Shown here piece by piece: positions 1 to 64,000 of a stretch of DNA of 64,000 bases. Every line of letters begins with the position of its first letter. The first letter of the stretch is position 1. Below the pieces are notes generated by a model. The model saw nothing but the letters and a program-made list of their open reading frames with translations. It made no database searches and was not told the origin of the DNA. The stretch is from Flavisolibacter ginsengisoli DSM 18119 (GTDB lineage Bacteria > Bacteroidota > Bacteroidia > Chitinophagales > Chitinophagaceae), in assembly GCF_900129295.1 (NCBI RefSeq), contig NZ_FQUU01000008.1, positions 1 through 64,000 on the forward strand, written 5' to 3'. Made by a program: the position numbers and the translations under genes.

Positions 1-1994
1 TCCTCCCGCCCATCTCCATTTACATCTCCCTTTGCCATATGAGGCCCTTCCCTTGAAAGCATCTCGGGTAAATTACGCTCAGCATAAAAATCAATATAAT
101 CATCCTCCCTGTGCGGCTCCATCACAGTGGACACCGTATCTAAAAGCGTAACTGCTTTTTGACCCCAGCCCCCCTCCACGTACAAAGGCGCTGTGCCAGC
201 CTTTGGCTGCTCCAGTTTGTATACCTTGTTTACTGCCGGGTGCACATATTTACTATAGCTCCTGTCTGGCCATACAATAACCATAGAATCCACCACACTG
301 TCCCTGCCCAGGCCAATGATCTGTTTATAATCAACCGATGACTGGAAACCTCTCGATGGAACTACCTCCCGGTAATATACCTGACCACCCTTATATACCT
401 TTACCTTACTGCCAATAGCATAACGATTAGCTCCACTGCCACGCAACTCCACCCCTATATAAGCATTGCCATTTATCTCCCTTGAATTATTGCGGTACAC
501 AAAAGCAGGCCCATTCTCATTGTTGATCACCAAATCCAAATCCCCATCACCATCCAAATCCGCATAAGCAGCACCATTTGAAAAACTCTCCTGTGTTAAT
601 CCCCATTCCTTGCCAGCATCGGAAAATTGAAGATTGCCCTTATTTAGAAATGCCTTATTAGGCAAAGGATTCACTGGAATATGTCTTAGTACTGAATCAA
701 CATTCTCTTTCTTCCCGGAGATCACCATGTTTTGAACTACATCATTAGCAAAGAAATCCATGAAGTCAAGATTGGTTACATCTTTATTAACTCCATTACA
801 TACAAAGATGTCATTAAGCCCGTCATTGTTTGCATCAAAGAATAAAGCTCCCCAACTCCAGTCTGTTGCTGCAACACCACTGTAATAAGAGGTTTCCAGG
901 AATTTTCCATTCCTGTTGTTAACCATTAAACAGTTTTGCATGAACTGATGATAGAGCCCCACATTCAACCGTGCCCGGTACAGGTCAATATTATCAAACG
1001 CCCCCAGGGTCTTTAACCTGTAATCATCAGCAGGTAACATATCTGTAGTGAAAATATCCGGGTAACCATCATTATTGATATCGCTGATATCGGCACCCAT
1101 TGAAGAAAAACTGTTGTGTTCCATGCAGTTTTCAAGTTCATCTTTAAATGTGCCGTTTTTTTGATTGATATACAGGTAATCCCTTTCGTAAGAATCATTA
1201 GCAACATATACATCAGGGTATCCGTCCATATTAATATCTGCTACAGAAACCCCGAGGCCAAAACTCATTAATGTACCATGAATACCAGCTTGCTGGCTCA
1301 CTTCAACATACTTACCTCCATCATTCCTGTAAAGATGATCTCCACCACCTTTTAAAAAATTTGCTACAGGCCATTGCGCATCAGGTGTATTGCGCCGGTT
1401 ATCATAGCCCAGGCTATTAATAGGCATAGGACTGTTGTTGATCAAGAAGCAGTCAAGGTCGCCATCCAGGTCATAATCAAAAAAGGAAGCCTGTGTGCAA
1501 TAACCTGAGATATCCAGCCCATACTCCTTTGCCCTTTCGGTAAATGTGTTATTGTGGTTATTGATATAAAGCTTATTCCTGCGGTTGCCATCTTTCATAT
1601 GACCGGAGTTGCATATGTACATATCCAGCCAGCCATCAGCATTGATGTCAACCATTACCGCACCTGTGCTCCACATCGAATCCTGCCTGAGGCCTGCCTT
1701 GTCAGAAATATCCTCAAACTTGAAATTGCCCTTGTTCAGGTACAGCTTGTTATTTCCCATATTGGAAGTAAACAGCACATCAGGCAAACCATCATTGTTG
1801 ACGTCTCCCAAGGCCACACCTCCTCCATTATAAAAATTGCGGAAATAAAAACCATTGTCCAACTGGCCATCTATCACCTTATTATTGAAATCAATGCCAG
1901 TATTATCCTGTAATTGAAACAATGTCTTTTCGCCAGGTTTATGGCAGGAGCATAGTAAACATAAAACGGCAGGAAGAAAGAATAAGTTTTTCAT
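1..1994 (-). CDS. FG-GAP/VCBS repeat lipoprotein with ASPIC/UnbV domain (CRTAC1-like), 3' end beyond window
   Basis: The reading frame opens at the ATG at 1994 and stays open to the left edge (about 664 codons), so the gene is cut by the window. It starts with a lipoprotein signal ending in LLCSC, so it is probably anchored in an outer envelope membrane. Repeated calcium-loop motifs of the FG-GAP/VCBS type follow (DVNNDGLPDVLF, DINADGWLDMY, DINNDGYPDIFT, DANNDGLNDIFV, DLDGDGDLDLVI), which form a beta-propeller. Next comes an ASPIC/UnbV-type segment (ELRGSGANRYAIGSKVKVY, then VVPSRGFQSS). A further FG-GAP repeat begins at the edge. In Bacteroidota such proteins often follow susC/susD, as here, and may bind glycan or protein at the surface. 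No enzymatic role can be assigned. The domain assignment is firm; the role is inferred. Confidence 0.85.
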   Translation of the reverse strand, partial: MKNLFFLPAVLCLLCSCHKPGEKTLFQLQDNTGIDFNNKVIDGQLDNGFYFRNFYNGGGVALGDVNNDGLPDVLFTSNMGNNKLYLNKGNFKFEDISDKAGLRQDSMWSTGAVMVDINADGWLDMYICNSGHMKDGNRRNKLYINNHNNTFTERAKEYGLDISGYCTQASFFDYDLDGDLDCFLINNSPMPINSLGYDNRRNTPDAQWPVANFLKGGGDHLYRNDGGKYVEVSQQAGIHGTLMSFGLGVSVADINMDGYPDVYVANDSYERDYLYINQKNGTFKDELENCMEHNSFSSMGADISDINNDGYPDIFTTDMLPADDYRLKTLGAFDNIDLYRARLNVGLYHQFMQNCLMVNNRNGKFLETSYYSGVAATDWSWGALFFDANNDGLNDIFVCNGVNKDVTNLDFMDFFANDVVQNMVISGKKENVDSVLRHIPVNPLPNKAFLNKGNLQFSDAGKEWGLTQESFSNGAAYADLDGDGDLDLVINNENGPAFVYRNNSREINGNAYIGVELRGSGANRYAIGSKVKVYKGGQVYYREVVPSRGFQSSVDYKQIIGLGRDSVVDSMVIVWPDRSYSKYVHPAVNKVYKLEQPKAGTAPLYVEGGWGQKAVTLLDTVSTVMEPHREDDYIDFYAERNLPEMLSREGPHMAKGDVNGDGRE

Positions 1995-2131
1995 TTTTTC
2001 ATAAAGCATCTGTCCGGCAAAGTTCCCAAGCAGTTACATCAAATAGGTTATAAAGTCTAAGTCAGTGAAAGCAATTTATTCAATTAATCTAATAGAAAAC
2101 AAAAACTTCGCGAAACGTTTTCATAAAAGAA

Positions 2132-2158
2132 AAAAGGCCATTTTTCAATGGCCTTTTA
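2132..2158 (-). terminator. Rho-independent terminator after susD
   Basis: The inverted repeat GGCCAT/ATGGCC is extended by A/T pairs and followed on the minus strand by a T-rich run. It lies about 20 bases past the susD stop and separates the SusC/SusD pair from the FG-GAP gene. Confidence 0.8.
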
Positions 2159-2178
2159 AAAAGTATTACAAGTTATGA

Positions 2179-3723
2179 TTAATAACCAGGATTCTGAACG
2201 AGGTTTGGATTGGCTGCCAACTGACCATTAGGTATAGGGAATAACAAATACCTTGGATCACTTGCAGGCTTTTCCTGCCATGGCTCCAGGAATTTACCAA
2301 AGCGGATCAGGTCTTGTCTTCTCCAGCTTTCCAGGTACAATTCGCGACCTCTTTCATCCAGTAAATTATCAAGAGTTAAAGAAGCCAAAGGCGTAGCACC
2401 TCTGTCAGCACGAATATTATTTACAATAGTAAGTGCTCCTGCAGCATTATTAGTGCGTAACATAGCTTCAGCCTTCATTAACAATACATCTGCATAACGG
2501 AAATATGGATAATCATTATCAACAAAACCATTATCGGCATGTACGTAATCGATTGGATATTTATAAGGGCGGATACCTGTAACCTCAAGGTTAGTGCCCT
2601 TTTCAATAATGTGAACTTCCGGGGTAAAGCTCAAAGGAGCACCAGTTCTGTCCTTTAATGCTGCTCCTGTTTTCATATCATACTGCTGGCCTACGAGGAA
2701 GCCTACATTGACATGATTACCAGGATTAGAATAGGCAGGATCATTCGCAGGATAGGCAACGCCTCTTCTTTTATCTGAAGCCTCGAATTTATTATAGAAA
2801 TCAGATAAAGTGGAAAAGCCGTTCCAACCTGAGGGCTGCTGGTTGTAGTGCATTACACTATGATAACGAGACCTGACAGTGGAAGCACCCGGATCAACTC
2901 CTCCTACATTTTCCTGCACCCAGATATTCTCTTTTCCAATTGTGGTATTGGCAGGTGCAAAGTTGTCAAAATAATTAGGAGCAAACGAATACTTTCCACT
3001 ATTTATAACCTGGTCAGCAAGAGTTATTACCTTTTGCATATCTGCAGGATCAAAAGTAGGTGCCGCACGATTAGCATATACTCCTTTATTCAGGTAGCAT
3101 TTCATTAATAATACCCTGGCTGCATCCTTATTAGCCTTGCTTGCCGGACCGTCAGGAAGATCATTTAATACTGATTCAACAGTATCTGTGATCCAGGTAA
3201 GTGCTTCCACTCCTTTCTTAACTCTTGGCGCTACGTTGGGTCCTTCACCCCTGTCTCTCCAGGGAACCTGGTCCCAACCATCAAGGATCATGAACTGGGA
3301 AAAACCACGCACCATTTTAGCTTCTGCAGCCTGTTGGGCAGTTGGATTAAAACGCAACATATCTGTGGCTGCATAAACTGCACCATTCAATGCATTGAAC
3401 ACTTCCCTTACACGGATGTGGTCTGCATCAAACTTATGGGAGTGCAATACGCGCCAAGCGCCATTATCATCCCAGTCACCACCACGGGTTGGCCCTATCA
3501 GTTCATCAGTGGTCATTTCTTCCAGGGCATATACTCCGGCCTGGTCCTGGAAAGTTGTTCTTAAAGAATTATAAACACCTCTCAAAAGGGCATCAGCAGC
3601 TCCGCCGGAACTGGATCCCACCTGGCTGGCCGTTAGCTGGCCAGGGAACTTTTCTTCCAGCTTGGTACAATTGACCAGCGCAAGAGAGAAAAAGCTTATT
3701 AGAAATATACTTTTACGTATCAT
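2179..3723 (-). CDS. RagB/SusD family nutrient-binding outer membrane lipoprotein
   Basis: This 514-residue protein is a SusD-type glycan-binding lipoprotein, the surface lid of a SusC transporter. The signal peptide ends in ALVNC, giving a lipidated cysteine near residue 19. Typical features are the N-terminal helical TPR-like region with a DALLRGVYNSLR motif and the C-terminal block YPYFRYADVLLMKAEAMLR, LDERGRELYLESWRRQDLIRFG and FPIPNGQLAANPNLVQNPGY. The length is normal for the family. It lies 27 bases downstream of the susC gene on the same strand, so the two are co-transcribed, and a strong terminator follows it. The substrate cannot be read from the sequence; the adjacent oxidative sugar locus is the best hint. 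Confidence 0.95.
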   Translation of the reverse strand: MIRKSIFLISFFSLALVNCTKLEEKFPGQLTASQVGSSSGGAADALLRGVYNSLRTTFQDQAGVYALEEMTTDELIGPTRGGDWDDNGAWRVLHSHKFDADHIRVREVFNALNGAVYAATDMLRFNPTAQQAAEAKMVRGFSQFMILDGWDQVPWRDRGEGPNVAPRVKKGVEALTWITDTVESVLNDLPDGPASKANKDAARVLLMKCYLNKGVYANRAAPTFDPADMQKVITLADQVINSGKYSFAPNYFDNFAPANTTIGKENIWVQENVGGVDPGASTVRSRYHSVMHYNQQPSGWNGFSTLSDFYNKFEASDKRRGVAYPANDPAYSNPGNHVNVGFLVGQQYDMKTGAALKDRTGAPLSFTPEVHIIEKGTNLEVTGIRPYKYPIDYVHADNGFVDNDYPYFRYADVLLMKAEAMLRTNNAAGALTIVNNIRADRGATPLASLTLDNLLDERGRELYLESWRRQDLIRFGKFLEPWQEKPASDPRYLLFPIPNGQLAANPNLVQNPGY

Positions 3724-3750
3724 AAGTCTTTTTTTAGAGTTTAACAGAGT

Positions 3751-6700
3751 TTACAGTGAAAAGTTTACACCAAAGGTTACTGTACGTGCAGATGGATAAG
3801 GAATATATTCAATACCCACAGAAGGTACACCGTTTACATTCTTATCAACGTTCACCTCAGGGTCAAATCCACTGAACTTTGTTATTACAAATAAATTCTG
3901 GCCTGTTACATACACATTGATACCCTTGAATATTCTACCAACATTACCTAAGGCATAACTCAAAGTAGCATTGGTCAATTTCAGGTAATTTCCACTTTCA
4001 AGAAATCTTGAAGATGCTGTTACCGGGTTGGCAAAAGATTCTTTAACCGGGTTTTGGTAAACTGATAATGCAATGTTTTTACCATTATTGATGCTACCTA
4101 CATTGATAACGTTATTTAATGTTTCATTGTATATCTGGTGGCCAAAAGCACCGTTCGCATTGGCAGACAAAGTCAGCTTTTGAAAACGTACAGTTGTACT
4201 TAAACCTAACAATGTCTTTGGATTAGGATTTCCAACAAAATACAATACATCTCCGCCTTCTGTATAGCTTGCAAGACCAGTTGCTTTATCAATGCCAAGG
4301 TATTGCCTGGTAAAGAATGCATTGATTGGAAGGTTATTCCTGATCACTTCAATAGTGGTTCCACTGCTTCCCTGTCCACTTAATCCACCTGTATTGATTG
4401 AAGAGGATAAGCCTGTCACTTTATTAGTCATGAAGGTGGCATTTGCACCAAAGTCCCATGAAAAATCTTTCTGCTGAACTATTGAAGCATTAACTGCTGC
4501 TTCTAATCCTTTGTTGATGATGTTACCATCAAGGTTTACCCATTTAACTGTTCCACCAGGAGCTGCTGGCTGTGCTGGTTCGCTTGGGAATAAAAGTTTT
4601 GAAGTGTTCTTGTTGAAATAATCAACAACTACGCTTACCCTGTCATTCAGCAATCCAAGGTCAAAACCAATGTTCCATTGCTTATCAGTCTGCCATCCTA
4701 ATTGGTCGTTGAAGGCATTATTAGGGTTCAAACCACCGCCATTATTAAATGACCAGCGGGCCACAGCTGATCCGGCAGGAAACTCCTGGTTACCAGTCTT
4801 ACCCCAACCAGCTCTGAATTTCAAAGTATTCAGCACATCATTATGAGGGAAGAAATCCTCTTTGCTAACTATCCACGCAGCACCAAAGGAAGGGAAATTA
4901 CCATAACGGCTGCTTGCACCAAACTTGGATGATCCATCTCTACGAATAGTAGCAGTTAATAAATATTTATCCTGTAAATTAAATACTGTCCTGGCAAAGT
5001 AAGATTGCAGTTCAGAATTAGGATCTACAAATGAACTGATAGTACGGTTGGTTGGATTAGAATACTGTATATAATTAGTATAATCCAGGCCATAATTACC
5101 AAATCCTCCAGGATCGGTAGCCTGTCCATAACCTCCCATATCATAACCCTTATTGCCATATTTGGTATACTCATAACCAATTACAGCATTTAAATGAAGA
5201 GATGATGTAAGAGCCCTGTTGAAATTAAGTGTATGTGTTAACTGTTGTGTGGTTAATTCAGCTCCGGCAATACGTGCACGGCCAATATCCAGAACATCAT
5301 TGAAATTGATAAAGTTCTGTAAAGAGGTGCGACGTGTACCAGTACCATAATTGATACTATACAGGAAACGATATTCCAACCAATTGGTAAACTTAAAGTA
5401 AGGAGAAATGCTAGCCAGTATAGTTGTTACCCTGGAGTTATCATCAAATGCTCTTTGCAAAGCCAGTGGATTGATCAGGTCACCACCTCTTACAACATTT
5501 AATGAATCCTGTCCACGGGAATTCTTTACGATCAATGCCTCAGTAGGATTCCACTGAAGTGCATTACCGATTAAGCTTCCACGGGATCCTGCATTATTAG
5601 ATATAGGTGCAATAGCTTCCTGGTATTGGCTTGGAATAATATTGATATCCAAACCCAGGTTCCTGCTTTCCAGGAATTTTAGCTGTGCATTAAAATTGGC
5701 AGTGTACTTTTTAATACCTGTTTTCCTTACTATACCTTCCTGGTTCAAAGCTCCAAGAGAAAGACGGAATCTTGCATTTTCAGTACCACCACTGATACCT
5801 ACATTATAATTCTGAACCACACCTCTGCGTGTGATTTCATCAAAGGCATTTACATTACCGCCTTTGTCATTAGCATTGGTCAATCCATAATAGGTTAATG
5901 CCTGGCGGAACTGGCTGGCATCTAAAACTTCGATTTTCTTCATGACATTGGAAAATCCAATAGAAGTTCCAAAATCAATTCTTGGCTGACCAGATTGGCC
6001 TCTTTTAGTTGTAATGATTACAACACCATAAGCCGCCCTTGATCCATAGATAGCAGTTGCAGATGCATCTTTCAATACATCAATAGATGCGATATCTGAT
6101 GGGTTAAGGAAATTCAGTGGGTTTGTACCGGGGTTACTTCCACCAACACCCAGGTCACCAAGACCAGGCCTGGCAGATCTGCCATCAAGGGCAACACCAT
6201 CAACAACAAACAGTGGGTTGCCACTACCTGTAAGCGCCGAGTTACCACGGATTTTAATAGTTGAAGCTCCTCCGGGTGTACCACTATTATTAGTTATTTG
6301 CACTCCGGATACTTTACCCTGTATCAGTTGATCAGGTGAAGTATACACACCTTTATTAAAGTTCTTTTCAGTTACTGTAGATACAGCACCTGTAAGATCT
6401 TTTTTCCGGGCAGTACCATAACCAATTACAACAACCTCTGAAAGGTTGTCATTGGAAGGACTAAGCGAGGCATCTATAGACGAACGTCCATCTACTTTCA
6501 ATTCTGAGGCACCATAGCCTACAGATGTAAATACGAGGGTTGCATTGTCCGCTGCAATGATGCGGTAAACCCCAGTTGCATCCGTCTGTGTAGACGTGTT
6601 AGTACCCTTAACAGAAACAGTTACCCCGGGAATACCTTTTCCGGCTTGATCCGTTACGGTTCCCGAAACTGTTCGATTCTGGGCAAATGCGGGGGTTAAA

Positions 6701-6756
6701 AACAATAGAAAGGCAACTACATAGGTAGTCAATTTGACGATTTTCAATTTTCGCAT
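3751..6756 (-). CDS. SusC/RagA family TonB-dependent outer membrane transporter
   Basis: A 1001-residue TonB-dependent transporter that imports oligosaccharides through the outer membrane using TonB energy. After a signal peptide ending in PAFAQ comes a carboxypeptidase-regulatory-like domain (about residues 27-105, VSGTVTDQAGKGIPGVTVSVKG). The SusC signature SEVVVIGYGTARKKDLTGAV follows, then a plug with KIRGNSALTGSGNPLFVVDG and VLKDASATAIYGSRAAYGVV, then a long beta-barrel ending in an aromatic C-terminus (TFGVNFSL). There is no N-terminal STN domain, so it probably does not signal to an anti-sigma factor. The unusually structured upstream region (four phased 11-bp repeats, a near-palindrome) may carry its regulation. 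Confidence 0.96.
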   Translation of the reverse strand: MRKLKIVKLTTYVVAFLLFLTPAFAQNRTVSGTVTDQAGKGIPGVTVSVKGTNTSTQTDATGVYRIIAADNATLVFTSVGYGASELKVDGRSSIDASLSPSNDNLSEVVVIGYGTARKKDLTGAVSTVTEKNFNKGVYTSPDQLIQGKVSGVQITNNSGTPGGASTIKIRGNSALTGSGNPLFVVDGVALDGRSARPGLGDLGVGGSNPGTNPLNFLNPSDIASIDVLKDASATAIYGSRAAYGVVIITTKRGQSGQPRIDFGTSIGFSNVMKKIEVLDASQFRQALTYYGLTNANDKGGNVNAFDEITRRGVVQNYNVGISGGTENARFRLSLGALNQEGIVRKTGIKKYTANFNAQLKFLESRNLGLDINIIPSQYQEAIAPISNNAGSRGSLIGNALQWNPTEALIVKNSRGQDSLNVVRGGDLINPLALQRAFDDNSRVTTILASISPYFKFTNWLEYRFLYSINYGTGTRRTSLQNFINFNDVLDIGRARIAGAELTTQQLTHTLNFNRALTSSLHLNAVIGYEYTKYGNKGYDMGGYGQATDPGGFGNYGLDYTNYIQYSNPTNRTISSFVDPNSELQSYFARTVFNLQDKYLLTATIRRDGSSKFGASSRYGNFPSFGAAWIVSKEDFFPHNDVLNTLKFRAGWGKTGNQEFPAGSAVARWSFNNGGGLNPNNAFNDQLGWQTDKQWNIGFDLGLLNDRVSVVVDYFNKNTSKLLFPSEPAQPAAPGGTVKWVNLDGNIINKGLEAAVNASIVQQKDFSWDFGANATFMTNKVTGLSSSINTGGLSGQGSSGTTIEVIRNNLPINAFFTRQYLGIDKATGLASYTEGGDVLYFVGNPNPKTLLGLSTTVRFQKLTLSANANGAFGHQIYNETLNNVINVGSINNGKNIALSVYQNPVKESFANPVTASSRFLESGNYLKLTNATLSYALGNVGRIFKGINVYVTGQNLFVITKFSGFDPEVNVDKNVNGVPSVGIEYIPYPSARTVTFGVNFSL

Positions 6757-6907
6757 AGCAGTGTCGATTAGAAGATTGAGCCATTAAATTAACTTTTTTT
6801 TAGAAACAAAAACATTTTTTATAAAAAATTTATTCACATCCTTAAAATGTACAACTAAATTAAATTCAATGTACTAGAGCTTTAAACAAATTGTGTGTTC
6901 TGTACAT

Positions 6908-6927
6908 GAAGCCCCCATGGCGGGTTC
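6908..6927. promoter_or_regulatory. Imperfect palindrome upstream of susC, candidate operator
   Basis: Twenty bases centred on CCATGG form an inverted repeat matching at 8 of 10 positions per arm (GAAgCCcCCA against GAACCCGCCA). It lies about 150 bases before the susC start. The binding protein is unknown; this is a pattern observation only. Confidence 0.3.
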
Positions 6928-7074
6928 CGTCAAATAACCAACAATTTCTTACCCTGTTATATATAGTTATATAGTTACTTTAAAAAAAATTATCAGAGCA
7001 GATCCCATAAAACCGGATTATTTCATTTTTTTATACTTAGCACTTAACCTAAAAGGAAACCTTCTGGAATTATG

Positions 7075-7118
7075 CAACGCCTATGTACCGCCTTTGTGCC
7101 GCCTTTGAGCCGACTTTG
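7075..7118. repeat. Four tandem 11-bp repeats with helical phasing upstream of susC
   Basis: Four consecutive units read CAACGCCTATG, TACCGCCTTTG, TGCCGCCTTTG and AGCCGACTTTG. The common core is nCCGCCTTTG and the period is exactly 11 bases, close to one helical turn. The block lies 320-360 bases before the susC start, in the 580-bp gap between susC and the DUF1080 gene, and on the susC side of that gene's terminator. Regularly phased direct repeats suggest cooperative binding by one regulator on one DNA face. No regulator gene sits next to it. Confidence 0.6.
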
Positions 7119-7246
7119 AATCGGGTCTTTAAAGAGCCGTTATATACACTTTGAATACCTGGACCATGAGGCTTTATCCGGCATAGCTTAATAGAGTCTA
7201 GCCACATGTGAATGCAGCAAGTATCTAATACTGGTACATTATATTA

Positions 7247-7273
7247 AATAAAAAAGGGTCCATGAGGACCCTT
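7247..7273 (-). terminator. Rho-independent terminator of the DUF1080 operon
   Basis: The stem AAGGGTCC/GGACCCTT with a four-base loop is followed on the minus strand by a T-run. It closes the minus-strand operon whose last gene ends at 7339. Confidence 0.8.
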
Positions 7274-7338
7274 GTGTTGTATTGAGATTTAATTCTTTAG
7301 CTATTTACCTTACTTACTTCAATATAGAATAAACGCAT

Positions 7339-8085
7339 TTAAAGTTTTTTGATACGGATGTTTCGGAACCATACATCATTGCCATGGTCCTGCAATCCTA
7401 TCCTTCCCTTTTGGTAAGTGCCAAATCCTTCCATCCCTTTGAATTTGCTGATGGCAATCATTTGCTTCCAGGTATCATTCCACATGGTCGTAGAAAGAGT
7501 ATGTTCCCCATTCATATAAAAATCCAGTTTCCCTTTATTGGCTACTATCTCCACAGCATTCCACTCACCTGCAGGCTTGACCGCATCTTTGGATGCAAGA
7601 AGATCATACAGGTCGCCTGCCCTGTGGGTGTATAGTTTTGCATCATCATGTCCTAACTGTGTCGGTGAGCCATTATCCAATACCTGCATTTCAGGACCAG
7701 TATTCCAGGGATATTGAAATTTTGAAGGGTCTTCATGAATATAGAAGATCACACCACTATTGCCTTTAGGAGATATTTTCCAATCAAGGCGGAGGTCAAA
7801 GTTTTCAAATTCTTCGTTTGATATGATATCACCCCCTTCAGCCGTCTGCCATTCTTTTTTACTGGCGGCATCCAGGTGCAAAACACCGTCTTCAGCTTTC
7901 CATGCCTTGCCAATTGTATTCTTCCCATAGGTATGCCATCCATTGGTTGTTTTGCCGTCGAACAGGGAGACAAACCCGGTTTCGTCTTTGGAGGTACCGT
8001 TTGTTGATGCATTCATAGTTGATTGTTTTGAACTTGTGCAGGCAGAAAAAGCAAATGCCATAAAATAGACCGGTAATTTATTCAT
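7339..8085 (-). CDS. DUF1080 lipoprotein, probable 3-keto-glycoside lyase/hydrolase
   Basis: A 248-residue protein of the DUF1080 (3-keto-disaccharide hydrolase, concanavalin-like) family. It has a lipoprotein signal with Cys16 (AFSAC), so it is probably periplasmic or surface-anchored. Family hallmarks are FVSLFDGKTTNGWHTYG, the segment FDLRLDWKISPKGNSGVIFY, the aromatic/acidic EMQVLDNGSP, and the C-terminal IGLQDHGNDVWFRNIRI. Members related to this one cleave 3-keto-glycosides, and the neighbours support that: a cytochrome c gene lies 3 bases upstream, and GMC and Gfo/Idh oxidoreductases are in the divergent arm. It is the last gene of the minus-strand operon. The exact reaction (hydrolysis or elimination/hydration) cannot be decided from the sequence. 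Confidence 0.88.
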   Translation of the reverse strand: MNKLPVYFMAFAFSACTSSKQSTMNASTNGTSKDETGFVSLFDGKTTNGWHTYGKNTIGKAWKAEDGVLHLDAASKKEWQTAEGGDIISNEEFENFDLRLDWKISPKGNSGVIFYIHEDPSKFQYPWNTGPEMQVLDNGSPTQLGHDDAKLYTHRAGDLYDLLASKDAVKPAGEWNAVEIVANKGKLDFYMNGEHTLSTTMWNDTWKQMIAISKFKGMEGFGTYQKGRIGLQDHGNDVWFRNIRIKKL

Positions 8086-8088
8086 GTA

Positions 8089-8469
8089 TTATTTTTTAAG
8101 TGAAAGGATATATGTAACCATTGCTTTGGCGTCATCTTTACTTACCTGTGGATGAGCTACCATTGGGATGGTTCCCCAATTGCCTGCACCTCCTTTAATG
8201 ATCTTATCAGAAAGGGAATCGATCACTGCATCATTGGCCGGATATTTTGCTGCTACATCTATATAGGCGGGCCCTGTAGCTTTGGTTTCTACCTGGTGAC
8301 AGGTGAGACAATCACTTTTAGCTACAAGGTTCAAACCTTTTTCAACTTCCGGGTTTTCGGCCTTTGTTGATGTTTGTTCTGCAGGCTTGCTATCTTTTTT
8401 GCTTTCATTGTTATTTCCGCAACTGCTTATAATGGCAATAAGGGAAAACAGTAAGATCGTTTTTTTCAT
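8089..8469 (-). CDS. Class I cytochrome c lipoprotein
   Basis: A small 126-residue c-type cytochrome. Cys17 (IISSC) is a lipobox cysteine, followed by a polar linker of about 25 residues. The haem-binding CLTCH motif lies at residues 54-58, with a likely axial Met103 in the segment TIPMVAHPQVS. It resembles cytochrome c551/c552 domains and is probably anchored in the periplasm. Spacing to its neighbours is tight (3 bases to DUF1080, about 30 bases to the isomerase). It is the natural electron acceptor for the GMC dehydrogenase in the divergent arm, comparable to the cytochrome subunit of membrane-bound glucoside 3-dehydrogenases. That partnership is inferred from context. Confidence 0.93.
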   Translation of the reverse strand: MKKTILLFSLIAIISSCGNNNESKKDSKPAEQTSTKAENPEVEKGLNLVAKSDCLTCHQVETKATGPAYIDVAAKYPANDAVIDSLSDKIIKGGAGNWGTIPMVAHPQVSKDDAKAMVTYILSLKK

Positions 8470-8498
8470 TCTATTTATTATTCTGTTTAATGATCAGG

Positions 8499-9554
8499 TT
8501 AATTTAATCCAAGTACCTGCCGGTTAAAAGATTCACCTTCCCCGGTTTTGGCAAAGTCGTCAAAAGCTTTTTCAGTTACATTAATAATATGGTCCTTGAT
8601 AAATACAGCTCCTTCCCTGGCCCCCTGCTCAGGATGCTTGATACAACATTCCCATTCCAGCACTGCCCATCCATCATAATTATATTGAGTAAGCTTACTG
8701 AATATAGATTTGAAATCCACCTGCCCATCACCGGGAGACCTGTAGCGTCCTGCCCTGTTCACCCAATCCTGGTATCCACCAAAGGTTCCCTGCCTGCCTG
8801 TGGCATGAAACTCAGAATCTTTTACATGAAAAGCACGAATACGTTGGTGGTAGTTATCTATATATTGCAAATAATCCAATTGCTGCAACACAAAATGAGA
8901 TGGATCGTACAACAAGCAGGCTCTTGGGTGTTGGTTCACCTGTTCCAGGAACATCTCATAAGTTATACCATCAAACAGGTCTTCAGAAGGGTGAATCTCG
9001 TAACAAATATCTACACCACATTCATCAAACACATTTAATATAGGAGTCCACCGTTTAGCTAATTCCTTGAAACCTTCCTGCACCAACCCGGCTGGCCGCT
9101 GTGGCCAGGGATGAAAATAGGGCCATAGCAAAGAACCACTGAATGAAGGACAGGAAGTAATGCCCAAATGCTGGCAGGCTTTAGCTGCATACTTCATTTG
9201 TTGCACTGCCCATTCAGTCCTTGCTTTAGGATTGCCTCTAAATGCTTCAGGTGCAAATCCATCAAATAATATATCATATGCCGGGTGCACTGCTACCAGT
9301 TGACCCTGTATATGTGTGGCTAACTCTGTTATTTCAAGTCCACAGTCAGCTACAAGCCCTTTGAGATCATCACAGTAAGTTTTACTCTCGGCTGCTTTTT
9401 GAAGATCGATACACCTTGGATCATTCGTTGGTATCTGCACCCCTACAAATCCTAAACCTTTTGCCCACTGGCAGATAGAGCGCAGGTCATTGAATGGAGG
9501 CTGATCGCCTAGAAACTGGGCTAAAAAAATTCCGGGTCCTTTTATTGTTTTCAT
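8499..9554 (-). CDS. Sugar phosphate isomerase/epimerase family TIM-barrel protein, cytoplasmic
   Basis: A protein of about 351 residues of the xylose-isomerase-like TIM-barrel family (AP endonuclease 2 superfamily). The start at 9554 (MKTIKGPGIFLAQF) fits relatives better than the ATG six codons upstream. Metal-binding elements include VDICYEIHPSEDLFDG, ACLLYDPSHFVL, IRAFHVKDSEF and a final WAVLEWECC. There is no signal peptide, in contrast to the two Tat-bearing TIM barrels in the plus arm, so it should act in the cytoplasm. It lies between a Gfo/Idh/MocA dehydrogenase and the cytochrome gene. A role in converting keto-sugars or hydroxyglycals is likely; the substrate is unknown. Confidence 0.88.
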   Translation of the reverse strand: MKTIKGPGIFLAQFLGDQPPFNDLRSICQWAKGLGFVGVQIPTNDPRCIDLQKAAESKTYCDDLKGLVADCGLEITELATHIQGQLVAVHPAYDILFDGFAPEAFRGNPKARTEWAVQQMKYAAKACQHLGITSCPSFSGSLLWPYFHPWPQRPAGLVQEGFKELAKRWTPILNVFDECGVDICYEIHPSEDLFDGITYEMFLEQVNQHPRACLLYDPSHFVLQQLDYLQYIDNYHQRIRAFHVKDSEFHATGRQGTFGGYQDWVNRAGRYRSPGDGQVDFKSIFSKLTQYNYDGWAVLEWECCIKHPEQGAREGAVFIKDHIINVTEKAFDDFAKTGEGESFNRQVLGLN

Positions 9555-9664
9555 ACTCCTTAAAAGGTGCAAGCATATGCACCAGGATTTTGTTTATGCC
9601 AAATATATCTGGATATGATGTATTAATTGCCTGGAAAAGTTTGTTGGTGCATATTACCAGTTAC

Positions 9665-10828
9665 TCAAACCGTAAAATCATACCATTTTTTATCAGACTG
9701 CGATGATGCCACAACGTTATCTATAAAAGCCATCATCCGAACGCCTTCTTCTACACGGGGATAATCGGCATTTTCTTTAGATGGTTCTTTACCTTCCTGT
9801 TTTGCCAGCAAGGAAAGTGCAAAATTCCTATAGATATTTCCAAAGGCCTCAAGGTACCCTTCAGGATGACCGCCAGGTGTGCGGCAATTTTGAGTAGCAA
9901 AGGAAGATAAATGATTTGTGTATCCCGCCCCTGCCCTCAATACCTGTGTGGGAGCATCCAGCCATTTCACCAATAATGTATTAGGCTCCTGCTGGGCCCA
10001 TTCGATGCCACCCTTTTCTCCATAGATCCTTAACCTTAGTGCATTTTCTTCCCCTGCAGCCACCTGCGTGGCCACCAGTACACCACTGGCACCATTATCA
10101 AATTTCAGCAACACTCCCCCGTCATCATCCAGGCCTCTTCCTTCTACTACTATGTTCAGATCAGCACAAAGCTTTGAAATTTTTGCACCTGATACATACT
10201 CAGCCAGGTGGGCAGCATGTGTACCTATATCTCCCATACATCCCGCTTTCCCAGATTTTTTCGAGTCTGTTCTCCACGCTGCCTGCGCATTGCCTTCCCG
10301 TTCACTTAATTTACTCAGCCATCCCTGTGCATACTCCACGTAAACCTTACGTATCTTTCCTAATGCTCCATCCCTGATCATTTGCCTGGCTTGCTTTACC
10401 ATGGGATAACCAGAATATGTATGTGTCAGGCAAAGTTGCAAACCCGTCTCCTGAACTTTTTGCTGCAATTGTTTGGCTTCTTCCAAAGTAAAGGTCATGG
10501 GCTTTTCAATAACCACATTGAAACCATGATCCAGCGCCATCATGGCTGGTGCGAAGTGAGCGAAATTCGGGGTGACGATGGTAACGAAATCTATTCTTTT
10601 ATCTGCCGGCATTTCGCTTTCCTTGCGGATCATTTCTTCATAATTGAGGTAGATCCTGTTCTCATCCAAAAACAGTGACTTGCCCGAATCAACAGCTATA
10701 TCAGGATTAATACTCAATGCCCCGCAAACTAATTCTACAAGTCCATCCATATTTAAAGCAATGCGATGCACTGCTCCAATAAAAGCATCTTTTCCGCCGC
10801 CGATCATGCCCATTCTTAATTTTCTCAT
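9665..10828 (-). CDS. Gfo/Idh/MocA family NAD(P)-dependent oxidoreductase, cytoplasmic
   Basis: A 387-residue oxidoreductase. The N-terminal Rossmann fold begins with RMGMIGGGKDAFIGAVHR, followed by the family motif VVIEKPMTFTLEEA. The C-terminal alpha/beta domain contains GCMGDIGTHAAHLAEYVSG with the usual catalytic Asp/His. There is no signal peptide. It is the first gene of the minus arm and is divergent from the MFS transporter, so it probably oxidises or reduces imported sugar rings at C3 or a nearby position, working with the TIM-barrel isomerase that follows. The substrate is not identifiable. Confidence 0.92.
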   Translation of the reverse strand: MRKLRMGMIGGGKDAFIGAVHRIALNMDGLVELVCGALSINPDIAVDSGKSLFLDENRIYLNYEEMIRKESEMPADKRIDFVTIVTPNFAHFAPAMMALDHGFNVVIEKPMTFTLEEAKQLQQKVQETGLQLCLTHTYSGYPMVKQARQMIRDGALGKIRKVYVEYAQGWLSKLSEREGNAQAAWRTDSKKSGKAGCMGDIGTHAAHLAEYVSGAKISKLCADLNIVVEGRGLDDDGGVLLKFDNGASGVLVATQVAAGEENALRLRIYGEKGGIEWAQQEPNTLLVKWLDAPTQVLRAGAGYTNHLSSFATQNCRTPGGHPEGYLEAFGNIYRNFALSLLAKQEGKEPSKENADYPRVEEGVRMMAFIDNVVASSQSDKKWYDFTV

Positions 10829-11154
10829 ATTGACTATGGTTTAAAATTAAATAGTAAAATATGTCAATGACAGGTTGCCCATAGAATGGCACAACACTAT
10901 AATTTCAATGATTGCTAAAAGTATGAATGAATTGCTTACTTCTCTACATAGATTTACTTAGCACACCACTATTTTTTATGTGTGTGTATTTTTTGTGGTA
11001 AAGAATTATTTCGCCATTTTTAAAAAATAGTACATTTAAGCACGCGACTAACGATGAAGGGAAGTTACACGTACACTTGTTATCAATTATTTTCTCAAAA
11101 GATCAGCTTCCAGGATTCTCGTCTAACATACAAATTCAACAAAACAATTTGCGC
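10829..11154. other. Divergent promoter region of the sugar-oxidation locus
   Basis: This non-coding, AT-rich gap separates the two arms of the locus and must hold both promoters. No clean TTTG/TAnnTTTG pair was found. On the minus strand TACTTTTA near 10920 is a possible -7 element for the Gfo/Idh gene. The 11-bp inverted repeat described separately lies in its centre. Confidence 0.5.
10968..11031. promoter_or_regulatory. 11-bp perfect inverted repeat in the divergent promoter region
   Basis: ACTATTTTTTA at 10968-10978 is exactly matched by TAAAAAATAGT at 11021-11031, with 42 bases between them. Its position between two divergent operons would suit a regulator binding two half-sites, but the sequence is simple and AT-rich, so chance is possible. 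Confidence 0.35.
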
Positions 11155-12405
11155 ATGAAAATGTCAACCCGGATCCAGCTTTCCCTTATGATGTTTCTAA
11201 ACTTCTTTGTTTGGGGTGCCTGGTTTGTTACTATGGGAACTTACCTGAAAACTCAACTGAATGCTTCTGACGTTAATGTAGGTGTGGCTTATGGCACGCA
11301 GGCATTGGGTGCCATTGCAGCACCATTTATCATTGGCCTTATCGCTGACAAGTTCTTTGCCGCACAAAAAATATTAGGTGTGCTGCATCTTGTTGGTGCC
11401 GCTTTGATGTACTATATATCCACCCTTGATAATTTCAGTGCTTTTTATCCTATTCTCCTTGTTTATATGATATTGTTCATGCCAACACTTGCGTTGGTGA
11501 ACTCAGTTTCATTCAAGCAAATGAGGAGTCCGGAAAAAGAATTTTCCAACATTCGTGTATGGGGAACAATCGGATGGATCGTTGCAGGTTTGATCATTGG
11601 CTGGCTGGCCTGGGAGCAAAAAAGCACTCTTGTTAATACATTCAGGTTATCCGCCATTTTATCAGTAGTGCTGGGGTTATTCAGTTTCTCACTGCCCAAT
11701 ACACCTCCACCTAAAGCCGGTACCAAAACAACATTTGGCGAGATCATTGGACTTGAATCATTAGGGCTGTTAAAGGACAGGAATTTCCTGATTTTTTTCC
11801 TTGCTTCCTTACTGATCTGTATACCACTTGCTTTCTACTACCAGGAAACCAATATATACTTAAATGAGATCAATGTAAAGGGAGCTGCAGGTAAAATGAC
11901 CTTTGGACAGATGTCTGAAATGCTGTTCCTTTTCGCCATGCCCTGGTTTTTTTCCCGCCTTGGTGTAAAAAAAATGCTGCTGGTAGGTATGGCTGCATGG
12001 GCTGTGCGGTACTTCTTATTTGGATATGGCGACACAGGCAGTGGCATGTGGATGCTTTACCTTGGAATTATACTTCATGGTGTTTGCTATGATTTCTTTT
12101 TTGTAACCGGGCAGATCTATACTGATGAGAGAGCTGGAGAAAGAATACGTTCTTCTGCCCAGGGAATGATTACCCTGGCTACCTATGGTGTAGGTATGTT
12201 GATAGGCTTTTGGATAGCAGGCCTGGTGGCAGAAAAATATTCACTCCCAGGTGGCGGTCATGACTGGAAGAGCATCTGGATGGTACCTGCAGTTATTGCT
12301 TTTGCCATATTAATATTATTCGCCTTATTTTTTAAACCTGTCAAAAAGAAAGTCATTACAGAATCAGAAGCAGAAAAAGGTTTGGCAGCTACCCCACTTA
12401 CCTGA
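11155..12405 (+). CDS. MFS nucleoside/sugar:H+ symporter (NupG/XapB-like)
   Basis: About 416 residues with roughly 12 membrane segments, of the nucleoside:H+ symporter branch of the major facilitator superfamily. The start MKMSTRIQLSLMMFLNFF at 11155 fits family members better than the in-frame ATG 26 codons upstream. Recognisable parts are NFFVWGAWFVTMGTYL, GIIGLIADKFF-like loop 2-3 (IIGLIADKFFAAQKI), VWGTIGWIVAGLIIGW and the C-terminal GVCYDFFFVTGQIYTD. Relatives often occur in sugar-catabolism loci of Bacteroidota, where they probably import mono- or keto-sugars across the inner membrane rather than nucleosides. It heads the plus-strand operon, only 22 bases from the next gene. Confidence 0.87.
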   Translation: MKMSTRIQLSLMMFLNFFVWGAWFVTMGTYLKTQLNASDVNVGVAYGTQALGAIAAPFIIGLIADKFFAAQKILGVLHLVGAALMYYISTLDNFSAFYPILLVYMILFMPTLALVNSVSFKQMRSPEKEFSNIRVWGTIGWIVAGLIIGWLAWEQKSTLVNTFRLSAILSVVLGLFSFSLPNTPPPKAGTKTTFGEIIGLESLGLLKDRNFLIFFLASLLICIPLAFYYQETNIYLNEINVKGAAGKMTFGQMSEMLFLFAMPWFFSRLGVKKMLLVGMAAWAVRYFLFGYGDTGSGMWMLYLGIILHGVCYDFFFVTGQIYTDERAGERIRSSAQGMITLATYGVGMLIGFWIAGLVAEKYSLPGGGHDWKSIWMVPAVIAFAILILFALFFKPVKKKVITESEAEKGLAATPLT

Positions 12406-12427
12406 GACGTTGACCATAAAAGATAAA

Positions 12428-13306
12428 ATGCAAAGAAGAGACCTTGTAAAAAAGATTGTTGTGGGTTCAACAGCCATCGCCCTGGCACCTGTGGCTAGCC
12501 TTGCTACATGCGGTGCCTCACCCAAACAGGCATTGAAAGGAAATATCAACCATTCCGTTTGCCGGTGGACTTATGATTTTCTTTCACTGGATGAATTATG
12601 CCAGGCAGTAAAAAAGCTGGGCTTTGCGGCTATTGACCTGGTGGGCCCGAAAGACTGGCCACTGCTTAAGCAGTATGGAATATACTCCTCCATGTGTAAC
12701 GGAGCAGAGATCAGCTTAACGGAAGGTTGGAATAATAAACAATACCACCCCACGTTAGTAAAGAACTATACAGAACACATTAACCTAGTGGCCAAAGCAG
12801 GCTATAAAAACCTGATCTGCTTCAGTGGGAGCCGAAAAGGCATGGATGATGAAACAGGTTTAAAAAATTGTGTTGAAGGTCTTCAGCAGGTAATTTCCCT
12901 GGCCGAAAAAAAAGGAGTGATTGTTCAGATGGAACTCCTGAACAGTAAGGTGGATCACAAAGATTATATGTGCGACAGATCCAACTGGGGCATCGAACTT
13001 TGTAAAAGATTAAGCTCTCCCAACTTTAAACTACTTTATGATATCTATCATATGCAGATTGATGAAGGAGATGTGATCAGGACCATACAGAATCACCATG
13101 AATACTTTGGTCATTACCACACCGGGGGTGTACCAGGCAGGCATGAGATTAACGATACACAGGAGTTATATTATCCTGCTATCATGAAAGCCATCCTCCA
13201 GACAGGATTTAAAGATTATGTGGCACAGGAGTTCATTCCAACGGGAAAAGATAACAATGAAAAGATACAATCATTAAAGCAGGCCATACTGACATGTGAT
13301 GTATAA
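12428..13306 (+). CDS. Tat-exported hydroxypyruvate isomerase-like TIM-barrel protein
   Basis: A protein of about 292 residues. The start is placed at 12428 because MQRRDLVKKIVVGSTA reads as a twin-arginine signal (n-region RR, hydrophobic core); an ATC/ATG-rich upstream extension at 12410 is less likely. A cysteine in LATCG could be lipidated. The mature part is a sugar-phosphate isomerase/epimerase TIM barrel closest in appearance to hydroxypyruvate isomerases (HSVCRWTYDFLSLDEL, VIVQMELLNSKVDHKDYM, LLYDIYHMQIDEGD, FGHYHTGGVPGRHEI). Export through Tat implies folding with a metal in the cytoplasm and action in the periplasm. It probably handles keto-sugar or hydroxyglycal intermediates of this locus. 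Confidence 0.88.
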   Translation: MQRRDLVKKIVVGSTAIALAPVASLATCGASPKQALKGNINHSVCRWTYDFLSLDELCQAVKKLGFAAIDLVGPKDWPLLKQYGIYSSMCNGAEISLTEGWNNKQYHPTLVKNYTEHINLVAKAGYKNLICFSGSRKGMDDETGLKNCVEGLQQVISLAEKKGVIVQMELLNSKVDHKDYMCDRSNWGIELCKRLSSPNFKLLYDIYHMQIDEGDVIRTIQNHHEYFGHYHTGGVPGRHEINDTQELYYPAIMKAILQTGFKDYVAQEFIPTGKDNNEKIQSLKQAILTCDV

Positions 13307-13384
13307 TAAACAGAAGTACCTAACTTGTAACCATTATTTCTCGATATACTCTATTCTTAAAAACGAAAACCCTAAAAAGATTTT

Positions 13385-15064
13385 ATGCCTGACAATACGT
13401 ATGATGCCATCGTGGTAGGTTCCGGGATCAGTGGCGGCTGGGCCGCAAAAGAACTAACCGAAAAAGGTTTGAAGGTTTTATTGCTGGAACGTGGAGAAAA
13501 TATAGAGCATATAAAAGACTACGTTAGTACCAATAAAGCTCCCTGGGAATTTCCTCATCGTGGCGGACGGACACAGGAAATGATAAAAGACTATCCTGTA
13601 TTGAAAAGAGATTACCCGCTGAATGAAATGAACCTTAACTGGTGGGTAAAAGACAAGGAATGTCCTTATACAGAGGTAAAGCGTTTTGACTGGTACAGAG
13701 GTTATCATGTTGGCGGACGATCGCTGATGTGGGGACGGCAGTGTTACCGGTGGAGTGATTTTGATTTTGAGGCAAATGCCAAGGACGGCATTGCAATTGA
13801 TTGGCCTATCCGGTATAAGGATATCGCTCCCTGGTACGATTATGCAGAAACATTTGCAGGAATCAGTGGTTCTAAAGAAGGTTTACCGCAGTTACCCGAT
13901 GGTAAATTCATGCCTGCTATGGAAATGAATTGCGTGGAGAAAGATGTAGCGGCCCGCATTAAACAAAACTTTGGTGGCAAACGTAATATGATCATTGGGC
14001 GCACTGCCAATATTACGGTTCCTCATGAGAACAGGACCAATTGTCAATACAGAAATAAATGCTGGCTGGGTTGTCCTTTTGGAGGCTATTTCAGTACTCA
14101 ATCAGCTACCCTGCCTGCTGCCATGAAAACAGGCAACCTTACGCTTCGCCCTTTTTCTATAGCCAAAGAGATCATTTATGATAAGGACACTAAAAAAGCA
14201 AAAGGTGTACGAATCCTGGATGCAATGGACAATAAGACCTATGATTATTTTTCCAAGATTGTCTTTGTCAATGCATCTGCCCTTAACTCAGCCTGGTTAT
14301 TGATGAATTCAGCCACGGATATCTGGCCTGGTGGACTGGGTAGCAGTAGTGGTGAATTAGGCCACAATTTAATGGACCACCATTTTAGGGTTGGTGCTTC
14401 AGGTAGCGTAGATGGATATGAGGACAAATACTATTATGGAAAAAGACCAAATGGTATTTACGTGGTGCGTTACAGGAACCTGGATGGCGAAAAGCGTGAT
14501 TATATCCGTGGATTTGGATACCAGGGTGGCGCCGGACGTTCAGGTTGGGCAAGAGAGATAGCCGAATTAAATATTGGCGGAGAATATAAAGATGCACTCT
14601 CCGAACCAGGCCAATGGACCATGGGCATGACAGCCTTTGGGGAGATGCTTCCTTATCATGAAAACATGATCACATTGGATAAGGACAAAAAAGATAAATG
14701 GGGCATGCCTGTTCTTGCCATAGACTGTGAGATCAAGGATAATGAGAAGAAAATGCGTGTGGACATGGCTAATGATGCCAAGGAAATGCTGGAAGCCGCT
14801 GGGATAAAGAATGTTTCAACCTATGACAATGATTATTACCCGGGCATGGGCATTCATGAAATGGGTACGGCAAGAATGGGAAAAGACCCCAAGACCTCAG
14901 TGTTGAATGAATGGAACCAGGTATGGGATGCGCAGAATGTATTTGTTACGGATGGCGCGTGTATGACATCAGCCTCCTGCGTGAATCCATCTCTTACTTA
15001 TATGGCATTAACAGCCAGGGCCTGTGATCATGCCGTAAAGGAATTGAAAAAGATGAATATCTAA
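13385..15064 (+). CDS. GMC-family FAD oxidoreductase, probable glucoside 3-dehydrogenase catalytic subunit
   Basis: A 559-residue flavoprotein. The FAD-binding Rossmann motif is at the N-terminus (VVGSGISGGWAAKELTEKG, then LLLERG). The middle has CQYRNKCWLGCPFGGYFSTQ. The C-terminal GMC block has GIHEMGTARMGKDPKTS and DGACMTSASCVNPSLTYMAL, with the catalytic-type histidine in the first. It has no signal peptide. The Tat-bearing subunit 3-like protein encoded two genes downstream could carry it out of the cell in complex, as in gluconate- and glucoside-dehydrogenase complexes. It likely oxidises the C3 hydroxyl of glycosides and passes electrons to cytochrome c. Catalytic family is certain; substrate is inferred. 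Confidence 0.93.
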   Translation: MPDNTYDAIVVGSGISGGWAAKELTEKGLKVLLLERGENIEHIKDYVSTNKAPWEFPHRGGRTQEMIKDYPVLKRDYPLNEMNLNWWVKDKECPYTEVKRFDWYRGYHVGGRSLMWGRQCYRWSDFDFEANAKDGIAIDWPIRYKDIAPWYDYAETFAGISGSKEGLPQLPDGKFMPAMEMNCVEKDVAARIKQNFGGKRNMIIGRTANITVPHENRTNCQYRNKCWLGCPFGGYFSTQSATLPAAMKTGNLTLRPFSIAKEIIYDKDTKKAKGVRILDAMDNKTYDYFSKIVFVNASALNSAWLLMNSATDIWPGGLGSSSGELGHNLMDHHFRVGASGSVDGYEDKYYYGKRPNGIYVVRYRNLDGEKRDYIRGFGYQGGAGRSGWAREIAELNIGGEYKDALSEPGQWTMGMTAFGEMLPYHENMITLDKDKKDKWGMPVLAIDCEIKDNEKKMRVDMANDAKEMLEAAGIKNVSTYDNDYYPGMGIHEMGTARMGKDPKTSVLNEWNQVWDAQNVFVTDGACMTSASCVNPSLTYMALTARACDHAVKELKKMNI

Positions 15065-15134
15065 ATACAATCGGTACTATATAGCTCAGACAAACCATAA
15101 TATAAACCTATTGAACCATAAATTTTTTTAGTCT

Positions 15135-16598
15135 ATGCCTGATAAAAACGAGGAATTACCACAACAGAATTCAAGAAGGGATTTTATAAAGAATACGGCT
15201 TTAGCAACCGCAGGATTTTTTATTGTGCCAAGATTCGTGTTGGGTGGTAAAGGTTTTATTGCACCAAGCGACCGGCTGATAGTAGCAGGTATTGGTGTTG
15301 GCGGAAAAGGGGAAAGCGACATTATGAATTTTTACAAATCAGGAAAGGCAGAAATTGCTTTTCTCTGTGATGTTGATGATCGCAGGGCCGCCAATTCAAT
15401 TAAAAGCTTTCCAAAAGCTAAATATTATAAGGACTGGCGCGAAATGCTGGACAAAGAATCAAAGAATTTTGACGCCGTTTCAGTATCTACCCCAGACCAC
15501 AACCATGCTGCTCCTGCGCTTGCAGCCATGCAACTGGGTAAACATGTGTATGTACAAAAGCCTTTAACGCATGATATATATGAAGCAAGGGTTTTGACCC
15601 AGGCAGCCAAACGTTATAACGTAGTGACACAAATGGGTAACCAGGGTGCTTCTGGTGATGGTGTTCGCCAGCTAATGGAATGGTATGATGCAGGACTTAT
15701 CGGTGATGTACATACTGTTTATTGCTGGACTGACCGCCCCGTATGGCCGCAAGGAATTCCCTGGCCCACACAAAAAGCCGAAGTACCAAAAGAACTGAAC
15801 TGGGACCTGTGGCTGGGTACTGCTCCTTATAAAGATTATGTAGACAAACTGGTGCCTTTTAACTGGCGCGGATGGTGGGATTATGGAACAGGTGCATTGG
15901 GAGATATGGGATGTCACATCATCGAGCCGGCATTCCGTGTATTGAACCTTAGTTATGCCACAGATGTACAGGCTTCTGTTGGAAGTGTATATGTTGATGA
16001 ATTTAAACGAGGATATTTCCCCGAAAGTTGCCCTCCTTCCAGCCATGTTATTCTTAACTATCCCAAAACCAATAAAACCAAACATGATGTAACACTGCAC
16101 TGGATGGATGGCGGTATTCAACCCGAGCGTCCCGAAGAACTGGGCGCTAATGAAACATTCGGTGATGGTGGCAATGGTACATTCTTCATTGGCACAAAGG
16201 GTAAGATGATGTGTGGCACTTATGGAGCCAACCCCAAGCTTCTTCCTATATCCCGTACAGATCACGTGAAAGTGAAACAGAAATATCCAAGAGTGAAGGG
16301 CGGTGCCGAAGGCCATTATGCACAATGGGTGGAAGCCTGTATAGCAGGAAAAGGAAAGAATGAAGTAAGCTCTCCTTTTGAATCCGCCGGACCATTAACT
16401 GAATCTTTATTAATGGCCAACCTGGCCATCAGGGCCTTTGACATCAGGGTACCTAAAGCAGATAAGAAAGGTTTTGATTTCCCAGGCCGTTATATCAAAT
16501 TGTTATGGGATAATGATAATATGAAAGTGACCAATTTCGATGCTGTGAACCAGTTTGTAAAACGTGAATACAGGCAGGGCTACAGCCTGAAAGTATAA
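15135..16598 (+). CDS. Tat-exported Gfo/Idh/MocA family oxidoreductase
   Basis: A 487-residue protein with a clear twin-arginine signal (NSRRDFIKNTALATAGFFIV), a Rossmann fold (IVAGIGVGGKGESDIMNF, FLCDVDDRRA), the family motif HVYVQKPLTHDIYEA, and a C-terminal domain containing MGCHIIEPAFRVL. The family binds NAD(P) tightly. Tat export would carry the enzyme out with its cofactor bound, as seen in GH109 and glucose-fructose-oxidoreductase-type proteins. It lies between the GMC subunit and the subunit 3-like gene, so its substrate is probably the same keto-glycoside pool. It could act as a redox-neutral epimerase or lyase; the sequence does not decide. Confidence 0.93.
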   Translation: MPDKNEELPQQNSRRDFIKNTALATAGFFIVPRFVLGGKGFIAPSDRLIVAGIGVGGKGESDIMNFYKSGKAEIAFLCDVDDRRAANSIKSFPKAKYYKDWREMLDKESKNFDAVSVSTPDHNHAAPALAAMQLGKHVYVQKPLTHDIYEARVLTQAAKRYNVVTQMGNQGASGDGVRQLMEWYDAGLIGDVHTVYCWTDRPVWPQGIPWPTQKAEVPKELNWDLWLGTAPYKDYVDKLVPFNWRGWWDYGTGALGDMGCHIIEPAFRVLNLSYATDVQASVGSVYVDEFKRGYFPESCPPSSHVILNYPKTNKTKHDVTLHWMDGGIQPERPEELGANETFGDGGNGTFFIGTKGKMMCGTYGANPKLLPISRTDHVKVKQKYPRVKGGAEGHYAQWVEACIAGKGKNEVSSPFESAGPLTESLLMANLAIRAFDIRVPKADKKGFDFPGRYIKLLWDNDNMKVTNFDAVNQFVKREYRQGYSLKV

Positions 16599-16650
16599 CC
16601 TTATCATTTATATCAATAATAAACGAATTCAAACTCTAAAATCTTTCAAT

Positions 16651-17280
16651 ATGGAACGCAGGGAAGCCGTAAAATATATCAGCATTCTTTTAGGCGGCAC
16701 TTTAGTAGGTGCAGATAGTTTTCTTACAGGTTGCAAGAGTTCAACAGGAAAGCCTGGTGAATGGTCACAGGATGATGTGGCCTACCTTGATGAAATAGCA
16801 GAAACCATTTTACCCCAAACCAACACACCGGGTGCAAAAGCCGCTAAGGTGGGCCAGTTTATGACGGTGATGGTAAATGATTGCTATGAAGAAGGTGATC
16901 AAAAAACCTTTAGAGATGGCATGGATAAGCTCAATGAAGCCAGTAAGAAAAAATACAGCAACAGCTTCATGAAGATCAGTCCTGAGCAGAGAAAAGAACT
17001 GTTGATCGCCCTTGATAAGGAAGCAAAGGATTACCAGGTAAAAGTGTCTGACTTTAATGGTAAGGAGGATAAGAAAGAAAGAGAAGAGCTGGCAAAGGGA
17101 AATATGAAATACCAGAAGCAAAAAATGTCTCCTCATTATTTTTCATTGATGAAGCAGTTGACATTACTTGGTTATTTTACTTCGGAGCCCGGCGCTACCA
17201 AAGCTTTGAGATATAACCCTGTTCCAGGCAAATTTGAAGGATGCATCCCTTACAAAAAAGGTGATAAAGCCTGGGCCTGA
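16651..17280 (+). CDS. Gluconate 2-dehydrogenase subunit 3-like protein, Tat-exported
   Basis: A 209-residue protein. The N-terminus MERREAVKYISILLGGTL is a Tat signal, and a cysteine in FLTGC may be lipidated. The mature part matches the gluconate 2-dehydrogenase subunit 3 family (QDDVAYLDEIAETILPQT, VMVNDCYEEGDQKTF, HYFSLMKQLTLLGYFTSEPG, YNPVPGKFEGCIPYK). Such small subunits pair with a GMC flavoprotein and supply its Tat signal. The gene is separated from the GMC gene by the exported Gfo/Idh gene but is in the same operon (53-base gap before, 24 after). It is therefore the likely partner of the GMC oxidoreductase. Confidence 0.92.
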   Translation: MERREAVKYISILLGGTLVGADSFLTGCKSSTGKPGEWSQDDVAYLDEIAETILPQTNTPGAKAAKVGQFMTVMVNDCYEEGDQKTFRDGMDKLNEASKKKYSNSFMKISPEQRKELLIALDKEAKDYQVKVSDFNGKEDKKEREELAKGNMKYQKQKMSPHYFSLMKQLTLLGYFTSEPGATKALRYNPVPGKFEGCIPYKKGDKAWA

Positions 17281-17303
17281 TCTCTAAATATAAAACCTAC
17301 ACT

Positions 17304-18179
17304 ATGCCATACCAACGCAGGGAATTTCTTAAAAGCGCCACATTGATTGGATCGGGCATTGTCCTTGGGTCCTATTCAGGCCTTTTAGGCTGTAAGTCTG
17401 CTAATAGCAGTAAAACCATTAGTGAGAACTTCGGGCTTCAGCTATATACCCTGAGAGATGTTTTGCCTTCGGATCCTAAAGGCATCCTCACAAAGGTGGC
17501 CTCCTATGGTTATAAACAAATAGAAAGCTATGAAGGTGACAAAGGGATGTTCTGGGGCATGTCCAATACAGAATTTAAAAGATTAATGGACGACCTGGGT
17601 ATGAAGATCATATCAAGCCATTGTGATATCAATAAAAACTTTGATCGCAAGGCAGCTGAAGCAGCTGCCATTGGAATGAAGTATCTCATTTGCCCTTACC
17701 TGGGTCCACAGAAAAGCATTGATGATTTTAAGAGAGCTGCAGAGAACTTCAATCAAAAAGGAGAAGTTTGTAAAAAAAATGGGTTGCGTTTTGCCTACCA
17801 CAACCATGATTATGGTTTTATTCCGCAGGAAGGACAATTGCCCCAGGACGTTTTAATGCAGCATACCAATAAAGACCTCGTAGATTTTGAAATGGATATT
17901 TACTGGGTAGTAACTGCAGGCCAGGATCCTATAACCTGGTTTAACAAATACCCAGGCCGATTTAAATTAAGCCACATTAAAGACAGGGAAAAGAATGCCT
18001 CTGCTAAAGACGCCTCTGTCATACTGGGGCAAGGAGAAATAGACTTCCATAAAATCCTTAAAGAAGGACAAAAAAAAGGATTGGATTATTTTATAGTAGA
18101 ACAGGAGCGCTATGAAGGTACCACCCCGCTGGAAGCCGCAAAAGCAGATGCCCAATACTTAAAGGAGTTCAGGCTTTAA
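17304..18179 (+). CDS. Tat-exported sugar phosphate isomerase/epimerase family protein
   Basis: A 291-residue TIM-barrel protein with a twin-arginine signal (YQRREFLKSATLIGSGIVL) and a possible lipidated cysteine (LLGCKS). The mature domain shows NFGLQLYTLRDVLPSDPKG, IISSHCDINKNFDRKAA, RFAYHNHDYGFIP, VDFEMDIYWVVTAGQDP, FKLSHIKDREK and IVEQERYEGTTPLEA. The conserved metal ligands (Glu/Asp/His) appear intact. It is the last gene of the plus arm. It and the 12428 gene give this locus two periplasmic TIM barrels, both candidates for lyase, hydratase or epimerase steps on 3-keto-sugars. Confidence 0.92.
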   Translation: MPYQRREFLKSATLIGSGIVLGSYSGLLGCKSANSSKTISENFGLQLYTLRDVLPSDPKGILTKVASYGYKQIESYEGDKGMFWGMSNTEFKRLMDDLGMKIISSHCDINKNFDRKAAEAAAIGMKYLICPYLGPQKSIDDFKRAAENFNQKGEVCKKNGLRFAYHNHDYGFIPQEGQLPQDVLMQHTNKDLVDFEMDIYWVVTAGQDPITWFNKYPGRFKLSHIKDREKNASAKDASVILGQGEIDFHKILKEGQKKGLDYFIVEQERYEGTTPLEAAKADAQYLKEFRL

Positions 18180-18180
18180 G

Positions 18181-18396
18181 CTACTTCTTAGTAGAATCTA
18201 CATAGGTGGAGTCAATCTTGGTCTTATCCCTTGTATCAGGTGAAATACTATTAATGGTATCTGGTACATTTCCATTTACATTTTCCACGGGTGTATTGGG
18301 TGAAGCTTCATTGGTGGTGGTTGGTGAAGATGAATCGCTTCCATTTGAGCAAGAGGCTAAAAATGCGATCATTCCAACAATTAAATAATTCTTCAT
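18181..18396 (-). CDS. Small lipoprotein of unknown function
   Basis: A 71-residue product with a clean lipoprotein signal (MKNYLIVGMIAFLASC) followed by a low-complexity, Ser/Thr/Asn/Asp-rich disordered tail. Its stop codon lies one base from the stop of the convergent TIM-barrel gene. No family is recognised. The signal peptide makes a real gene likely despite the small size. Confidence 0.6.
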   Translation of the reverse strand: MKNYLIVGMIAFLASCSNGSDSSSPTTTNEASPNTPVENVNGNVPDTINSISPDTRDKTKIDSTYVDSTKK

Positions 18397-18740
18397 GATA
18401 ATGTATTTGGTTAATGAAACATTCCATTTATTTCAAAATTTAAGCCAGTACATATCAGGGAATGATAGGCCAATGTTTAAAAACGCATTATAATGATGTG
18501 GAAAATACGGTACAGAATATTTTATTCTAAATGTTGATAAATAAATTGCCGGGCTTAAAACAGGCTAAAATGCGGCAATAAACCCGATGTGAATAAATGC
18601 AACTATACCTTTTATGAAAGGACACCTGTTTTCCGTTATCAATTACCATCCTATCTTGTACATACAAACCTTATCCTAGTAAAAACATTATCCAAGTCTT
18701 TGAACAACTAATTAGCCACCAATATCTGAAAACCTTAGAG
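18397..18740. other. Non-coding region before an orphan terminator
   Basis: No open frame with coding character was found. A -7-like TACCTTTT sits at 18606-18613 on the plus strand, about 130 bases before the orphan terminator at 18741. A small RNA could start near 18620, but there is no clear -33 TTTG. Confidence 0.35.
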
Positions 18741-18772
18741 GCTTCTGATTTATCAGAAGCTTTTTCTTTTTA
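18741..18772 (+). terminator. Orphan rho-independent terminator
   Basis: GCTTCTGA/TCAGAAGC is a perfect 8-bp stem with a four-base loop, followed by TTTTTCTTTTT on the plus strand only. No plus-strand protein gene ends nearby: the closest ends 560 bases upstream and a minus-strand gene lies between. It may end a small RNA. Confidence 0.7.
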
Positions 18773-18874
18773 GTAAGGTCCCGCGAAGTCATAAGAATGC
18801 CTCTTTTGCTTTTACATTAATTACAGCATATTTAGCACGAGCCATTTTCTCTGTACCTAATTCCGGGGGTTGCA

Positions 18875-20254
18875 CTACCCATGCCTCGGAATACTTATCC
18901 CCTGGAGTCTCCGGTAGATCTCAGTTGCATATTCATCAGTCATGCCGCTTAAATAATCAAGGGCATTCATAACCTTCTCATATTTACTGCTGGTGTCTTT
19001 AAACTCTGTAAATTGATAGGGGAATAATTTCAAAACCTTCTCCTCCTTATGTGAAGGTTTTTCTTTTAACAATGCGGGTATAAATAATTGTAAAAGCCCG
19101 GACATTACGTTATAACCTGCTATCTCTACCTGGATCACTGTGTCATGCCCATATATCTTATGAAGCGATATATCCTGGATGGTTTTTAAAGCGCCTGTTC
19201 GGCCTTCAATATTATCAATCAATGTATCATTAAATGTTCCGCTTAGTATAGCTTCTTTATTATCATAAAATACATCCACCGCAGCATTGGCAAGCAGGTT
19301 GATAACACGTGCCCGTACAAAAGCAATGGCCTCATTGGTGTCTTTAATATCCTTAAAATACCGAAGTGTCTTATCAGCTTCTCCCCCCTTTGGTTTTATG
19401 GCATTTATTAATTCTATAAATGCATCCCTTACCGTTTCTACAGGCAAAATGCCAAGACGATGTGCATCTTCCATATCAATTATACTATAACAGATATCAT
19501 CTGCAGCTTCTACCAGGTAAACAAATGGATGCCGCTTATAAACTATGGGATCATTGGTTTCCGGTATCATCCCTAATTCAGTTGCGATCTTTTCAACTGT
19601 TTCCTTTTCGGTCTGGAAGAAACCATATTTCTTGCGGTGCTTATATTTTTTGAGTACTGCCGTAGATTCACAAGGATATTTTAAAATGGAAGCAATCGTT
19701 GTATAAGTCAACCCAAACCCACCCTGGAACCTTCCCTTAAAGCTATGCGTCAATACCCGCACCGCATTTGCGTTGCCTTCAAAAGAAGTAAGATCCTTCC
19801 ACTCCTTTTCATTGAAAAACCCGATCAGTTCCTGTCCTTCTATTTGTGTATGGGCATTCTCAATGAAATAGGACGAAATAGCTTTTTCACCTGAATGTCC
19901 AAAAGCGGGATTTCCAATATCATGGGCAAGGCAGGCAGCAGCTATAACATTGGCCAATTCATAGCGATAAAACTCGTAGGCATCATCATTGCCAGACTTA
20001 TAATCCATGCTGATGCGTTCCCCTATCATTTTACCTAAAGATCTGCCAACACTAGCCACTTCAAGGCTGTGAGTAAGCCGATTGTGGACGAATGCTGTTC
20101 CCGGGAGCGGAAACACCTGCGTTTTATTTTGTAGTCTTCGAAAGGCAGAGGAGAAAATAAGGCGGTCAAAATCTCGTTGAAATCCCGACCTGGCACCCGT
20201 TGGTATTTTATCAGACCCTACCCTCTTCTCAGTATATATATTTTGGAATTCCAT
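18875..20254 (-). CDS. dgt: dGTP triphosphohydrolase (HD-domain dNTPase)
   Basis: A 459-residue HD-domain enzyme that hydrolyses dGTP (or other dNTPs) to the nucleoside and triphosphate in the cytoplasm. The N-terminal signature is intact (FQRDFDRLIFSSAFRRLQNK, VHNRLTHSLEVASVGRSLG), with the metal-binding HD pair in CLAHDIGNPAFGHSGEKAI and later YSIIDMEDAHRLGIL. Length and domain order are as in bacterial Dgt proteins. The gene stands alone between an unrelated PAP2 gene and the orphan terminator. Confidence 0.93.
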   Translation of the reverse strand: MEFQNIYTEKRVGSDKIPTGARSGFQRDFDRLIFSSAFRRLQNKTQVFPLPGTAFVHNRLTHSLEVASVGRSLGKMIGERISMDYKSGNDDAYEFYRYELANVIAAACLAHDIGNPAFGHSGEKAISSYFIENAHTQIEGQELIGFFNEKEWKDLTSFEGNANAVRVLTHSFKGRFQGGFGLTYTTIASILKYPCESTAVLKKYKHRKKYGFFQTEKETVEKIATELGMIPETNDPIVYKRHPFVYLVEAADDICYSIIDMEDAHRLGILPVETVRDAFIELINAIKPKGGEADKTLRYFKDIKDTNEAIAFVRARVINLLANAAVDVFYDNKEAILSGTFNDTLIDNIEGRTGALKTIQDISLHKIYGHDTVIQVEIAGYNVMSGLLQLFIPALLKEKPSHKEEKVLKLFPYQFTEFKDTSSKYEKVMNALDYLSGMTDEYATEIYRRLQGISIPRHG

Positions 20255-20321
20255 TTACGGCATTATAAAGCCGTAAATGTACAGGGAAAATGATTGTGGC
20301 CATATTGTTCAAGGTTTTCAA

Positions 20322-21284
20322 CTATTCAATCCGGTACACTATTCCCGGCATAAAGCGCCCAAATTCATAGTGGAAAGTAAATACTACGTGAGGAGTCTTT
20401 TTTCCTGAAGCTTTTAAAAATGCATAGCGGTGATAATTATTAACTACCTGCCTGCCACTTAAATAACCAAGAGCTGCACCTACCAGAACATCAGTTGCCC
20501 AATGCCTGTTTTCTGTGATCCGGCTGATTCCAATAAGAGAGGCTGTACTATATGCTAAAACAGGCACCCAGGGCTTATTCCTGTATTCTATTGCGAAAAC
20601 GGTAGCTGCCGCAAATGCTACGGTGGTATGCCCTGAAGGAAATGAACTGCTTACTGTTTGTCCATTATATTTCCTTCCTAAAATGGAGATCGGTCCATGA
20701 AACCTCGGAGTGCCCATAGTGTCGACGCCAAAATAACTAGGTCGTTGCCTTCCTGACAGGTATTTTGCAATAGACTCTATCATTCCACCTGTTATATATG
20801 CCTGTGTGGCCAGCAATGTTGTATTCAGTATTTTTTCTTTTTTAAAGAATAATCCATATGCGGCAAATGATGCAAGCGTATACGTTTCATAAGGGCCTCC
20901 GAAATTGGTAATGAACCGGCTTACTTTTCTGACTTCTTCACTGTTATTACGAATACGAAAAGCCTGCTTTTGTATGGGTACATCTGCAAAGGCAAGTGCT
21001 CCTGTTAATAAAGCAAAAGCGCCTACTTTTTTCCATGTATTTACCGAGGTGTGAAAAGGAGCTGTCAATTGCTGCTTAAAGTCACTACCTAAAAGAATAA
21101 AATAGCCAGGTATGTTAATCCTTATGTTGGTATTGTATTCCATTTTTGGCATCCCCACCCCTTCTTTGGCTGTATCGGTTACCATGCTCAAACTATCCAA
21201 TTGCTTCCAGGTTCCCAAAATGTTCTGCCCATTCGCAAATTGAAAAGACAGAAACAATGTGATGACCAGGACATATATTTTCAT
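20322..21284 (-). CDS. PAP2-family membrane phosphatase
   Basis: A protein of about 320 residues. I chose the ATG at 21284 because it opens a signal peptide (MKIYVLVITLFLSFQFANGQ); a longer form starts at 21335. All three PAP2 phosphatase motifs are present: KYLSGRQRP, SSFPSGHTTVAFA and SRITENRHWATD. Several membrane segments surround them. Family members dephosphorylate lipid phosphates such as undecaprenyl diphosphate or phosphatidic acid at the envelope. The substrate is not evident. Confidence 0.88.
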   Translation of the reverse strand: MKIYVLVITLFLSFQFANGQNILGTWKQLDSLSMVTDTAKEGVGMPKMEYNTNIRINIPGYFILLGSDFKQQLTAPFHTSVNTWKKVGAFALLTGALAFADVPIQKQAFRIRNNSEEVRKVSRFITNFGGPYETYTLASFAAYGLFFKKEKILNTTLLATQAYITGGMIESIAKYLSGRQRPSYFGVDTMGTPRFHGPISILGRKYNGQTVSSSFPSGHTTVAFAAATVFAIEYRNKPWVPVLAYSTASLIGISRITENRHWATDVLVGAALGYLSGRQVVNNYHRYAFLKASGKKTPHVVFTFHYEFGRFMPGIVYRIE

Positions 21285-21485
21285 TTTATACAAAGACATG
21301 TAACTGAGCGGATTTGGAATGTTCATTTTCTTCAACTACTGATATATATTATTTCGTCATTTTAGAATAGACTGAGGACATATCTGGCCCCCTCAAAAAT
21401 GAGTAATTTCTTCCATGGCGCAATTGTTGAAAGTACTTAATTGTTTCTCATCAATAAGTGAAACAAATAACTTAAAACAGTTAAT

Positions 21486-21797
21486 ATGAAAAATGCATTA
21501 AAATCAATGAACATTAAAATGTTCTTCGCATTGATGATTTGCACTTTAGTGCAAGTAGTATTGTTTGCCCAGGACAGTGGAGGTTCTACAACCAGCAGTT
21601 CATCCAAAAAGGTTGACATTAATGTACAAAATAGTGGTGGTGACTGGTATACTTCTCCATGGGTATGGATTATAGGAGCTGCTGTATTTATCCTTTTACT
21701 TGTGGCATTGGTAGGTGGCGAAAGAAGTCGTTCCTCTGATACCAGCACTGACAGGGTAACTGTAACCAAAACAGTTGAAAGAGATACAGATGTATAA
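21486..21797 (+). CDS. Small membrane protein of unknown function
   Basis: A 103-residue protein with an N-terminal hydrophobic segment that looks like a signal peptide (FFALMICTLVQVVLFAQ), a Ser/Thr/Gly-rich linker, one membrane helix (WVWIIGAAVFILLLVALVGG) and a short charged tail rich in Thr, Asp and Arg. No family is recognised. It has its own terminator immediately downstream, so it is probably a single-gene transcript. Confidence 0.7.
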   Translation: MKNALKSMNIKMFFALMICTLVQVVLFAQDSGGSTTSSSSKKVDINVQNSGGDWYTSPWVWIIGAAVFILLLVALVGGERSRSSDTSTDRVTVTKTVERDTDV

Positions 21798-21817
21798 TGA
21801 CATGATTATTAAAAACT

Positions 21818-21849
21818 AAAGCCATCCTGATTACCGGGATGGCTTTTTA
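21818..21849. terminator. Terminator, probably bidirectional
   Basis: AAAGCCATCC pairs with GGATGGCTTT (10 bp). A T-run follows on the plus strand, and a T-rich stretch also follows on the minus strand, which would serve the small convergent frame ending at 21901. Confidence 0.78.
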
Positions 21850-21900
21850 ACGCTTAAGCGTCAATCAGATATTTTAATGGCGCAACCCGGTTAGGCGAAA

Positions 21901-22119
21901 CTAACCGAAGGTTCCCATGAATAATCTGTAGATATCATGAATACCTCCTTTTCTTTGATGAGGAATGAAGATACAACCTAACATCAAATAAAAAAACCAA
22001 AATAACGTTCTTAAAAAAAGCTTTATAAAATTCTTAAGAAACTGAACCTGAACCTTTTCTGTATTAAATATTTTAGAGAAAAGCACAAACAGAAACAATC
22101 GAATATCTTGTAGGCGCAT
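21901..22119 (-). CDS. Possible small cationic membrane protein
   Basis: A 72-residue frame with a strongly hydrophobic centre (LFLRTLFWFFYLMLGCIFI) and many Lys/Arg residues. The shared terminator at 21818, its divergent placement to the next gene and a -7-like TATTTTG about 28 bases before the start are mild support. No family is recognised, and a chance frame in AT-rich DNA remains possible. Confidence 0.33.
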   Translation of the reverse strand: MRLQDIRLFLFVLFSKIFNTEKVQVQFLKNFIKLFLRTLFWFFYLMLGCIFIPHQRKGGIHDIYRLFMGTFG

Positions 22120-22156
22120 TTAGCATAAACCCTTGAAAACTTCAAAATAATTGTTC

Positions 22157-22657
22157 ATGAACGAGCAGCTTTTCTTACATAATGTAAACACAAAAGCAAA
22201 GCAACTGAATATTAATCCGCTACTGCTTTTATCCGGCATTGAAGGTCTTTATACTTTTAAAGATGTTCAACTCAATGCTATTAATTATGAATTCCTGGAT
22301 AGCCTGATACTTTCCATCTTTGCGCTACGCATTGGCGACCAGTTTCATACCCTGGCCCAGGAAAACCTGTTAAGTTCCAATAGTGGCGTCCGTGATGCCG
22401 CCGCTTATGAATTGCAGGAAATGAAAACAGAGCAAATCGCCCGTTCATCCAATACTTATCTTCAATCTTTTGCTTCCATACTTGCAGGTAAAAGTATTAT
22501 TCGCAATTACCATGAAAAAGCATTAGAAGTGGCGGCTTTTGAAATCAAAAAAACACAACTGGCATATCATGCCAATAGCATCAGTACAATTGTACTGGCA
22601 CTCTGTGAAACCGAGCTCAAGGATAGCCTGAACCTGACCAATTTCTTTAATTCCTGA
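22157..22657 (+). CDS. Conserved-looking hypothetical protein, mostly alpha-helical
   Basis: About 166 residues from the ATG at 22157 (an in-frame TTG lies two codons upstream). There is no signal peptide and no membrane segment. The composition suggests an all-helical soluble protein (KAKQLNINPLLLLSGIEGL, YELQEMKTEQIARSSNTYL, EVAAFEIKKTQLAYHANS). No family or motif is recognised. It is monocistronic, converging on the hom gene. Confidence 0.7.
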   Translation: MNEQLFLHNVNTKAKQLNINPLLLLSGIEGLYTFKDVQLNAINYEFLDSLILSIFALRIGDQFHTLAQENLLSSNSGVRDAAAYELQEMKTEQIARSSNTYLQSFASILAGKSIIRNYHEKALEVAAFEIKKTQLAYHANSISTIVLALCETELKDSLNLTNFFNS

Positions 22658-22703
22658 CAGTAATAGAACTTAATAAAATTGAAAATTCACTTACCCCTTA
22701 ATC

Positions 22704-23975
22704 CTAATTAATACCTGCTAACTGTAGGCTAACTTTCTTTAATGAACTGGAAATTATGGCCTCTTTTTCTATAATGCTTTCCGGTAATAAGATTACTGAA
22801 ACAGCAGGGTCATTAAACCAGGATGCATTCTTTAATTTTTCAACATGGATCAGCCCCAGGAGATATTGCCTATTCTCGGTACTGTGAAATTCAGAGACCT
22901 GCTCAAAGTCCCATTTATTCACTTCTGACCAATCATTAAAACTTACAAACACCTTTAAATAATAGCTTGTTGTAATAGCATATTTTTCCTTTCGGTTCAA
23001 TTTCTTATACTCATATTTATAATCATAGCTCAACGCAGAAATATCGCTTATTACAGCTGAGGAAGTTGGATACCTTCCGGCACCTTTACCGTACAAAAAT
23101 TGCTTGTCTGCCAGTTTACTTTCAATGATTACTCCATTATACTCGTTCTTTACTCCATGTAATTGACTTTCTGCTTTTACAAATTGCGGAAGTACAAAAG
23201 CTGCCACTTTACCATTGGACAATTTATAGGCCTGTGCTGTTAATTTTACCTGGTATGCTTTTTCCTCGGCATAGCGTGTGTCAGTGGAATGCAAACGGGT
23301 GATCCCAAGATGTAATAATTCTTCGGGCCTTGTGATGATGCCATAAGCGTGTGCTAAAAGAATGGTCAATTTATTAGTAGCATCTTTCCCTTCCACATCA
23401 AGTGCCGGGTTGCTTTCGGCAAATCCTAATTGCTGGGCCTTTTGAAGCGCCTCGACATAAGTAAGTCCTTCATCTATGATCTTCGTGAGAATATAATTGG
23501 TAGAACCATTTACAATACCACAAATGCTTTGCAATAGATCATTATCATAGTATTCTTCAAGGTTTCTTATAATGGGAATACTGCCGCATACGGCTGCTTC
23601 ATACAAAAAGGAAACTTCATTTTCTTCCTGTAACTGCAATAATTCAGGCAAGTGTTCAGCAATCATTTTTTTATTAGCGCTTACAACAGATTTCTTATTC
23701 TTCAGAGCTGTTCTTACGATAGTGAAGGCTTCTTTTGCGTCATCAATCAATTCCACAACAATGTCTATTCCCGGATCATTTAATATCTCATCATAGTCCG
23801 TTGTAAACAAAGCAGCAGGTGCATTCCTTTCTTTTTCTGCATGCTTGATACACACCTTTTTGATGAGCGCATTTAGAGAGGGGGTTTGGTGCAAAACTTT
23901 ATAGATGCCTTCACCAACTACTCCAAATCCAAATAATCCTATCTGTAATACTTTATCGTGCTTCATGCTTTTCAT
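22704..23975 (-). CDS. hom: Homoserine dehydrogenase
   Basis: A 423-residue NAD(P)-dependent homoserine dehydrogenase, which makes homoserine from aspartate semialdehyde. The Rossmann motif is LFGFGVVGEGIYKVL. The catalytic part includes VSANKKMIAEHLPEL, YEAAVCGSIPIIRNLEEYY, GIVNGSTNYILTKI, the lysine-containing NPALDVEGKDATNKLTILL and GKGAGRYPTSSAVISDI. The last about 80 residues may be a degenerate regulatory domain. Its start (ATG at 23975, or 23966) overlaps the end of metX, so translation is coupled. It is the last gene of the methionine operon and supplies the substrate for MetX. Confidence 0.94.
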   Translation of the reverse strand: MKSMKHDKVLQIGLFGFGVVGEGIYKVLHQTPSLNALIKKVCIKHAEKERNAPAALFTTDYDEILNDPGIDIVVELIDDAKEAFTIVRTALKNKKSVVSANKKMIAEHLPELLQLQEENEVSFLYEAAVCGSIPIIRNLEEYYDNDLLQSICGIVNGSTNYILTKIIDEGLTYVEALQKAQQLGFAESNPALDVEGKDATNKLTILLAHAYGIITRPEELLHLGITRLHSTDTRYAEEKAYQVKLTAQAYKLSNGKVAAFVLPQFVKAESQLHGVKNEYNGVIIESKLADKQFLYGKGAGRYPTSSAVISDISALSYDYKYEYKKLNRKEKYAITTSYYLKVFVSFNDWSEVNKWDFEQVSEFHSTENRQYLLGLIHVEKLKNASWFNDPAVSVILLPESIIEKEAIISSSLKKVSLQLAGIN

Positions 23976-25035
23976 TTAATTGTGTAAATACTTTAGATTT
24001 TATATTAGTAATACCAAGGAACGGAATGATCAAATCAGTGATCTTTTCAAATTCCAGCAAAAAACCATCATGCCCATAATGAGAATCAATAATCGCCAGC
24101 TCTGCTGAAGGAATATAGCTTGCAAGGAATTCCTGCTCAACAGGAGGAAATAAAATATCTGATTGTATACTGATCACCAAAGTCTTTGCCCTTACCTGTT
24201 GCAGTGCTGTCTCGATGGATTTCCTTCCCCTTCCTACATCGTGGGAATCCATGGATTTACTTAGAAAATAGTAGCTAAAGGCATTGAACCTTCTTGCGAG
24301 TTTATCGCCCTGGTGTTGCTGGTAGGTTTCAGCTTTATAAATCTCTTTACCTGGGGTTGATGCAGAAAGATTATGCACTCCTTGCTGCGATGTACCATAA
24401 GTATAATAATTCCTGTAAGATAATAAGGCTACAGCTCTTGCAACCTTCATCCCATTTATGCCGGCTAACTCATTCTTCTCTTTCCATGTGGGATCGCCTT
24501 CTATGCAAAACCGTTGTGTTGCATTGAAGGCTATCCCCCAGGGTGAATGCCTGGCATTGGTAGCAATGGGAATGATATGTTCAAATAAACCTGGTTCTTC
24601 AATGGCCCACTCCAGCAATTGCTGCCCCCCCATTGAGCCACCAAGGCCAACCTTAATCCTGTGTATACCCAATTCTGTTTTCAAATGTCCATAAGCCCTT
24701 ATCATATCCCTTGTGGTAAAAGTGGGAAAATCATGATAATAGGGTTCATTTCCAGGAACATTAATATCGAGCGGAGAAATGCTGCCATAACAGCTTCCTG
24801 GCATGTTCACACAAACTATAAAATACTGTTGCGGATCAAATAAACATTGATCCCCTACCAAACCATACCACCACTCAGAGGGGTCACTGTTAGCAGTAAG
24901 CGCATGAAAGATCCATACAACATTATCTCCCTTATCATTTAAAGTACCAAGTGCTGTATACCCCAGATGGAATCCTGGTAATATTTCCCCGGACTCCAGG
25001 ATAAATGCATCCTTATAGTAAAATGTTTTTGTCAT
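23953..25035 (-). CDS. metX: Homoserine O-acetyltransferase
   Basis: A 360-residue alpha/beta-hydrolase-fold acyltransferase of the MetX family, which converts homoserine and acetyl-CoA to O-acetylhomoserine. The nucleophile elbow is GGSMGGQQLLEWA. The catalytic Asp lies in ISIQSDILFPP and the His in SHYGHDGFLLEFE. The acyl-channel region WWYGLVGDQCLFD is also present. Its ATG lies only 3 bases after the U-run of a hairpin between metY and metX, which may limit its expression. It overlaps hom by 14-23 bases. Confidence 0.95.
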   Translation of the reverse strand: MTKTFYYKDAFILESGEILPGFHLGYTALGTLNDKGDNVVWIFHALTANSDPSEWWYGLVGDQCLFDPQQYFIVCVNMPGSCYGSISPLDINVPGNEPYYHDFPTFTTRDMIRAYGHLKTELGIHRIKVGLGGSMGGQQLLEWAIEEPGLFEHIIPIATNARHSPWGIAFNATQRFCIEGDPTWKEKNELAGINGMKVARAVALLSYRNYYTYGTSQQGVHNLSASTPGKEIYKAETYQQHQGDKLARRFNAFSYYFLSKSMDSHDVGRGRKSIETALQQVRAKTLVISIQSDILFPPVEQEFLASYIPSAELAIIDSHYGHDGFLLEFEKITDLIIPFLGITNIKSKVFTQLNEKHEAR

Positions 25036-25038
25036 ATT

Positions 25039-25072
25039 AAAAAAGCAAGATGCATGAACTGCATCCTGCTTT
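25039..25072 (-). terminator. Intra-operon terminator/attenuator between metY and metX
   Basis: On the minus strand, 13 pairs (one G-U) form the stem AAAGCAGGATGCA/TGCATCTTGCTTT with a five-base loop, followed by six T and then AAT-ATG, where ATG is the metX start. It lies 12 bases after the metY stop. It has the full form of a rho-independent terminator and also covers the metX translation-initiation region. Confidence 0.8.
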
Positions 25073-25083
25073 ATGCTTTTTTA

Positions 25084-26415
<1,332 letters not shown>

Positions 26416-26443
26416 TTAAGTGAGATGGATGAAGAAAATATAA

Positions 26444-26574
26444 GTAGCGTCGGGGAACGGCCCAATGGACCATAGATTATAGTATGCCTTGCGGCATACA
26501 ACACATACAACAAGCTATGGAAAGCTTGCTTTTGTTTATGCTTGTATGTATTAATGTGTTCATGTAGACACTAC
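26444..26574 (-). ncRNA. Structured 131-nt RNA leader candidate upstream of metY
   Basis: Read on the minus strand, the segment folds by eye into a closed multi-helix structure. The closing helix is GUAGUGUC/GACGCUAC (26567-26574 with 26444-26451, one G-U). An 8-bp helix ACAUACAA/UUGUAUGU has an inner CAAGCU/AGCUUG hairpin. A 7-bp hairpin GUAUGCC-GCAA-GGCAUAC has a GNRA tetraloop, and there is a small GGUCC-AUU-GGGCC hairpin. An alternative helix CCAUAG/CUAUGG competes with part of this. It ends 40 bases before the metY start. It does not match the SAM-I consensus, which occurs separately upstream of the preceding gene, and no known class was recognised. It could be a riboswitch, a processing element or an independent small RNA. 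Confidence 0.6.
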
Positions 26575-26601
26575 AAATTTATACTAAATGATTTTTGATA
26601 T

Positions 26602-27795
26602 TTAAATGGCTATTTGCTTTTTTTCTGTTAAAGAACTAACCCCTTCAGTATTGGAAAGTTGATTCAATGCCTGCTCAAGGTCAGCTATAAGGTCCTCTGC
26701 ATCCTCAAGACCAACAGATAATCGCACAAGGCTATCAGCAACTCCTGCTGCCCTGCGTTTTGCTGCAGGTATTGATTTATGTGTCATGTTTGCCGGATGA
26801 CACAAAAGGCTTTTTACTCCGCCCAGGCTTTCGGCAAGCTTGAACAGCTTTGTTGAGATTACCAATTTCACCGCTGCTTCTTCTGTATCGTTCTTTAAAC
26901 TGAAAGAAACAATTCCTCCAAACCCCTTTGCCTGTTGTTTGGCAATTTCATGGTTGACATGTGATGGCAATCCAGGATAAAATACTTTATCGACAGCCAA
27001 ATGTGCTTCCAGGTATTCAGCAACTAATTGAGCATTAGCGCAGTGTTGCTTTATACGAAGTGGCAGGGTTTCAATGCCACGAATAACCAGCCAGCTATCA
27101 AATGGAGAAAGAATTGCACCGCTTGCATTTTGAATGAACCGTATCTTTTCTCCCAACTCTTTTTCTTTAGTAACTACCAGCCCTGCAATCAGGTCGCTAT
27201 GCCCCCCCAGGTATTTGGTGGCTGAATGAACTACAATATCTGCTCCCAGCGAAAGAGGTTTTTGCAGGGCGGGTGAAGCAAAAGTGTTATCCACACAAAG
27301 CCAACACCCTGAAGACTTCGCAATCCTGGCGATAGCTGCTATATCAGCAATCTTTAGTGTTGGATTGGTAGGCGTTTCAATCCAGATGAGCTTTGTCTTT
27401 GGTGTAATGGCATCAAAAACATTTTCTGCCTTTGTTGCATCAACATAGTTTACAGTAATTCCGAACTTTTGATAAACCTGGGTAAACAATCTGAAAGCAC
27501 CTCCATAAATATCATCTACAGCTAATATCTCATCGCCAGATTGTAACAGTTTAATCACGGCATCTATCGCTGCAAGGCCGCTGCCAAATGCCGCTCCCAC
27601 TTGTCCATCTTCCAGGTGTGCGATGAGGTCTTCCAATGCTGTGCGGGTAGGATTTCCGCTCCGTGCATAATCATAACCCTTATTCACACCAGGCGCTTCC
27701 TGTATAAAGGTGGAGGTCTGGTATATAGGCACTGAAATAGCGCCTGTTAATGGATCTACCGGAATGCTGTGAATGATGTCAGTTATATTGCTCAT
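26602..27795 (-). CDS. Cystathionine gamma-synthase/lyase family PLP enzyme
   Basis: A 397-residue trans-sulfuration enzyme. The PLP lysine lies in VVHSATKYLGGHSDLIAG, and YDYARSGNPTRTALEDLIAHLED, AFGSGLAAIDAVI and DNTFASPALQKPL are classic for the family. The C-terminus has SLGGVKSLLCHPANMTH and SLVRLSVGLEDAEDLIADL. Synthase (metB) and lyase functions cannot be separated by eye. Its place as first gene behind a SAM-I riboswitch, upstream of metY, metX and hom, argues for methionine synthesis through cystathionine as a second route beside MetY. Confidence 0.93.
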   Translation of the reverse strand: MSNITDIIHSIPVDPLTGAISVPIYQTSTFIQEAPGVNKGYDYARSGNPTRTALEDLIAHLEDGQVGAAFGSGLAAIDAVIKLLQSGDEILAVDDIYGGAFRLFTQVYQKFGITVNYVDATKAENVFDAITPKTKLIWIETPTNPTLKIADIAAIARIAKSSGCWLCVDNTFASPALQKPLSLGADIVVHSATKYLGGHSDLIAGLVVTKEKELGEKIRFIQNASGAILSPFDSWLVIRGIETLPLRIKQHCANAQLVAEYLEAHLAVDKVFYPGLPSHVNHEIAKQQAKGFGGIVSFSLKNDTEEAAVKLVISTKLFKLAESLGGVKSLLCHPANMTHKSIPAAKRRAAGVADSLVRLSVGLEDAEDLIADLEQALNQLSNTEGVSSLTEKKQIAI

Positions 27796-27903
27796 CTCTT
27801 TGGTTTTGTCCCTGCCAGGGAGATTAATAAATTTGTTTAAAGGGCTTACCAGGAAAGAGAGGGCAAGTGCTTATCGAAAAAGCTTATCCGGTGCCTAATG
27901 GGC

Positions 27904-27938
27904 ACAAAAAAAGCTCTCCCGATAGATCAGAAGAGCTT
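27904..27938 (-). terminator. Expression-platform terminator of the SAM riboswitch
   Basis: On the minus strand AAGCTCT pairs with AGAGCTT across a loop and is followed by seven T (27906-27912). It lies about 40 bases after the aptamer and about 110 bases before the first met gene. It is the likely OFF structure formed when SAM is bound. Confidence 0.85.
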
Positions 27939-27977
27939 ATAATATTTTACAGTAGTAAATTTTAAAGCTATTATCTG

Positions 27978-28113
27978 ACTTATCTGTCACGCAATCTTCC
28001 TGCGTGATGGAGTTGGCACCTTATTCTCATTTTTATCCAAACAGGTTGTATAAAAAAAAGAACAGGTTGTCAAGGCTTCAAAGGGCCATATCCCTCAGCC
28101 TTTCTTGATAAGT
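27978..28113 (-). ncRNA. SAM-I (S-box) riboswitch aptamer
   Basis: The minus strand carries the S-box core: ACTTATCAAGAAAGGCTGAG, then GGGATATGGCCC, GAAGCC, GACAACC, later AAGGTGCCAACTCC, a variable hairpin (ATCACGCAGG...CTGCGTGAC type), and GATAAGT closing the 7-bp P1 helix. P1 is perfect (28107-28113 with 27978-27984). The aptamer is followed by a terminator and then the cystathionine synthase/lyase, metY, metX and hom genes. The expected behaviour is transcription termination at high S-adenosylmethionine. Confidence 0.96.
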
Positions 28114-28325
28114 AAATTAAAAAAGAACTGCCGCAAAGATAATAGTGATTATTTCTAACAAGCAAATTTTTTTTAAATGTCTGCCTATAAAAGGCATCTC
28201 CTTTTCTTTCTTTCACTGGTATTTTTCTATATGCTAATGGTTTAGAGGCTATAACAATTCCTTGATTTTTCCCCAAAATGCTAAATGTTTTAGGAAGTAC
28301 CGTTAATTTGTAAAAAAATACGAGG

Positions 28326-29624
28326 ATGTCAGCCAATCATATAAAGTGCCCTAATTGCGGAAATGAATTTGATGTGCAAGAAGTGCTTTCTGCCGATGCA
28401 GAACAAAAGATAAGGCAGGAGTATGAAAAACAGCTTCAGCAATCCCGGAACCAGGTAAGCCTTGAAAAGAAAAAGCTTGAGGAAGATCAGAAGTTGTTTG
28501 AAGAAAAGCGAAGGAAAGAAAATGAATTGTTCCAACAAAGGTTGCAGGCGGAAAAACAAAAACTGGAAACTGAGATCAATCAGCAATTACGAAAAAGCAT
28601 AGCCGCAGATTTCGAAAACCAGTTACGCCTGCTGCAGCAAAGTGCAAAAGATAATGAGGAAAAACTAAGGTCTGCCAGGTTGAAGGAAATGGAATACCTG
28701 CAAAAGGAAGAAGCACTCAAAATGAAAGAACAAGAAATAGAACTGGAAGCCAAACGTGCCATGCAAAAAGAGAGAGAAAGGCTTTCAGACGAGATCCGCA
28801 AGATGGAAGCGCAGAAAAATGAAGCCCGCGAACACGAATACCAGCTAAAGCTAAAAGAACTTGAAAAGCAACTGGATGATCAACGAAAGCTGGCAGATGA
28901 AATGAAAAGAAAGGCAGAACAAGGTTCCATGCAATTGCAGGGGGAAGTGCAGGAACTATTGCTGGAAGAGATATTGAAAGATCATTTTCCTTTTGATGGC
29001 ATTGGTGAAGTGGGCAAAGGTGTAGAAGGAGCAGATTGTATCCAGGTTGTACGTAATCATCTTGGTCACGATTGCGGCAAGATCATTTTTGAAAGCAAAC
29101 GCACCAAGTCATTCAATAATGGTTGGATAGAAAAGCTGAAAGCAGATATGCGCAATAAGCAGGCAGATGTGGCTATATTGGTAACACAGGCTTATCCAAA
29201 AGAAATGACCTGCTTCGGAGAAAAGGATGGTGTATGGATCTGTTCCTTCAGTGAAGTATTGGCGCTTACCAATGCACTCAGGCATACCATTATCCGCATT
29301 GCAGAAACAAAGAAAGCAGAAGAAAATAAGGGCGAGAAAATGCAGATGCTCTATGGTTACCTGACAGGCATAGAATTTCGCCAACAAATAGAAACAATTG
29401 TAGAAGGATTTCTTTCCATGAAAAACTCCATATCAAAAGAAAGGATACAAATGGAAAAGATATGGAAAGAAAGAGAAAAACAATTAGAAAGAGTATTGCT
29501 TAGCACATCCGGAATGTATGGTTCTATTAAAGGAATTGCAGGCGCTTCTATCGGCAACATTCCACTACTTGAGGATGGACTTGATGAAGAAGAAGAATCA
29601 GATCAGAAATTACTGGTAAAATAA
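28326..29624 (+). CDS. DUF2130 protein: zinc-finger-like N-terminus, coiled coil, predicted nuclease-like domain
   Basis: A 432-residue cytoplasmic protein. The N-terminus has a CPNCGNEF motif (one CxxC knuckle), followed by about 180 residues of strongly charged coiled coil (roughly residues 20-205). The C-terminal DUF2130 domain contains GADCIQVV followed by CGKIIFESKRTKSFNNGW, a spacing like the D...ExK core of PD-(D/E)XK nucleases, then QADVAILVTQAYPKEM. The family function is not established to my knowledge; nuclease activity is my inference from the motif. It is monocistronic and unrelated to its neighbours. Confidence 0.88.
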   Translation: MSANHIKCPNCGNEFDVQEVLSADAEQKIRQEYEKQLQQSRNQVSLEKKKLEEDQKLFEEKRRKENELFQQRLQAEKQKLETEINQQLRKSIAADFENQLRLLQQSAKDNEEKLRSARLKEMEYLQKEEALKMKEQEIELEAKRAMQKERERLSDEIRKMEAQKNEAREHEYQLKLKELEKQLDDQRKLADEMKRKAEQGSMQLQGEVQELLLEEILKDHFPFDGIGEVGKGVEGADCIQVVRNHLGHDCGKIIFESKRTKSFNNGWIEKLKADMRNKQADVAILVTQAYPKEMTCFGEKDGVWICSFSEVLALTNALRHTIIRIAETKKAEENKGEKMQMLYGYLTGIEFRQQIETIVEGFLSMKNSISKERIQMEKIWKEREKQLERVLLSTSGMYGSIKGIAGASIGNIPLLEDGLDEEEESDQKLLVK

Positions 29625-29684
29625 TACTATTTAGTACCGATACTTTTCCAGCATCAGGGTCAATATGGGAGACCTTTTGATGAT

Positions 29685-30311
29685 TCAAAAACCTGTGCTT
29701 ACCCAGGCAAGGCAAAGATCTTCAAATAAGTTATAATGAAGCGAAAGATCATAGCTTTCTTTTTCAATAAAACAGGCATTTATTGAACCTTTGACTTTAA
29801 GATCTGAAGGCAACAGCCTTATCTGGTCACTGAAATCCACATTCCCATAAGACCACCATTTAAATACTGCTTCTTTACAGGACCACATTAGGGTTAATGG
29901 AACAATGCTCTCCATACCCTTATGTTTCAAAAATTCCAGTTCCTCCCTGTGAAGGAATTTGTGTTTAATGCGCTCTACCTTCTGGGTTGGTATTTCAATG
30001 TCAACCCCTACCCTGCATTTTTCACTGACAATGACTGCCGCATAATCACCACAGTGTGATATGGAAAAGTGATAGATTTCATTTTCCAGGAAAGGTTTCC
30101 TGGTATCAGCAATGCGGATCAATTCCAGCGGAAATTCCGGGAATAGGTATTTTAGTAACCACCTGCCTGCCAGGTGTTGCAAGCGCTTATGCGGATGTGT
30201 AATTTCGCGCTGAAGGGGCACGGCTTTTAAAAAGAAATCTTCAGCCTCTTCCAACTTCCAAATGGCCAGCCTGGTGTATGTATCAATATCCTGTTGATAA
30301 AAAATGGGCAT
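29685..30311 (-). CDS. 4'-phosphopantetheinyl transferase superfamily protein
   Basis: A 208-residue Sfp/AcpT-type enzyme that attaches the phosphopantetheine arm of CoA to carrier proteins. The magnesium-binding motif is RVGVDIEIP, and the second motif is WSCKEAVFKWW; ISHCGDYAAVIVS precedes them. The size fits short bacterial members. It could serve acyl carrier protein or a specialised carrier; there is no biosynthetic cluster nearby. A TATATTTG -7 element lies on the minus strand at 30351-30358, about 40 bases before the start. Confidence 0.9.
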   Translation of the reverse strand: MPIFYQQDIDTYTRLAIWKLEEAEDFFLKAVPLQREITHPHKRLQHLAGRWLLKYLFPEFPLELIRIADTRKPFLENEIYHFSISHCGDYAAVIVSEKCRVGVDIEIPTQKVERIKHKFLHREELEFLKHKGMESIVPLTLMWSCKEAVFKWWSYGNVDFSDQIRLLPSDLKVKGSINACFIEKESYDLSLHYNLFEDLCLAWVSTGF

Positions 30312-30381
30312 TGTTTCAAAAATCGCAAGTATTTTGCCTCAGTCAAAATTCAAATATAACTAGTCAAAAGTCAAAATATTC

Positions 30382-30918
30382 ATGATCCTTTCAGATTCGC
30401 GCATTCTTGAAGAGATAGAAAAAGGAACCATCAAGCTGGACCCTTACCGCCGGGAATGCCTTGGAAGCAATAGCTATGATGTGCACCTTGGCCCATACCT
30501 GGCCACGTATAGGGAACACATACTGGATGCTAAAAAGCACAATGAGATCGAGCATTTTGAAATACCTGAAGAAGGATTTGTTTTATATCCTCATATTTTT
30601 TACCTGGGAGTAACAGAGGAATATACAGAGACACACGCCCATGTACCATTTCTTGAAGGCAAATCATCAACCGGCCGCCTTGGCATCGATATCCACGCCA
30701 CTGCAGGCAAAGGCGATGTGGGCTTTTGCGGACACTGGACGCTGGAGATATCTGTAAAACAACCAGTAAAGGTATATCGTGGTATGCCAGTAGGCCAATT
30801 GATCTATTTCCCTGTTGACGGTGAAATATTGGTTAGCTACAACCAGAAAGCTAATGCCAAATACAGCGGCCAGCCTAAAACACCGGTGGAAAGCATGATG
30901 TGGAAGAATAAGTTTTGA
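30382..30918 (+). CDS. dcd: dCTP deaminase
   Basis: A 178-residue trimeric dUTPase-fold enzyme that deaminates dCTP to dUTP. The start MILSDSRILEEIEKGTI is typical. The nucleotide-binding EGKSSTGRLGIDIHATAGKG and the catalytic-glutamate segment DVGFCGHWTLEISV are intact, as is the final NAKYSGQPKTPVESMMW. Divergent from the phosphopantetheinyl transferase gene. Confidence 0.95.
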   Translation: MILSDSRILEEIEKGTIKLDPYRRECLGSNSYDVHLGPYLATYREHILDAKKHNEIEHFEIPEEGFVLYPHIFYLGVTEEYTETHAHVPFLEGKSSTGRLGIDIHATAGKGDVGFCGHWTLEISVKQPVKVYRGMPVGQLIYFPVDGEILVSYNQKANAKYSGQPKTPVESMMWKNKF

Positions 30919-31090
30919 GTTAGACAATAGACATAGTAAAAAATCACAAAGTTGGCTGGTTAACAGGTTGAAAAGTTGATAAGAGAGGGTTCACTTCAAC
31001 TTCCTCAATAATCCTCTTAATTCCTGTTATTCATGGTTCTCTCCTTCATCATTCGACATTCCTTGTTCGACATTCAATATTCCCATCCTT
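30919..31090. other. Gap after dcd, no gene seen
   Basis: AT-rich and non-coding. It leads into the palindromic repeat element at 31091; the whole gap runs to 31311 between two convergent genes. Confidence 0.5.
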
Positions 31091-31203
31091 CTCCCTATCT
31101 AAGGCAAGGGAAAGCCCTACCTGCAGTATAGATACTGCGTGATCACCACGCAGTATCTATACCGGAGCTATACAGTTGATGGGAAGTTGATAGGAAGAAG
31201 ATA
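31091..31203. repeat. Dispersed palindromic element, copy 1
   Basis: Starts CTCCCTATCTAAGG and holds a perfect 16-bp hairpin (31126-31141 with 31147-31162, loop ATCAC). It continues CCGGAGCTATAcAG and ends with GATAGGAAGAAGATA, which is partly complementary to its start. The second copy at 52964 shares the ends and has the same stem with compensatory changes. It carries a 21-base insertion before the hairpin that copy 2 lacks. It looks like a REP- or MITE-like element placed between convergent genes. Confidence 0.75.
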
Positions 31204-31311
31204 AGGGTGAAACCGATAGCTGGAAAACAGAAATTAATAGAAATGCTTATTGAATGATTACCAGGCCAACCGGCAGGTATTGAAACAGGATATTAAGTTA
31301 ATTGAAGGAAA

Positions 31312-32403
31312 TCAAAGGGCCTGGGCGCCATATTTCTTCATATAAGCTATTAACCAGGCTACCACTTCGTTATAAGTAGCTTTTCCTTTTGGCTGGTTGT
31401 TCATCTTAAGGTAGCTGTCGTAAAAGTCTGACATAAAAGGCTCAACTACATTGCGGCTGTTATAAATATATTCCAGGTAGGTTTTATAATCCTTTTTGAA
31501 TTGGGGATGAACAGACAGGCGGAGTTCTTTAAATCGGGTGGTATCAAACCGAACCAACTCTCTTATGGCATAGGTATAAGCATCATAATAGGCTGAATAC
31601 CTGAATTCCAGGTTGTTTGACTCTCTGCCAGCCAGAAATGCCACCATATTTGCTTCATTTTCTTTGGCATACCCCAACTGGTGGGCTATCTCATGACAAA
31701 GAATAAATGGTTTAATAAATGCCGGCACAGTGGTCTTCACCTGTGCTTCACCGGAAAAGGGATTGTAGTAGCCAGTAAATCCAAAATACTGGCCTACATG
31801 CGAATACAGGGAACCTTTTATAGAAGCAGACTGGTAACTTAAATAGGGATATTGTTCTTTGATCTTGTCATAAACTGCCACGCCTTCCCTGAACAAAAAG
31901 GAATTGTCATCAAGATGAAGTCTTTTCAAAGAGTCAACACCCATGGCATAACCATTCAGTTTTACCTGGAGGGACAATGCCAGCTCGTAAACATCATTTG
32001 CAGTATAATTTTCAACCTTTAAACCTAACTGGTGTTCTATACCCTGCCTGTTGTAATTCAATCCCCAAAACACATTAAACACGATATAGATCCATAAAAC
32101 AAGCCTGATATATTTTTTAAAAAGCACCCGGGAAAGGTATTCCTGGAGTTGTTTTTTTGCCAGCAAACTAATCAACTTCCATGTTTTCCACACCAGCCAT
32201 ATGAATGCTGCCAGGTAGAAAATATCCCCTATACTAACCGGGATCCATCCAAATAGGGATCTTAATAATCGTGAGAACAAGGGATAAAAACCATAAGTAT
32301 AGTATTGTTCCACCAATGCTTCCTTCACAGAAAATAGCTTGATAACAATAGCAATAAAGAGAAGTATTAGTAACTTTCTGTCCCTCAGTAGACTTTTCAA
32401 CAT
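31312..32403 (-). CDS. DUF3810 membrane protein with HExxH metalloprotease-like motif
   Basis: About 363 residues from the ATG at 32403; a longer frame begins with a TTG at 32439 that overlaps a likely -7 element. Three N-terminal membrane segments (LLILLFIAIVIKLF, IGDIFYLAAFIWLVW, LVLWIYIVFNVFWGL) precede a soluble domain. That domain has the zinc-type motif LCHEIAHQLGYAKENEANM, where HEIAH and the downstream Glu resemble the gluzincin arrangement. The family is common in Bacteroidota and has no settled function. Membrane-bound metalloprotease activity is inferred from the motif. Confidence 0.87.
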   Translation of the reverse strand: MLKSLLRDRKLLILLFIAIVIKLFSVKEALVEQYYTYGFYPLFSRLLRSLFGWIPVSIGDIFYLAAFIWLVWKTWKLISLLAKKQLQEYLSRVLFKKYIRLVLWIYIVFNVFWGLNYNRQGIEHQLGLKVENYTANDVYELALSLQVKLNGYAMGVDSLKRLHLDDNSFLFREGVAVYDKIKEQYPYLSYQSASIKGSLYSHVGQYFGFTGYYNPFSGEAQVKTTVPAFIKPFILCHEIAHQLGYAKENEANMVAFLAGRESNNLEFRYSAYYDAYTYAIRELVRFDTTRFKELRLSVHPQFKKDYKTYLEYIYNSRNVVEPFMSDFYDSYLKMNNQPKGKATYNEVVAWLIAYMKKYGAQAL

Positions 32404-32465
32404 GTTTTTATAGGCAGATTCGTTAAAATCTTTAAGCAAAATACTGCTTTTCAGCCTATTTCCTT

Positions 32466-32473
32466 TACCTTTG
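32466..32473 (+). promoter_or_regulatory. -7 promoter element of the yceD-rpmF-plsX operon
   Basis: TACCTTTG is a perfect match to the Bacteroidota -7 consensus TAnnTTTG, 56 bases before the DUF177 start codon. No TTTG -33 box is at the usual distance. Confidence 0.6.
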
Positions 32474-32528
32474 CGACCCTGAAATAAATCCCGGGCAATT
32501 GCCCTGGAGAGGTCTTAAAATCTGGATC

Positions 32529-33098
32529 ATGAGTAACAGGAGGGAATATGAGATTGCTTTTGTGGGTTTGAAACCAGGTATTCACGAATTCAGTTATGAG
32601 ATTTCAGACAGGTTCTTTGAAGATTATGGGGTTCAGGATTTCCAACAAGTGCAAGCCAATGTAAAATTAAGGCTGGAAAAGAATAACAGCTTTTTGATAC
32701 TACGCTTTGAAATTGGCGGTAAGGCTGATGTGACATGCGACCGTTGTAACAACGAGCTACCGCTTCAGTTGTTTGATGAGTTTACTGTTACAGTGAAGAT
32801 GGTGGAAGAACCTGATTTGATGAATGACCAGGAAGAAGATCCGGATGTTTATTACATTTCCCGTGGTGAAAGCCACCTATATGTAAAAGACTGGATATAT
32901 GAATTCATCAACCTTAGCATACCCATGCAAAAGACCTGCGAATATGAGAATATGGACGGTCCTTATTGCAATGCAGCAGCAAGGGAATTGCTGAATGGAT
33001 TAAAACCCAAAGAAGCACCCAAGGAAAATCCTTTATGGAAAGGATTAGAAAAATTTAAATCGCCACCAGCAGGTGAAGGAGCAGGAAACGAGAGTTGA
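32529..33098 (+). CDS. DUF177/YceD family protein
   Basis: About 189 residues from the ATG at 32529. YceD-family proteins are encoded next to ribosomal protein L32 and have been linked to large-ribosomal-subunit RNA processing. Conserved parts here are ADVTCDRCNNELPLQL, with a CxxC pair, DVYYISRGESHLYVKDWIYE, and a C-terminal zinc-like pair (KTCEYENMDGPYCN). The gene order yceD, rpmF, plsX is conserved across many bacteria, which supports the call. Confidence 0.9.
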   Translation: MSNRREYEIAFVGLKPGIHEFSYEISDRFFEDYGVQDFQQVQANVKLRLEKNNSFLILRFEIGGKADVTCDRCNNELPLQLFDEFTVTVKMVEEPDLMNDQEEDPDVYYISRGESHLYVKDWIYEFINLSIPMQKTCEYENMDGPYCNAAARELLNGLKPKEAPKENPLWKGLEKFKSPPAGEGAGNES

Positions 33099-33274
33099 CC
33101 TGGCCAAAACTGCAGGGTGAAGCAGAACAAAAGAAGAGTATTAGCTCTGAAGGAAACGAAGGAGCAAATGGCTGAATAAACTTGTTGCAGTACAAGTGAG
33201 TGACACAAGGAACGGTGAGGAAAGAACCAAAAGCTGGTAACAAAAAAATTATTGAACGCTTTTAATTATTAGTT

Positions 33275-33469
33275 ATGCCAAATCCCAAACGCAGACATTC
33301 GCAGCAGAGAAGTGCCAAGCGTAGAACACATTATAAGGCTGTAGCAGCTACACTTACTACCGACAAGGCTACCGGCGAAACACATGTTCGTCACCGCGCA
33401 CATGTAAGTGAAGGTAAATTGTACTACAAAGGACAAGTAGTTGCAGAAACTTCCCCGATTAAGAAGTAA
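33275..33469 (+). CDS. rpmF: 50S ribosomal protein L32
   Basis: A 64-residue basic protein with the diagnostic start MPNPKRRHSQQRSAKRRTHY. It lacks the zinc-binding cysteines of the C+ form, so it is the C-minus paralogue type usual in Bacteroidota. It sits between yceD and plsX as in most genomes. Confidence 0.97.
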   Translation: MPNPKRRHSQQRSAKRRTHYKAVAATLTTDKATGETHVRHRAHVSEGKLYYKGQVVAETSPIKK

Positions 33470-33540
33470 TCGAAATCTTTTTTACAGAATCCATCTTCCG
33501 CTGATTGGCGGGAGCATGGATTTTTTATTTTTGGATACGA

Positions 33541-34476
33541 ATGAAGATAGGAATTGACATGATGGGTGGCGATTTTGCCCCCCTTGAAGCAATTAAGGGT
33601 ATTCAACACTATGTAGAGGAAGGCAATGCACACCTGGTTTTGATAGGCGACGAAGACAAGATCACTCCCCTGCTGTCTGAATATAATATTCCCGGTGAAA
33701 GATATACAGTGGTGCATGCACCACAGGTGATTGGTATGCACGAACATCCTACCAGGGCATTAAAAGAAAAACAACAGTCATCAATAGCCGTAGGATTTCA
33801 TTTGCTGGCTTCCGGCAAAATGGATGCTTTTATCAGCGCCGGTAATACTGGTGCCATGCTGGTTGGCTCTTTATATTCCCTGAAACCTATAGAAGGCGTT
33901 TTAAGACCTACTATTTCTACTATCATTCCTAAAGAAAATGGCAGCACCGGGCTTTTGCTTGATGTAGGTCTGAATTCTGATTGTAAACCTGAGCAGTTAA
34001 ACCAGTTTGCGGTAATGGGAACTGTATATGCACAACAGATATTGGGCATTGACAATCCACGTGTAGCCCTGTTGAATATTGGAGAAGAAGAAGGGAAAGG
34101 TAATTTGCTGGCACAGGCCACCTACCCCCTGCTGAAGGAAAACAAGCACATCAATTTCATTGGTAATGTAGAAGGTCGGGATGTATTAATAGATAAAGCT
34201 GATATTATAGTGTGTGATGGTTTCTCTGGTAATATCATTTTGAAATTGGCTGAAAGTTTATTTGAGATAACAGGACGTAAGGAAATTCATCATGAATATT
34301 TCGACCGTTTCAACTTTGAGAATTATGGTGGTACACCTGTGTTGGGTATATCAAAACCTGTGATCATTGGTCATGGGATCAGCAAAGGCAAGGCATTTAA
34401 AAATATGATTGTAGTTGCGCAGAAGATGATAGAGAAAGATGTGATGGAAAAATTGCATACAGAGTTAATAAATTAA
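33541..34476 (+). CDS. plsX: Phosphate acyltransferase PlsX
   Basis: About 311 residues from ATG 33541 (MKIGIDMMGGDFAPLEAIKG); an upstream TTG frame extends it artificially. PlsX converts acyl-ACP to acyl-phosphate for phospholipid synthesis, as a peripheral membrane enzyme. Conserved motifs include DAFISAGNTGAMLVGSLY, LLDVGLNSDCKPEQLNQF, ALLNIGEEEGKGN and IVCDGFSGNIILKLAE. No fabH follows; the operon ends at the tRNA. Confidence 0.96.
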   Translation: MKIGIDMMGGDFAPLEAIKGIQHYVEEGNAHLVLIGDEDKITPLLSEYNIPGERYTVVHAPQVIGMHEHPTRALKEKQQSSIAVGFHLLASGKMDAFISAGNTGAMLVGSLYSLKPIEGVLRPTISTIIPKENGSTGLLLDVGLNSDCKPEQLNQFAVMGTVYAQQILGIDNPRVALLNIGEEEGKGNLLAQATYPLLKENKHINFIGNVEGRDVLIDKADIIVCDGFSGNIILKLAESLFEITGRKEIHHEYFDRFNFENYGGTPVLGISKPVIIGHGISKGKAFKNMIVVAQKMIEKDVMEKLHTELIN

Positions 34477-34495
34477 AAAATTAAAAGGAAGATTT

Positions 34496-34527
34496 TTTGG
34501 CAGCAATAGTGAACGCCCTTATTTTTG
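34496..34527 (+). promoter_or_regulatory. Promoter of tRNA-Lys
   Basis: TTTG at 34496-34499 and TATTTTTG at 34520-34527 are separated by 20 bases, matching the Bacteroidota TTTG-N19-20-TAnnTTTG promoter. The tRNA begins 18 bases later. Confidence 0.78.
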
Positions 34528-34545
34528 CACTCCCAATTACGAAAT

Positions 34546-34618
34546 GATCTCGTAGCTCAGTTGGTAGAGCAATACACTTTTAATGTATGGGCCCTGGGTT
34601 CGAGTCCCAGCGGGATCA
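34546..34618 (+). tRNA. tRNA-Lys (anticodon TTT)
   Basis: A complete cloverleaf: acceptor GATCTCG/CGGGATC (one T-G), D arm GCTC/GAGC with AGTTGGTA, anticodon stem ATACA/TGTAT with loop CTTTTAA, and T arm CTGGG-TTCGAGT-CCCAG. The discriminator is A and CCA is not encoded. Confidence 0.97.
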
Positions 34619-34641
34619 CAAACAACAGATCAAACTTGCAA

Positions 34642-34677
34642 AAAGTCGCTTAGAATGAAAATTTTAAGCGGCTTTTT
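34642..34677 (+). terminator. Terminator after tRNA-Lys
   Basis: AAAGTCGCTTA pairs with TAAGCGGCTTT (one wobble) and is followed by TTTTTT. It ends the tRNA transcript. Confidence 0.8.
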
Positions 34678-35367
34678 TGCTTTTAGTAGTAAAAAGTTGA
34701 TCAAAATGTTCCACTCTGCAGGTTGGCAATTCGGTTAGCACCGAAACACTATAAATTCCCTTACCGGGTAATGAAGTCACAGACATTAATAATCACCAGG
34801 CCATTATGAAAGCAAAACCCCAATGCCATAGAGAACTTGGGGCCAGAGACGTGATCATTATTGCAGAATAAGATCTACGCTCATATTCAAAACCAGCATT
34901 TAAAAAACAATCTTTATAAATCTGTGCTCTGAATTACTAAAACTATTCAGGCATTTTACATTATTTGGCTACATCTTATTTATCCTCTAAAGTCCCGTAA
35001 AATGACATTTGTGTTGCAATAAATCCAGTGGTACATATTGGTTACGATTCCTTTTCCTTTAAAAAGATCTTCAAACTCAAGGAACTTTGTCTCGCCTGGA
35101 TGTCAGTATTGATGTAGATTCAGAATTGAAAACCTAAGTTAGATGTGGCATATACAAAGACTACAGGTTCTCAAAAACCTCATTTTGAATACAACGCTTC
35201 TTTATCTTCAAACATGCAAAATTTAGTAAGAAAGCAAATAGAAAAAATAAAAGATCAGAAAACCTTTGTCAATAGCAATATTTGCGCAATCGTTTGTATG
35301 GTATACATGCCGGATCGTAGGTTAACTTTCGTTGACTAATCATTCTCACTTTAATTTCAAATTGCTG
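34678..35367. other. Long gap between tRNA-Lys and the GH31 gene
   Basis: About 690 bases without a convincing gene. Short open stretches (34690-34800, 34805-34870) and a GTG-started 64-codon frame at 35145 have no recognisable product. The position right after a tRNA gene and before a carbohydrate gene cluster is typical of island borders, but no repeat of the tRNA 3' end and no integrase were seen. Confidence 0.5.
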
Positions 35368-38300
35368 ATGAAAAAGAGATTTCAATATTTAATATCTTTC
35401 TATTTCACAATTATATATCTGGCAACATGCTCTTTTAAAGCAACTGCACAACAGCCACATACAGAAATTAATAAAGCAAAGCAGGACACCGTAACAATAA
35501 TAAGCGTAAGAAAAGTAAATACAACCACGGTGGATGTGCAACTCTCCAATAAACAACACATGTTGTTTGATTTTTATGGTGACAACATCTTTCGATGGTT
35601 CTATGATAAAACCGGAGGTCTTCTCCGGGATCCTGAATCACAACCAGCTGCAAACATTCTGGTTGACAACCCACGAAAACCTGTTCAAAAATTACAGGTA
35701 ACAAGTTCTAATAACAAATTCAATATCAGCACTGGAAAAATAGATATTGAATTGGATAAATCATCAACAGGTATAAGAATATTAAATAAGGAATTAAAGA
35801 TCATTGTAGAGACCCTGGCACCAGTGTCATTTGACAAGAAAAAAGTGTCACTGCACTTGAAAGAAAACGCTCAGGAATATTTCTATGGCGGTGGCGTCCA
35901 AAATGGCAGATTCTCCCATAAAGGAAAAACAATTGCAATTGAAAACCAGAATAGCTGGACTGATGGTGGTGTGGCATCTCCTACCCCATTTTTCTGGTCT
36001 ACAAATGGTTACGGTATATTGTGGTACACTTTTAAAAAAGGCAAATACGATTTCGGAAATAAGGAACCAGGTGTAGTTTCCCTTTCACATGAGACCAATT
36101 ACCTGGATGTATTTTTTATGGTGGACAAAAGCCCCGAAACCATTCTAAACGATTTTTACCAACTAACAGGGCACCCGGTATTACTGCCAAAATTTGCTTT
36201 TTATGAAGGACATTTAAATGCCTATAATAGGGATTTTTGGAAAGCGGATTCAAGTGCCATTCTTTTTGAAGATTCAAAAAGATATAAAGAGAGTCAGAAA
36301 GACAATGGGGGAACTAAAGAGTCCCTAAATGGTGAAAATAAAAATTACCAGTTTTCTGCGCGTGCTGTAATTGACCGGTATAAATCAAATGATTTTCCCT
36401 TAGGTTGGATACTTCCCAATGACGGTTATGGTGCAGGTTATGGACAAACAAATACGTTGGATAGCAATATTCTGAATCTAAAATCCTTTAGTGAATATGC
36501 CAGGCGACACGGAGTATATATCGGATTGTGGACACAATCTGATCTCCATCCTAAAGACAGCATACCCGCATTACTGCAAAGAGATATTGTAAAGGAAGTG
36601 GGTGTGGCTGGAGTACGAGTCTTGAAAACAGACGTAGCCTGGGTTGGCCAGGGGTATTCTTTTGGCTTGAATGCAGTTGCTGAAGTCTCAAAGATTATCC
36701 CTCAGTATGGTGATAATGCCCGTCCCTTCATAATTACTTTAGATGGTTGGGCAGGTACACAACGCTATGCAGGCGTATGGACAGGCGATCAGACAGGCGG
36801 CATGTGGGAATATATACGATTTCATATTCCTACATATTTAGGCTCAGGATTATCTGGCCAACCCAATATTACCTCAGATATGGATGGAATATTTGGAGGG
36901 AAGAATGCAATAATAAATACCAGGGATTTCCAGTGGAAAACCTTCACTCCTATGGAACTCAATATGGACGGATGGGGTTCCAATGAAAAATATCCCTTCG
37001 CCTTGGGAGAACCAGCTACATCTATTAATCGTACCTATCTGAAATTAAAATCTGAGCTCATTCCATATACATACAGCATTGCCAAAGAATCAATCACTGG
37101 TTTGCCAATGATGCGTGCCATGTTCATTGAATATCCAGGCAAATACACATTCGGTACTCATACGCAATATCAATACATGTATGGACCCTCATTTTTAGTA
37201 GCTCCGGTTTATAAATCTACTAATGCTGACACATTGGGTAATGATATACGGAATGGCATCTACTTGCCAAAAGGTCAATGGATCGATTATTTCACAGGAA
37301 ATATGTACAGCGGAGACTGCATCCTCAATAATTTCAAAACACCAATTTGGAAACTTCCCTTATTTATAAAGAATGGGGCTATCATCCCTTTGGCTAATCC
37401 TAATAACAATGTAACAGAAATAGATAAAAGCCTACGAATTTATGAAATTTTTCCAGCAGGCAAATCCTACTTTAATGAATACGATGATGACGGAGTTACT
37501 GAATCGAACAAAAAAGGCAATAGCATTTCAACTCTCATAGAATCTTCCCAGCAAGGTAATATGGTCACTATTACTATTCATCCTTCTAAAGGAAACTTCG
37601 CTGGCTTTGTGAAAAATAAAACTACGGAGTTTCGAATAAATGTTACTCAGCCCTCCCGCTCAGTAATGGCCAGTGTGGGGAACCAAAAAATTAAATTAAG
37701 AAAGGCAGTATCAAAACAGAGCTTTATAAGGCAAACTAATGTGTATTTCTACGACCCTGCTCCAAATCTAAACAGCTTTGCTACTAAAGGAACTGAATTT
37801 GAAAAACTGATCATTTCCAGGAACCCTCAGCTACTTGTAAAAATTGCTGCAACGGATATCACAATAAATAAAATTAAGCTAATAGTGAATGGATTTATTT
37901 TTGAGCCTACCGACCATTCCCGAACATCATCAGGCCCGCTTATTACACCGTTAAATGCACATGTTACTGATGCTTACAGAAAAGCATATACCTTAAAACC
38001 ATCCTGGAATAAGGTTTCTAATGCAGATTATTATGAAATTGATTTCGACGGACAGAGATACACACACATTAAAGATACCAGCCTCGCATTTGAGGATTTA
38101 TTACCCGAGACAAACTATACTTTTAAATTACGTTCCGTTAATAAAGTTGCGACCTCACCCTGGACTTCATTTTCAGCCAGGACACAAGTGAATCCTTTGG
38201 AATTTGCTATTAAGGGCATAATGGCATACTCCACAACGCCCGCCGAGGAAGGAACTGAATTGTCCAACTTATTCGATTTTGATGAAAGCTCAATGTGGCA

Positions 38301-39213
38301 TAGTAAATGGGGAGAAAAAGCAGTACCCTTTAATTTGGTGTTGGATCTAATGTCTATAAATCAGGTAGACAAAATTCAATACTTGCCTCGCAACAGGGGA
38401 AATGGAATAATTATGAAAGGCAAGGTATCTTATAGCCTGGATAAAATCAATTGGAACGAAGCTGACTCATTTAAATGGATAGGGAATGGCGACGTAAAAG
38501 AATTTAAATTCCAGTCACACCCCTTAGCACGGTATATAAAAATAGCCATTACAGAAGGAGTAGGCGATTATGGTTCCGGTCGTGAAATCTATGTATTTAA
38601 GGTACCAGGATCAGAAAGTCACCTTATTGGAGATATTAATAATGATAATAGAATTGACAATAATGATCTTATCTCCTATAGAAATTATACAGGTTTGCGA
38701 AAGGGTGATAGCGATTTTGAAGGATATATTAGCAAAGGAGATGAGAACAAAAACAACTTGATTGATGCCTACGATATTTCAACCGTAGCCACTCGCCTTG
38801 AAGGGGGAGCTAATTCAAATAAATTAGATAGCCTAACTGGAAGTTTGATGATTATTCCGAATAAAAGAACTTATGAGAAAAATGAAATTGTGGAATTGAG
38901 AATTAAAGGCAGTGATTTGAGGTCTGTAAATGCACTGAGTTTTGCCTTGCCTTACAACAATAAGGATTTTGACTTTGTAGGAATTACACCCATCAATTTA
39001 GCCACAATGGAAAATATGACCAACGACCGTCTCCATTCTAACGGAGAAAAAGTACTATATCCCACCTTTGTAAATATAGGCGAGGGGGAAACATTGCAGG
39101 GATCTATGGACTTATTTCTAATAAAAATGATAGCAAAGCATAAAATTAACTATGATCTAAAACCAATTCAGGGCATCCTGGTAGATACACATCTGAATAC
39201 ATTGAAATTTTAA
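35368..39213 (+). CDS. GH31 family glycosidase with FN3-like, discoidin, dockerin-like and cohesin-like modules
   Basis: About 1281 residues from ATG 35368, which begins a signal peptide (MKKRFQYLISFYFTIIYLA). The GH31 beta domain and TIM barrel come first. The putative nucleophile is Asp422 in VLKTDVAWVGQGYSFGLN and the acid/base is Asp474 in GVWTGDQTGGMWEY. This pattern resembles alpha-glucosyltransferase/alpha-glucosidase-type GH31 members. A C-terminal beta region follows, then an FN3-like segment, an F5/8-type-C discoidin (near DFDESSMWHSKWGEK), a duplicated calcium loop of dockerin type (DINNDNRIDNNDL and DENKNNLIDAYD), and a final cohesin-like sandwich. It is exported and probably surface- or periplasm-located. 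Exact substrate unknown. Confidence 0.87.
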   Translation: MKKRFQYLISFYFTIIYLATCSFKATAQQPHTEINKAKQDTVTIISVRKVNTTTVDVQLSNKQHMLFDFYGDNIFRWFYDKTGGLLRDPESQPAANILVDNPRKPVQKLQVTSSNNKFNISTGKIDIELDKSSTGIRILNKELKIIVETLAPVSFDKKKVSLHLKENAQEYFYGGGVQNGRFSHKGKTIAIENQNSWTDGGVASPTPFFWSTNGYGILWYTFKKGKYDFGNKEPGVVSLSHETNYLDVFFMVDKSPETILNDFYQLTGHPVLLPKFAFYEGHLNAYNRDFWKADSSAILFEDSKRYKESQKDNGGTKESLNGENKNYQFSARAVIDRYKSNDFPLGWILPNDGYGAGYGQTNTLDSNILNLKSFSEYARRHGVYIGLWTQSDLHPKDSIPALLQRDIVKEVGVAGVRVLKTDVAWVGQGYSFGLNAVAEVSKIIPQYGDNARPFIITLDGWAGTQRYAGVWTGDQTGGMWEYIRFHIPTYLGSGLSGQPNITSDMDGIFGGKNAIINTRDFQWKTFTPMELNMDGWGSNEKYPFALGEPATSINRTYLKLKSELIPYTYSIAKESITGLPMMRAMFIEYPGKYTFGTHTQYQYMYGPSFLVAPVYKSTNADTLGNDIRNGIYLPKGQWIDYFTGNMYSGDCILNNFKTPIWKLPLFIKNGAIIPLANPNNNVTEIDKSLRIYEIFPAGKSYFNEYDDDGVTESNKKGNSISTLIESSQQGNMVTITIHPSKGNFAGFVKNKTTEFRINVTQPSRSVMASVGNQKIKLRKAVSKQSFIRQTNVYFYDPAPNLNSFATKGTEFEKLIISRNPQLLVKIAATDITINKIKLIVNGFIFEPTDHSRTSSGPLITPLNAHVTDAYRKAYTLKPSWNKVSNADYYEIDFDGQRYTHIKDTSLAFEDLLPETNYTFKLRSVNKVATSPWTSFSARTQVNPLEFAIKGIMAYSTTPAEEGTELSNLFDFDESSMWHSKWGEKAVPFNLVLDLMSINQVDKIQYLPRNRGNGIIMKGKVSYSLDKINWNEADSFKWIGNGDVKEFKFQSHPLARYIKIAITEGVGDYGSGREIYVFKVPGSESHLIGDINNDNRIDNNDLISYRNYTGLRKGDSDFEGYISKGDENKNNLIDAYDISTVATRLEGGANSNKLDSLTGSLMIIPNKRTYEKNEIVELRIKGSDLRSVNALSFALPYNNKDFDFVGITPINLATMENMTNDRLHSNGEKVLYPTFVNIGEGETLQGSMDLFLIKMIAKHKINYDLKPIQGILVDTHLNTLKF

Positions 39214-39670
39214 CTAGCTCAAATTTTTACCAATAGATAGAATATTTATAATAATTATTTGCTGTATGAATTCTATTAAGGGTTTCACAATGCCAATTTG
39301 AATGATTCAACAAATAGTGGTTAATAAAACGTGAGGTCCGCATTAACACAAATGAATTATCTGACTGTAGATTTAGAAAATGAAAGTTTCCTTTTTGACT
39401 CAAATCTGATTATACTTTAATTTTCATGTTATTACAGTATTTTTAAAAAACAGTATTCATTCCAGTTATAGTAATTATAAAGACATAAATAGATATTCGC
39501 TAAGAAGGAATTCTGTAAAGCACCAAGAACATTGTGTCATGTAATAAAAACCTGCAAAGAAACGAGGTTAAATATGCTGGAATTAATAATAGGTTCAGTT
39601 ATAAAACCAATTAATTTTATACATCTGGTCCCACCATATTTGCCTGGACCTATGGAAATTTACAATTATA
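39214..39670. other. AT-rich gap between glycosidase genes
   Basis: No gene, terminator hairpin or clear promoter was found in this AT-rich stretch. It may hold the promoter of the six-hairpin glycosidase gene. Confidence 0.5.
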
Positions 39671-41689
39671 ATGCTGATGATCCGTTTACTGACTTTGTAC
39701 AATAAGAACCTGCTTACGATATTATCATTGTTAATGGTTTTTTCCCTACCTGCAGTAGCACAGGAAAATCAGAGATGGGAGATCAATGCAGATGAATCCA
39801 TCACCTGGAACATTCATAAACAACTCCCCCATGCCGACCATATTGAAATGAGTGGCAAACGCATTGCCTGTGTATTGCGTTATGGTGTTAATGCCGACAG
39901 TTCGTTTTACGCTACACGTAGCCTGGTATGGCCAATGCTTCGCACTATTCCCAATAATACACATGCCAGTCTTACCCGACGTTTCAAACAAGATGGATTT
40001 GACCTTATAACCATTAATTATAAACCTGTAGAACATGAAAAAGTAAATTCCATCACGCTTAACGGCACACTAATAATAAAAAGTGTAACATCCGAAAAAA
40101 TGGAATTGCAAAGACAGTTTTTCCCTTCCACTGAGCTGCCGGGTTATTGTGAATTGTATACCCTTAAAAATACTTCAGGGAAAGATTGTATAGTGGAAAT
40201 ACCAAATCTGCATGAAACCTTTATAACCGATTCTTCAAAAGGAACTGAAGGAAGTTATGCCTTACATATGCAGGTATCCAATAATGGCAGCCATCCATTA
40301 AAGAATAATGATTCTCTCAGCTTCTCGGTATCTTATACGGGTACTTCTAAAAACAACCCTGTATTGCAAATTCAAGCTGAAGATGAAAGAGTAAAAAGAC
40401 TCAATTTTATACATGAATTGTGGAGCAAGTTAGTTTTGGAAACACCTGATACTGTATTAAACAGGGAATTCGCATTCGCCAAAATAAGAGGAGCAGAAAG
40501 TATCTACGCCACCAAAGGAGGCCCCTTGCATGGTCCCGGAGGAGAAGCTTATTATGCAGCTATCTGGGCCAATGACCAGGCAGAATATATAGGTCCATTC
40601 TTTCCTTACCTGGGTTATGCTTATGGAAACGAGGCATCCTTAAACGCCTACCTGCATTTCGCAAGGTTTATGAATAAGGATTATAAGCCAATCCCGAGCT
40701 CTATTATTGCAGAAGGCACGGACATTTGGGATGGCGCCGGAGATCGGGGTGATGCGGCTATGATTGCATATGGTGCAGCTCGTTACGCCTTAGCATCGGG
40801 TGATATAGTGCAAGCTAAAAAGTTGTGGCCACTAATTCAATGGTGCCTGGAATACTGCCGCAGGAAATTGAACAACGAAGGGGTAGTAACCTCAAATTCC
40901 GACGAATTGGAAGGTCGCCTGCCTTCAGGTGATGCTAACCTATGCACTTCTTCTCTTTATTATGACGCATTAAATTCTTCCGCTTATCTCGCTAAAATCC
41001 TGGGGGAAGGAAACAGGCAGGCCTCGGATTACAAGAAGCAGGCAGAAAAAATAAAAGTTGCCATAGAAAAATATTTTGGGGGAACTATTGACGGATTTAA
41101 AACTTACAAATACTATAAAGGAAATGATACCTTACGTGCATGGATATGCATTCCATTAACTATGGGTATTTATGACCGTGCAGCAGGTACTATTGATGCA
41201 TTATTCTCGCCTCGTCTATGGACCGCAGATGGATTGGCAAGTATTGCGGGTGAAAGAACATTTTGGGATAGATCCACTCTTTATGCATTAAGAGGGGTAT
41301 TGTCGGCTGGCGCAACTGATAAAGCATTGAACTTTTTGCATTCCTATTCTGAGCGCAGGTTACTCGGTGATCACGTGCCTTATCCTGTGGAAGCTTACCC
41401 TGAAGGAAACCAACGGCATCTGTCAGCAGAAAGCGGTTTGTATTGCCGCATATTTACAGAAGGATTATTCGGTATCAGGCCTACAGGATTGCATAGTTTT
41501 AAATTGTTACCCAGGCTTCCCTCTTCATGGAATAGCATAAGCCTGCGTCATATTTATGCTTTTAAAAGTGATATCGATATTATGGTAAGAAAGGTTGATA
41601 CAGGCCTTCATATCTCAGTAACCAATGGCGGGAAGACTGTTGTTGATAAAACTATTCATAATGGGGATGAGATAGATGTGCGATTATAA
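39671..41689 (+). CDS. Secreted six-hairpin glycosidase-like protein
   Basis: A 672-residue protein with a signal peptide (LLTILSLLMVFSLPAVAQE; the start may be ATG 39671 or 39677). An N-terminal beta-sandwich is followed by an (alpha/alpha)6-barrel-like part: GGPLHGPGGEAYYAAIWAND, EGTDIWDGAGDRGDAAMIAYG, SNSDELEGRLPSGDANLC, CIPLTMGIYDRAAGTIDAL and FTEGLFGIRPTGLHSFKLLP. The layout resembles alpha-L-rhamnosidase and related six-hairpin glycosidases, but I cannot assign a GH family. Acidic residues in the NDQAE and DELEG segments are candidate catalytic sites. It lies convergent to the fucosidase of the same locus. Confidence 0.75.
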   Translation: MLMIRLLTLYNKNLLTILSLLMVFSLPAVAQENQRWEINADESITWNIHKQLPHADHIEMSGKRIACVLRYGVNADSSFYATRSLVWPMLRTIPNNTHASLTRRFKQDGFDLITINYKPVEHEKVNSITLNGTLIIKSVTSEKMELQRQFFPSTELPGYCELYTLKNTSGKDCIVEIPNLHETFITDSSKGTEGSYALHMQVSNNGSHPLKNNDSLSFSVSYTGTSKNNPVLQIQAEDERVKRLNFIHELWSKLVLETPDTVLNREFAFAKIRGAESIYATKGGPLHGPGGEAYYAAIWANDQAEYIGPFFPYLGYAYGNEASLNAYLHFARFMNKDYKPIPSSIIAEGTDIWDGAGDRGDAAMIAYGAARYALASGDIVQAKKLWPLIQWCLEYCRRKLNNEGVVTSNSDELEGRLPSGDANLCTSSLYYDALNSSAYLAKILGEGNRQASDYKKQAEKIKVAIEKYFGGTIDGFKTYKYYKGNDTLRAWICIPLTMGIYDRAAGTIDALFSPRLWTADGLASIAGERTFWDRSTLYALRGVLSAGATDKALNFLHSYSERRLLGDHVPYPVEAYPEGNQRHLSAESGLYCRIFTEGLFGIRPTGLHSFKLLPRLPSSWNSISLRHIYAFKSDIDIMVRKVDTGLHISVTNGGKTVVDKTIHNGDEIDVRL

Positions 41690-41810
41690 AATGAACTTAA
41701 GATAATAGTTTAATAATGCTCATTCAAATATCAAACTACGCTTCTAGCCCTCAAAAGCGAGAACCTGGGTTTTATTTGTAAGAGTGGAAATTAGTGCTAG
41801 GCTCCTTATT

Positions 41811-43139
41811 TCAATTCAAGCCTCCCTGGCCCCTGTATAATTTAAGAGGTCCATCAAGTTCTAATTTCAATATTGTCATATATGGGTCTTTGAACTTCTC
41901 CGGGATCTTGATAAATACAAGTCCAGGTACCGGGCTCCATGAGATTTTGCCTACTATTTTATACGGCAAAGTATAATTGGTCCCCAAAACATGGATGCGC
42001 TTAATAGTATTGGATAAACCTTTTATCATTACGTCTCCGGTAGTTCCACCGGGCAAAAAGAGATATAAGGAGTTTGAATCTTTTGATATTGTGGTAGGAC
42101 CATAAAAATGGCCTTGGGGCAATCCGGGAAGTGAGCCAAAAATTGCTTCTTCATGTTTTTTGTTCCACTTGCCTAATTCTTTCAAAACAGTAATCTCTTG
42201 TTGGGGGATAGTGCCATCTTCCCTGGGTCCGATGTCTAATAAAAGATTTCCTCCATTGCTTACCACATCGGCAAAAATGGTTATGATCTCAAATGGGGTT
42301 TTCCATGAAGTATCCTTTGGTTGGTAGCCCCAGCTGTTGTTAATGGTCATACATAATTCCCACCATTTGTATTTAGGACGACTGACAGGAAAGTTTTGTT
42401 CCGGGGTTTCATAATCCCCATATTCTTGCAACCTGCCATTTATAATAGCAGTAGGGTTTTGGTGCAATATTTCATTCCGTACTTTCTCGCTTTCCCATTC
42501 ATTTGCAGTATGCTCCCAATCGCCATCAAACCACCAAAGTGCAGGCGTAAATGCAGTATTGATCTCCTTGATTTGTGATTGAAAGAAATTCCTGAATCTT
42601 TGCCAGCGATCGGGGTCATCAGCAATTTTGTAGCGGTTACTGTCATTCAGGAACCCAGGATAATCGGGGTGACTCCAGTCAATAAGAGAAAAGTAAGCGC
42701 CACGTTTAATTCCCTCCTTATCAAGGGCGTTATAAAAAGAGGTAAGGACGTCCTTTTTCACAGGAGAATTTTTAGAAATGCTATAATGATCTTGCTTTGT
42801 AGGCCACAAGGCTACACCGTCATGATGCTTTGTTGTAATTACAGCATAGCGGGCACCCGAAGTTTTAATAAGAGAAGCCCATGCTTTAGGGTCATATTTA
42901 CTGGCAGTAAATCCATTTAATTGTTTCATGTAATCCTCATGACTAATCTTTTTGTTATAAAAGCTCCAACTTTCATCAATACCGTTTACCGAATAAATGC
43001 CCCAGTGAATGAAGATACCTAGCTTTGCATCCGAGAACCATTGCATTTTATTGGATATTGAATCCTGGCTGATTTTTGATTGTGAATATGCAGCACCAGA
43101 TACCAATAAGGTTATAAAAGGTAAAAAAAACCTCTTCAT
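41811..43139 (-). CDS. Alpha-L-fucosidase (GH29)
   Basis: A 442-residue GH29 enzyme that releases alpha-linked L-fucose by retention. The signal peptide ends in SGAAYSQ, so it is periplasmic. Diagnostic motifs are LGIFIHWGIYSVNG, YAVITTKHHDGVALW, and the likely nucleophile Asp205 in ALWWFDGDWEH. SNGGNLLLDIGPREDGTIP closes the barrel. It ends without the carbohydrate-binding module seen in some members. Last gene of the SusC/SusD operon, 83 bases after GH92. Confidence 0.94.
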   Translation of the reverse strand: MKRFFLPFITLLVSGAAYSQSKISQDSISNKMQWFSDAKLGIFIHWGIYSVNGIDESWSFYNKKISHEDYMKQLNGFTASKYDPKAWASLIKTSGARYAVITTKHHDGVALWPTKQDHYSISKNSPVKKDVLTSFYNALDKEGIKRGAYFSLIDWSHPDYPGFLNDSNRYKIADDPDRWQRFRNFFQSQIKEINTAFTPALWWFDGDWEHTANEWESEKVRNEILHQNPTAIINGRLQEYGDYETPEQNFPVSRPKYKWWELCMTINNSWGYQPKDTSWKTPFEIITIFADVVSNGGNLLLDIGPREDGTIPQQEITVLKELGKWNKKHEEAIFGSLPGLPQGHFYGPTTISKDSNSLYLFLPGGTTGDVMIKGLSNTIKRIHVLGTNYTLPYKIVGKISWSPVPGLVFIKIPEKFKDPYMTILKLELDGPLKLYRGQGGLN

Positions 43140-43221
43140 AATTGAATTTTTTAAAGAATATTAATTAACAGGTAAAACATAACCAAGAAGATATTTTCCT
43201 GGATTTACAACTTTAGTTTAC

Positions 43222-46149
43222 TTACCTGATTAGTATTTCATCTATGAAAATATGAGTGGGTTGGCCAGCACTTTCGTGCCAGGCAGGTAATACACCCCCA
43301 TTCTTTGCAGTAACTTTTATATACCGCGCATTGGCTTTTACATCAACACCTAATTCCTGCACAGCAGGTCCTTTATCTTCTGTTGATATTTTGTTCCGGA
43401 CTGTTGTTAAAGGCTGGAAAACCTTTCCATCGGTGCTGGACTCAAATATTACCTCCTTTGGATAAACTATCCAGGGACTCACATCCTGTAATACATGAAT
43501 GCCAACGTGGTTTATTGGTCGCAAGGATTTGAGGTCTATTAGTGCTACAAAATCTTTATCGAAATAACTTTGCCACTCCCCTGTTTTCCAATTTTTTGTT
43601 CCTGTAATACCATCAATTAAGGCTTGTTCACCACCTGCAGTGTACATTGGGTTCACTTCACTCATTACAGTAATCGTTCTGTCAGAAGGAACTTTATAAA
43701 AGCTTTGTGTTACGACGGCACTTTTGGATCCGTTATTTTCTGAATAGAAGGATACCTTACAAGTATTATTAATCGTGAATGGCTTTGTATACCGGGTAAA
43801 AGCTGAGGCCTGACTTTCTTTTGCATCCAACTTGTAATAAATGGCAGCTTGTTTGTCGAGGGTTCCCATTTTAACAGATAGGCTTTGTTTAAACTTGTTG
43901 GTGTTCATGTCAAAATACGGGACTGCTACAAATTTGCCGTCTACTATTGAAGAATGCGGAATATCTTTTTCTTTTACACCTCTTCCATAGTTTGGTTTAT
44001 TGCTCATTGTAAAGATCAACTCTCCACCATTGGAAAGGTCGGCATGCCTGAAATAAGTCCCTGGGAGAAGTTTTCCATTTAAGGATACTGAATTTACATA
44101 AAAATTGCCGGATGATCTGTTTTGTGCTTTTATGAAGAACGTTTTCGTATTTTCCAGGTGTACTTTCACTTCATCAAACATTGGTGTTCCTAATGCATAG
44201 ATGCCACTTCCTGGCGTTACTTCATAAAAGCCCATCGCATTCAAAACATACCATGCACTCATCTGCCCGCAATCTTCATTGCCTATTAATCCATCGGGGC
44301 TATTCGTATAAAAATCAGTGCCGATCCTATGTATCAACTCTTGTGTACGCCAGGGTTTTCCTGCATAATTAAACAAGTAAGCCATGTGATGACTAGGTTC
44401 GTTCCCCTGCGCATACTGACCAATCAACCCAGTAACATCTGCCTGGTCCCGGCCACTAAGGTTTTCAGTTGTTGTAAATAATTCCTCAAGCTTTTTAGCA
44501 AAAGCTTCCCTACTGCCATGTAGTTTGATTAAACCATCAATATCCTGTTGGGCAGTAAAAGAGTAATGCCAGGAGTTACCCTCAGTAAAAAAGTTGTTGA
44601 CTTCAGTTGCCTTGAAAGGCGAATACCACATGCCCTGTACTTTTCCTCTTATATGTTTAGTAGAGGGATCAAAAAGGTTTTTATAGTTTTGAGCTCTCAG
44701 TGAATATTTGCGGTAAACACTGTCATTTCCTATCCATTTGGCAAGTTGAGAAATGCACCAATCATCATAGGCATACTCCACAGTTTTGGAGGCGCTCTCG
44801 TGATCAATATCATTGCTGACAAAACCCAAATTTCCATACTCCTTTAAACCGAAACGATCACTCTCTGCATAATTTGTCATTGCTTTCAACGCCATTTGAG
44901 CATCAAAATCACGAATTCCTTTTTGGTAAGCATCTACAATAACAGGAACAGAATGGTATCCAATCATACAAAAGGTTTCATTCCCGCTTAGCTCCCAAAC
45001 GGGCAACATACCTCCATATTTATATTGAGCCAAAAATGTGTTGATCCAGTCATTGGTGCGTTTACGGTTTATAATAGTCATCAATGGATGCAATGAGCGA
45101 TGTGTGTCCCAAAGAGAAAACACACTGTAATTAGTGAAGTTATCAGCCTTGTGAATTTTTAGATCAGTACCCCTGTATTGACCATTTATATCAGTATATG
45201 TATTTGGTGCTAAGCAGGCATGGTATAAAGCAGTATAAAAGACTGTTTGCTGATCAGCGCTTCCTCCTTTGACATCTATTTTTCCCAATTCCTTATTCCA
45301 GGTATTTTCAGCAATAGACTTTAGTTTATTAAAATCCCAATCCGGAATCTCCGTATCCAGGTTGAGTTTTGCATTCTCCATACTAACCCCTGATATACCG
45401 ATCTTTACATGAAGTTTTTTATCTCCTGTAAGGTCAAAACTGAAATAGGATTTAATATTATTTCCTGTAGCAATTTTAATTCCTTTCTGTAGTGTATCAT
45501 TCACTGCAATACCATAGTCCTTAAAAGGTTTCTCAAACTTCATATAAAAGAATACTGATTGATTTGTTGCCCATGAGCTGCTCCTTCTCATTCCTCTTAC
45601 CTCGTAAGCATTGAGTATTTCAAGAGAAGATTCCAGAACCTGGTCACGGTGTTGCAGATCAAGTAATATGTTTCCTTCCGAAGCGTTATTGGGAAAGCTA
45701 TATTCATGCATGCCAGATCGTGTGGATGTGGTTAACGCTACCTTAATGTTATTCTTGTCAAGCAATACTTCATAATAACCAGCATGCGCCTTTTCATTCT
45801 TATGCGAAAATGGTGATGCATATTCTTTATTCTTCCATTTTACTTCACCAGTAAATGGCATCAATAATATATCGCAGTAATCCGCAATGCCGGTACCACT
45901 TAAATGTGTATGAGAAAAGCCATAAATAATTGAATCGGAATAATGGTACCCTCCGCACCCATCCCACCCTTCAAGCCTTGTATCAGGGCTTAGTTGCATC
46001 ATTCCAAAGGGCATGCTTGCACCTGGATATGTATGACCGTGTCCCCCCGTTCCAATAAAAGGATTTACCAATAAAGAATAATTCTTTTGCCCTACCGCAT
46101 TTGTGAAAATGAAAAGCATAACACCAAAAGAAAACCGACGCCAACCCAT
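43222..46149 (-). CDS. GH92 alpha-mannosidase with C-terminal discoidin-like domain
   Basis: A 975-residue exo-acting, calcium-dependent alpha-mannosidase of family GH92. After a signal peptide (FGVMLFIFTNAVGQ) comes the N-terminal beta domain with NPFIGTGGHGHTYPGASMPF and YGFSHTHLSGTGIADY. The (alpha/alpha)6 catalytic domain has FSLWDTHRSLHPLMTI, GRDQADVTGLIGQYAQGNEP, EPSHHMAYLFNYAGKPW and LIGNEDCGQMSAWYVLNAMG. The last about 150 residues resemble an F5/8-type-C module. It removes non-reducing mannose, so the target glycan carries alpha-mannose. A terminator hairpin separates it from susD, so its expression is probably lower than that of the transporter. Confidence 0.95.
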   Translation of the reverse strand: MGWRRFSFGVMLFIFTNAVGQKNYSLLVNPFIGTGGHGHTYPGASMPFGMMQLSPDTRLEGWDGCGGYHYSDSIIYGFSHTHLSGTGIADYCDILLMPFTGEVKWKNKEYASPFSHKNEKAHAGYYEVLLDKNNIKVALTTSTRSGMHEYSFPNNASEGNILLDLQHRDQVLESSLEILNAYEVRGMRRSSSWATNQSVFFYMKFEKPFKDYGIAVNDTLQKGIKIATGNNIKSYFSFDLTGDKKLHVKIGISGVSMENAKLNLDTEIPDWDFNKLKSIAENTWNKELGKIDVKGGSADQQTVFYTALYHACLAPNTYTDINGQYRGTDLKIHKADNFTNYSVFSLWDTHRSLHPLMTIINRKRTNDWINTFLAQYKYGGMLPVWELSGNETFCMIGYHSVPVIVDAYQKGIRDFDAQMALKAMTNYAESDRFGLKEYGNLGFVSNDIDHESASKTVEYAYDDWCISQLAKWIGNDSVYRKYSLRAQNYKNLFDPSTKHIRGKVQGMWYSPFKATEVNNFFTEGNSWHYSFTAQQDIDGLIKLHGSREAFAKKLEELFTTTENLSGRDQADVTGLIGQYAQGNEPSHHMAYLFNYAGKPWRTQELIHRIGTDFYTNSPDGLIGNEDCGQMSAWYVLNAMGFYEVTPGSGIYALGTPMFDEVKVHLENTKTFFIKAQNRSSGNFYVNSVSLNGKLLPGTYFRHADLSNGGELIFTMSNKPNYGRGVKEKDIPHSSIVDGKFVAVPYFDMNTNKFKQSLSVKMGTLDKQAAIYYKLDAKESQASAFTRYTKPFTINNTCKVSFYSENNGSKSAVVTQSFYKVPSDRTITVMSEVNPMYTAGGEQALIDGITGTKNWKTGEWQSYFDKDFVALIDLKSLRPINHVGIHVLQDVSPWIVYPKEVIFESSTDGKVFQPLTTVRNKISTEDKGPAVQELGVDVKANARYIKVTAKNGGVLPAWHESAGQPTHIFIDEILIR

Positions 46150-46238
46150 ACAATATTTATTTGTTTAATTAAAAGTAACTGCACATTAGCATTATAACTG
46201 AATATCAAACTTAACCCTTGAATGTATCCGGTGAATTT

Positions 46239-46270
46239 GAAAAAATAGCCCCTATAGAAATAGGGGCTAT
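46239..46270 (-). terminator. Terminator/attenuator between susD and GH92
   Basis: An 11-bp perfect stem ATAGCCCCTAT/ATAGGGGCTAT with a four-base loop, followed by six T on the minus strand, lies 34 bases after the susD stop and about 90 bases before GH92. It likely reduces transcription into the enzyme genes. Confidence 0.85.
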
Positions 46271-46304
46271 GAAAATACAAGCACTGCTATATGAGAAAAA
46301 CTAA

Positions 46305-48269
46305 CTACTGCTTTTTAGCCCACCATAATGGTGTGAGTACCTCGTCTGGACCACCCAAAGCATCCACTGCCTGGTTGTAACCATTTACATTACTGTTTTT
46401 CAGACCAGATGGATATTTCATTCTTTGTGGGAAAAATTGAACTTTACTAGTCATAAGATTACCCGTATTAAGTTCAGGAAGAGTTTGAATAGGACCTTCA
46501 AGCACCACATTTTCAAAGAATGGCAACCCTAACCTCCTGTGATCATTCCAGGTTTCAAGAGGCAACCATGGTGTTTGTGCTATAAACTTTTGGGTTATAA
46601 TTTTAGTAAGCTGGTCATTTCTTACAGTTCCGTTTTTGTATAAATTATTTACAGGGTAAGCTATGGTCGCAGTTCCAGGTGTTCCTGTAATGCCATCTAC
46701 ATAGTTCATAACGTGGCTATCCCCTGGTTCTGTAGTATGGGACCAGCTAACAGATGTTCCTACTCTATTATATTCAGTAGAGGCAAGGTAAGTCCCCAGG
46801 TAAGAGGAAACGTCCCAATATTCGAAGCTCTTTGCTATTCCAGTTTCGTATGCAGTTTGCCCGTCAACAGGTGTTGTCCAACCTCTTACTGCACCTTCAG
46901 CTAAAAGGAAATAAGTTTCCCAGGCGCCAAAAAACACTCTTTTTGCATTTTGTGTTCTGAATTGGTTCTTCAAGGTTGGAGACATGCCTGTAGACGCGCC
47001 TATATCCTGGGCCTGGAAAAGTTTATTGTGCCAATCACCTTTCACACCCCAGTTACCATCAGGGGTAGGATTCCAGGTATATTTTCCATCTATGGTTTTA
47101 ATTACTGTACCACTTGCATCTTTTACTTTACCAATTGTGTTTGAGGTAACAGCACCACAGGTTCCGCCAGGGAATGAAGCATCACTGCTATTACCCGGCA
47201 TATAAAAGATCTGGTATGCTCTTGGGTCAATCGTGTTAGGTAATCCATCTAACCAATAAGGTGCAAAGGGATTATTAGTTTTTGTAGTTAATTGTACAGG
47301 ATAATATTGCCCGGCATAATCAGCAGGTTTAATATTAGCAATGGCAGTAGCCTGGCTTGGCACATCCTTAATCACCGACGGGATCTGTTGCTGCGATGTC
47401 ACACTTCCTAAATTAACTACCAGGTTATTGAAAGTAACCGCTTCTGGCAATTGATACCAACAGCGGGAATACATGCCTGACAGATCATCCCATCCGGACT
47501 TTTCCTGTACCTGGAATATCTGGTTTGCATTTATCAGTAAATTTCCCTGGGCTGCATCTTCAAATTCCGCCTTTGCTTTAGCAGCATCCACTTCTGATAA
47601 ACGCATGGCCAGACGTAACCTCAATGAATTGCCATAGGCTTGCCATTTGGTAAAATTAAATCCGTAAGCAGGATCTTCATTTGATACATCTGATGGCAAA
47701 GATGATATAGAAAGGTCTAACTTAGAAGTGGCGTCTTTTAATTCATCCAGAATAAAATAATAAACATTCTTTACGTCCTTAAAATCAGGATTGACACCTT
47801 GAAAAGCCTCAATAGGCATAGGACCAAAATTGTCACTCATCTCACTCAGTAAATAGGCCCTCCATATTCTTGCAACCTGCATTAAATTGTTTGTATAATT
47901 TTTATTGCTCCCGGCAGCTATTTGTTGTTTCGCAACATCAATGGCACTATTTATATAATTTAAAGCGCCAGATTGGTTGTTATAATATGCAGAGATCCAT
48001 CCGTCATTATAATCTGCCCAGGAAAATGTGGCACCATCTGCATCACTGATCTGGTGACCTGCAGGAACCCAATAAAGTACAAATGTGCGCTCCGAAGCAT
48101 CTGGGTTCATTTGTGCATGGATGATGGAATTATCTATAAAGTATTCTACCTGCACCTGGTCCTTATTGGCTGCCACAGGATTGGTATTGATTTCTGTTAT
48201 TTTCTTACATGCAGAAAATATCAGCGCAGGCATTATTAATAAAATTGATTTTCTAACTATATGTTTCAT
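46305..48269 (-). CDS. SusD/RagB family nutrient-binding outer membrane lipoprotein (large)
   Basis: A 654-residue SusD-type lipoprotein, longer than the usual 500-550. The lipobox is PALIFSAC. Typical features are QVARIWRAYLLSEMSDNFGP, KWQAYGNSLRLRLAMRLSEV, YFLLAEGAVRGW and the end segment LETWNDHRRLGLPFFEN with a final PLWWAKKQ. It follows its susC partner by 25 bases. It binds the imported glycan at the cell surface. The extra length sits in the central loop region around residues 300-450. Confidence 0.94.
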   Translation of the reverse strand: MKHIVRKSILLIMPALIFSACKKITEINTNPVAANKDQVQVEYFIDNSIIHAQMNPDASERTFVLYWVPAGHQISDADGATFSWADYNDGWISAYYNNQSGALNYINSAIDVAKQQIAAGSNKNYTNNLMQVARIWRAYLLSEMSDNFGPMPIEAFQGVNPDFKDVKNVYYFILDELKDATSKLDLSISSLPSDVSNEDPAYGFNFTKWQAYGNSLRLRLAMRLSEVDAAKAKAEFEDAAQGNLLINANQIFQVQEKSGWDDLSGMYSRCWYQLPEAVTFNNLVVNLGSVTSQQQIPSVIKDVPSQATAIANIKPADYAGQYYPVQLTTKTNNPFAPYWLDGLPNTIDPRAYQIFYMPGNSSDASFPGGTCGAVTSNTIGKVKDASGTVIKTIDGKYTWNPTPDGNWGVKGDWHNKLFQAQDIGASTGMSPTLKNQFRTQNAKRVFFGAWETYFLLAEGAVRGWTTPVDGQTAYETGIAKSFEYWDVSSYLGTYLASTEYNRVGTSVSWSHTTEPGDSHVMNYVDGITGTPGTATIAYPVNNLYKNGTVRNDQLTKIITQKFIAQTPWLPLETWNDHRRLGLPFFENVVLEGPIQTLPELNTGNLMTSKVQFFPQRMKYPSGLKNSNVNGYNQAVDALGGPDEVLTPLWWAKKQ

Positions 48270-48294
48270 GACTGTTGAATTAATGAGTTAATGA

Positions 48295-51200
48295 TCAGAA
48301 CCCTAATGAAAGGTTGATGTAAAAAGTACGGGTGGTAGGTGCACTTCCGTTTTCAAAACCCACAGCTGTAGTACCCGTTGCAAATACCGATTCAGGATCT
48401 AATCCATGCATATGGCTGCTGATAAGCCATACATTATTACAAGACACCGACACAATTGCTTTTTGAACAAAAGTTTTCTGTAATACGGTGCGTGGTAGAT
48501 TATAACTCAACTGGATATTCCTTATTCTTACATTAGACGCATCATATAAATTAGCTTCAGTTATACCTGTGTTTCCTGCACCGGCGACAGCTGCCCAATA
48601 TTGCTGGGTAGATATCTTGTTTGTATTAGCAATATATCCATTACCCCCTGGGTCTGGTATCACACCCTGAACGATCATTGAATCCCTGGATCCGCCCGTT
48701 ACAGTTACACCTGCAGTACCAGCACGTTGCATATTATCTAAGGTTTGAGAGAATATTTTTCCTCCAATGCGGGCATCGACCAGTACTGAAAGGCCTATCC
48801 CCTTATATGAAAATGAGTTGGAAAGGCCTAATAATGCATCTGCCTGTTGATTTCCAAGCCTGGTTATATCTGTAGTTGCTTTAGGCAGGCCACCGGAAGA
48901 TAAAATCAATTGGCCATTGTTTGCATCTTTCGGATCTGTAACCCTTAATAACTGGGTTCCATAAATTTCACCATATGGCTGGCCGGCGACTGCCAGGATC
49001 TTGATGTTATCAAAACCTCCTAATTCATACTTGTCTACATTAGGATATATGGAAGGCACTGTATTCTTATTGTGAGAGAAATTTACTCCCATGGTCCAGT
49101 TTAGAGAATTTCTGCTTTCCAGAATGCGTGCATCGGCAGTTACCTCTATTCCCTTGTTTTGAACATTTCCTGAATTCACTTTCATCCTGCTATAACCACT
49201 TAATGGATCCATTGGAAGGTCGATCAATTGACGGATAGCATTTGATTTATAAACAGAAACATCTATACCAACCCGGCTTTTAAGAAAGCGCATTTCAAGC
49301 CCCGCTTCATAAGACTTGATTAATTGACTCTTCACAGTAGAATCATACAAAGTACCATTTCTTGAGGCAGTTGTATTTCCATTAGGATCCGTACCAATGC
49401 TGTAAGTATTATACAGTTCATAAGGTCCAAGATCACTTCCTGCCTCAGCATAAGACGCCCGCAACTTAGTATAGCTTAACCAGGAAGGTAAATCACCTCC
49501 ATGACTATTGATCATATCAGTGAATACATAAGAAAGACTTACTGAAGGATAGAAATAAGATTTATTTTTTGGAGCCAGTGCAGAAGTCCAGTCGTTACGG
49601 AAAGTAGTGTTTAAAAATAGATAATTATCATAATTCATTTCCAGAGCTCCATACAATGAATTAATTTTCTTCTGGCTGAAAGCCTGGCTCACAGCTGGGT
49701 TACCTACAGAATTGTTTACAGAGAATAAGTTTGGTACCCGTAGATTTCCTGCATTGATATCTAAAGCACTGTTTTGCCATGCCATAAGATTGCCACCTAC
49801 CATTAAAGAACCGCCTAATCTTCCAAATAGATTATCCTTTTTGGCAGTAAGCATACCGCTATAGTTAGTTTGATGATAGGTTTGTTTACCTAGTCCGTAA
49901 GATCCACTTTGACTACCGGGGCTTCCACCATATCTTTTAGATTCAGTACTGGTAGTGTACATATCAGCCCCACCATTCAGTTCTCCTGAAAGCCAGTTAG
50001 TAAACTGGTGTTTAAGAGATGCATATAAAATATAACGGTCACGGGTGTCTGCATTCAGGTTGTATTTAGCAGCCCAATAAGGGTTCATGCCGGAGCCTTT
50101 TTGCCACCAGAACATATTCCCACTGCTATCCAGGGGATTTTCGAAATTCAGAATGTTGAGTGTTCTTGGCAAGCCATATATAGTGGCAAAGATGCTTCCG
50201 TTTTGCCCTTCAAGCGACCTGTTTTTAGCAATTGCATTAATGTATTGAACCTTGGTATCCAATGTCCAGTTGTCATTATTGCCAAACTTAGTAACCGCCC
50301 TTGCCGTAATATTATTACGTGTAAGTTTAGCTCCGGGAATCATGCTTTTATTGTCAAAGCGATTATAAGAAGCAAATACAGAGGTATTATTAACCTGTTG
50401 CTGTATTGAGATATTCTGATTCGAAACTATACCGTTTCCAAAAAAGCTTTTGGCATTATCATAAGGTTGAAGTGTAACCTGTTTACCAGCCCAGTCAGTA
50501 ACTGTTTGGCCAGCTATTTTTGGTCCCCAGCTTGATGTAGAAACAGAGTCATAAACTCCATTACTTCCCTGTGCATAAAGATCCTGCATTTCAGGCCTTG
50601 TAAATATGCTTTCAAATCCAACAGAAGATGAAACTGTAACACCGAGGCCTGTTTGCTTTTTACCGGTTTTGGTAGTAATTAATATAACGCCATTTCCACC
50701 AAGTGAACCATATAGTGCAGCGGCCGCAGGGCCTTTTAAGACACTAACAGATGCAATGTCATCTGGGTTAATATCACTTAATCCGTTACCCATATCAAGA
50801 GAAGGATTCCAGAAATCATTAGTAGAGCCTATACCTACACGTCCTGTGTAGTTATCCATAGGTACACCATCTACAACAATTAATGGTTGAGAGGTTCCGG
50901 TAAGTGAATTGTTACCACGCAAAACTATTTGCGAAGATCCACCAGGCCCGTTACCTGAACGAACAACTTGTAAACCTGCAACTTTTCCAGAAAGGTCATT
51001 TACCAGGTTAACCTCCCTGGCCTCAACCAGTGTTTGTCCTTTCACTTCCTGTACAGCATATCCCAGGGATTTTTTTTGTTTCCTGATACCTAATGCTGTT
51101 ACCACCACTTCGTTCAGGCTGTTATTGCCCTCGGTTAATACAACATTCAAGTTAGCGCCAGTACCCACTGCAACTTCCTTGCTTGTAAAATTTACTGAAG

Positions 51201-51426
51201 TGAATTCAATTACGGCATTAGCATCTTTTACATCGACACTAAAATTTCCATTTTCATCAGTGGCGCCACTGATGTTTGTGCCTTTGATATGATAGGTAAC
51301 TCCCGCTATAGGATTACCATTTGCATCCTTTACAGTTCCCGAAACATGCTTTTGCTGTGCCATAGCCACAACAAAACATAGATTCAGTAACAAGCAAAGC
51401 AGGAGCTTTGGGGTCATTTTTTTCAT
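48295..51426 (-). CDS. SusC/RagA family TonB-dependent outer membrane transporter
   Basis: A 1043-residue transporter. Signal peptide LLLCLLLNLCFVVAMAQ, carboxypeptidase-regulatory-like domain (about residues 28-105, VSGTVKDANGNPIAGVTYHI), then NEVVVTALGIRKQKKSLGYA, the plug (VVRSGNGPGGSSQIVLRGNN, VDGVPMDNYTGRVGIG, VLKGPAAAALYGSLGGNGVI) and a long barrel ending TFYINLSLGF. There is no STN domain. The ROK regulator ends 45 bases upstream, so it may be co-transcribed. Confidence 0.96.
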   Translation of the reverse strand: MKKMTPKLLLCLLLNLCFVVAMAQQKHVSGTVKDANGNPIAGVTYHIKGTNISGATDENGNFSVDVKDANAVIEFTSVNFTSKEVAVGTGANLNVVLTEGNNSLNEVVVTALGIRKQKKSLGYAVQEVKGQTLVEAREVNLVNDLSGKVAGLQVVRSGNGPGGSSQIVLRGNNSLTGTSQPLIVVDGVPMDNYTGRVGIGSTNDFWNPSLDMGNGLSDINPDDIASVSVLKGPAAAALYGSLGGNGVILITTKTGKKQTGLGVTVSSSVGFESIFTRPEMQDLYAQGSNGVYDSVSTSSWGPKIAGQTVTDWAGKQVTLQPYDNAKSFFGNGIVSNQNISIQQQVNNTSVFASYNRFDNKSMIPGAKLTRNNITARAVTKFGNNDNWTLDTKVQYINAIAKNRSLEGQNGSIFATIYGLPRTLNILNFENPLDSSGNMFWWQKGSGMNPYWAAKYNLNADTRDRYILYASLKHQFTNWLSGELNGGADMYTTSTESKRYGGSPGSQSGSYGLGKQTYHQTNYSGMLTAKKDNLFGRLGGSLMVGGNLMAWQNSALDINAGNLRVPNLFSVNNSVGNPAVSQAFSQKKINSLYGALEMNYDNYLFLNTTFRNDWTSALAPKNKSYFYPSVSLSYVFTDMINSHGGDLPSWLSYTKLRASYAEAGSDLGPYELYNTYSIGTDPNGNTTASRNGTLYDSTVKSQLIKSYEAGLEMRFLKSRVGIDVSVYKSNAIRQLIDLPMDPLSGYSRMKVNSGNVQNKGIEVTADARILESRNSLNWTMGVNFSHNKNTVPSIYPNVDKYELGGFDNIKILAVAGQPYGEIYGTQLLRVTDPKDANNGQLILSSGGLPKATTDITRLGNQQADALLGLSNSFSYKGIGLSVLVDARIGGKIFSQTLDNMQRAGTAGVTVTGGSRDSMIVQGVIPDPGGNGYIANTNKISTQQYWAAVAGAGNTGITEANLYDASNVRIRNIQLSYNLPRTVLQKTFVQKAIVSVSCNNVWLISSHMHGLDPESVFATGTTAVGFENGSAPTTRTFYINLSLGF

Positions 51427-51471
51427 TGCAGTTTGATTTTAAATTAACGGTATTAAACTTCTTATTATAGA

Positions 51472-52686
51472 TTATGCCACTACGTCATCAAAAGACTTTT
51501 TTTCCAAAGCACTATCAAGCATGTCAAAATTTTCCATGACCAGTGCCGCCGCTCCTATTAGTTCTGCCTGAAAGCCTAATGATGAAATTTTTATTTCAGT
51601 GTTCTCAGCAATCTTCGGAATACAGTGTTCGTTGATAGCCTGCTGAATAGGTGCCAACCATAGTTTGCCCACACCTGCACCCCGACCACTTAATACAATT
51701 AACTCAGGGTTGAGCAAATGGATCAATATGGCTACGCCCCTGCCAATATTATAACCAGCTTCAGAAAACAATTCTACAGCAAACTTATCGCCCTTGTCAG
51801 CCGCGTCCATAATTGCCGCTGCCGTTTCTTCAATATTCTCTAATACAAGATTCTTTAATCTTGAAACCTTTCCTTTTTTAAGACCTTCCACAGCTTTTTC
51901 TGCTACAACAAGCAAAGAAGTTTCTGTTTCAAGACATCCGCTTTTTCCGCAACTGCACATTTTGTTATTGGTAAATAATGGAATGTGGCTAAACTCCCCG
52001 GCGAACCCATTATATCCCCGGAACAACTCACCATTCAAAATCATTCCCAGGCCTACTCCCCAGTTAATATTGATAACCATTACATTTTGCCTGTTCTTTG
52101 CTTCTCCTAATCTCAGTTCCGCCAGGGCTATCAAACTTGAATCATTATCTATTAAAACTGGCAAGCCAACCTCTGATTCTATATAACTGACAATGCTGCC
52201 TTCACTTATCTTTAAAAAAGAGTGGTTGATGCCCTTAAGAACATCTATAAACCCTGGCATTCCAATACCAATACCAGCTATCTTACTTTTAGGTATAGTT
52301 GACTTTTCTATAAACTTTAAAATATTCTTACGAAGTTCTTCTGCCGCCTTAGGATTGTTATTTAATTTCAATTCTACCTTTTCTACCTCTCCAATAAGAT
52401 TATTTCGCATATCCACGATAGCCATTCGGGTAATCAATTGGTCCATGGCCACAGCTACCACATACATTAAGTCCGATTTAAGGGAATACGTCTGTGGCCG
52501 CCTGCCGCCGGTAGACAATGCATAACCTAATTCCTGTACACTTCCTTCTTCAATTAATTCATTAAGGACTTTTGTAGTTAGAGGTAAACTCTTGTCTGTT
52601 AATTGGCTTAATTCAGCACATGATAATTGGCCAGAAAAATATAAATGCTTGATTATGTTTCTTTTATAAGAATCTTGTTTGCTCAC
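51472..52686 (-). CDS. ROK family transcriptional regulator (NagC/XylR-like)
   Basis: A 404-residue protein with an N-terminal winged helix-turn-helix (about residues 10-60, with CAELSQLTDKSLPLTTKVLN) and a C-terminal ROK sugar-binding domain. Zinc-type cysteines are in NNKMCSCGKSGCLETETS, and IGIGMPGFIDVLKGI and LIDNDSSLIALAELRLGEA resemble the phosphate and ligand loops. It lies directly upstream of susC on the same strand, so it probably controls the glycan locus in response to a released sugar. A palindrome lies 60-90 bases before its start. Confidence 0.92.
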   Translation of the reverse strand: MSKQDSYKRNIIKHLYFSGQLSCAELSQLTDKSLPLTTKVLNELIEEGSVQELGYALSTGGRRPQTYSLKSDLMYVVAVAMDQLITRMAIVDMRNNLIGEVEKVELKLNNNPKAAEELRKNILKFIEKSTIPKSKIAGIGIGMPGFIDVLKGINHSFLKISEGSIVSYIESEVGLPVLIDNDSSLIALAELRLGEAKNRQNVMVININWGVGLGMILNGELFRGYNGFAGEFSHIPLFTNNKMCSCGKSGCLETETSLLVVAEKAVEGLKKGKVSRLKNLVLENIEETAAAIMDAADKGDKFAVELFSEAGYNIGRGVAILIHLLNPELIVLSGRGAGVGKLWLAPIQQAINEHCIPKIAENTEIKISSLGFQAELIGAAALVMENFDMLDSALEKKSFDDVVA

Positions 52687-52746
52687 TTCGGGAGGAGTTG
52701 TTTATAAAACAATTAGAATAATTAAGTTAAGATAAGGAACTTTTAT

Positions 52747-52775
52747 AAAATAATTAAAAAGTTTTAAATTATTTT
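52747..52775. promoter_or_regulatory. Candidate operator upstream of the ROK regulator
   Basis: AAAATAATT at 52747-52755 and AATTATTTT at 52767-52775 form a 9-bp inverted repeat around an A/T-rich centre, 61-89 bases before the ROK start codon. ROK proteins often bind AT-rich palindromes and autoregulate, so this is a plausible site. Confidence 0.45.
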
Positions 52776-52963
52776 AAAAAGAATATCTAAGATATATTAA
52801 ACAACCTGACTTTATATATAGGAACAGGCAGGGCAATTTTCCTTTTACCGGGCCAATACATTAAAGATTGTCAACTTCTACTATTTGACCCTGGAACTAT
52901 AAGAATAAACGCTTGTTTATAAATGGGTTTGATGGTATCTAAGCAATAACTACGGTATACCTC

Positions 52964-53052
52964 CTCCCTATCTAAGGTATGGATACTCCGTGCGGGCACG
53001 GAGTATCCATGCCTTTCCTATGCCGAAGCTATATAGCAGGTAGGGAGAAGAT
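52964..53052. repeat. Dispersed palindromic element, copy 2
   Basis: Starts CTCCCTATCTAAGG like copy 1, then a 17-bp hairpin (52976-52992 with 52997-53013, loop CGGG, one wobble), then CCGAAGCTATATAG and an end reading GTAGGGAGAAGATA, which partly mirrors the start. Two stem positions differ from copy 1 on both strands in a compensating way, so the hairpin itself is conserved. Confidence 0.75.
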
Positions 53053-53769
53053 AACTAGAAGATCCTGGACGGATTCCTGGAATACACCTGTGAATAATAA
53101 GAAAAGTGCTGCTTTCGACTCTTTTTTATGCTTTTTCTTTTGACTTTATACGAAATTAATGTCAACATATTTCAAAGTTGAATTGCAGGTTCCCTTGAAT
53201 AAGCAAACAGCTTTTACTCCGGCCAATTTCAAATGTTGTGTATAAGAAAACAATAATTTATGGTTGCCCACCTGGCAGAAACAAAGACCTATTGCAGATA
53301 TGAAGTACGAATAATTTAATAAAAGCCATTTTTCAAATAAACTTTTGCTTCATTGACATTATTATCAAAGCACTTTAAATAATTACCTTGATGATTATGG
53401 ACCTACTAGTCAAAATATAAGGCCTATCATCGTTTAGGCATTGTTCTTATGAGAAGTGCATGCGGGTCTTTTACATTGGTATTGAAAATTATATCTAAAA
53501 GAATTTTAAAACTTATTATGGAAAAAGGCTGCATTTATCTTAATAAATATTAGTCTTTAACAATACGATTCTGAATAGGCACATCTTAAAGAAAAATTAG
53601 ACAGATATCTTAAGTGATTGGCAGATAACATTCTTATCGATTTGAAATTTTGCGCTTTCGTTTGCGCATTCTTCTTTCCATAAATGTTTTAATTTCCAAT
53701 ACTGTAGGCCTTAAAAGGCTTATTTTTCTTTCCTTTTTCAATTAACGTAACCACCAACAATCAAAACCA

Positions 53770-55131
53770 ATGAATAGAAAAGAATTTGTAAGAACAGCAG
53801 GTATAGCAGCCGCTGGATTAGTTGTATTGCCTTCCGGGAATTTATTTGCAAAGGAATATGGTGATGCTAAGGTAAAGCTTGCCATTATTGGAGTAGGCGC
53901 CCGGGGATTAAACAACCTGGAACTGGTATTAAGAAGACAGGATATAGACCTGGTGGCTATCTGTGATGTGGAACCCCGCACGCTGGCGCTTGCAAAAGAT
54001 ATGATCAATAAAACTGGCAAAAAGATGCCACAGATCTTTACTGGTGATAACTATGCATGGAAAAAAATGCTGGAAATAAAAGGAGGGATTGATGGAGTGG
54101 TGATTGCTACACCCTGGGAATGGCACAAGCCAATGATTATAGGTGCTATTGATGCAGGGCTAAAATACATCGCTACAGAAGTTATACTAGGAATTACACT
54201 GCAGGATCATTGGGATGTGGTGAAAGCTGCAGAAAAGAATAATGCACATGTGATGATGCTGGAAAACGTATGTTACCGCCGCGATGTGATGGCAGTGCTT
54301 AATATGGTGCGCCAGGGCTTATTTGGTGAGCTCATTCACCTGCAAGGCGGTTATCAGCATGACCTGCGTGAAGTGAAGTTTAATGATGGCATTAATTACT
54401 ATGGCAATGGAGTGGAGTTTGGAGAAAAAGGCTATTCTGAAGCACATTGGAGAACAGAACATTCAGTGCACCGCAATGGAGATCTCTATCCTACTCATGG
54501 TATTGGACCTATCGCTCATTATATTGATATCAACAGGGGTAATCGTTTTCTTTCCCTCAATTCTTTTTCAACCAAAACCCGGGGATTGCACAATTATATT
54601 GTCAAAAAAGGAGGAGAAACCCATCCCAATGCGAAAGTTAAATTTAAGCTTGGAGATATTGTAACTACCCAGATCAATTGTGCCAATGGAGAAACAGTTC
54701 TATTGCAACATGATACCAACCTGCCAAGGCCTTACTCCTTAGGATTCCGGGTGCAAGGGACAGAAGGACTTTGGATGGATGTGAATAAGGGGATTTATAT
54801 ACAGGATAAATCAGCCAAACCTCACCAGTGGGATGATGCCAAAACCTGGCTGGACAAATATGATCATCCGCTATGGGAAAAATGGAGCAAGGAAACAGAA
54901 GGTGCGGGCCATGGAGGTATGGACTTCTTTGTCATTCATGCCTTTGTTGAATCTATTAAAAGAAAGACCCCAACACCTATGGACGTGTATGACGCTGCTA
55001 CCTGGAGTGCCATAACGCCATTAAGTGAAAACTCTATTGAACTGGGTAATGAAACTGTTGAATTTCCAGATTTCACTGGTGGTCAATGGATGTACCGCAA
55101 ACCAGTGTTTGCCCTGGGTAATGAATTCTAA
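53770..55131 (+). CDS. GH109-type NAD-dependent glycosidase (Gfo/Idh/MocA fold), probable alpha-N-acetylgalactosaminidase
   Basis: A 453-residue protein with a Tat-like signal (MNRKEFVRTAGIAAAGLVVL). The Rossmann part has LAIIGVGARGLNNLELVLRR and DGVVIATPWEWHKPMII. The central signature is very close to characterised GH109 enzymes: LENVCYRRDVMAVLNMVRQG, LIHLQGGYQHDLREVKFNDG, GVEFGEKGYSEAHWRTEHS, NGDLYPTHGIGPIAHYIDIN and LPRPYSLGFRVQGTEGLWMD. GH109 cleaves by transient oxidation with bound NAD. Folding with NAD before export explains the Tat signal. It stands alone downstream of the ROK/SusC locus; regulation with it is possible but unproven. Confidence 0.9.
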   Translation: MNRKEFVRTAGIAAAGLVVLPSGNLFAKEYGDAKVKLAIIGVGARGLNNLELVLRRQDIDLVAICDVEPRTLALAKDMINKTGKKMPQIFTGDNYAWKKMLEIKGGIDGVVIATPWEWHKPMIIGAIDAGLKYIATEVILGITLQDHWDVVKAAEKNNAHVMMLENVCYRRDVMAVLNMVRQGLFGELIHLQGGYQHDLREVKFNDGINYYGNGVEFGEKGYSEAHWRTEHSVHRNGDLYPTHGIGPIAHYIDINRGNRFLSLNSFSTKTRGLHNYIVKKGGETHPNAKVKFKLGDIVTTQINCANGETVLLQHDTNLPRPYSLGFRVQGTEGLWMDVNKGIYIQDKSAKPHQWDDAKTWLDKYDHPLWEKWSKETEGAGHGGMDFFVIHAFVESIKRKTPTPMDVYDAATWSAITPLSENSIELGNETVEFPDFTGGQWMYRKPVFALGNEF

Positions 55132-55260
55132 TGAGTCTCAATGTTATTGAGGTAATTTAGCTTCAATGATTTTAGATTATTTTGACTCTTAATCCTGAAG
55201 AAAGAAACTGATATCAGGACTGGCATTTACCCCAATGAAATAGTATCCTTAAAGTTTATT

Positions 55261-55286
55261 AAAAGGCCTCAGTAATGAGGCCTTTT
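55261..55286. terminator. Bidirectional terminator between convergent genes
   Basis: AAAAGGCCTCA/TGAGGCCTTTT is a perfect 11-bp stem with a four-base loop; both strands end in a T-run. It serves the GH109-type gene and the convergent gene ending at 55338. Confidence 0.85.
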
Positions 55287-55337
55287 AATTATTACGATCC
55301 TATTGATAAGTGATTTAAATATTTGAATTATAATACT

Positions 55338-56111
55338 CTATTTTAATCGCTCATAATACTCAATTGATTTATCACCATTTGGCCATGCAATGGATTGTTT
55401 AAAGTTGTCTTTGCCCTTCCACTCAATTTGTAAGGTGACAGGTTTTTGAACGAGGTCTGTTTTATAAGTCGAATTGGTATTTGTTTCGACTAACTGGTTA
55501 TTTCCATTCATTACAAAAGTACCGTACCCAAAAGCAGACTTGGGTTTATGGGTGGCAGAATCCTGAACAGTATTAGCCCATATAAAATTGCCGGATTCAA
55601 AAACTTTAAACTGTGTAACCTGGCTTGTATCCGCTTTACCATTCTTTGGTATATATACTGATTGAGTTTGTTTCCATGCGCCATCCATTGAAGTTCTTGC
55701 ATTTTTACTGACGTTATCATAATCTTCTACCAGGATAAAGGATCGGCCTGTGTCGGATGGAAAATTAATTAGTTGAGAATAACCATTGCCTTTCTTTGTT
55801 ATATCAAGTTTTACTGTATCATTATGTGCCCCGCCTGAACTTGTGTAAAAAACATATTCAATTACTTTCCCATCTTGCATTTTGTAGGTTCCAATTCCAT
55901 AATCGGCTAATGAGTCTCCAGGTATGGGATGGGCATAGATCATGTATTTTTCTGTATAAAGTTTCATTTGCTGAATGGGCATAGCGGTGTCATTTACCGT
56001 TTGCCTTGTTAGAGCGTAAGCCCCTTTCATTGATTTGTTGGCTTGTGAATAACTGTAGGAAGCAGTTAATAGCATGCACAGAGCCATACATAGAGTTGCT
56101 GACAATTTCAT
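55338..56111 (-). CDS. Secreted protein with two tandem lipocalin-like repeats
   Basis: A 257-residue protein with a signal peptide (MALCMLLTASYSYSQ). The mature part holds two related halves. The first runs from MKGAYALTRQTVND to about residue 125 and the second from MDGAWKQTQSVYIPKNG to the end. Both share a G-A-Y/W start, a middle Y/F-I-Y/W-A segment, a DYGIGTY/FGYGTF motif, an N-thr-like loop and a final aromatic strand. The architecture resembles DUF4488-like small beta barrels, but I am not certain of the family. Function unknown. Confidence 0.72.
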   Translation of the reverse strand: MKLSATLCMALCMLLTASYSYSQANKSMKGAYALTRQTVNDTAMPIQQMKLYTEKYMIYAHPIPGDSLADYGIGTYKMQDGKVIEYVFYTSSGGAHNDTVKLDITKKGNGYSQLINFPSDTGRSFILVEDYDNVSKNARTSMDGAWKQTQSVYIPKNGKADTSQVTQFKVFESGNFIWANTVQDSATHKPKSAFGYGTFVMNGNNQLVETNTNSTYKTDLVQKPVTLQIEWKGKDNFKQSIAWPNGDKSIEYYERLK

Positions 56112-56309
56112 AAATAAATGATTTGGTGATGAAGAAAATGATCAATGGTGATCAAAAAGCACAGAATAAGCTTTGTGAGGGAAAGATTCTATTCCAATAT
56201 ACTACATTTAATCTACAACGCATGGCATAATCAATAGTAATGAGTTTAGCAACAAGATTACTACAAGATTAGTTTTAAAACTATTCCCATATTATATGCT
56301 CTTAATTCA

Positions 56310-56852
56310 TTATTTCAACATATCCCTGAACTGTGAAGTATTATAATCAGCAGCTCCTTCAATTGATTGTATCAAATTGCCCGATTCATCAAAAATAAAA
56401 GTGGATGGAATACTGGATACGTTGAATATTCCAGTCAGGCTTTTTTGCGGATAATAAATGGGGAGTTTCAACTTCTTTTTATTAGCATATTTTTTTGCCT
56501 TTTCGAAATTATCATCCAGTGATACCATTATAAAGGCAACTTTATTGGTATCAGTTGCTCTATATAATTTCTCAATCGAAGGTATTTCGGCACGACAAGG
56601 TGGACACCAGGTTGCCCACAGATTAACAAATATCTTTTTGCCCCTGAAGTTTTGCAAATTGACGGGGTTACCATTAACATCCATTAATAAAAACTCTGGC
56701 AGGCTTTCTTTTGTAGCGCCCGCAGTGTTACTTTCAGAATTCGATTGTTCAACTATTGCATTGTTGTCATTAGTTTTCGCAATATTTTCCTTGCACGCTG
56801 TAATAACCATTATTACAAATACGGTTACAATAATCCTTAGTCTGTTCATCAT
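56310..56852 (-). CDS. TlpA-like thioredoxin-domain lipoprotein
   Basis: A 180-residue protein with a lipoprotein signal (Cys20 in VIMVITAC) and a short linker. A TlpA/ResA-type thioredoxin domain then has the redox motif WCPPC (Cys83 and Cys86) in VNLWATWCPPCRAEIPSIEK, and FNVSSIPSTFIFDESGNLI with the cis-proline. It is periplasmic, a thiol reductant or haem-maturation partner. It is close to the SoxB-like and DUF6132 genes on the same strand. Confidence 0.92.
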   Translation of the reverse strand: MMNRLRIIVTVFVIMVITACKENIAKTNDNNAIVEQSNSESNTAGATKESLPEFLLMDVNGNPVNLQNFRGKKIFVNLWATWCPPCRAEIPSIEKLYRATDTNKVAFIMVSLDDNFEKAKKYANKKKLKLPIYYPQKSLTGIFNVSSIPSTFIFDESGNLIQSIEGAADYNTSQFRDMLK

Positions 56853-56943
56853 AGTATTTATATTTCAGCCTTTAGAGTTCCAGGAAATAAATGCAACGTA
56901 AGTAATTAATCCAATTACTATTATGTTTTTGTAGTTGATTTAA

Positions 56944-58638
56944 CTAACTAAATTGATAATCTACTCCACTTACCTGGCTCAACATATCTTTAGAAGCGTC
57001 GAGGATAACCGCATTCATCTCGGGCAATGGAGAAACTGGTGAATTGACTTTTAGATAATCCTTAAGCACTCTATGCAGGCTATAGTTTGTGTTCCTGGCC
57101 TCTGTAACATCTGTCATTCTGCATAGCATGTCTGGTGGGTCTCCTTCCCTTTCACAGGCACAAACAGAGTATAGCGTTGCATTATCAAGAGGCACATCAT
57201 TAATCAAAACTGACTGAACTCTTTTCCCAAACTCTACAAACGCTTTAAATTCCACCTTCATGCCCTTAAACTTCACCATCCATCCTCCAATACGCTGGGA
57301 AGCGTCAGTGGCAAATACATTATTTAATTCTTTTTCCAGCCAGGCCATGATCTGAGCCCCGGATACTTTTCCGGTACGCACCTGTGCATCCACGGGCAAC
57401 ATATCAAATAGGTAACCCTCAGTTATTGGAATATTACCGGTATTATCTCTTGTATTATTGGGTGGACAAAATCTAAACCCATTAGATAAAACGATATCTG
57501 TCCCTACTTTCCATTTCAATGCGTCAATGATAAGTGTATCTATAGTATTCTCAACTACAAAATACCTGTATAAGGGCACTTTACTATACCCTACCAACTG
57601 ATTCATCTTTTCTTTAAATGGCCCTTCATTTTTTTGAATAGTAGATTCAACTATATTGTCCGGTGCATAGCTTTTTGAATTTATTTCAATTAGGTCATAA
57701 CGCTCATTAATGATCTCTCCGTTTTCTACTATGAGATCTAATTTGCCCACAAACGAACCAAATGCTCCAGGTTCAACCACTTTGGAATACTTACCATATA
57801 TTGGAGTCCGGACCCTTTCATGGGTATCTCCTCCGAAAATATAATCCACTCCCTTGCATGCGTTTGAATTAGATAAGGCAATCTGCTGGGATAATCCCAA
57901 ATGTGATAACAGTATAACCATATTGCATTGCTCCTGCTCACGCAATACAGAAACATAGTGCTCCAGGTTATCTTCGGGTTTTGTATAAATAATGCCTTTA
58001 CTGTATGCCGGTGATTGCCTGATGGGAACCAGGGGGTCTGTGTATCCTACAAAACCAATTTTGATTCCTGCTGCACTCCAAATATAATATGGCGGAAAGA
58101 TCAAATCCCCCTTTTTGCCATCACCAATGTCGTGATACATATTTGCACATATCTTAGGAGCAGATAACCCTCCTAACAGTTGCTGCATAGCCTTCTTATA
58201 GTAAACTACTTCCCAATTGCCAGGCAGATAAAGATCATAACCTATTGCATTCAAAATAGGCTGTATGGCTTTTCCAGTAGTTTCCACACTCAATTGGCTA
58301 CCTTGAAACATGTCACCTGTATCAATAATAAAAGTATTTGGATTATTAAGACGCATTTGCCTGAAAAAAGTAGCGAGGTGCGCATATCCGCCTGTAGTTC
58401 TGAATACCATTTGATCATTCTCCCAAAACATTTCATCATGAGGGTGTAACTGGCAATGAACATCTGTAGATTGAAGTATTGTAATCCTTTGTTGCCCGTC
58501 TTTTAAATCATCATTGCATTTTGATGGGAGAACATCCCTTTCCATATGTACATAACTTGAAAATGGATTTAAAGTTAATCCTAACCCAGCCAGTGTGGAG
58601 TAACGTAAAAAATTTCTCCTGGATGTACCATTAACCAT
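56944..58638 (-). CDS. Tat-exported metallophosphoesterase, 5'-nucleotidase/SoxB-like
   Basis: A 564-residue protein with a twin-arginine signal (TSRRNFLRYSTLAGLGL). The N-terminal dimetal domain shows ILQSTDVHCQLHPHDEM (Asp59, His61), FIIDTGDMFQGSQL (Asp106, Asp109), GNWE at 140-143, LLSHLG and GGDTHE. The C-terminal 5'-nucleotidase domain has VGTDIVLSNGFRFCPP and GYLFDMLPVDAQVRTGKVSG. Ordinary 5'-nucleotidases have GNHE; the Trp here is like SoxB, as I recall that family. Length also fits SoxB. It acts in the periplasm, as either a nucleotidase or a thiosulfate-type hydrolase; context slightly favours sulfur. Confidence 0.85.
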   Translation of the reverse strand: MVNGTSRRNFLRYSTLAGLGLTLNPFSSYVHMERDVLPSKCNDDLKDGQQRITILQSTDVHCQLHPHDEMFWENDQMVFRTTGGYAHLATFFRQMRLNNPNTFIIDTGDMFQGSQLSVETTGKAIQPILNAIGYDLYLPGNWEVVYYKKAMQQLLGGLSAPKICANMYHDIGDGKKGDLIFPPYYIWSAAGIKIGFVGYTDPLVPIRQSPAYSKGIIYTKPEDNLEHYVSVLREQEQCNMVILLSHLGLSQQIALSNSNACKGVDYIFGGDTHERVRTPIYGKYSKVVEPGAFGSFVGKLDLIVENGEIINERYDLIEINSKSYAPDNIVESTIQKNEGPFKEKMNQLVGYSKVPLYRYFVVENTIDTLIIDALKWKVGTDIVLSNGFRFCPPNNTRDNTGNIPITEGYLFDMLPVDAQVRTGKVSGAQIMAWLEKELNNVFATDASQRIGGWMVKFKGMKVEFKAFVEFGKRVQSVLINDVPLDNATLYSVCACEREGDPPDMLCRMTDVTEARNTNYSLHRVLKDYLKVNSPVSPLPEMNAVILDASKDMLSQVSGVDYQFS

Positions 58639-58703
58639 AATATATAATTATTAATGAGGGTTAATCTTTATTGAATGACTTGTTATATCTAAACTGGTTA
58701 ATC

Positions 58704-58916
58704 TCACTCAACAGGCTTTTCAACTTTTCGCTTTTGAAATAAACCAAATAACAAGGCACCCATGATTCCAAAATATATACTACTTCTAAAGGGATTGGAG
58801 GTAATAGAACAGGTACCAGTTAAACAACCTATATATTTCCAATATAAAAATCCTGCAACAGAACCGAGCAGAAAGCCTATCATATATAACTTATGCTGAG
58901 ATATCAAACCTTTCAT
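58704..58916 (-). CDS. DUF6132 small membrane protein
   Basis: A 70-residue protein with two hydrophobic segments (YMIGFLLGSVAGFLYW, SSIYFGIMGALLFGLFQ) around a short loop with GCLTGTCSITSNP. The loop with two cysteines is typical of DUF6132. Members are found near TauE, thioredoxin and Crp/Fnr genes in Bacteroidota. The cysteines may take part in thiol or sulfur chemistry; that is inferred. Confidence 0.85.
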   Translation of the reverse strand: MKGLISQHKLYMIGFLLGSVAGFLYWKYIGCLTGTCSITSNPFRSSIYFGIMGALLFGLFQKRKVEKPVE

Positions 58917-59247
58917 ATACTTCTACTTTTTACTAATATTTCTAATTAAACTTCCGAAAGGATAAAATGGTATATCGTGACACTGGTCACGATTGTGCGG
59001 ATTACTTATTTTTTTATCGTTTCCTTAAAAAGAAACGGGCATTGATATTATGACTTTACCGTGCATTCTAACGTGTACATGTTGATGTCATACAAAGATT
59101 TAACTATAAAGATTGAATACAATTATCATTAAAAATGGCAGTAAATACCAGGTATGCCAACCAGAAAACGAAAGACATTTTATTAATTATAAACAGATAA
59201 AATCTAACAAAGCTGAATAATCAGTGGTGATTACTTTTCCTTGTGAT
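58917..59247. other. Gap between DUF6132 and the Crp/Fnr gene
   Basis: About 330 bases without a gene. It holds the perfect 8-bp palindrome at 58974-58993. A weak TATACCATTTT-like -7 lies beside it on the minus strand. Nothing else was recognised. Confidence 0.55.
58974..58993. promoter_or_regulatory. Perfect palindrome, candidate Crp/Fnr-family binding site
   Basis: ATCGTGAC-ACTG-GTCACGAT is a perfect 8-bp inverted repeat with the TGAC/GTCA core of Crp/Fnr sites. It lies 58 bases before the DUF6132 start and 255 bases beyond the end of the Crp/Fnr gene. It probably controls the DUF6132 operon. Confidence 0.72.
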
Positions 59248-59895
59248 TTAGGATAAAGCTCTTTGCAAATCAATAATCTCTATCTGTGAACGATGTAATT
59301 GAACTATTCCTTTTTCTGAAAGCTTTTTCATTAATCTTGATATAACCTCCCTGGATGAATTTAAATCCTGGGCAATTTCTGTAAAGGAAATGGGGACAAT
59401 GTTGGTATGAAATTTTTCCTGATGACGCTTCAGGTAAAAAACCAATCTTTCATCCATGTTCCGGAAAGCAATATGATCGATGGTTTCAAGAAGTTCTTCA
59501 AATCTTTCCCTATAACTGCTTAAAGCAAATTGTGCCCATCCTTTATACTTTCCCATCCATTCGTCCACATATTGAACGGGTATGCTTACTACTGAAGCTT
59601 TTGTAATGGCTTTCGCCATCAAACCGCTTGTTTCACTGCCCAATGCACAAACAAGAGAAATGGCACATGCTTTTCCGGCATCCAGGTAGTACATAAAGAA
59701 TTCATTTCCCTGGTCATCTTCACGATATATCTTCACCAATCCATCAAGTACCAAAATGGCTGAACGGATATTCTGCCCGGTCCTGATCAATAGATCTCCT
59801 TCCTGAAAAACCTTTAAGTCTGCCACCTTGACCATCTCCTGTATCAACTCAGGTTCTAATTTCGGAAATTGTTTAGCGATTTCCTGTTCTGTCAT
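59248..59895 (-). CDS. Crp/Fnr family transcriptional regulator
   Basis: About 215 residues from ATG 59895; an upstream in-frame ATG is less likely. It has an N-terminal cyclic-nucleotide-type beta barrel (DLLIRTGQNIRSAILVLDG) and a C-terminal winged helix (ISFTEIAQDLNSSREVISRL). It lacks the four-cysteine Fnr cluster but has Cys77 and Cys83 in GKACAISLVCALGS. The adjacent TauE, DUF6132 and thioredoxin genes suggest a thiol or sulfur signal; that is inferred. It is divergent from tauE. Confidence 0.93.
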   Translation of the reverse strand: MTEQEIAKQFPKLEPELIQEMVKVADLKVFQEGDLLIRTGQNIRSAILVLDGLVKIYREDDQGNEFFMYYLDAGKACAISLVCALGSETSGLMAKAITKASVVSIPVQYVDEWMGKYKGWAQFALSSYRERFEELLETIDHIAFRNMDERLVFYLKRHQEKFHTNIVPISFTEIAQDLNSSREVISRLMKKLSEKGIVQLHRSQIEIIDLQRALS

Positions 59896-60076
59896 AATAA
59901 GATATAGCAATTTATTCCTTTTAAATTTAAGCAAAAAGCACAACATAGGGCATGCTTCAAAATTTGCTATTCTGCTATTTCATTATAATCCCAAAGAAGG
60001 TGTAGTAAGATTTTAACTTGGTCAACATAACTATGCTATCTTTTGATAACTATTATTTTATAAATAGCAAACGATC

Positions 60077-60084
60077 TATTTTTG
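60077..60084 (+). promoter_or_regulatory. -7 promoter element of the TauE/SafE gene
   Basis: TATTTTTG matches TAnnTTTG exactly, 16 bases before the TauE start codon. No TTTG -33 at normal spacing is seen, so an activator may be needed. Confidence 0.5.
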
Positions 60085-60100
60085 GCGATAAAGTAAGGAA

Positions 60101-60919
60101 ATGGATATTTCACACCTGGCATTGATGGCTGGATTAGGATTATTAGTAGGGTTTATCGGAACGCTGATCGGTGCTGGTGGGGGTTTTATTCTTGTACCCA
60201 TATTATTAATACTTTACCCTGACTTAAAACCGGAGGTGATTACCAGCATATCTCTTGGAGTGGTGTTTGTAAATGCTACCTCCGGATCAATTGCCTATGC
60301 AAGAATGAAGCGTATTGATTACAAATCTGCTATCCTTTTTGCATTGGCAACTTTACCAGGGTCTGTAATTGGAGCTTTTCTTACCAGTTATATTCCAAGG
60401 ACTACTTTTGATCTTATACTGGGAATATTATTGCTTATCATTTCTATTTTTCTTTTAATAAATCCAAAGCAGGGAGCTTTGGCAGGAAAAAATAGAAATC
60501 AAAATCATACGCACAGGAAACTAACCGATAAAAGTGGTCAGCATTATGATTATTCTTTTAATATCTGGACCGGGATTATCCTTAGCTTTTTTGTGGGTTT
60601 TTTATCCAGCCTTCTAGGCATTGGAGGAGGGATCATTCATGTGCCTGCGCTTACTTCCCTACTGAACTTCCCTATTCATGTGGCAACAGCTACTTCGCAT
60701 TTTATATTAGCTATAATGGCCCTAGCCGGTACCATTGTGCACATATACCAGGGTAATTTTAAAGGGGGAGGTTGGAAAACAGCGCTGGCCATAGCTCCAG
60801 GCATAATAATAGGTGCACAATTGGGTGCTTACTATTCACACAAAATAAAAGCAGTGTGGATTGTACGATCTTTAGCCTTCGCATTACTACTGGTGGGTGT
60901 AAGACTGATTTTGATGTAA
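60101..60919 (+). CDS. TauE/SafE family sulfite/organosulfonate exporter
   Basis: A 272-residue inner-membrane protein with about eight membrane segments and the typical internal repeat (FIGTLIGAGGGFILVPILL and SSLLGIGGGIIHVPAL). A short polar loop (about residues 125-150, His/Arg/Lys rich) separates the halves. It is divergent from the Crp/Fnr gene and next to DUF6132 and thioredoxin genes. It probably moves sulfite or another small sulfur anion. Confidence 0.93.
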   Translation: MDISHLALMAGLGLLVGFIGTLIGAGGGFILVPILLILYPDLKPEVITSISLGVVFVNATSGSIAYARMKRIDYKSAILFALATLPGSVIGAFLTSYIPRTTFDLILGILLLIISIFLLINPKQGALAGKNRNQNHTHRKLTDKSGQHYDYSFNIWTGIILSFFVGFLSSLLGIGGGIIHVPALTSLLNFPIHVATATSHFILAIMALAGTIVHIYQGNFKGGGWKTALAIAPGIIIGAQLGAYYSHKIKAVWIVRSLAFALLLVGVRLILM

Positions 60920-60952
60920 ACGGCTATTATCAAAAAATAAAGGAACACAAGG

Positions 60953-63130
60953 TTATTGCTTTGACCCTCGAGGCTTCTTTTTAAACAATTGCGTCAAATA
61001 GCTCCCGGCTTTACTAACCACTTTTGCTTCAGCAATTTTTTCTGCAAGTGTGCTGTCGAAGTATTGAACATCGTCCATTTTTATTCCCTTTTCTACTTGC
61101 TTAGGATATAACATAATAAAACTATTGGCAGTAAAGTAATTAGAAAGGTAATAGGGAAGTTTCTCCAATTGATGCTGGTAAGATATTTGTCCTTTGCGCG
61201 AAGAAACTATTACTAAGAGGTCATTTTTTTTCACTTCCCGGGTAAAAATCAGGAAGTCATCCCAATTCCAGAATTGGTTGAATGTCATTTTCCCTTCTGA
61301 TCTTTGCTCCTTTTGAAGGCTTTGCAATTCAAGCAGCGTTTCATTTGTTGCAAAAAAGTCCAGGCTCAATCCGGCTTCCTTTGCTATAGTAGACAGCTTT
61401 CTGAACCAATGGGAAAAACCAGGCTCCAATTCTGCCCTTGCAGTAACGATGACAACCATCCTTTTTATAGTATTCAAGGGTTGAACAGATTTATAAATAA
61501 ATACTGTTTCTGCTGTATGTTTTAATATCTGTTCTGCTGTTGGTCCCAAAAAACTATGCTGGTTAGCCTGCTGGTGAAGACCTATTAGCAAGTCCGTAAT
61601 ATTTTGTTCTTTTAAGGTGTATATAATTCCATTGCTTATGTTGATGTCAAATCTTGTAATGGGAAGAATAGTTTGTTCAGTAGCTGCAGCATGGCTAACT
61701 GCTTTTTGCATCATTTTCCTGCCAACAGAGGCTGTTTTATTGCTCTCAGCTTCATCGCTGATTATATTTAAGGCATAAACGGGGATATTACTTTTCTTAG
61801 GTTTTAACATTAAACCAAAGTCTATCAACTCTGTTACAGTTTCAGGATAAGCGAGGGAAATAAGTATCTTTTCCTGAGCTTCAGTTTCTTCTCCGTTTTG
61901 ATGTTCTTCTTTAAGTGCAAGTTTTTGCGAGGCTTTTTCTACTATAAAAGAACTTACTGTGCATGTAACAAGTATCATTAAAATTGTTCCATTCAATACA
62001 TCCTCATTGATTAATCGTATAGGCTCACCTGCACCTGTTTCACCAATAATGATGTTATAACCAACTAATACAATAGCAAGAGTGGCTCCAACCCTGGCGG
62101 TACTTAGCCCGAAGATCATCTGTCTTTCCAGGCTTGAAAGCCTGAATGTTTTTTGGGTTAAGAAGGCAGCAAGGAATTTTGAAAGAATACCCAGAATAAT
62201 CATCACTGCGGCAACCTCCAGTGCACCCACCCCTTTAAAAAGGACCCGAAAGTCCACCAGCATTCCAACACTGATTAAAAAGAAGGGAATAAAGAAAGCA
62301 TTGCCTACAAATTCTATCCGGTTCATCAAAGCAGAAGAATGAGGAATAAACCGGTTAAGGGCCAGTCCAGACAGAAAGGCGCCAATAATATGCTCCAACC
62401 CTGCCAATTCTGCTATAAAGGATCCTAAGAATACCATTGCCAAAACGAAAATGTATTGTGATACAGGCTCGTCGAACTTTTTAAAGAACCACCTCGCTAT
62501 AATAGGAAATAAGAAAAAAACTATGCACCCAAATATTATAGTGGCGATAGCAAGGTGAATCCAGAAACCTGCATTGATATCCCCACGTGTCATTCCTGTA
62601 ACTCCTGCTAATACCAACAATGCCAATATATCAGTAATGATAGTGCCACCTATTGTTAGTGTTACTGACCGGATACGGGAAATACCATAGCGACTTGCAA
62701 TTGGATAGGCCAACAAGGTATGAGATGCAAACATTGTAGCTAATAATAATGCGGAAGGAAGGTTATAATTTAAAATATAGTAAGCCGCCAGTGTACCCAG
62801 TGTCATGGGCAATATGAAAGTAAACAATCCAAAGACAAGACTTTTAAAACGGTTTTTACGGAATTCTTCCAGGTCAATTTCAAGGCCTGCAGTAAACATT
62901 ATATAGATCAAACCTACAGTTCCAAAAAGAACAATACTGCTGTCACGCAATAATAAGTTAAGGCCATAGGGACCAATTATTATTCCTGCTGCAATTAAAC
63001 CAATAATGTGAGGGATTTTAATCTTATTAAATAGAATAGGAGCAAAAAGGATTATAAAAAGGACCAGTGAAAAAATAATCACCGGGTTCGTTAATGGCAA
63101 ACTAAAATCCACGTCACTTAATAAGTACAT
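60953..63130 (-). CDS. CPA2-type cation:proton antiporter with C-terminal USP-like domains
   Basis: A 725-residue protein. The N-terminal half (about residues 10-400) has 12-13 membrane segments of the Na+/H+ exchanger (KefB/NapA-like) fold: GTVGLIYIMFTAGLEIDLEE, ASHTLLAYPIASRYGISR, GGTIITDILALLVL and LEHIIGAFLSGLALNRFIP. The C-terminal part (about 420-700) looks like two tandem universal-stress-protein domains, as in many Bacteroidota homologues. It exchanges K+ or Na+ for protons at the inner membrane. Fifteen bases downstream of the coiled-coil lipoprotein gene. Confidence 0.92.
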   Translation of the reverse strand: MYLLSDVDFSLPLTNPVIIFSLVLFIILFAPILFNKIKIPHIIGLIAAGIIIGPYGLNLLLRDSSIVLFGTVGLIYIMFTAGLEIDLEEFRKNRFKSLVFGLFTFILPMTLGTLAAYYILNYNLPSALLLATMFASHTLLAYPIASRYGISRIRSVTLTIGGTIITDILALLVLAGVTGMTRGDINAGFWIHLAIATIIFGCIVFFLFPIIARWFFKKFDEPVSQYIFVLAMVFLGSFIAELAGLEHIIGAFLSGLALNRFIPHSSALMNRIEFVGNAFFIPFFLISVGMLVDFRVLFKGVGALEVAAVMIILGILSKFLAAFLTQKTFRLSSLERQMIFGLSTARVGATLAIVLVGYNIIIGETGAGEPIRLINEDVLNGTILMILVTCTVSSFIVEKASQKLALKEEHQNGEETEAQEKILISLAYPETVTELIDFGLMLKPKKSNIPVYALNIISDEAESNKTASVGRKMMQKAVSHAAATEQTILPITRFDINISNGIIYTLKEQNITDLLIGLHQQANQHSFLGPTAEQILKHTAETVFIYKSVQPLNTIKRMVVIVTARAELEPGFSHWFRKLSTIAKEAGLSLDFFATNETLLELQSLQKEQRSEGKMTFNQFWNWDDFLIFTREVKKNDLLVIVSSRKGQISYQHQLEKLPYYLSNYFTANSFIMLYPKQVEKGIKMDDVQYFDSTLAEKIAEAKVVSKAGSYLTQLFKKKPRGSKQ

Positions 63131-63145
63131 AAGTTTCCGGCTTTA

Positions 63146-63721
63146 TCATTTTTGTTTTGCCAATTGTAAAGAATAAACAACACGGCATTCATTATCACGG
63201 GCAATTTCTCTTTGCCCCTCCATATTTAGGTCATCAGTTATTTGCAGTCTTACTGTCATGCGGGTATTACTATTGGAATCTGCGCTGTCAGGATTTTCTT
63301 CTAATTCTATTATATTATTTGTAAAGTTTCCAATATATACTCTTACCAATTTATCTCCAGCCAGGGCATTGACAACAACCTTATTAGCCTGGTATGAAAT
63401 ATCCCATAATTCGGTTTTAGTATCACCTACTGCAGAGCCGGGACATGTAGCTAAAGTACAGGTCATTTTTACCGACCATTTCCCTATTATAACCGGATTA
63501 AAATTTCCAATTGTATCTGTCTTCAATGAACTATCTAACTTTTGCTCTCTTTTCGCCAATTCCTGCTCTTTGATCTCCAGTGTTTTTTCTTTCAACAGGA
63601 GCCGCTGCTCCTTTTCATTTAAAGCAATTTCCTTTTCATTTAATTCTCTTCGTTTTTTTTGTGAATCACAACCTGAAGTAAATAAAACCAGAATAAATAA
63701 AAGTATAGAGGTCCATTTCAT
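63146..63721 (-). CDS. Lipoprotein with N-terminal coiled coil, unknown function
   Basis: A 191-residue protein with a lipobox (LFTSGC, Cys18), a 45-residue charged coiled coil rich in Glu/Lys (KEIALNEKEQRLLLKEKTLE), and a C-terminal small beta domain (VIIGKWSVKMTCTLATCPG, TRMTVRLQITDDLNMEGQRE). No family recognised. Probably co-transcribed with the antiporter, 15 bases away. Confidence 0.8.
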   Translation of the reverse strand: MKWTSILLFILVLFTSGCDSQKKRRELNEKEIALNEKEQRLLLKEKTLEIKEQELAKREQKLDSSLKTDTIGNFNPVIIGKWSVKMTCTLATCPGSAVGDTKTELWDISYQANKVVVNALAGDKLVRVYIGNFTNNIIELEENPDSADSNSNTRMTVRLQITDDLNMEGQREIARDNECRVVYSLQLAKQK

Positions 63722-64000
63722 ATGGTTAAATCTTTAGACTAACTATTATCCTTGCTAAGGATTATAAAGTTAGCTTAACTAGGTGGCAATAATATCCAAC
63801 TAATATATTCTAATTAGCTTTTAATAAAAAAGCAATATGGGCTAACGCAGTTCATAAACCAAATAGAAACGGCTTTTCTTTAATGTCAGTTCAGCAAATA
63901 CTTAAGTATAATATGGCTACTTTATTTGATGTTACCAGGATCATTGTGTTGCAGCGCATATGCCTGATAGTAAAGTAAGTTAAGCGTAACATCGCGGCCT
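63722..64000. other. Right-edge intergenic sequence
   Basis: The last 279 bases contain no convincing gene; a 21-codon frame at 63913 is too short to support. It likely holds the promoter of the coiled-coil lipoprotein gene. Confidence 0.5.

Follow-up and report, generated by a model that had tools for sequence, protein, structure and literature searches.

The window, the 64,000 nt of Flavisolibacter ginsengisoli DNA analysed here, carries on its minus strand a methionine operon that begins with a SAM-I riboswitch and contains, just upstream of metY, a second structured RNA of 131 bases (26444-26574). The question raised by this locus is what the second RNA reads. Based on comparison with related genomes, it is very probably a ribosome-mediated, cysteine-responsive attenuator used beside SAM-I. 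The first-pass annotation had proposed a structured cis-regulatory RNA on the metY strand of a SAM-I operon, and this part stands; a Cys-rich leader peptide encoded on the same strand had been missed.

The SAM-I aptamer (RF00162, 79.3 bits, 27977..28114) was confirmed at the head of the operon and is a separate element, approximately 1.4 kb upstream of the leader. It is followed, in minus-strand order, by a cystathionine gamma-synthase/lyase family gene (26602..27795; best match NF005810, 519 bits, below the cut-off of 594), the leader element, metY for O-acetylhomoserine sulfhydrylase (25084..26403; TIGR01326, 676 bits, cut-off 495), a metX-like gene (23953..25035; best match TIGR01392, 321 bits, below the cut-off of 500) and the homoserine dehydrogenase gene hom (22704..23975; NF004976, 326 bits, cut-off 205). 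The distance from the element to the metY start at 26403 is 40 nt, as originally given. The plus strand of the window also has an ORF of 432 aa at 28326-29624, which looks coiled-coil-like by eye and gave no NCBIfam match.

Folding of the minus strand from 26574 to 26444 returned the multi-helix structure of the first-pass annotation as both the MFE and the centroid, with an energy of -46.9 kcal/mol compared to -26.9 +/- 3.3 kcal/mol for shuffles (z -6.1; none of 200 shuffles equalled it). Three predicted helices were recovered as annotated: the 8-bp end helix P1, pairing 26574-26567 with 26451-26444; the 7-bp hairpin H1, GUAUGCC-GCAA-GGCAUAC (26482..26499, pairing 26499-26493 with 26488-26482), which lies over the last codons of the leader; and a 5-bp hairpin, GGUCC-AUU-GGGCC (26459..26471, pairing 26471-26467 with 26463-26459), which has no U-tract behind it. 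The long helix P2 (26500..26552) with its inner hairpin was also present, but measured 10 bp rather than the 8 bp reported; in it, 26552-26543 in the 5' half of the ORF pairs with 26509-26500 in the Cys-codon stretch, and the inner hairpin has 7 bp (26529-26523 with 26516-26510). The competing CCAUAG/CUAUGG pair that had been noted does occur in the window, but it was not seen by eye in L152, which has a weak end helix only. This locus, from the same genus and with a metY 87% identical, is the closest relative carrying the element.

No Rfam family matched 26444-26574 at the gathering score, and a relaxed threshold gave chance-level matches (best E 1.2), which agrees with its annotation as an unrecognised RNA. 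A repeat or mobile element was rejected, as the genome holds one full copy and the next best match has an E of 0.036 over 23 bases. The first-pass annotation leaned towards a metabolite-binding riboswitch, in which the RNA itself would bind SAM, homocysteine, O-acetylhomoserine or another ligand. The stable multi-helix fold and the GNRA hairpin are in keeping with such a switch, whereas the lack of an Rfam match counts against it.

The leader ORF and its conservation before metY

The element contains an unannotated ORF of 28 aa, MNTLIHTSINKSKLSIACCMCCMPQGIL, on the minus strand (26477..26563; ATG at 26563, stop TAA at 26479-26477), with the putative regulatory codon run TGT TGT ATG TGT TGT (Cys-Cys-Met-Cys-Cys) at 26498..26512. 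The Cys codons of the leader lie within the 3' side of the long helix, and its last codons form the GCAA hairpin. Ten bases before the ATG lies a predicted Bacteroidota promoter -7 box, TAAATTTG (26574..26581, minus strand), matching the consensus TAnnTTTG given in the available text of PMC7366714. The first base of the 131-base element, G26574, is the last base of this box, and the 5' arm of P1 (26567..26574) shares that one base with it. From the box, the transcription start was estimated to be near 26571, which would leave the leader ATG approximately 4-8 nt from the mRNA 5' end. Transcripts reading through from the SAM-I promoter would have a long 5' end. A transcript folded from the predicted start near 26571 does not form the end helix of the window, and a longer read-through transcript does.

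In the window alone, the Cys score was reached by 43 of 5000 shuffles, so the case for the leader rests on conservation. A DNA search of 294 family genomes gave matches in 19, the source genome included. For 16 of the other 18, the match covered the GNRA hairpin and adjoining bases only, and for the remaining two a stretch near the metY start. The bases on the hairpin side read, in one frame, as a Cys-codon run and then Met-Pro. This Cys-hairpin pattern, TGYTGYATGCCGYAAGGCAT, occurred with at most one mismatch at 47 places in 46 of 394 family genomes; the backwards control gave none. Forty-two of the places are metY leaders, including all 36 exact matches, and 41 lie before metY on the metY strand. 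The match at L140 is a metY leader read on the opposite strand, because the hairpin is palindromic. Five places, all with one mismatch, had no metY found nearby, and the three pattern places without a locus in the strand tally are L015, L020 and L026.

The locus sets consist of the best-scoring loci of the searches. Among the best 80 of 573 confirmed metY relatives (the protein-found set), ORFs carrying 4 or more Cys in a stretch of 8 codons, no further than 230 nt from metY, were present at 41 loci on the metY strand versus 4 on the other strand, and 39 loci were without a Cys run of this kind. A hairpin of at least 5 bp directly follows the last Cys codon in 30 of the 41 leaders, with 5.5 expected from other positions in the same upstreams. 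When hairpin-selected loci were included, 112 unique metY upstreams gave 66 forward and 10 reverse cases, where dinucleotide shuffles predict about one; these upstreams remained from 143 loci once seven without metY (L019, L023, L112, L114, L116, L131 and L148) and then duplicates had been left out. Upstreams of up to 200 nt of other genes at the same loci reached 4 Cys in only 3 of 191 cases, two of which look like cysH by eye. Among six further metY loci detected in the genus, inspection by eye showed a leader only in L152; L153 has a SAM-I-like sequence in its place, and none was seen in L154-L157.

The reading frame was followed in a hairpin set of 59 sequences, which had been selected by allowing up to 2 mismatches and requiring 2 or more Cys in 8 codons and is therefore biased towards the hairpin; its members less than 80% alike gave 49 representatives. 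An ATG 5-30 nt after the box, with an ORF open to the hairpin, was present in the Cys frame of 48 representatives and in each other frame of none. The TAnnTTTG-like box lies a median of 15 nt (7-28) before the in-frame ATG in these 48; in the window this distance is 10 nt. The one representative without such an ATG, L144, may use GTG as its start, judging by eye. The two codons preceding the conserved Met encode Cys in 46 and 43 of the 49. Over the last eight codons, 168 TGT and 55 TGC were counted, so both Cys codons are used. The stop directly follows Met-Pro in 33 representatives, mostly as a UAA within a GUAA loop; the window instead has a GCAA loop, with its stop placed immediately past the hairpin.

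The frequent Met-Pro-stop ending would also suit an arrest peptide, in which the nascent chain is the sensor and its Cys-Cys-Met-Pro end, with the stop in the hairpin loop, would stall the ribosome at termination in response to free cysteine, sulfide or a metal. Termination after Pro is slow, which fits this reading. However, 16 representatives, the window among them, have the stop 4-9 codons beyond the Met, the number and spacing of the Cys residues vary, and the leaders of other families and of cysH mostly end in Cys-stop or nearly so. An arrest peptide was considered very unlikely.

Recurrence of a Cys-rich ORF could alternatively reflect a small functional Cys-rich protein, with a metal or redox role, that is merely an operon neighbour. 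This was judged extremely unlikely, as the N-terminal part varies and the bases encoding it show a tendency to pair with those of the Cys run, the Cys spacing is not fixed, and the ORF is found before metY and cysH and rarely before other genes. As expected of a leader-peptide attenuator of the mycobacterial type, the short ORF is conserved, has its Cys-codon run close to the stop and precedes a gene of sulfur metabolism.

Across the phylum, metY was present in 154 of 247 genomes. At least 4 Cys in 6 codons occurred upstream in 8 of 29 metY loci (the window's own locus excluded), all 8 belonging to other families of the same class. In distant metY leaders (L083, L084, L087, L088, L096-L098, L100 and L104), whose titles include Flammeovirgaceae, Cytophagales, Cyclobacteriaceae and others, the Cys codons stand at the stop or one codon from it. 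Several of these share a downstream stretch like CUGCC..GUGACAGG; judged by eye, these distant leaders keep the codon logic in an RNA of another architecture. The metY upstreams of L036 and L067 contain short ORFs ending in ..HCCQWLPRC and ..HCNPWLPRC, possibly another type of leader.

Base pairing across species

The RNAalifold consensus of a MAFFT alignment of 40 sequences, from which L046, L070, L090 and L091 had been left out beforehand, contained only the GNRA hairpin, with 4 bp; P1 and P2 were absent from it. Alignment A1 left out 7 of the 59 sequences (L039, L040 and L095 with 3-base loops; L011, L012, L013 and L125 as near duplicates). In the covariation test of the terminal hairpin, 92.7% of the cells were paired, and covariation was no more than in shuffles. 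The stem is nearly invariant and was selected by sequence, which accounts for the absence of covariation. Paired changes were few (L056, L071 and L099). Support for the hairpin therefore comes from where it lies, since 30 of 41 leaders have it immediately behind their final Cys codon, and from these few paired changes rather than from covariation.

Pairing between the 5' end and the stretch after the hairpin was enriched. With species-swapped partners, 33 of 5000 permutations reached the helix score and 7 of 5000 the energy; compared to shuffles, z was 3.8 for the helix score and -5.1 for the energy. The species-swap test scanned 34 nt downstream, short of the window's own end-helix arm, and the shuffle test 45 nt; the window scored only 11.5 in the former because the 34-nt stretch stops before that arm. 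Pairing between the 5' part of the ORF and the Cys run also exceeded shuffles in the 49 representatives (z 4.65 for the helix score, -3.97 for the energy). Neither hairpin arm had a significant partner in the downstream sequence by helix score (z 0.58 and -0.25); the corresponding energies gave z -2.24 and -1.6. The end helix and the long helix of the first-pass annotation thus have statistical counterparts in the family. Its expectation of covarying homologues upstream of metY was borne out as to their existence and the enriched end-helix pairing, but not for the GNRA hairpin, where covariation did not rise above shuffles.

For a riboswitch, the cross-species enrichment of pairing between the 5' end and downstream sequence would be a further point. 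Against it, the best-conserved part is the in-frame Cys-codon run together with the hairpin that covers the end of the ORF, the other sequence varies widely by eye, and the alignment of 40 retains only the hairpin. No aptamer core conserved independently of the ORF was found among these sequences; conservation tracks the codon run and the hairpin on the ORF end. The element is therefore most likely read by a ribosome rather than serving as a ligand pocket, and a metabolite-binding riboswitch was regarded as very unlikely.

SAM-I and a second leader before cysH

The first-pass annotation had considered a second regulatory RNA in one methionine operon unusual. This did not hold: 13 of 15 leader-bearing metY loci scanned (drawn from the 21 protein-found loci of the hairpin set) also have SAM-I upstream on the metY strand. 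In 8 of these 13, no gene lies between SAM-I and the leader (no ATG ORF longer than 41 aa); 7 of the 8 have a T6 run 63-70 nt after the aptamer, and the eighth, L066, has T5. SAM-I was also found in 7 of 15 leaderless metY loci (fewer than 4 Cys in 8 codons). At L028, L032, L049, L053 and L058, and by eye at L153, metY stands directly under SAM-I without a Cys leader, so that the two controls seem exchangeable between species.

A codon pattern for Cys runs occurred at 42 places in the source genome, one being the window's own and the other 41 all examined. When the next genes were judged by eye, the only sulfur genes immediately preceded by a short ORF with such a run were metY and a cysH. This second Cys leader lies between SAM-I and cysH (L189/L217, contig C10 near 349,000), the gene being identified by NF002537 and TIGR02055, both above cut-off. 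SAM-I is upstream on the same strand and a T-run terminator, seen by eye, precedes the leader, giving SAM-I, terminator and Cys-rich leader in tandem before cysH.

Among 195 family genomes, cysH was present in 116. At least 4 Cys in 8 codons occurred upstream in 20 of the best 30 cysH loci versus 1 of 30 on the other strand. A scan of 20 cysH loci showed SAM-I in 3: L217 (source genome) and L218 (same genus) have it on the cysH strand, L227 on the other strand; the company of SAM-I and cysH was hence seen only within the genus. Comparison thus supports the ORF, its frame, the Cys run before metY and cysH, the terminal hairpin and the company of SAM-I. Elsewhere in the source genome (L196, contig C16 near 40,940), a short ORF with five Cys codons lies approximately 150 nt before an IMP dehydrogenase-like gene (by eye).

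Proposed mechanism, related systems and output

The genes concerned make or use reduced sulfur, so Cys codons fit the pathway. In the attenuator proposed here, a ribosome would start on the short leader ORF, probably a few bases from the mRNA 5' end, and would read the Cys-codon run just before the ORF ends. With ample Cys-tRNA, the ribosome would finish and leave, the 5' half of the ORF would re-pair with the Cys-codon stretch, the terminal hairpin would re-form and metY expression would presumably be low. With scarce Cys-tRNA, the ribosome would be held on the Cys codons, keeping both hairpins open, and metY, whose product fixes sulfide into homocysteine, would be expressed. The output may be termination by Rho or a change in how accessible the metY start is; a few species may use an intrinsic terminator.

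TnaC of E. coli senses free Trp through its nascent chain, unlike the window leader, for which the codon run is the likelier sensor; the two are alike in that the leader stop is close to a proposed Rho entry stretch. The tna operon is named as a Rho model in the available text of PMC1262725. Cys leader peptides before actinobacterial, mainly mycobacterial, cys genes are described in the available portions of PMC1262725, PMC4633059 and PMC13236596. There, PMC1262725 gives no conserved terminator hairpins, suggests Rho and notes a polypyrimidine stretch after the ORF; PMC4633059 has Cys-codon ORFs on leaderless mRNAs, to which the predicted closeness of the window ATG to the 5' end corresponds; and PMC13236596 presents a mycobacterial case said to act on translation. 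Like these, the present leaders are short ORFs that precede genes of cysteine or sulfur metabolism and have Cys codons close to their stop, a likeness judged from the Cys run. They differ in belonging to Bacteroidota, in the conserved hairpin on the last codons, in standing before metY and cysH, and in sharing an operon or 5' UTR with SAM-I.

For uORFC-8-2 before cysS in Rhodobacterales, the available part of PMC8632094 likewise describes uORF Cys codons in a stem and proposes ribosome-mediated attenuation. It differs in the cysS gene, in having two tandem Cys codons and in a U run for an intrinsic terminator; the window leader was not assigned to it, as its downstream gene is metY and no terminator-like site is present in the window. 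Leader-peptide attenuation before amino-acid operons of Flavobacterium is covered in PMC9723704, cysteine not being named in the sections consulted, and leader-peptide-like short ORFs in Bacteroides in the available text of PMC7366714. By title and abstract, none of the matches listed from the open-access literature concerned Cys leaders before metY or cysH in Bacteroidota.

If correct, cysteine attenuation by leader peptides, so far shown or predicted in actinobacteria and alphaproteobacteria, would reach a third large group. Such control would precede metY, which fixes sulfide, as well as cysH, which acts in sulfate reduction, and within one operon a riboswitch and a codon sensor would each read a different product of a single pathway. 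As a caution, a translated leader can present itself as a stable fold that Rfam does not match. More tentatively, and with considerable doubt, a two-input sulfur gate may be envisaged in Bacteroidota: SAM-I would end transcription at high SAM, and a near-leaderless poly-Cys leader with a hairpin at its end, sharing the 5' UTR or operon, would make Rho, or else the start of metY or cysH, responsive to Cys-tRNA. A second input, from the nascent chain or from Met, could come from the Met-Pro-stop that most relatives hold in the GNRA loop.

Regarding the output, no terminator-like site, and so no classical trp-type intrinsic terminator, was found between H1 and metY in the window. Terminator-like sites occurred in 6 of 49 representatives versus 1.4 expected, and in 2 of 54 leaderless metY upstreams versus 1.6 expected. 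Intrinsic termination as the general output was therefore rejected for the window, which leaves termination by Rho or control at the level of translation. Behind the leader, the sequence is C-rich and G-poor (C minus G 0.14 versus 0.011 in 220 control upstreams, p ~1e-20), and leaderless metY upstreams show part of the same bias (C 0.208, G 0.127). Such a composition is as expected of a Rho entry site without proving one, and is the sole support for Rho. Occlusion of the metY start was not seen in the folding models: it was 0.63 unpaired in the three modelled states and 0.61 in the longer transcript, the same with or without the modelled ribosome. Since the mycobacterial Cys leaders are said, in the available text of PMC13236596, to act on translation, a translational output was considered equally possible.

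One further sequence feature was observed at metY promoters. The palindrome CTACTAAATTTGTAG is absent from the source genome at one mismatch and was rejected as an operator for the window. In other genomes, a palindromic box close to it stands at the promoter of many metY loci (e.g. L045, L064, L093 and L103), with or without a leader, and is a possible repressor site.
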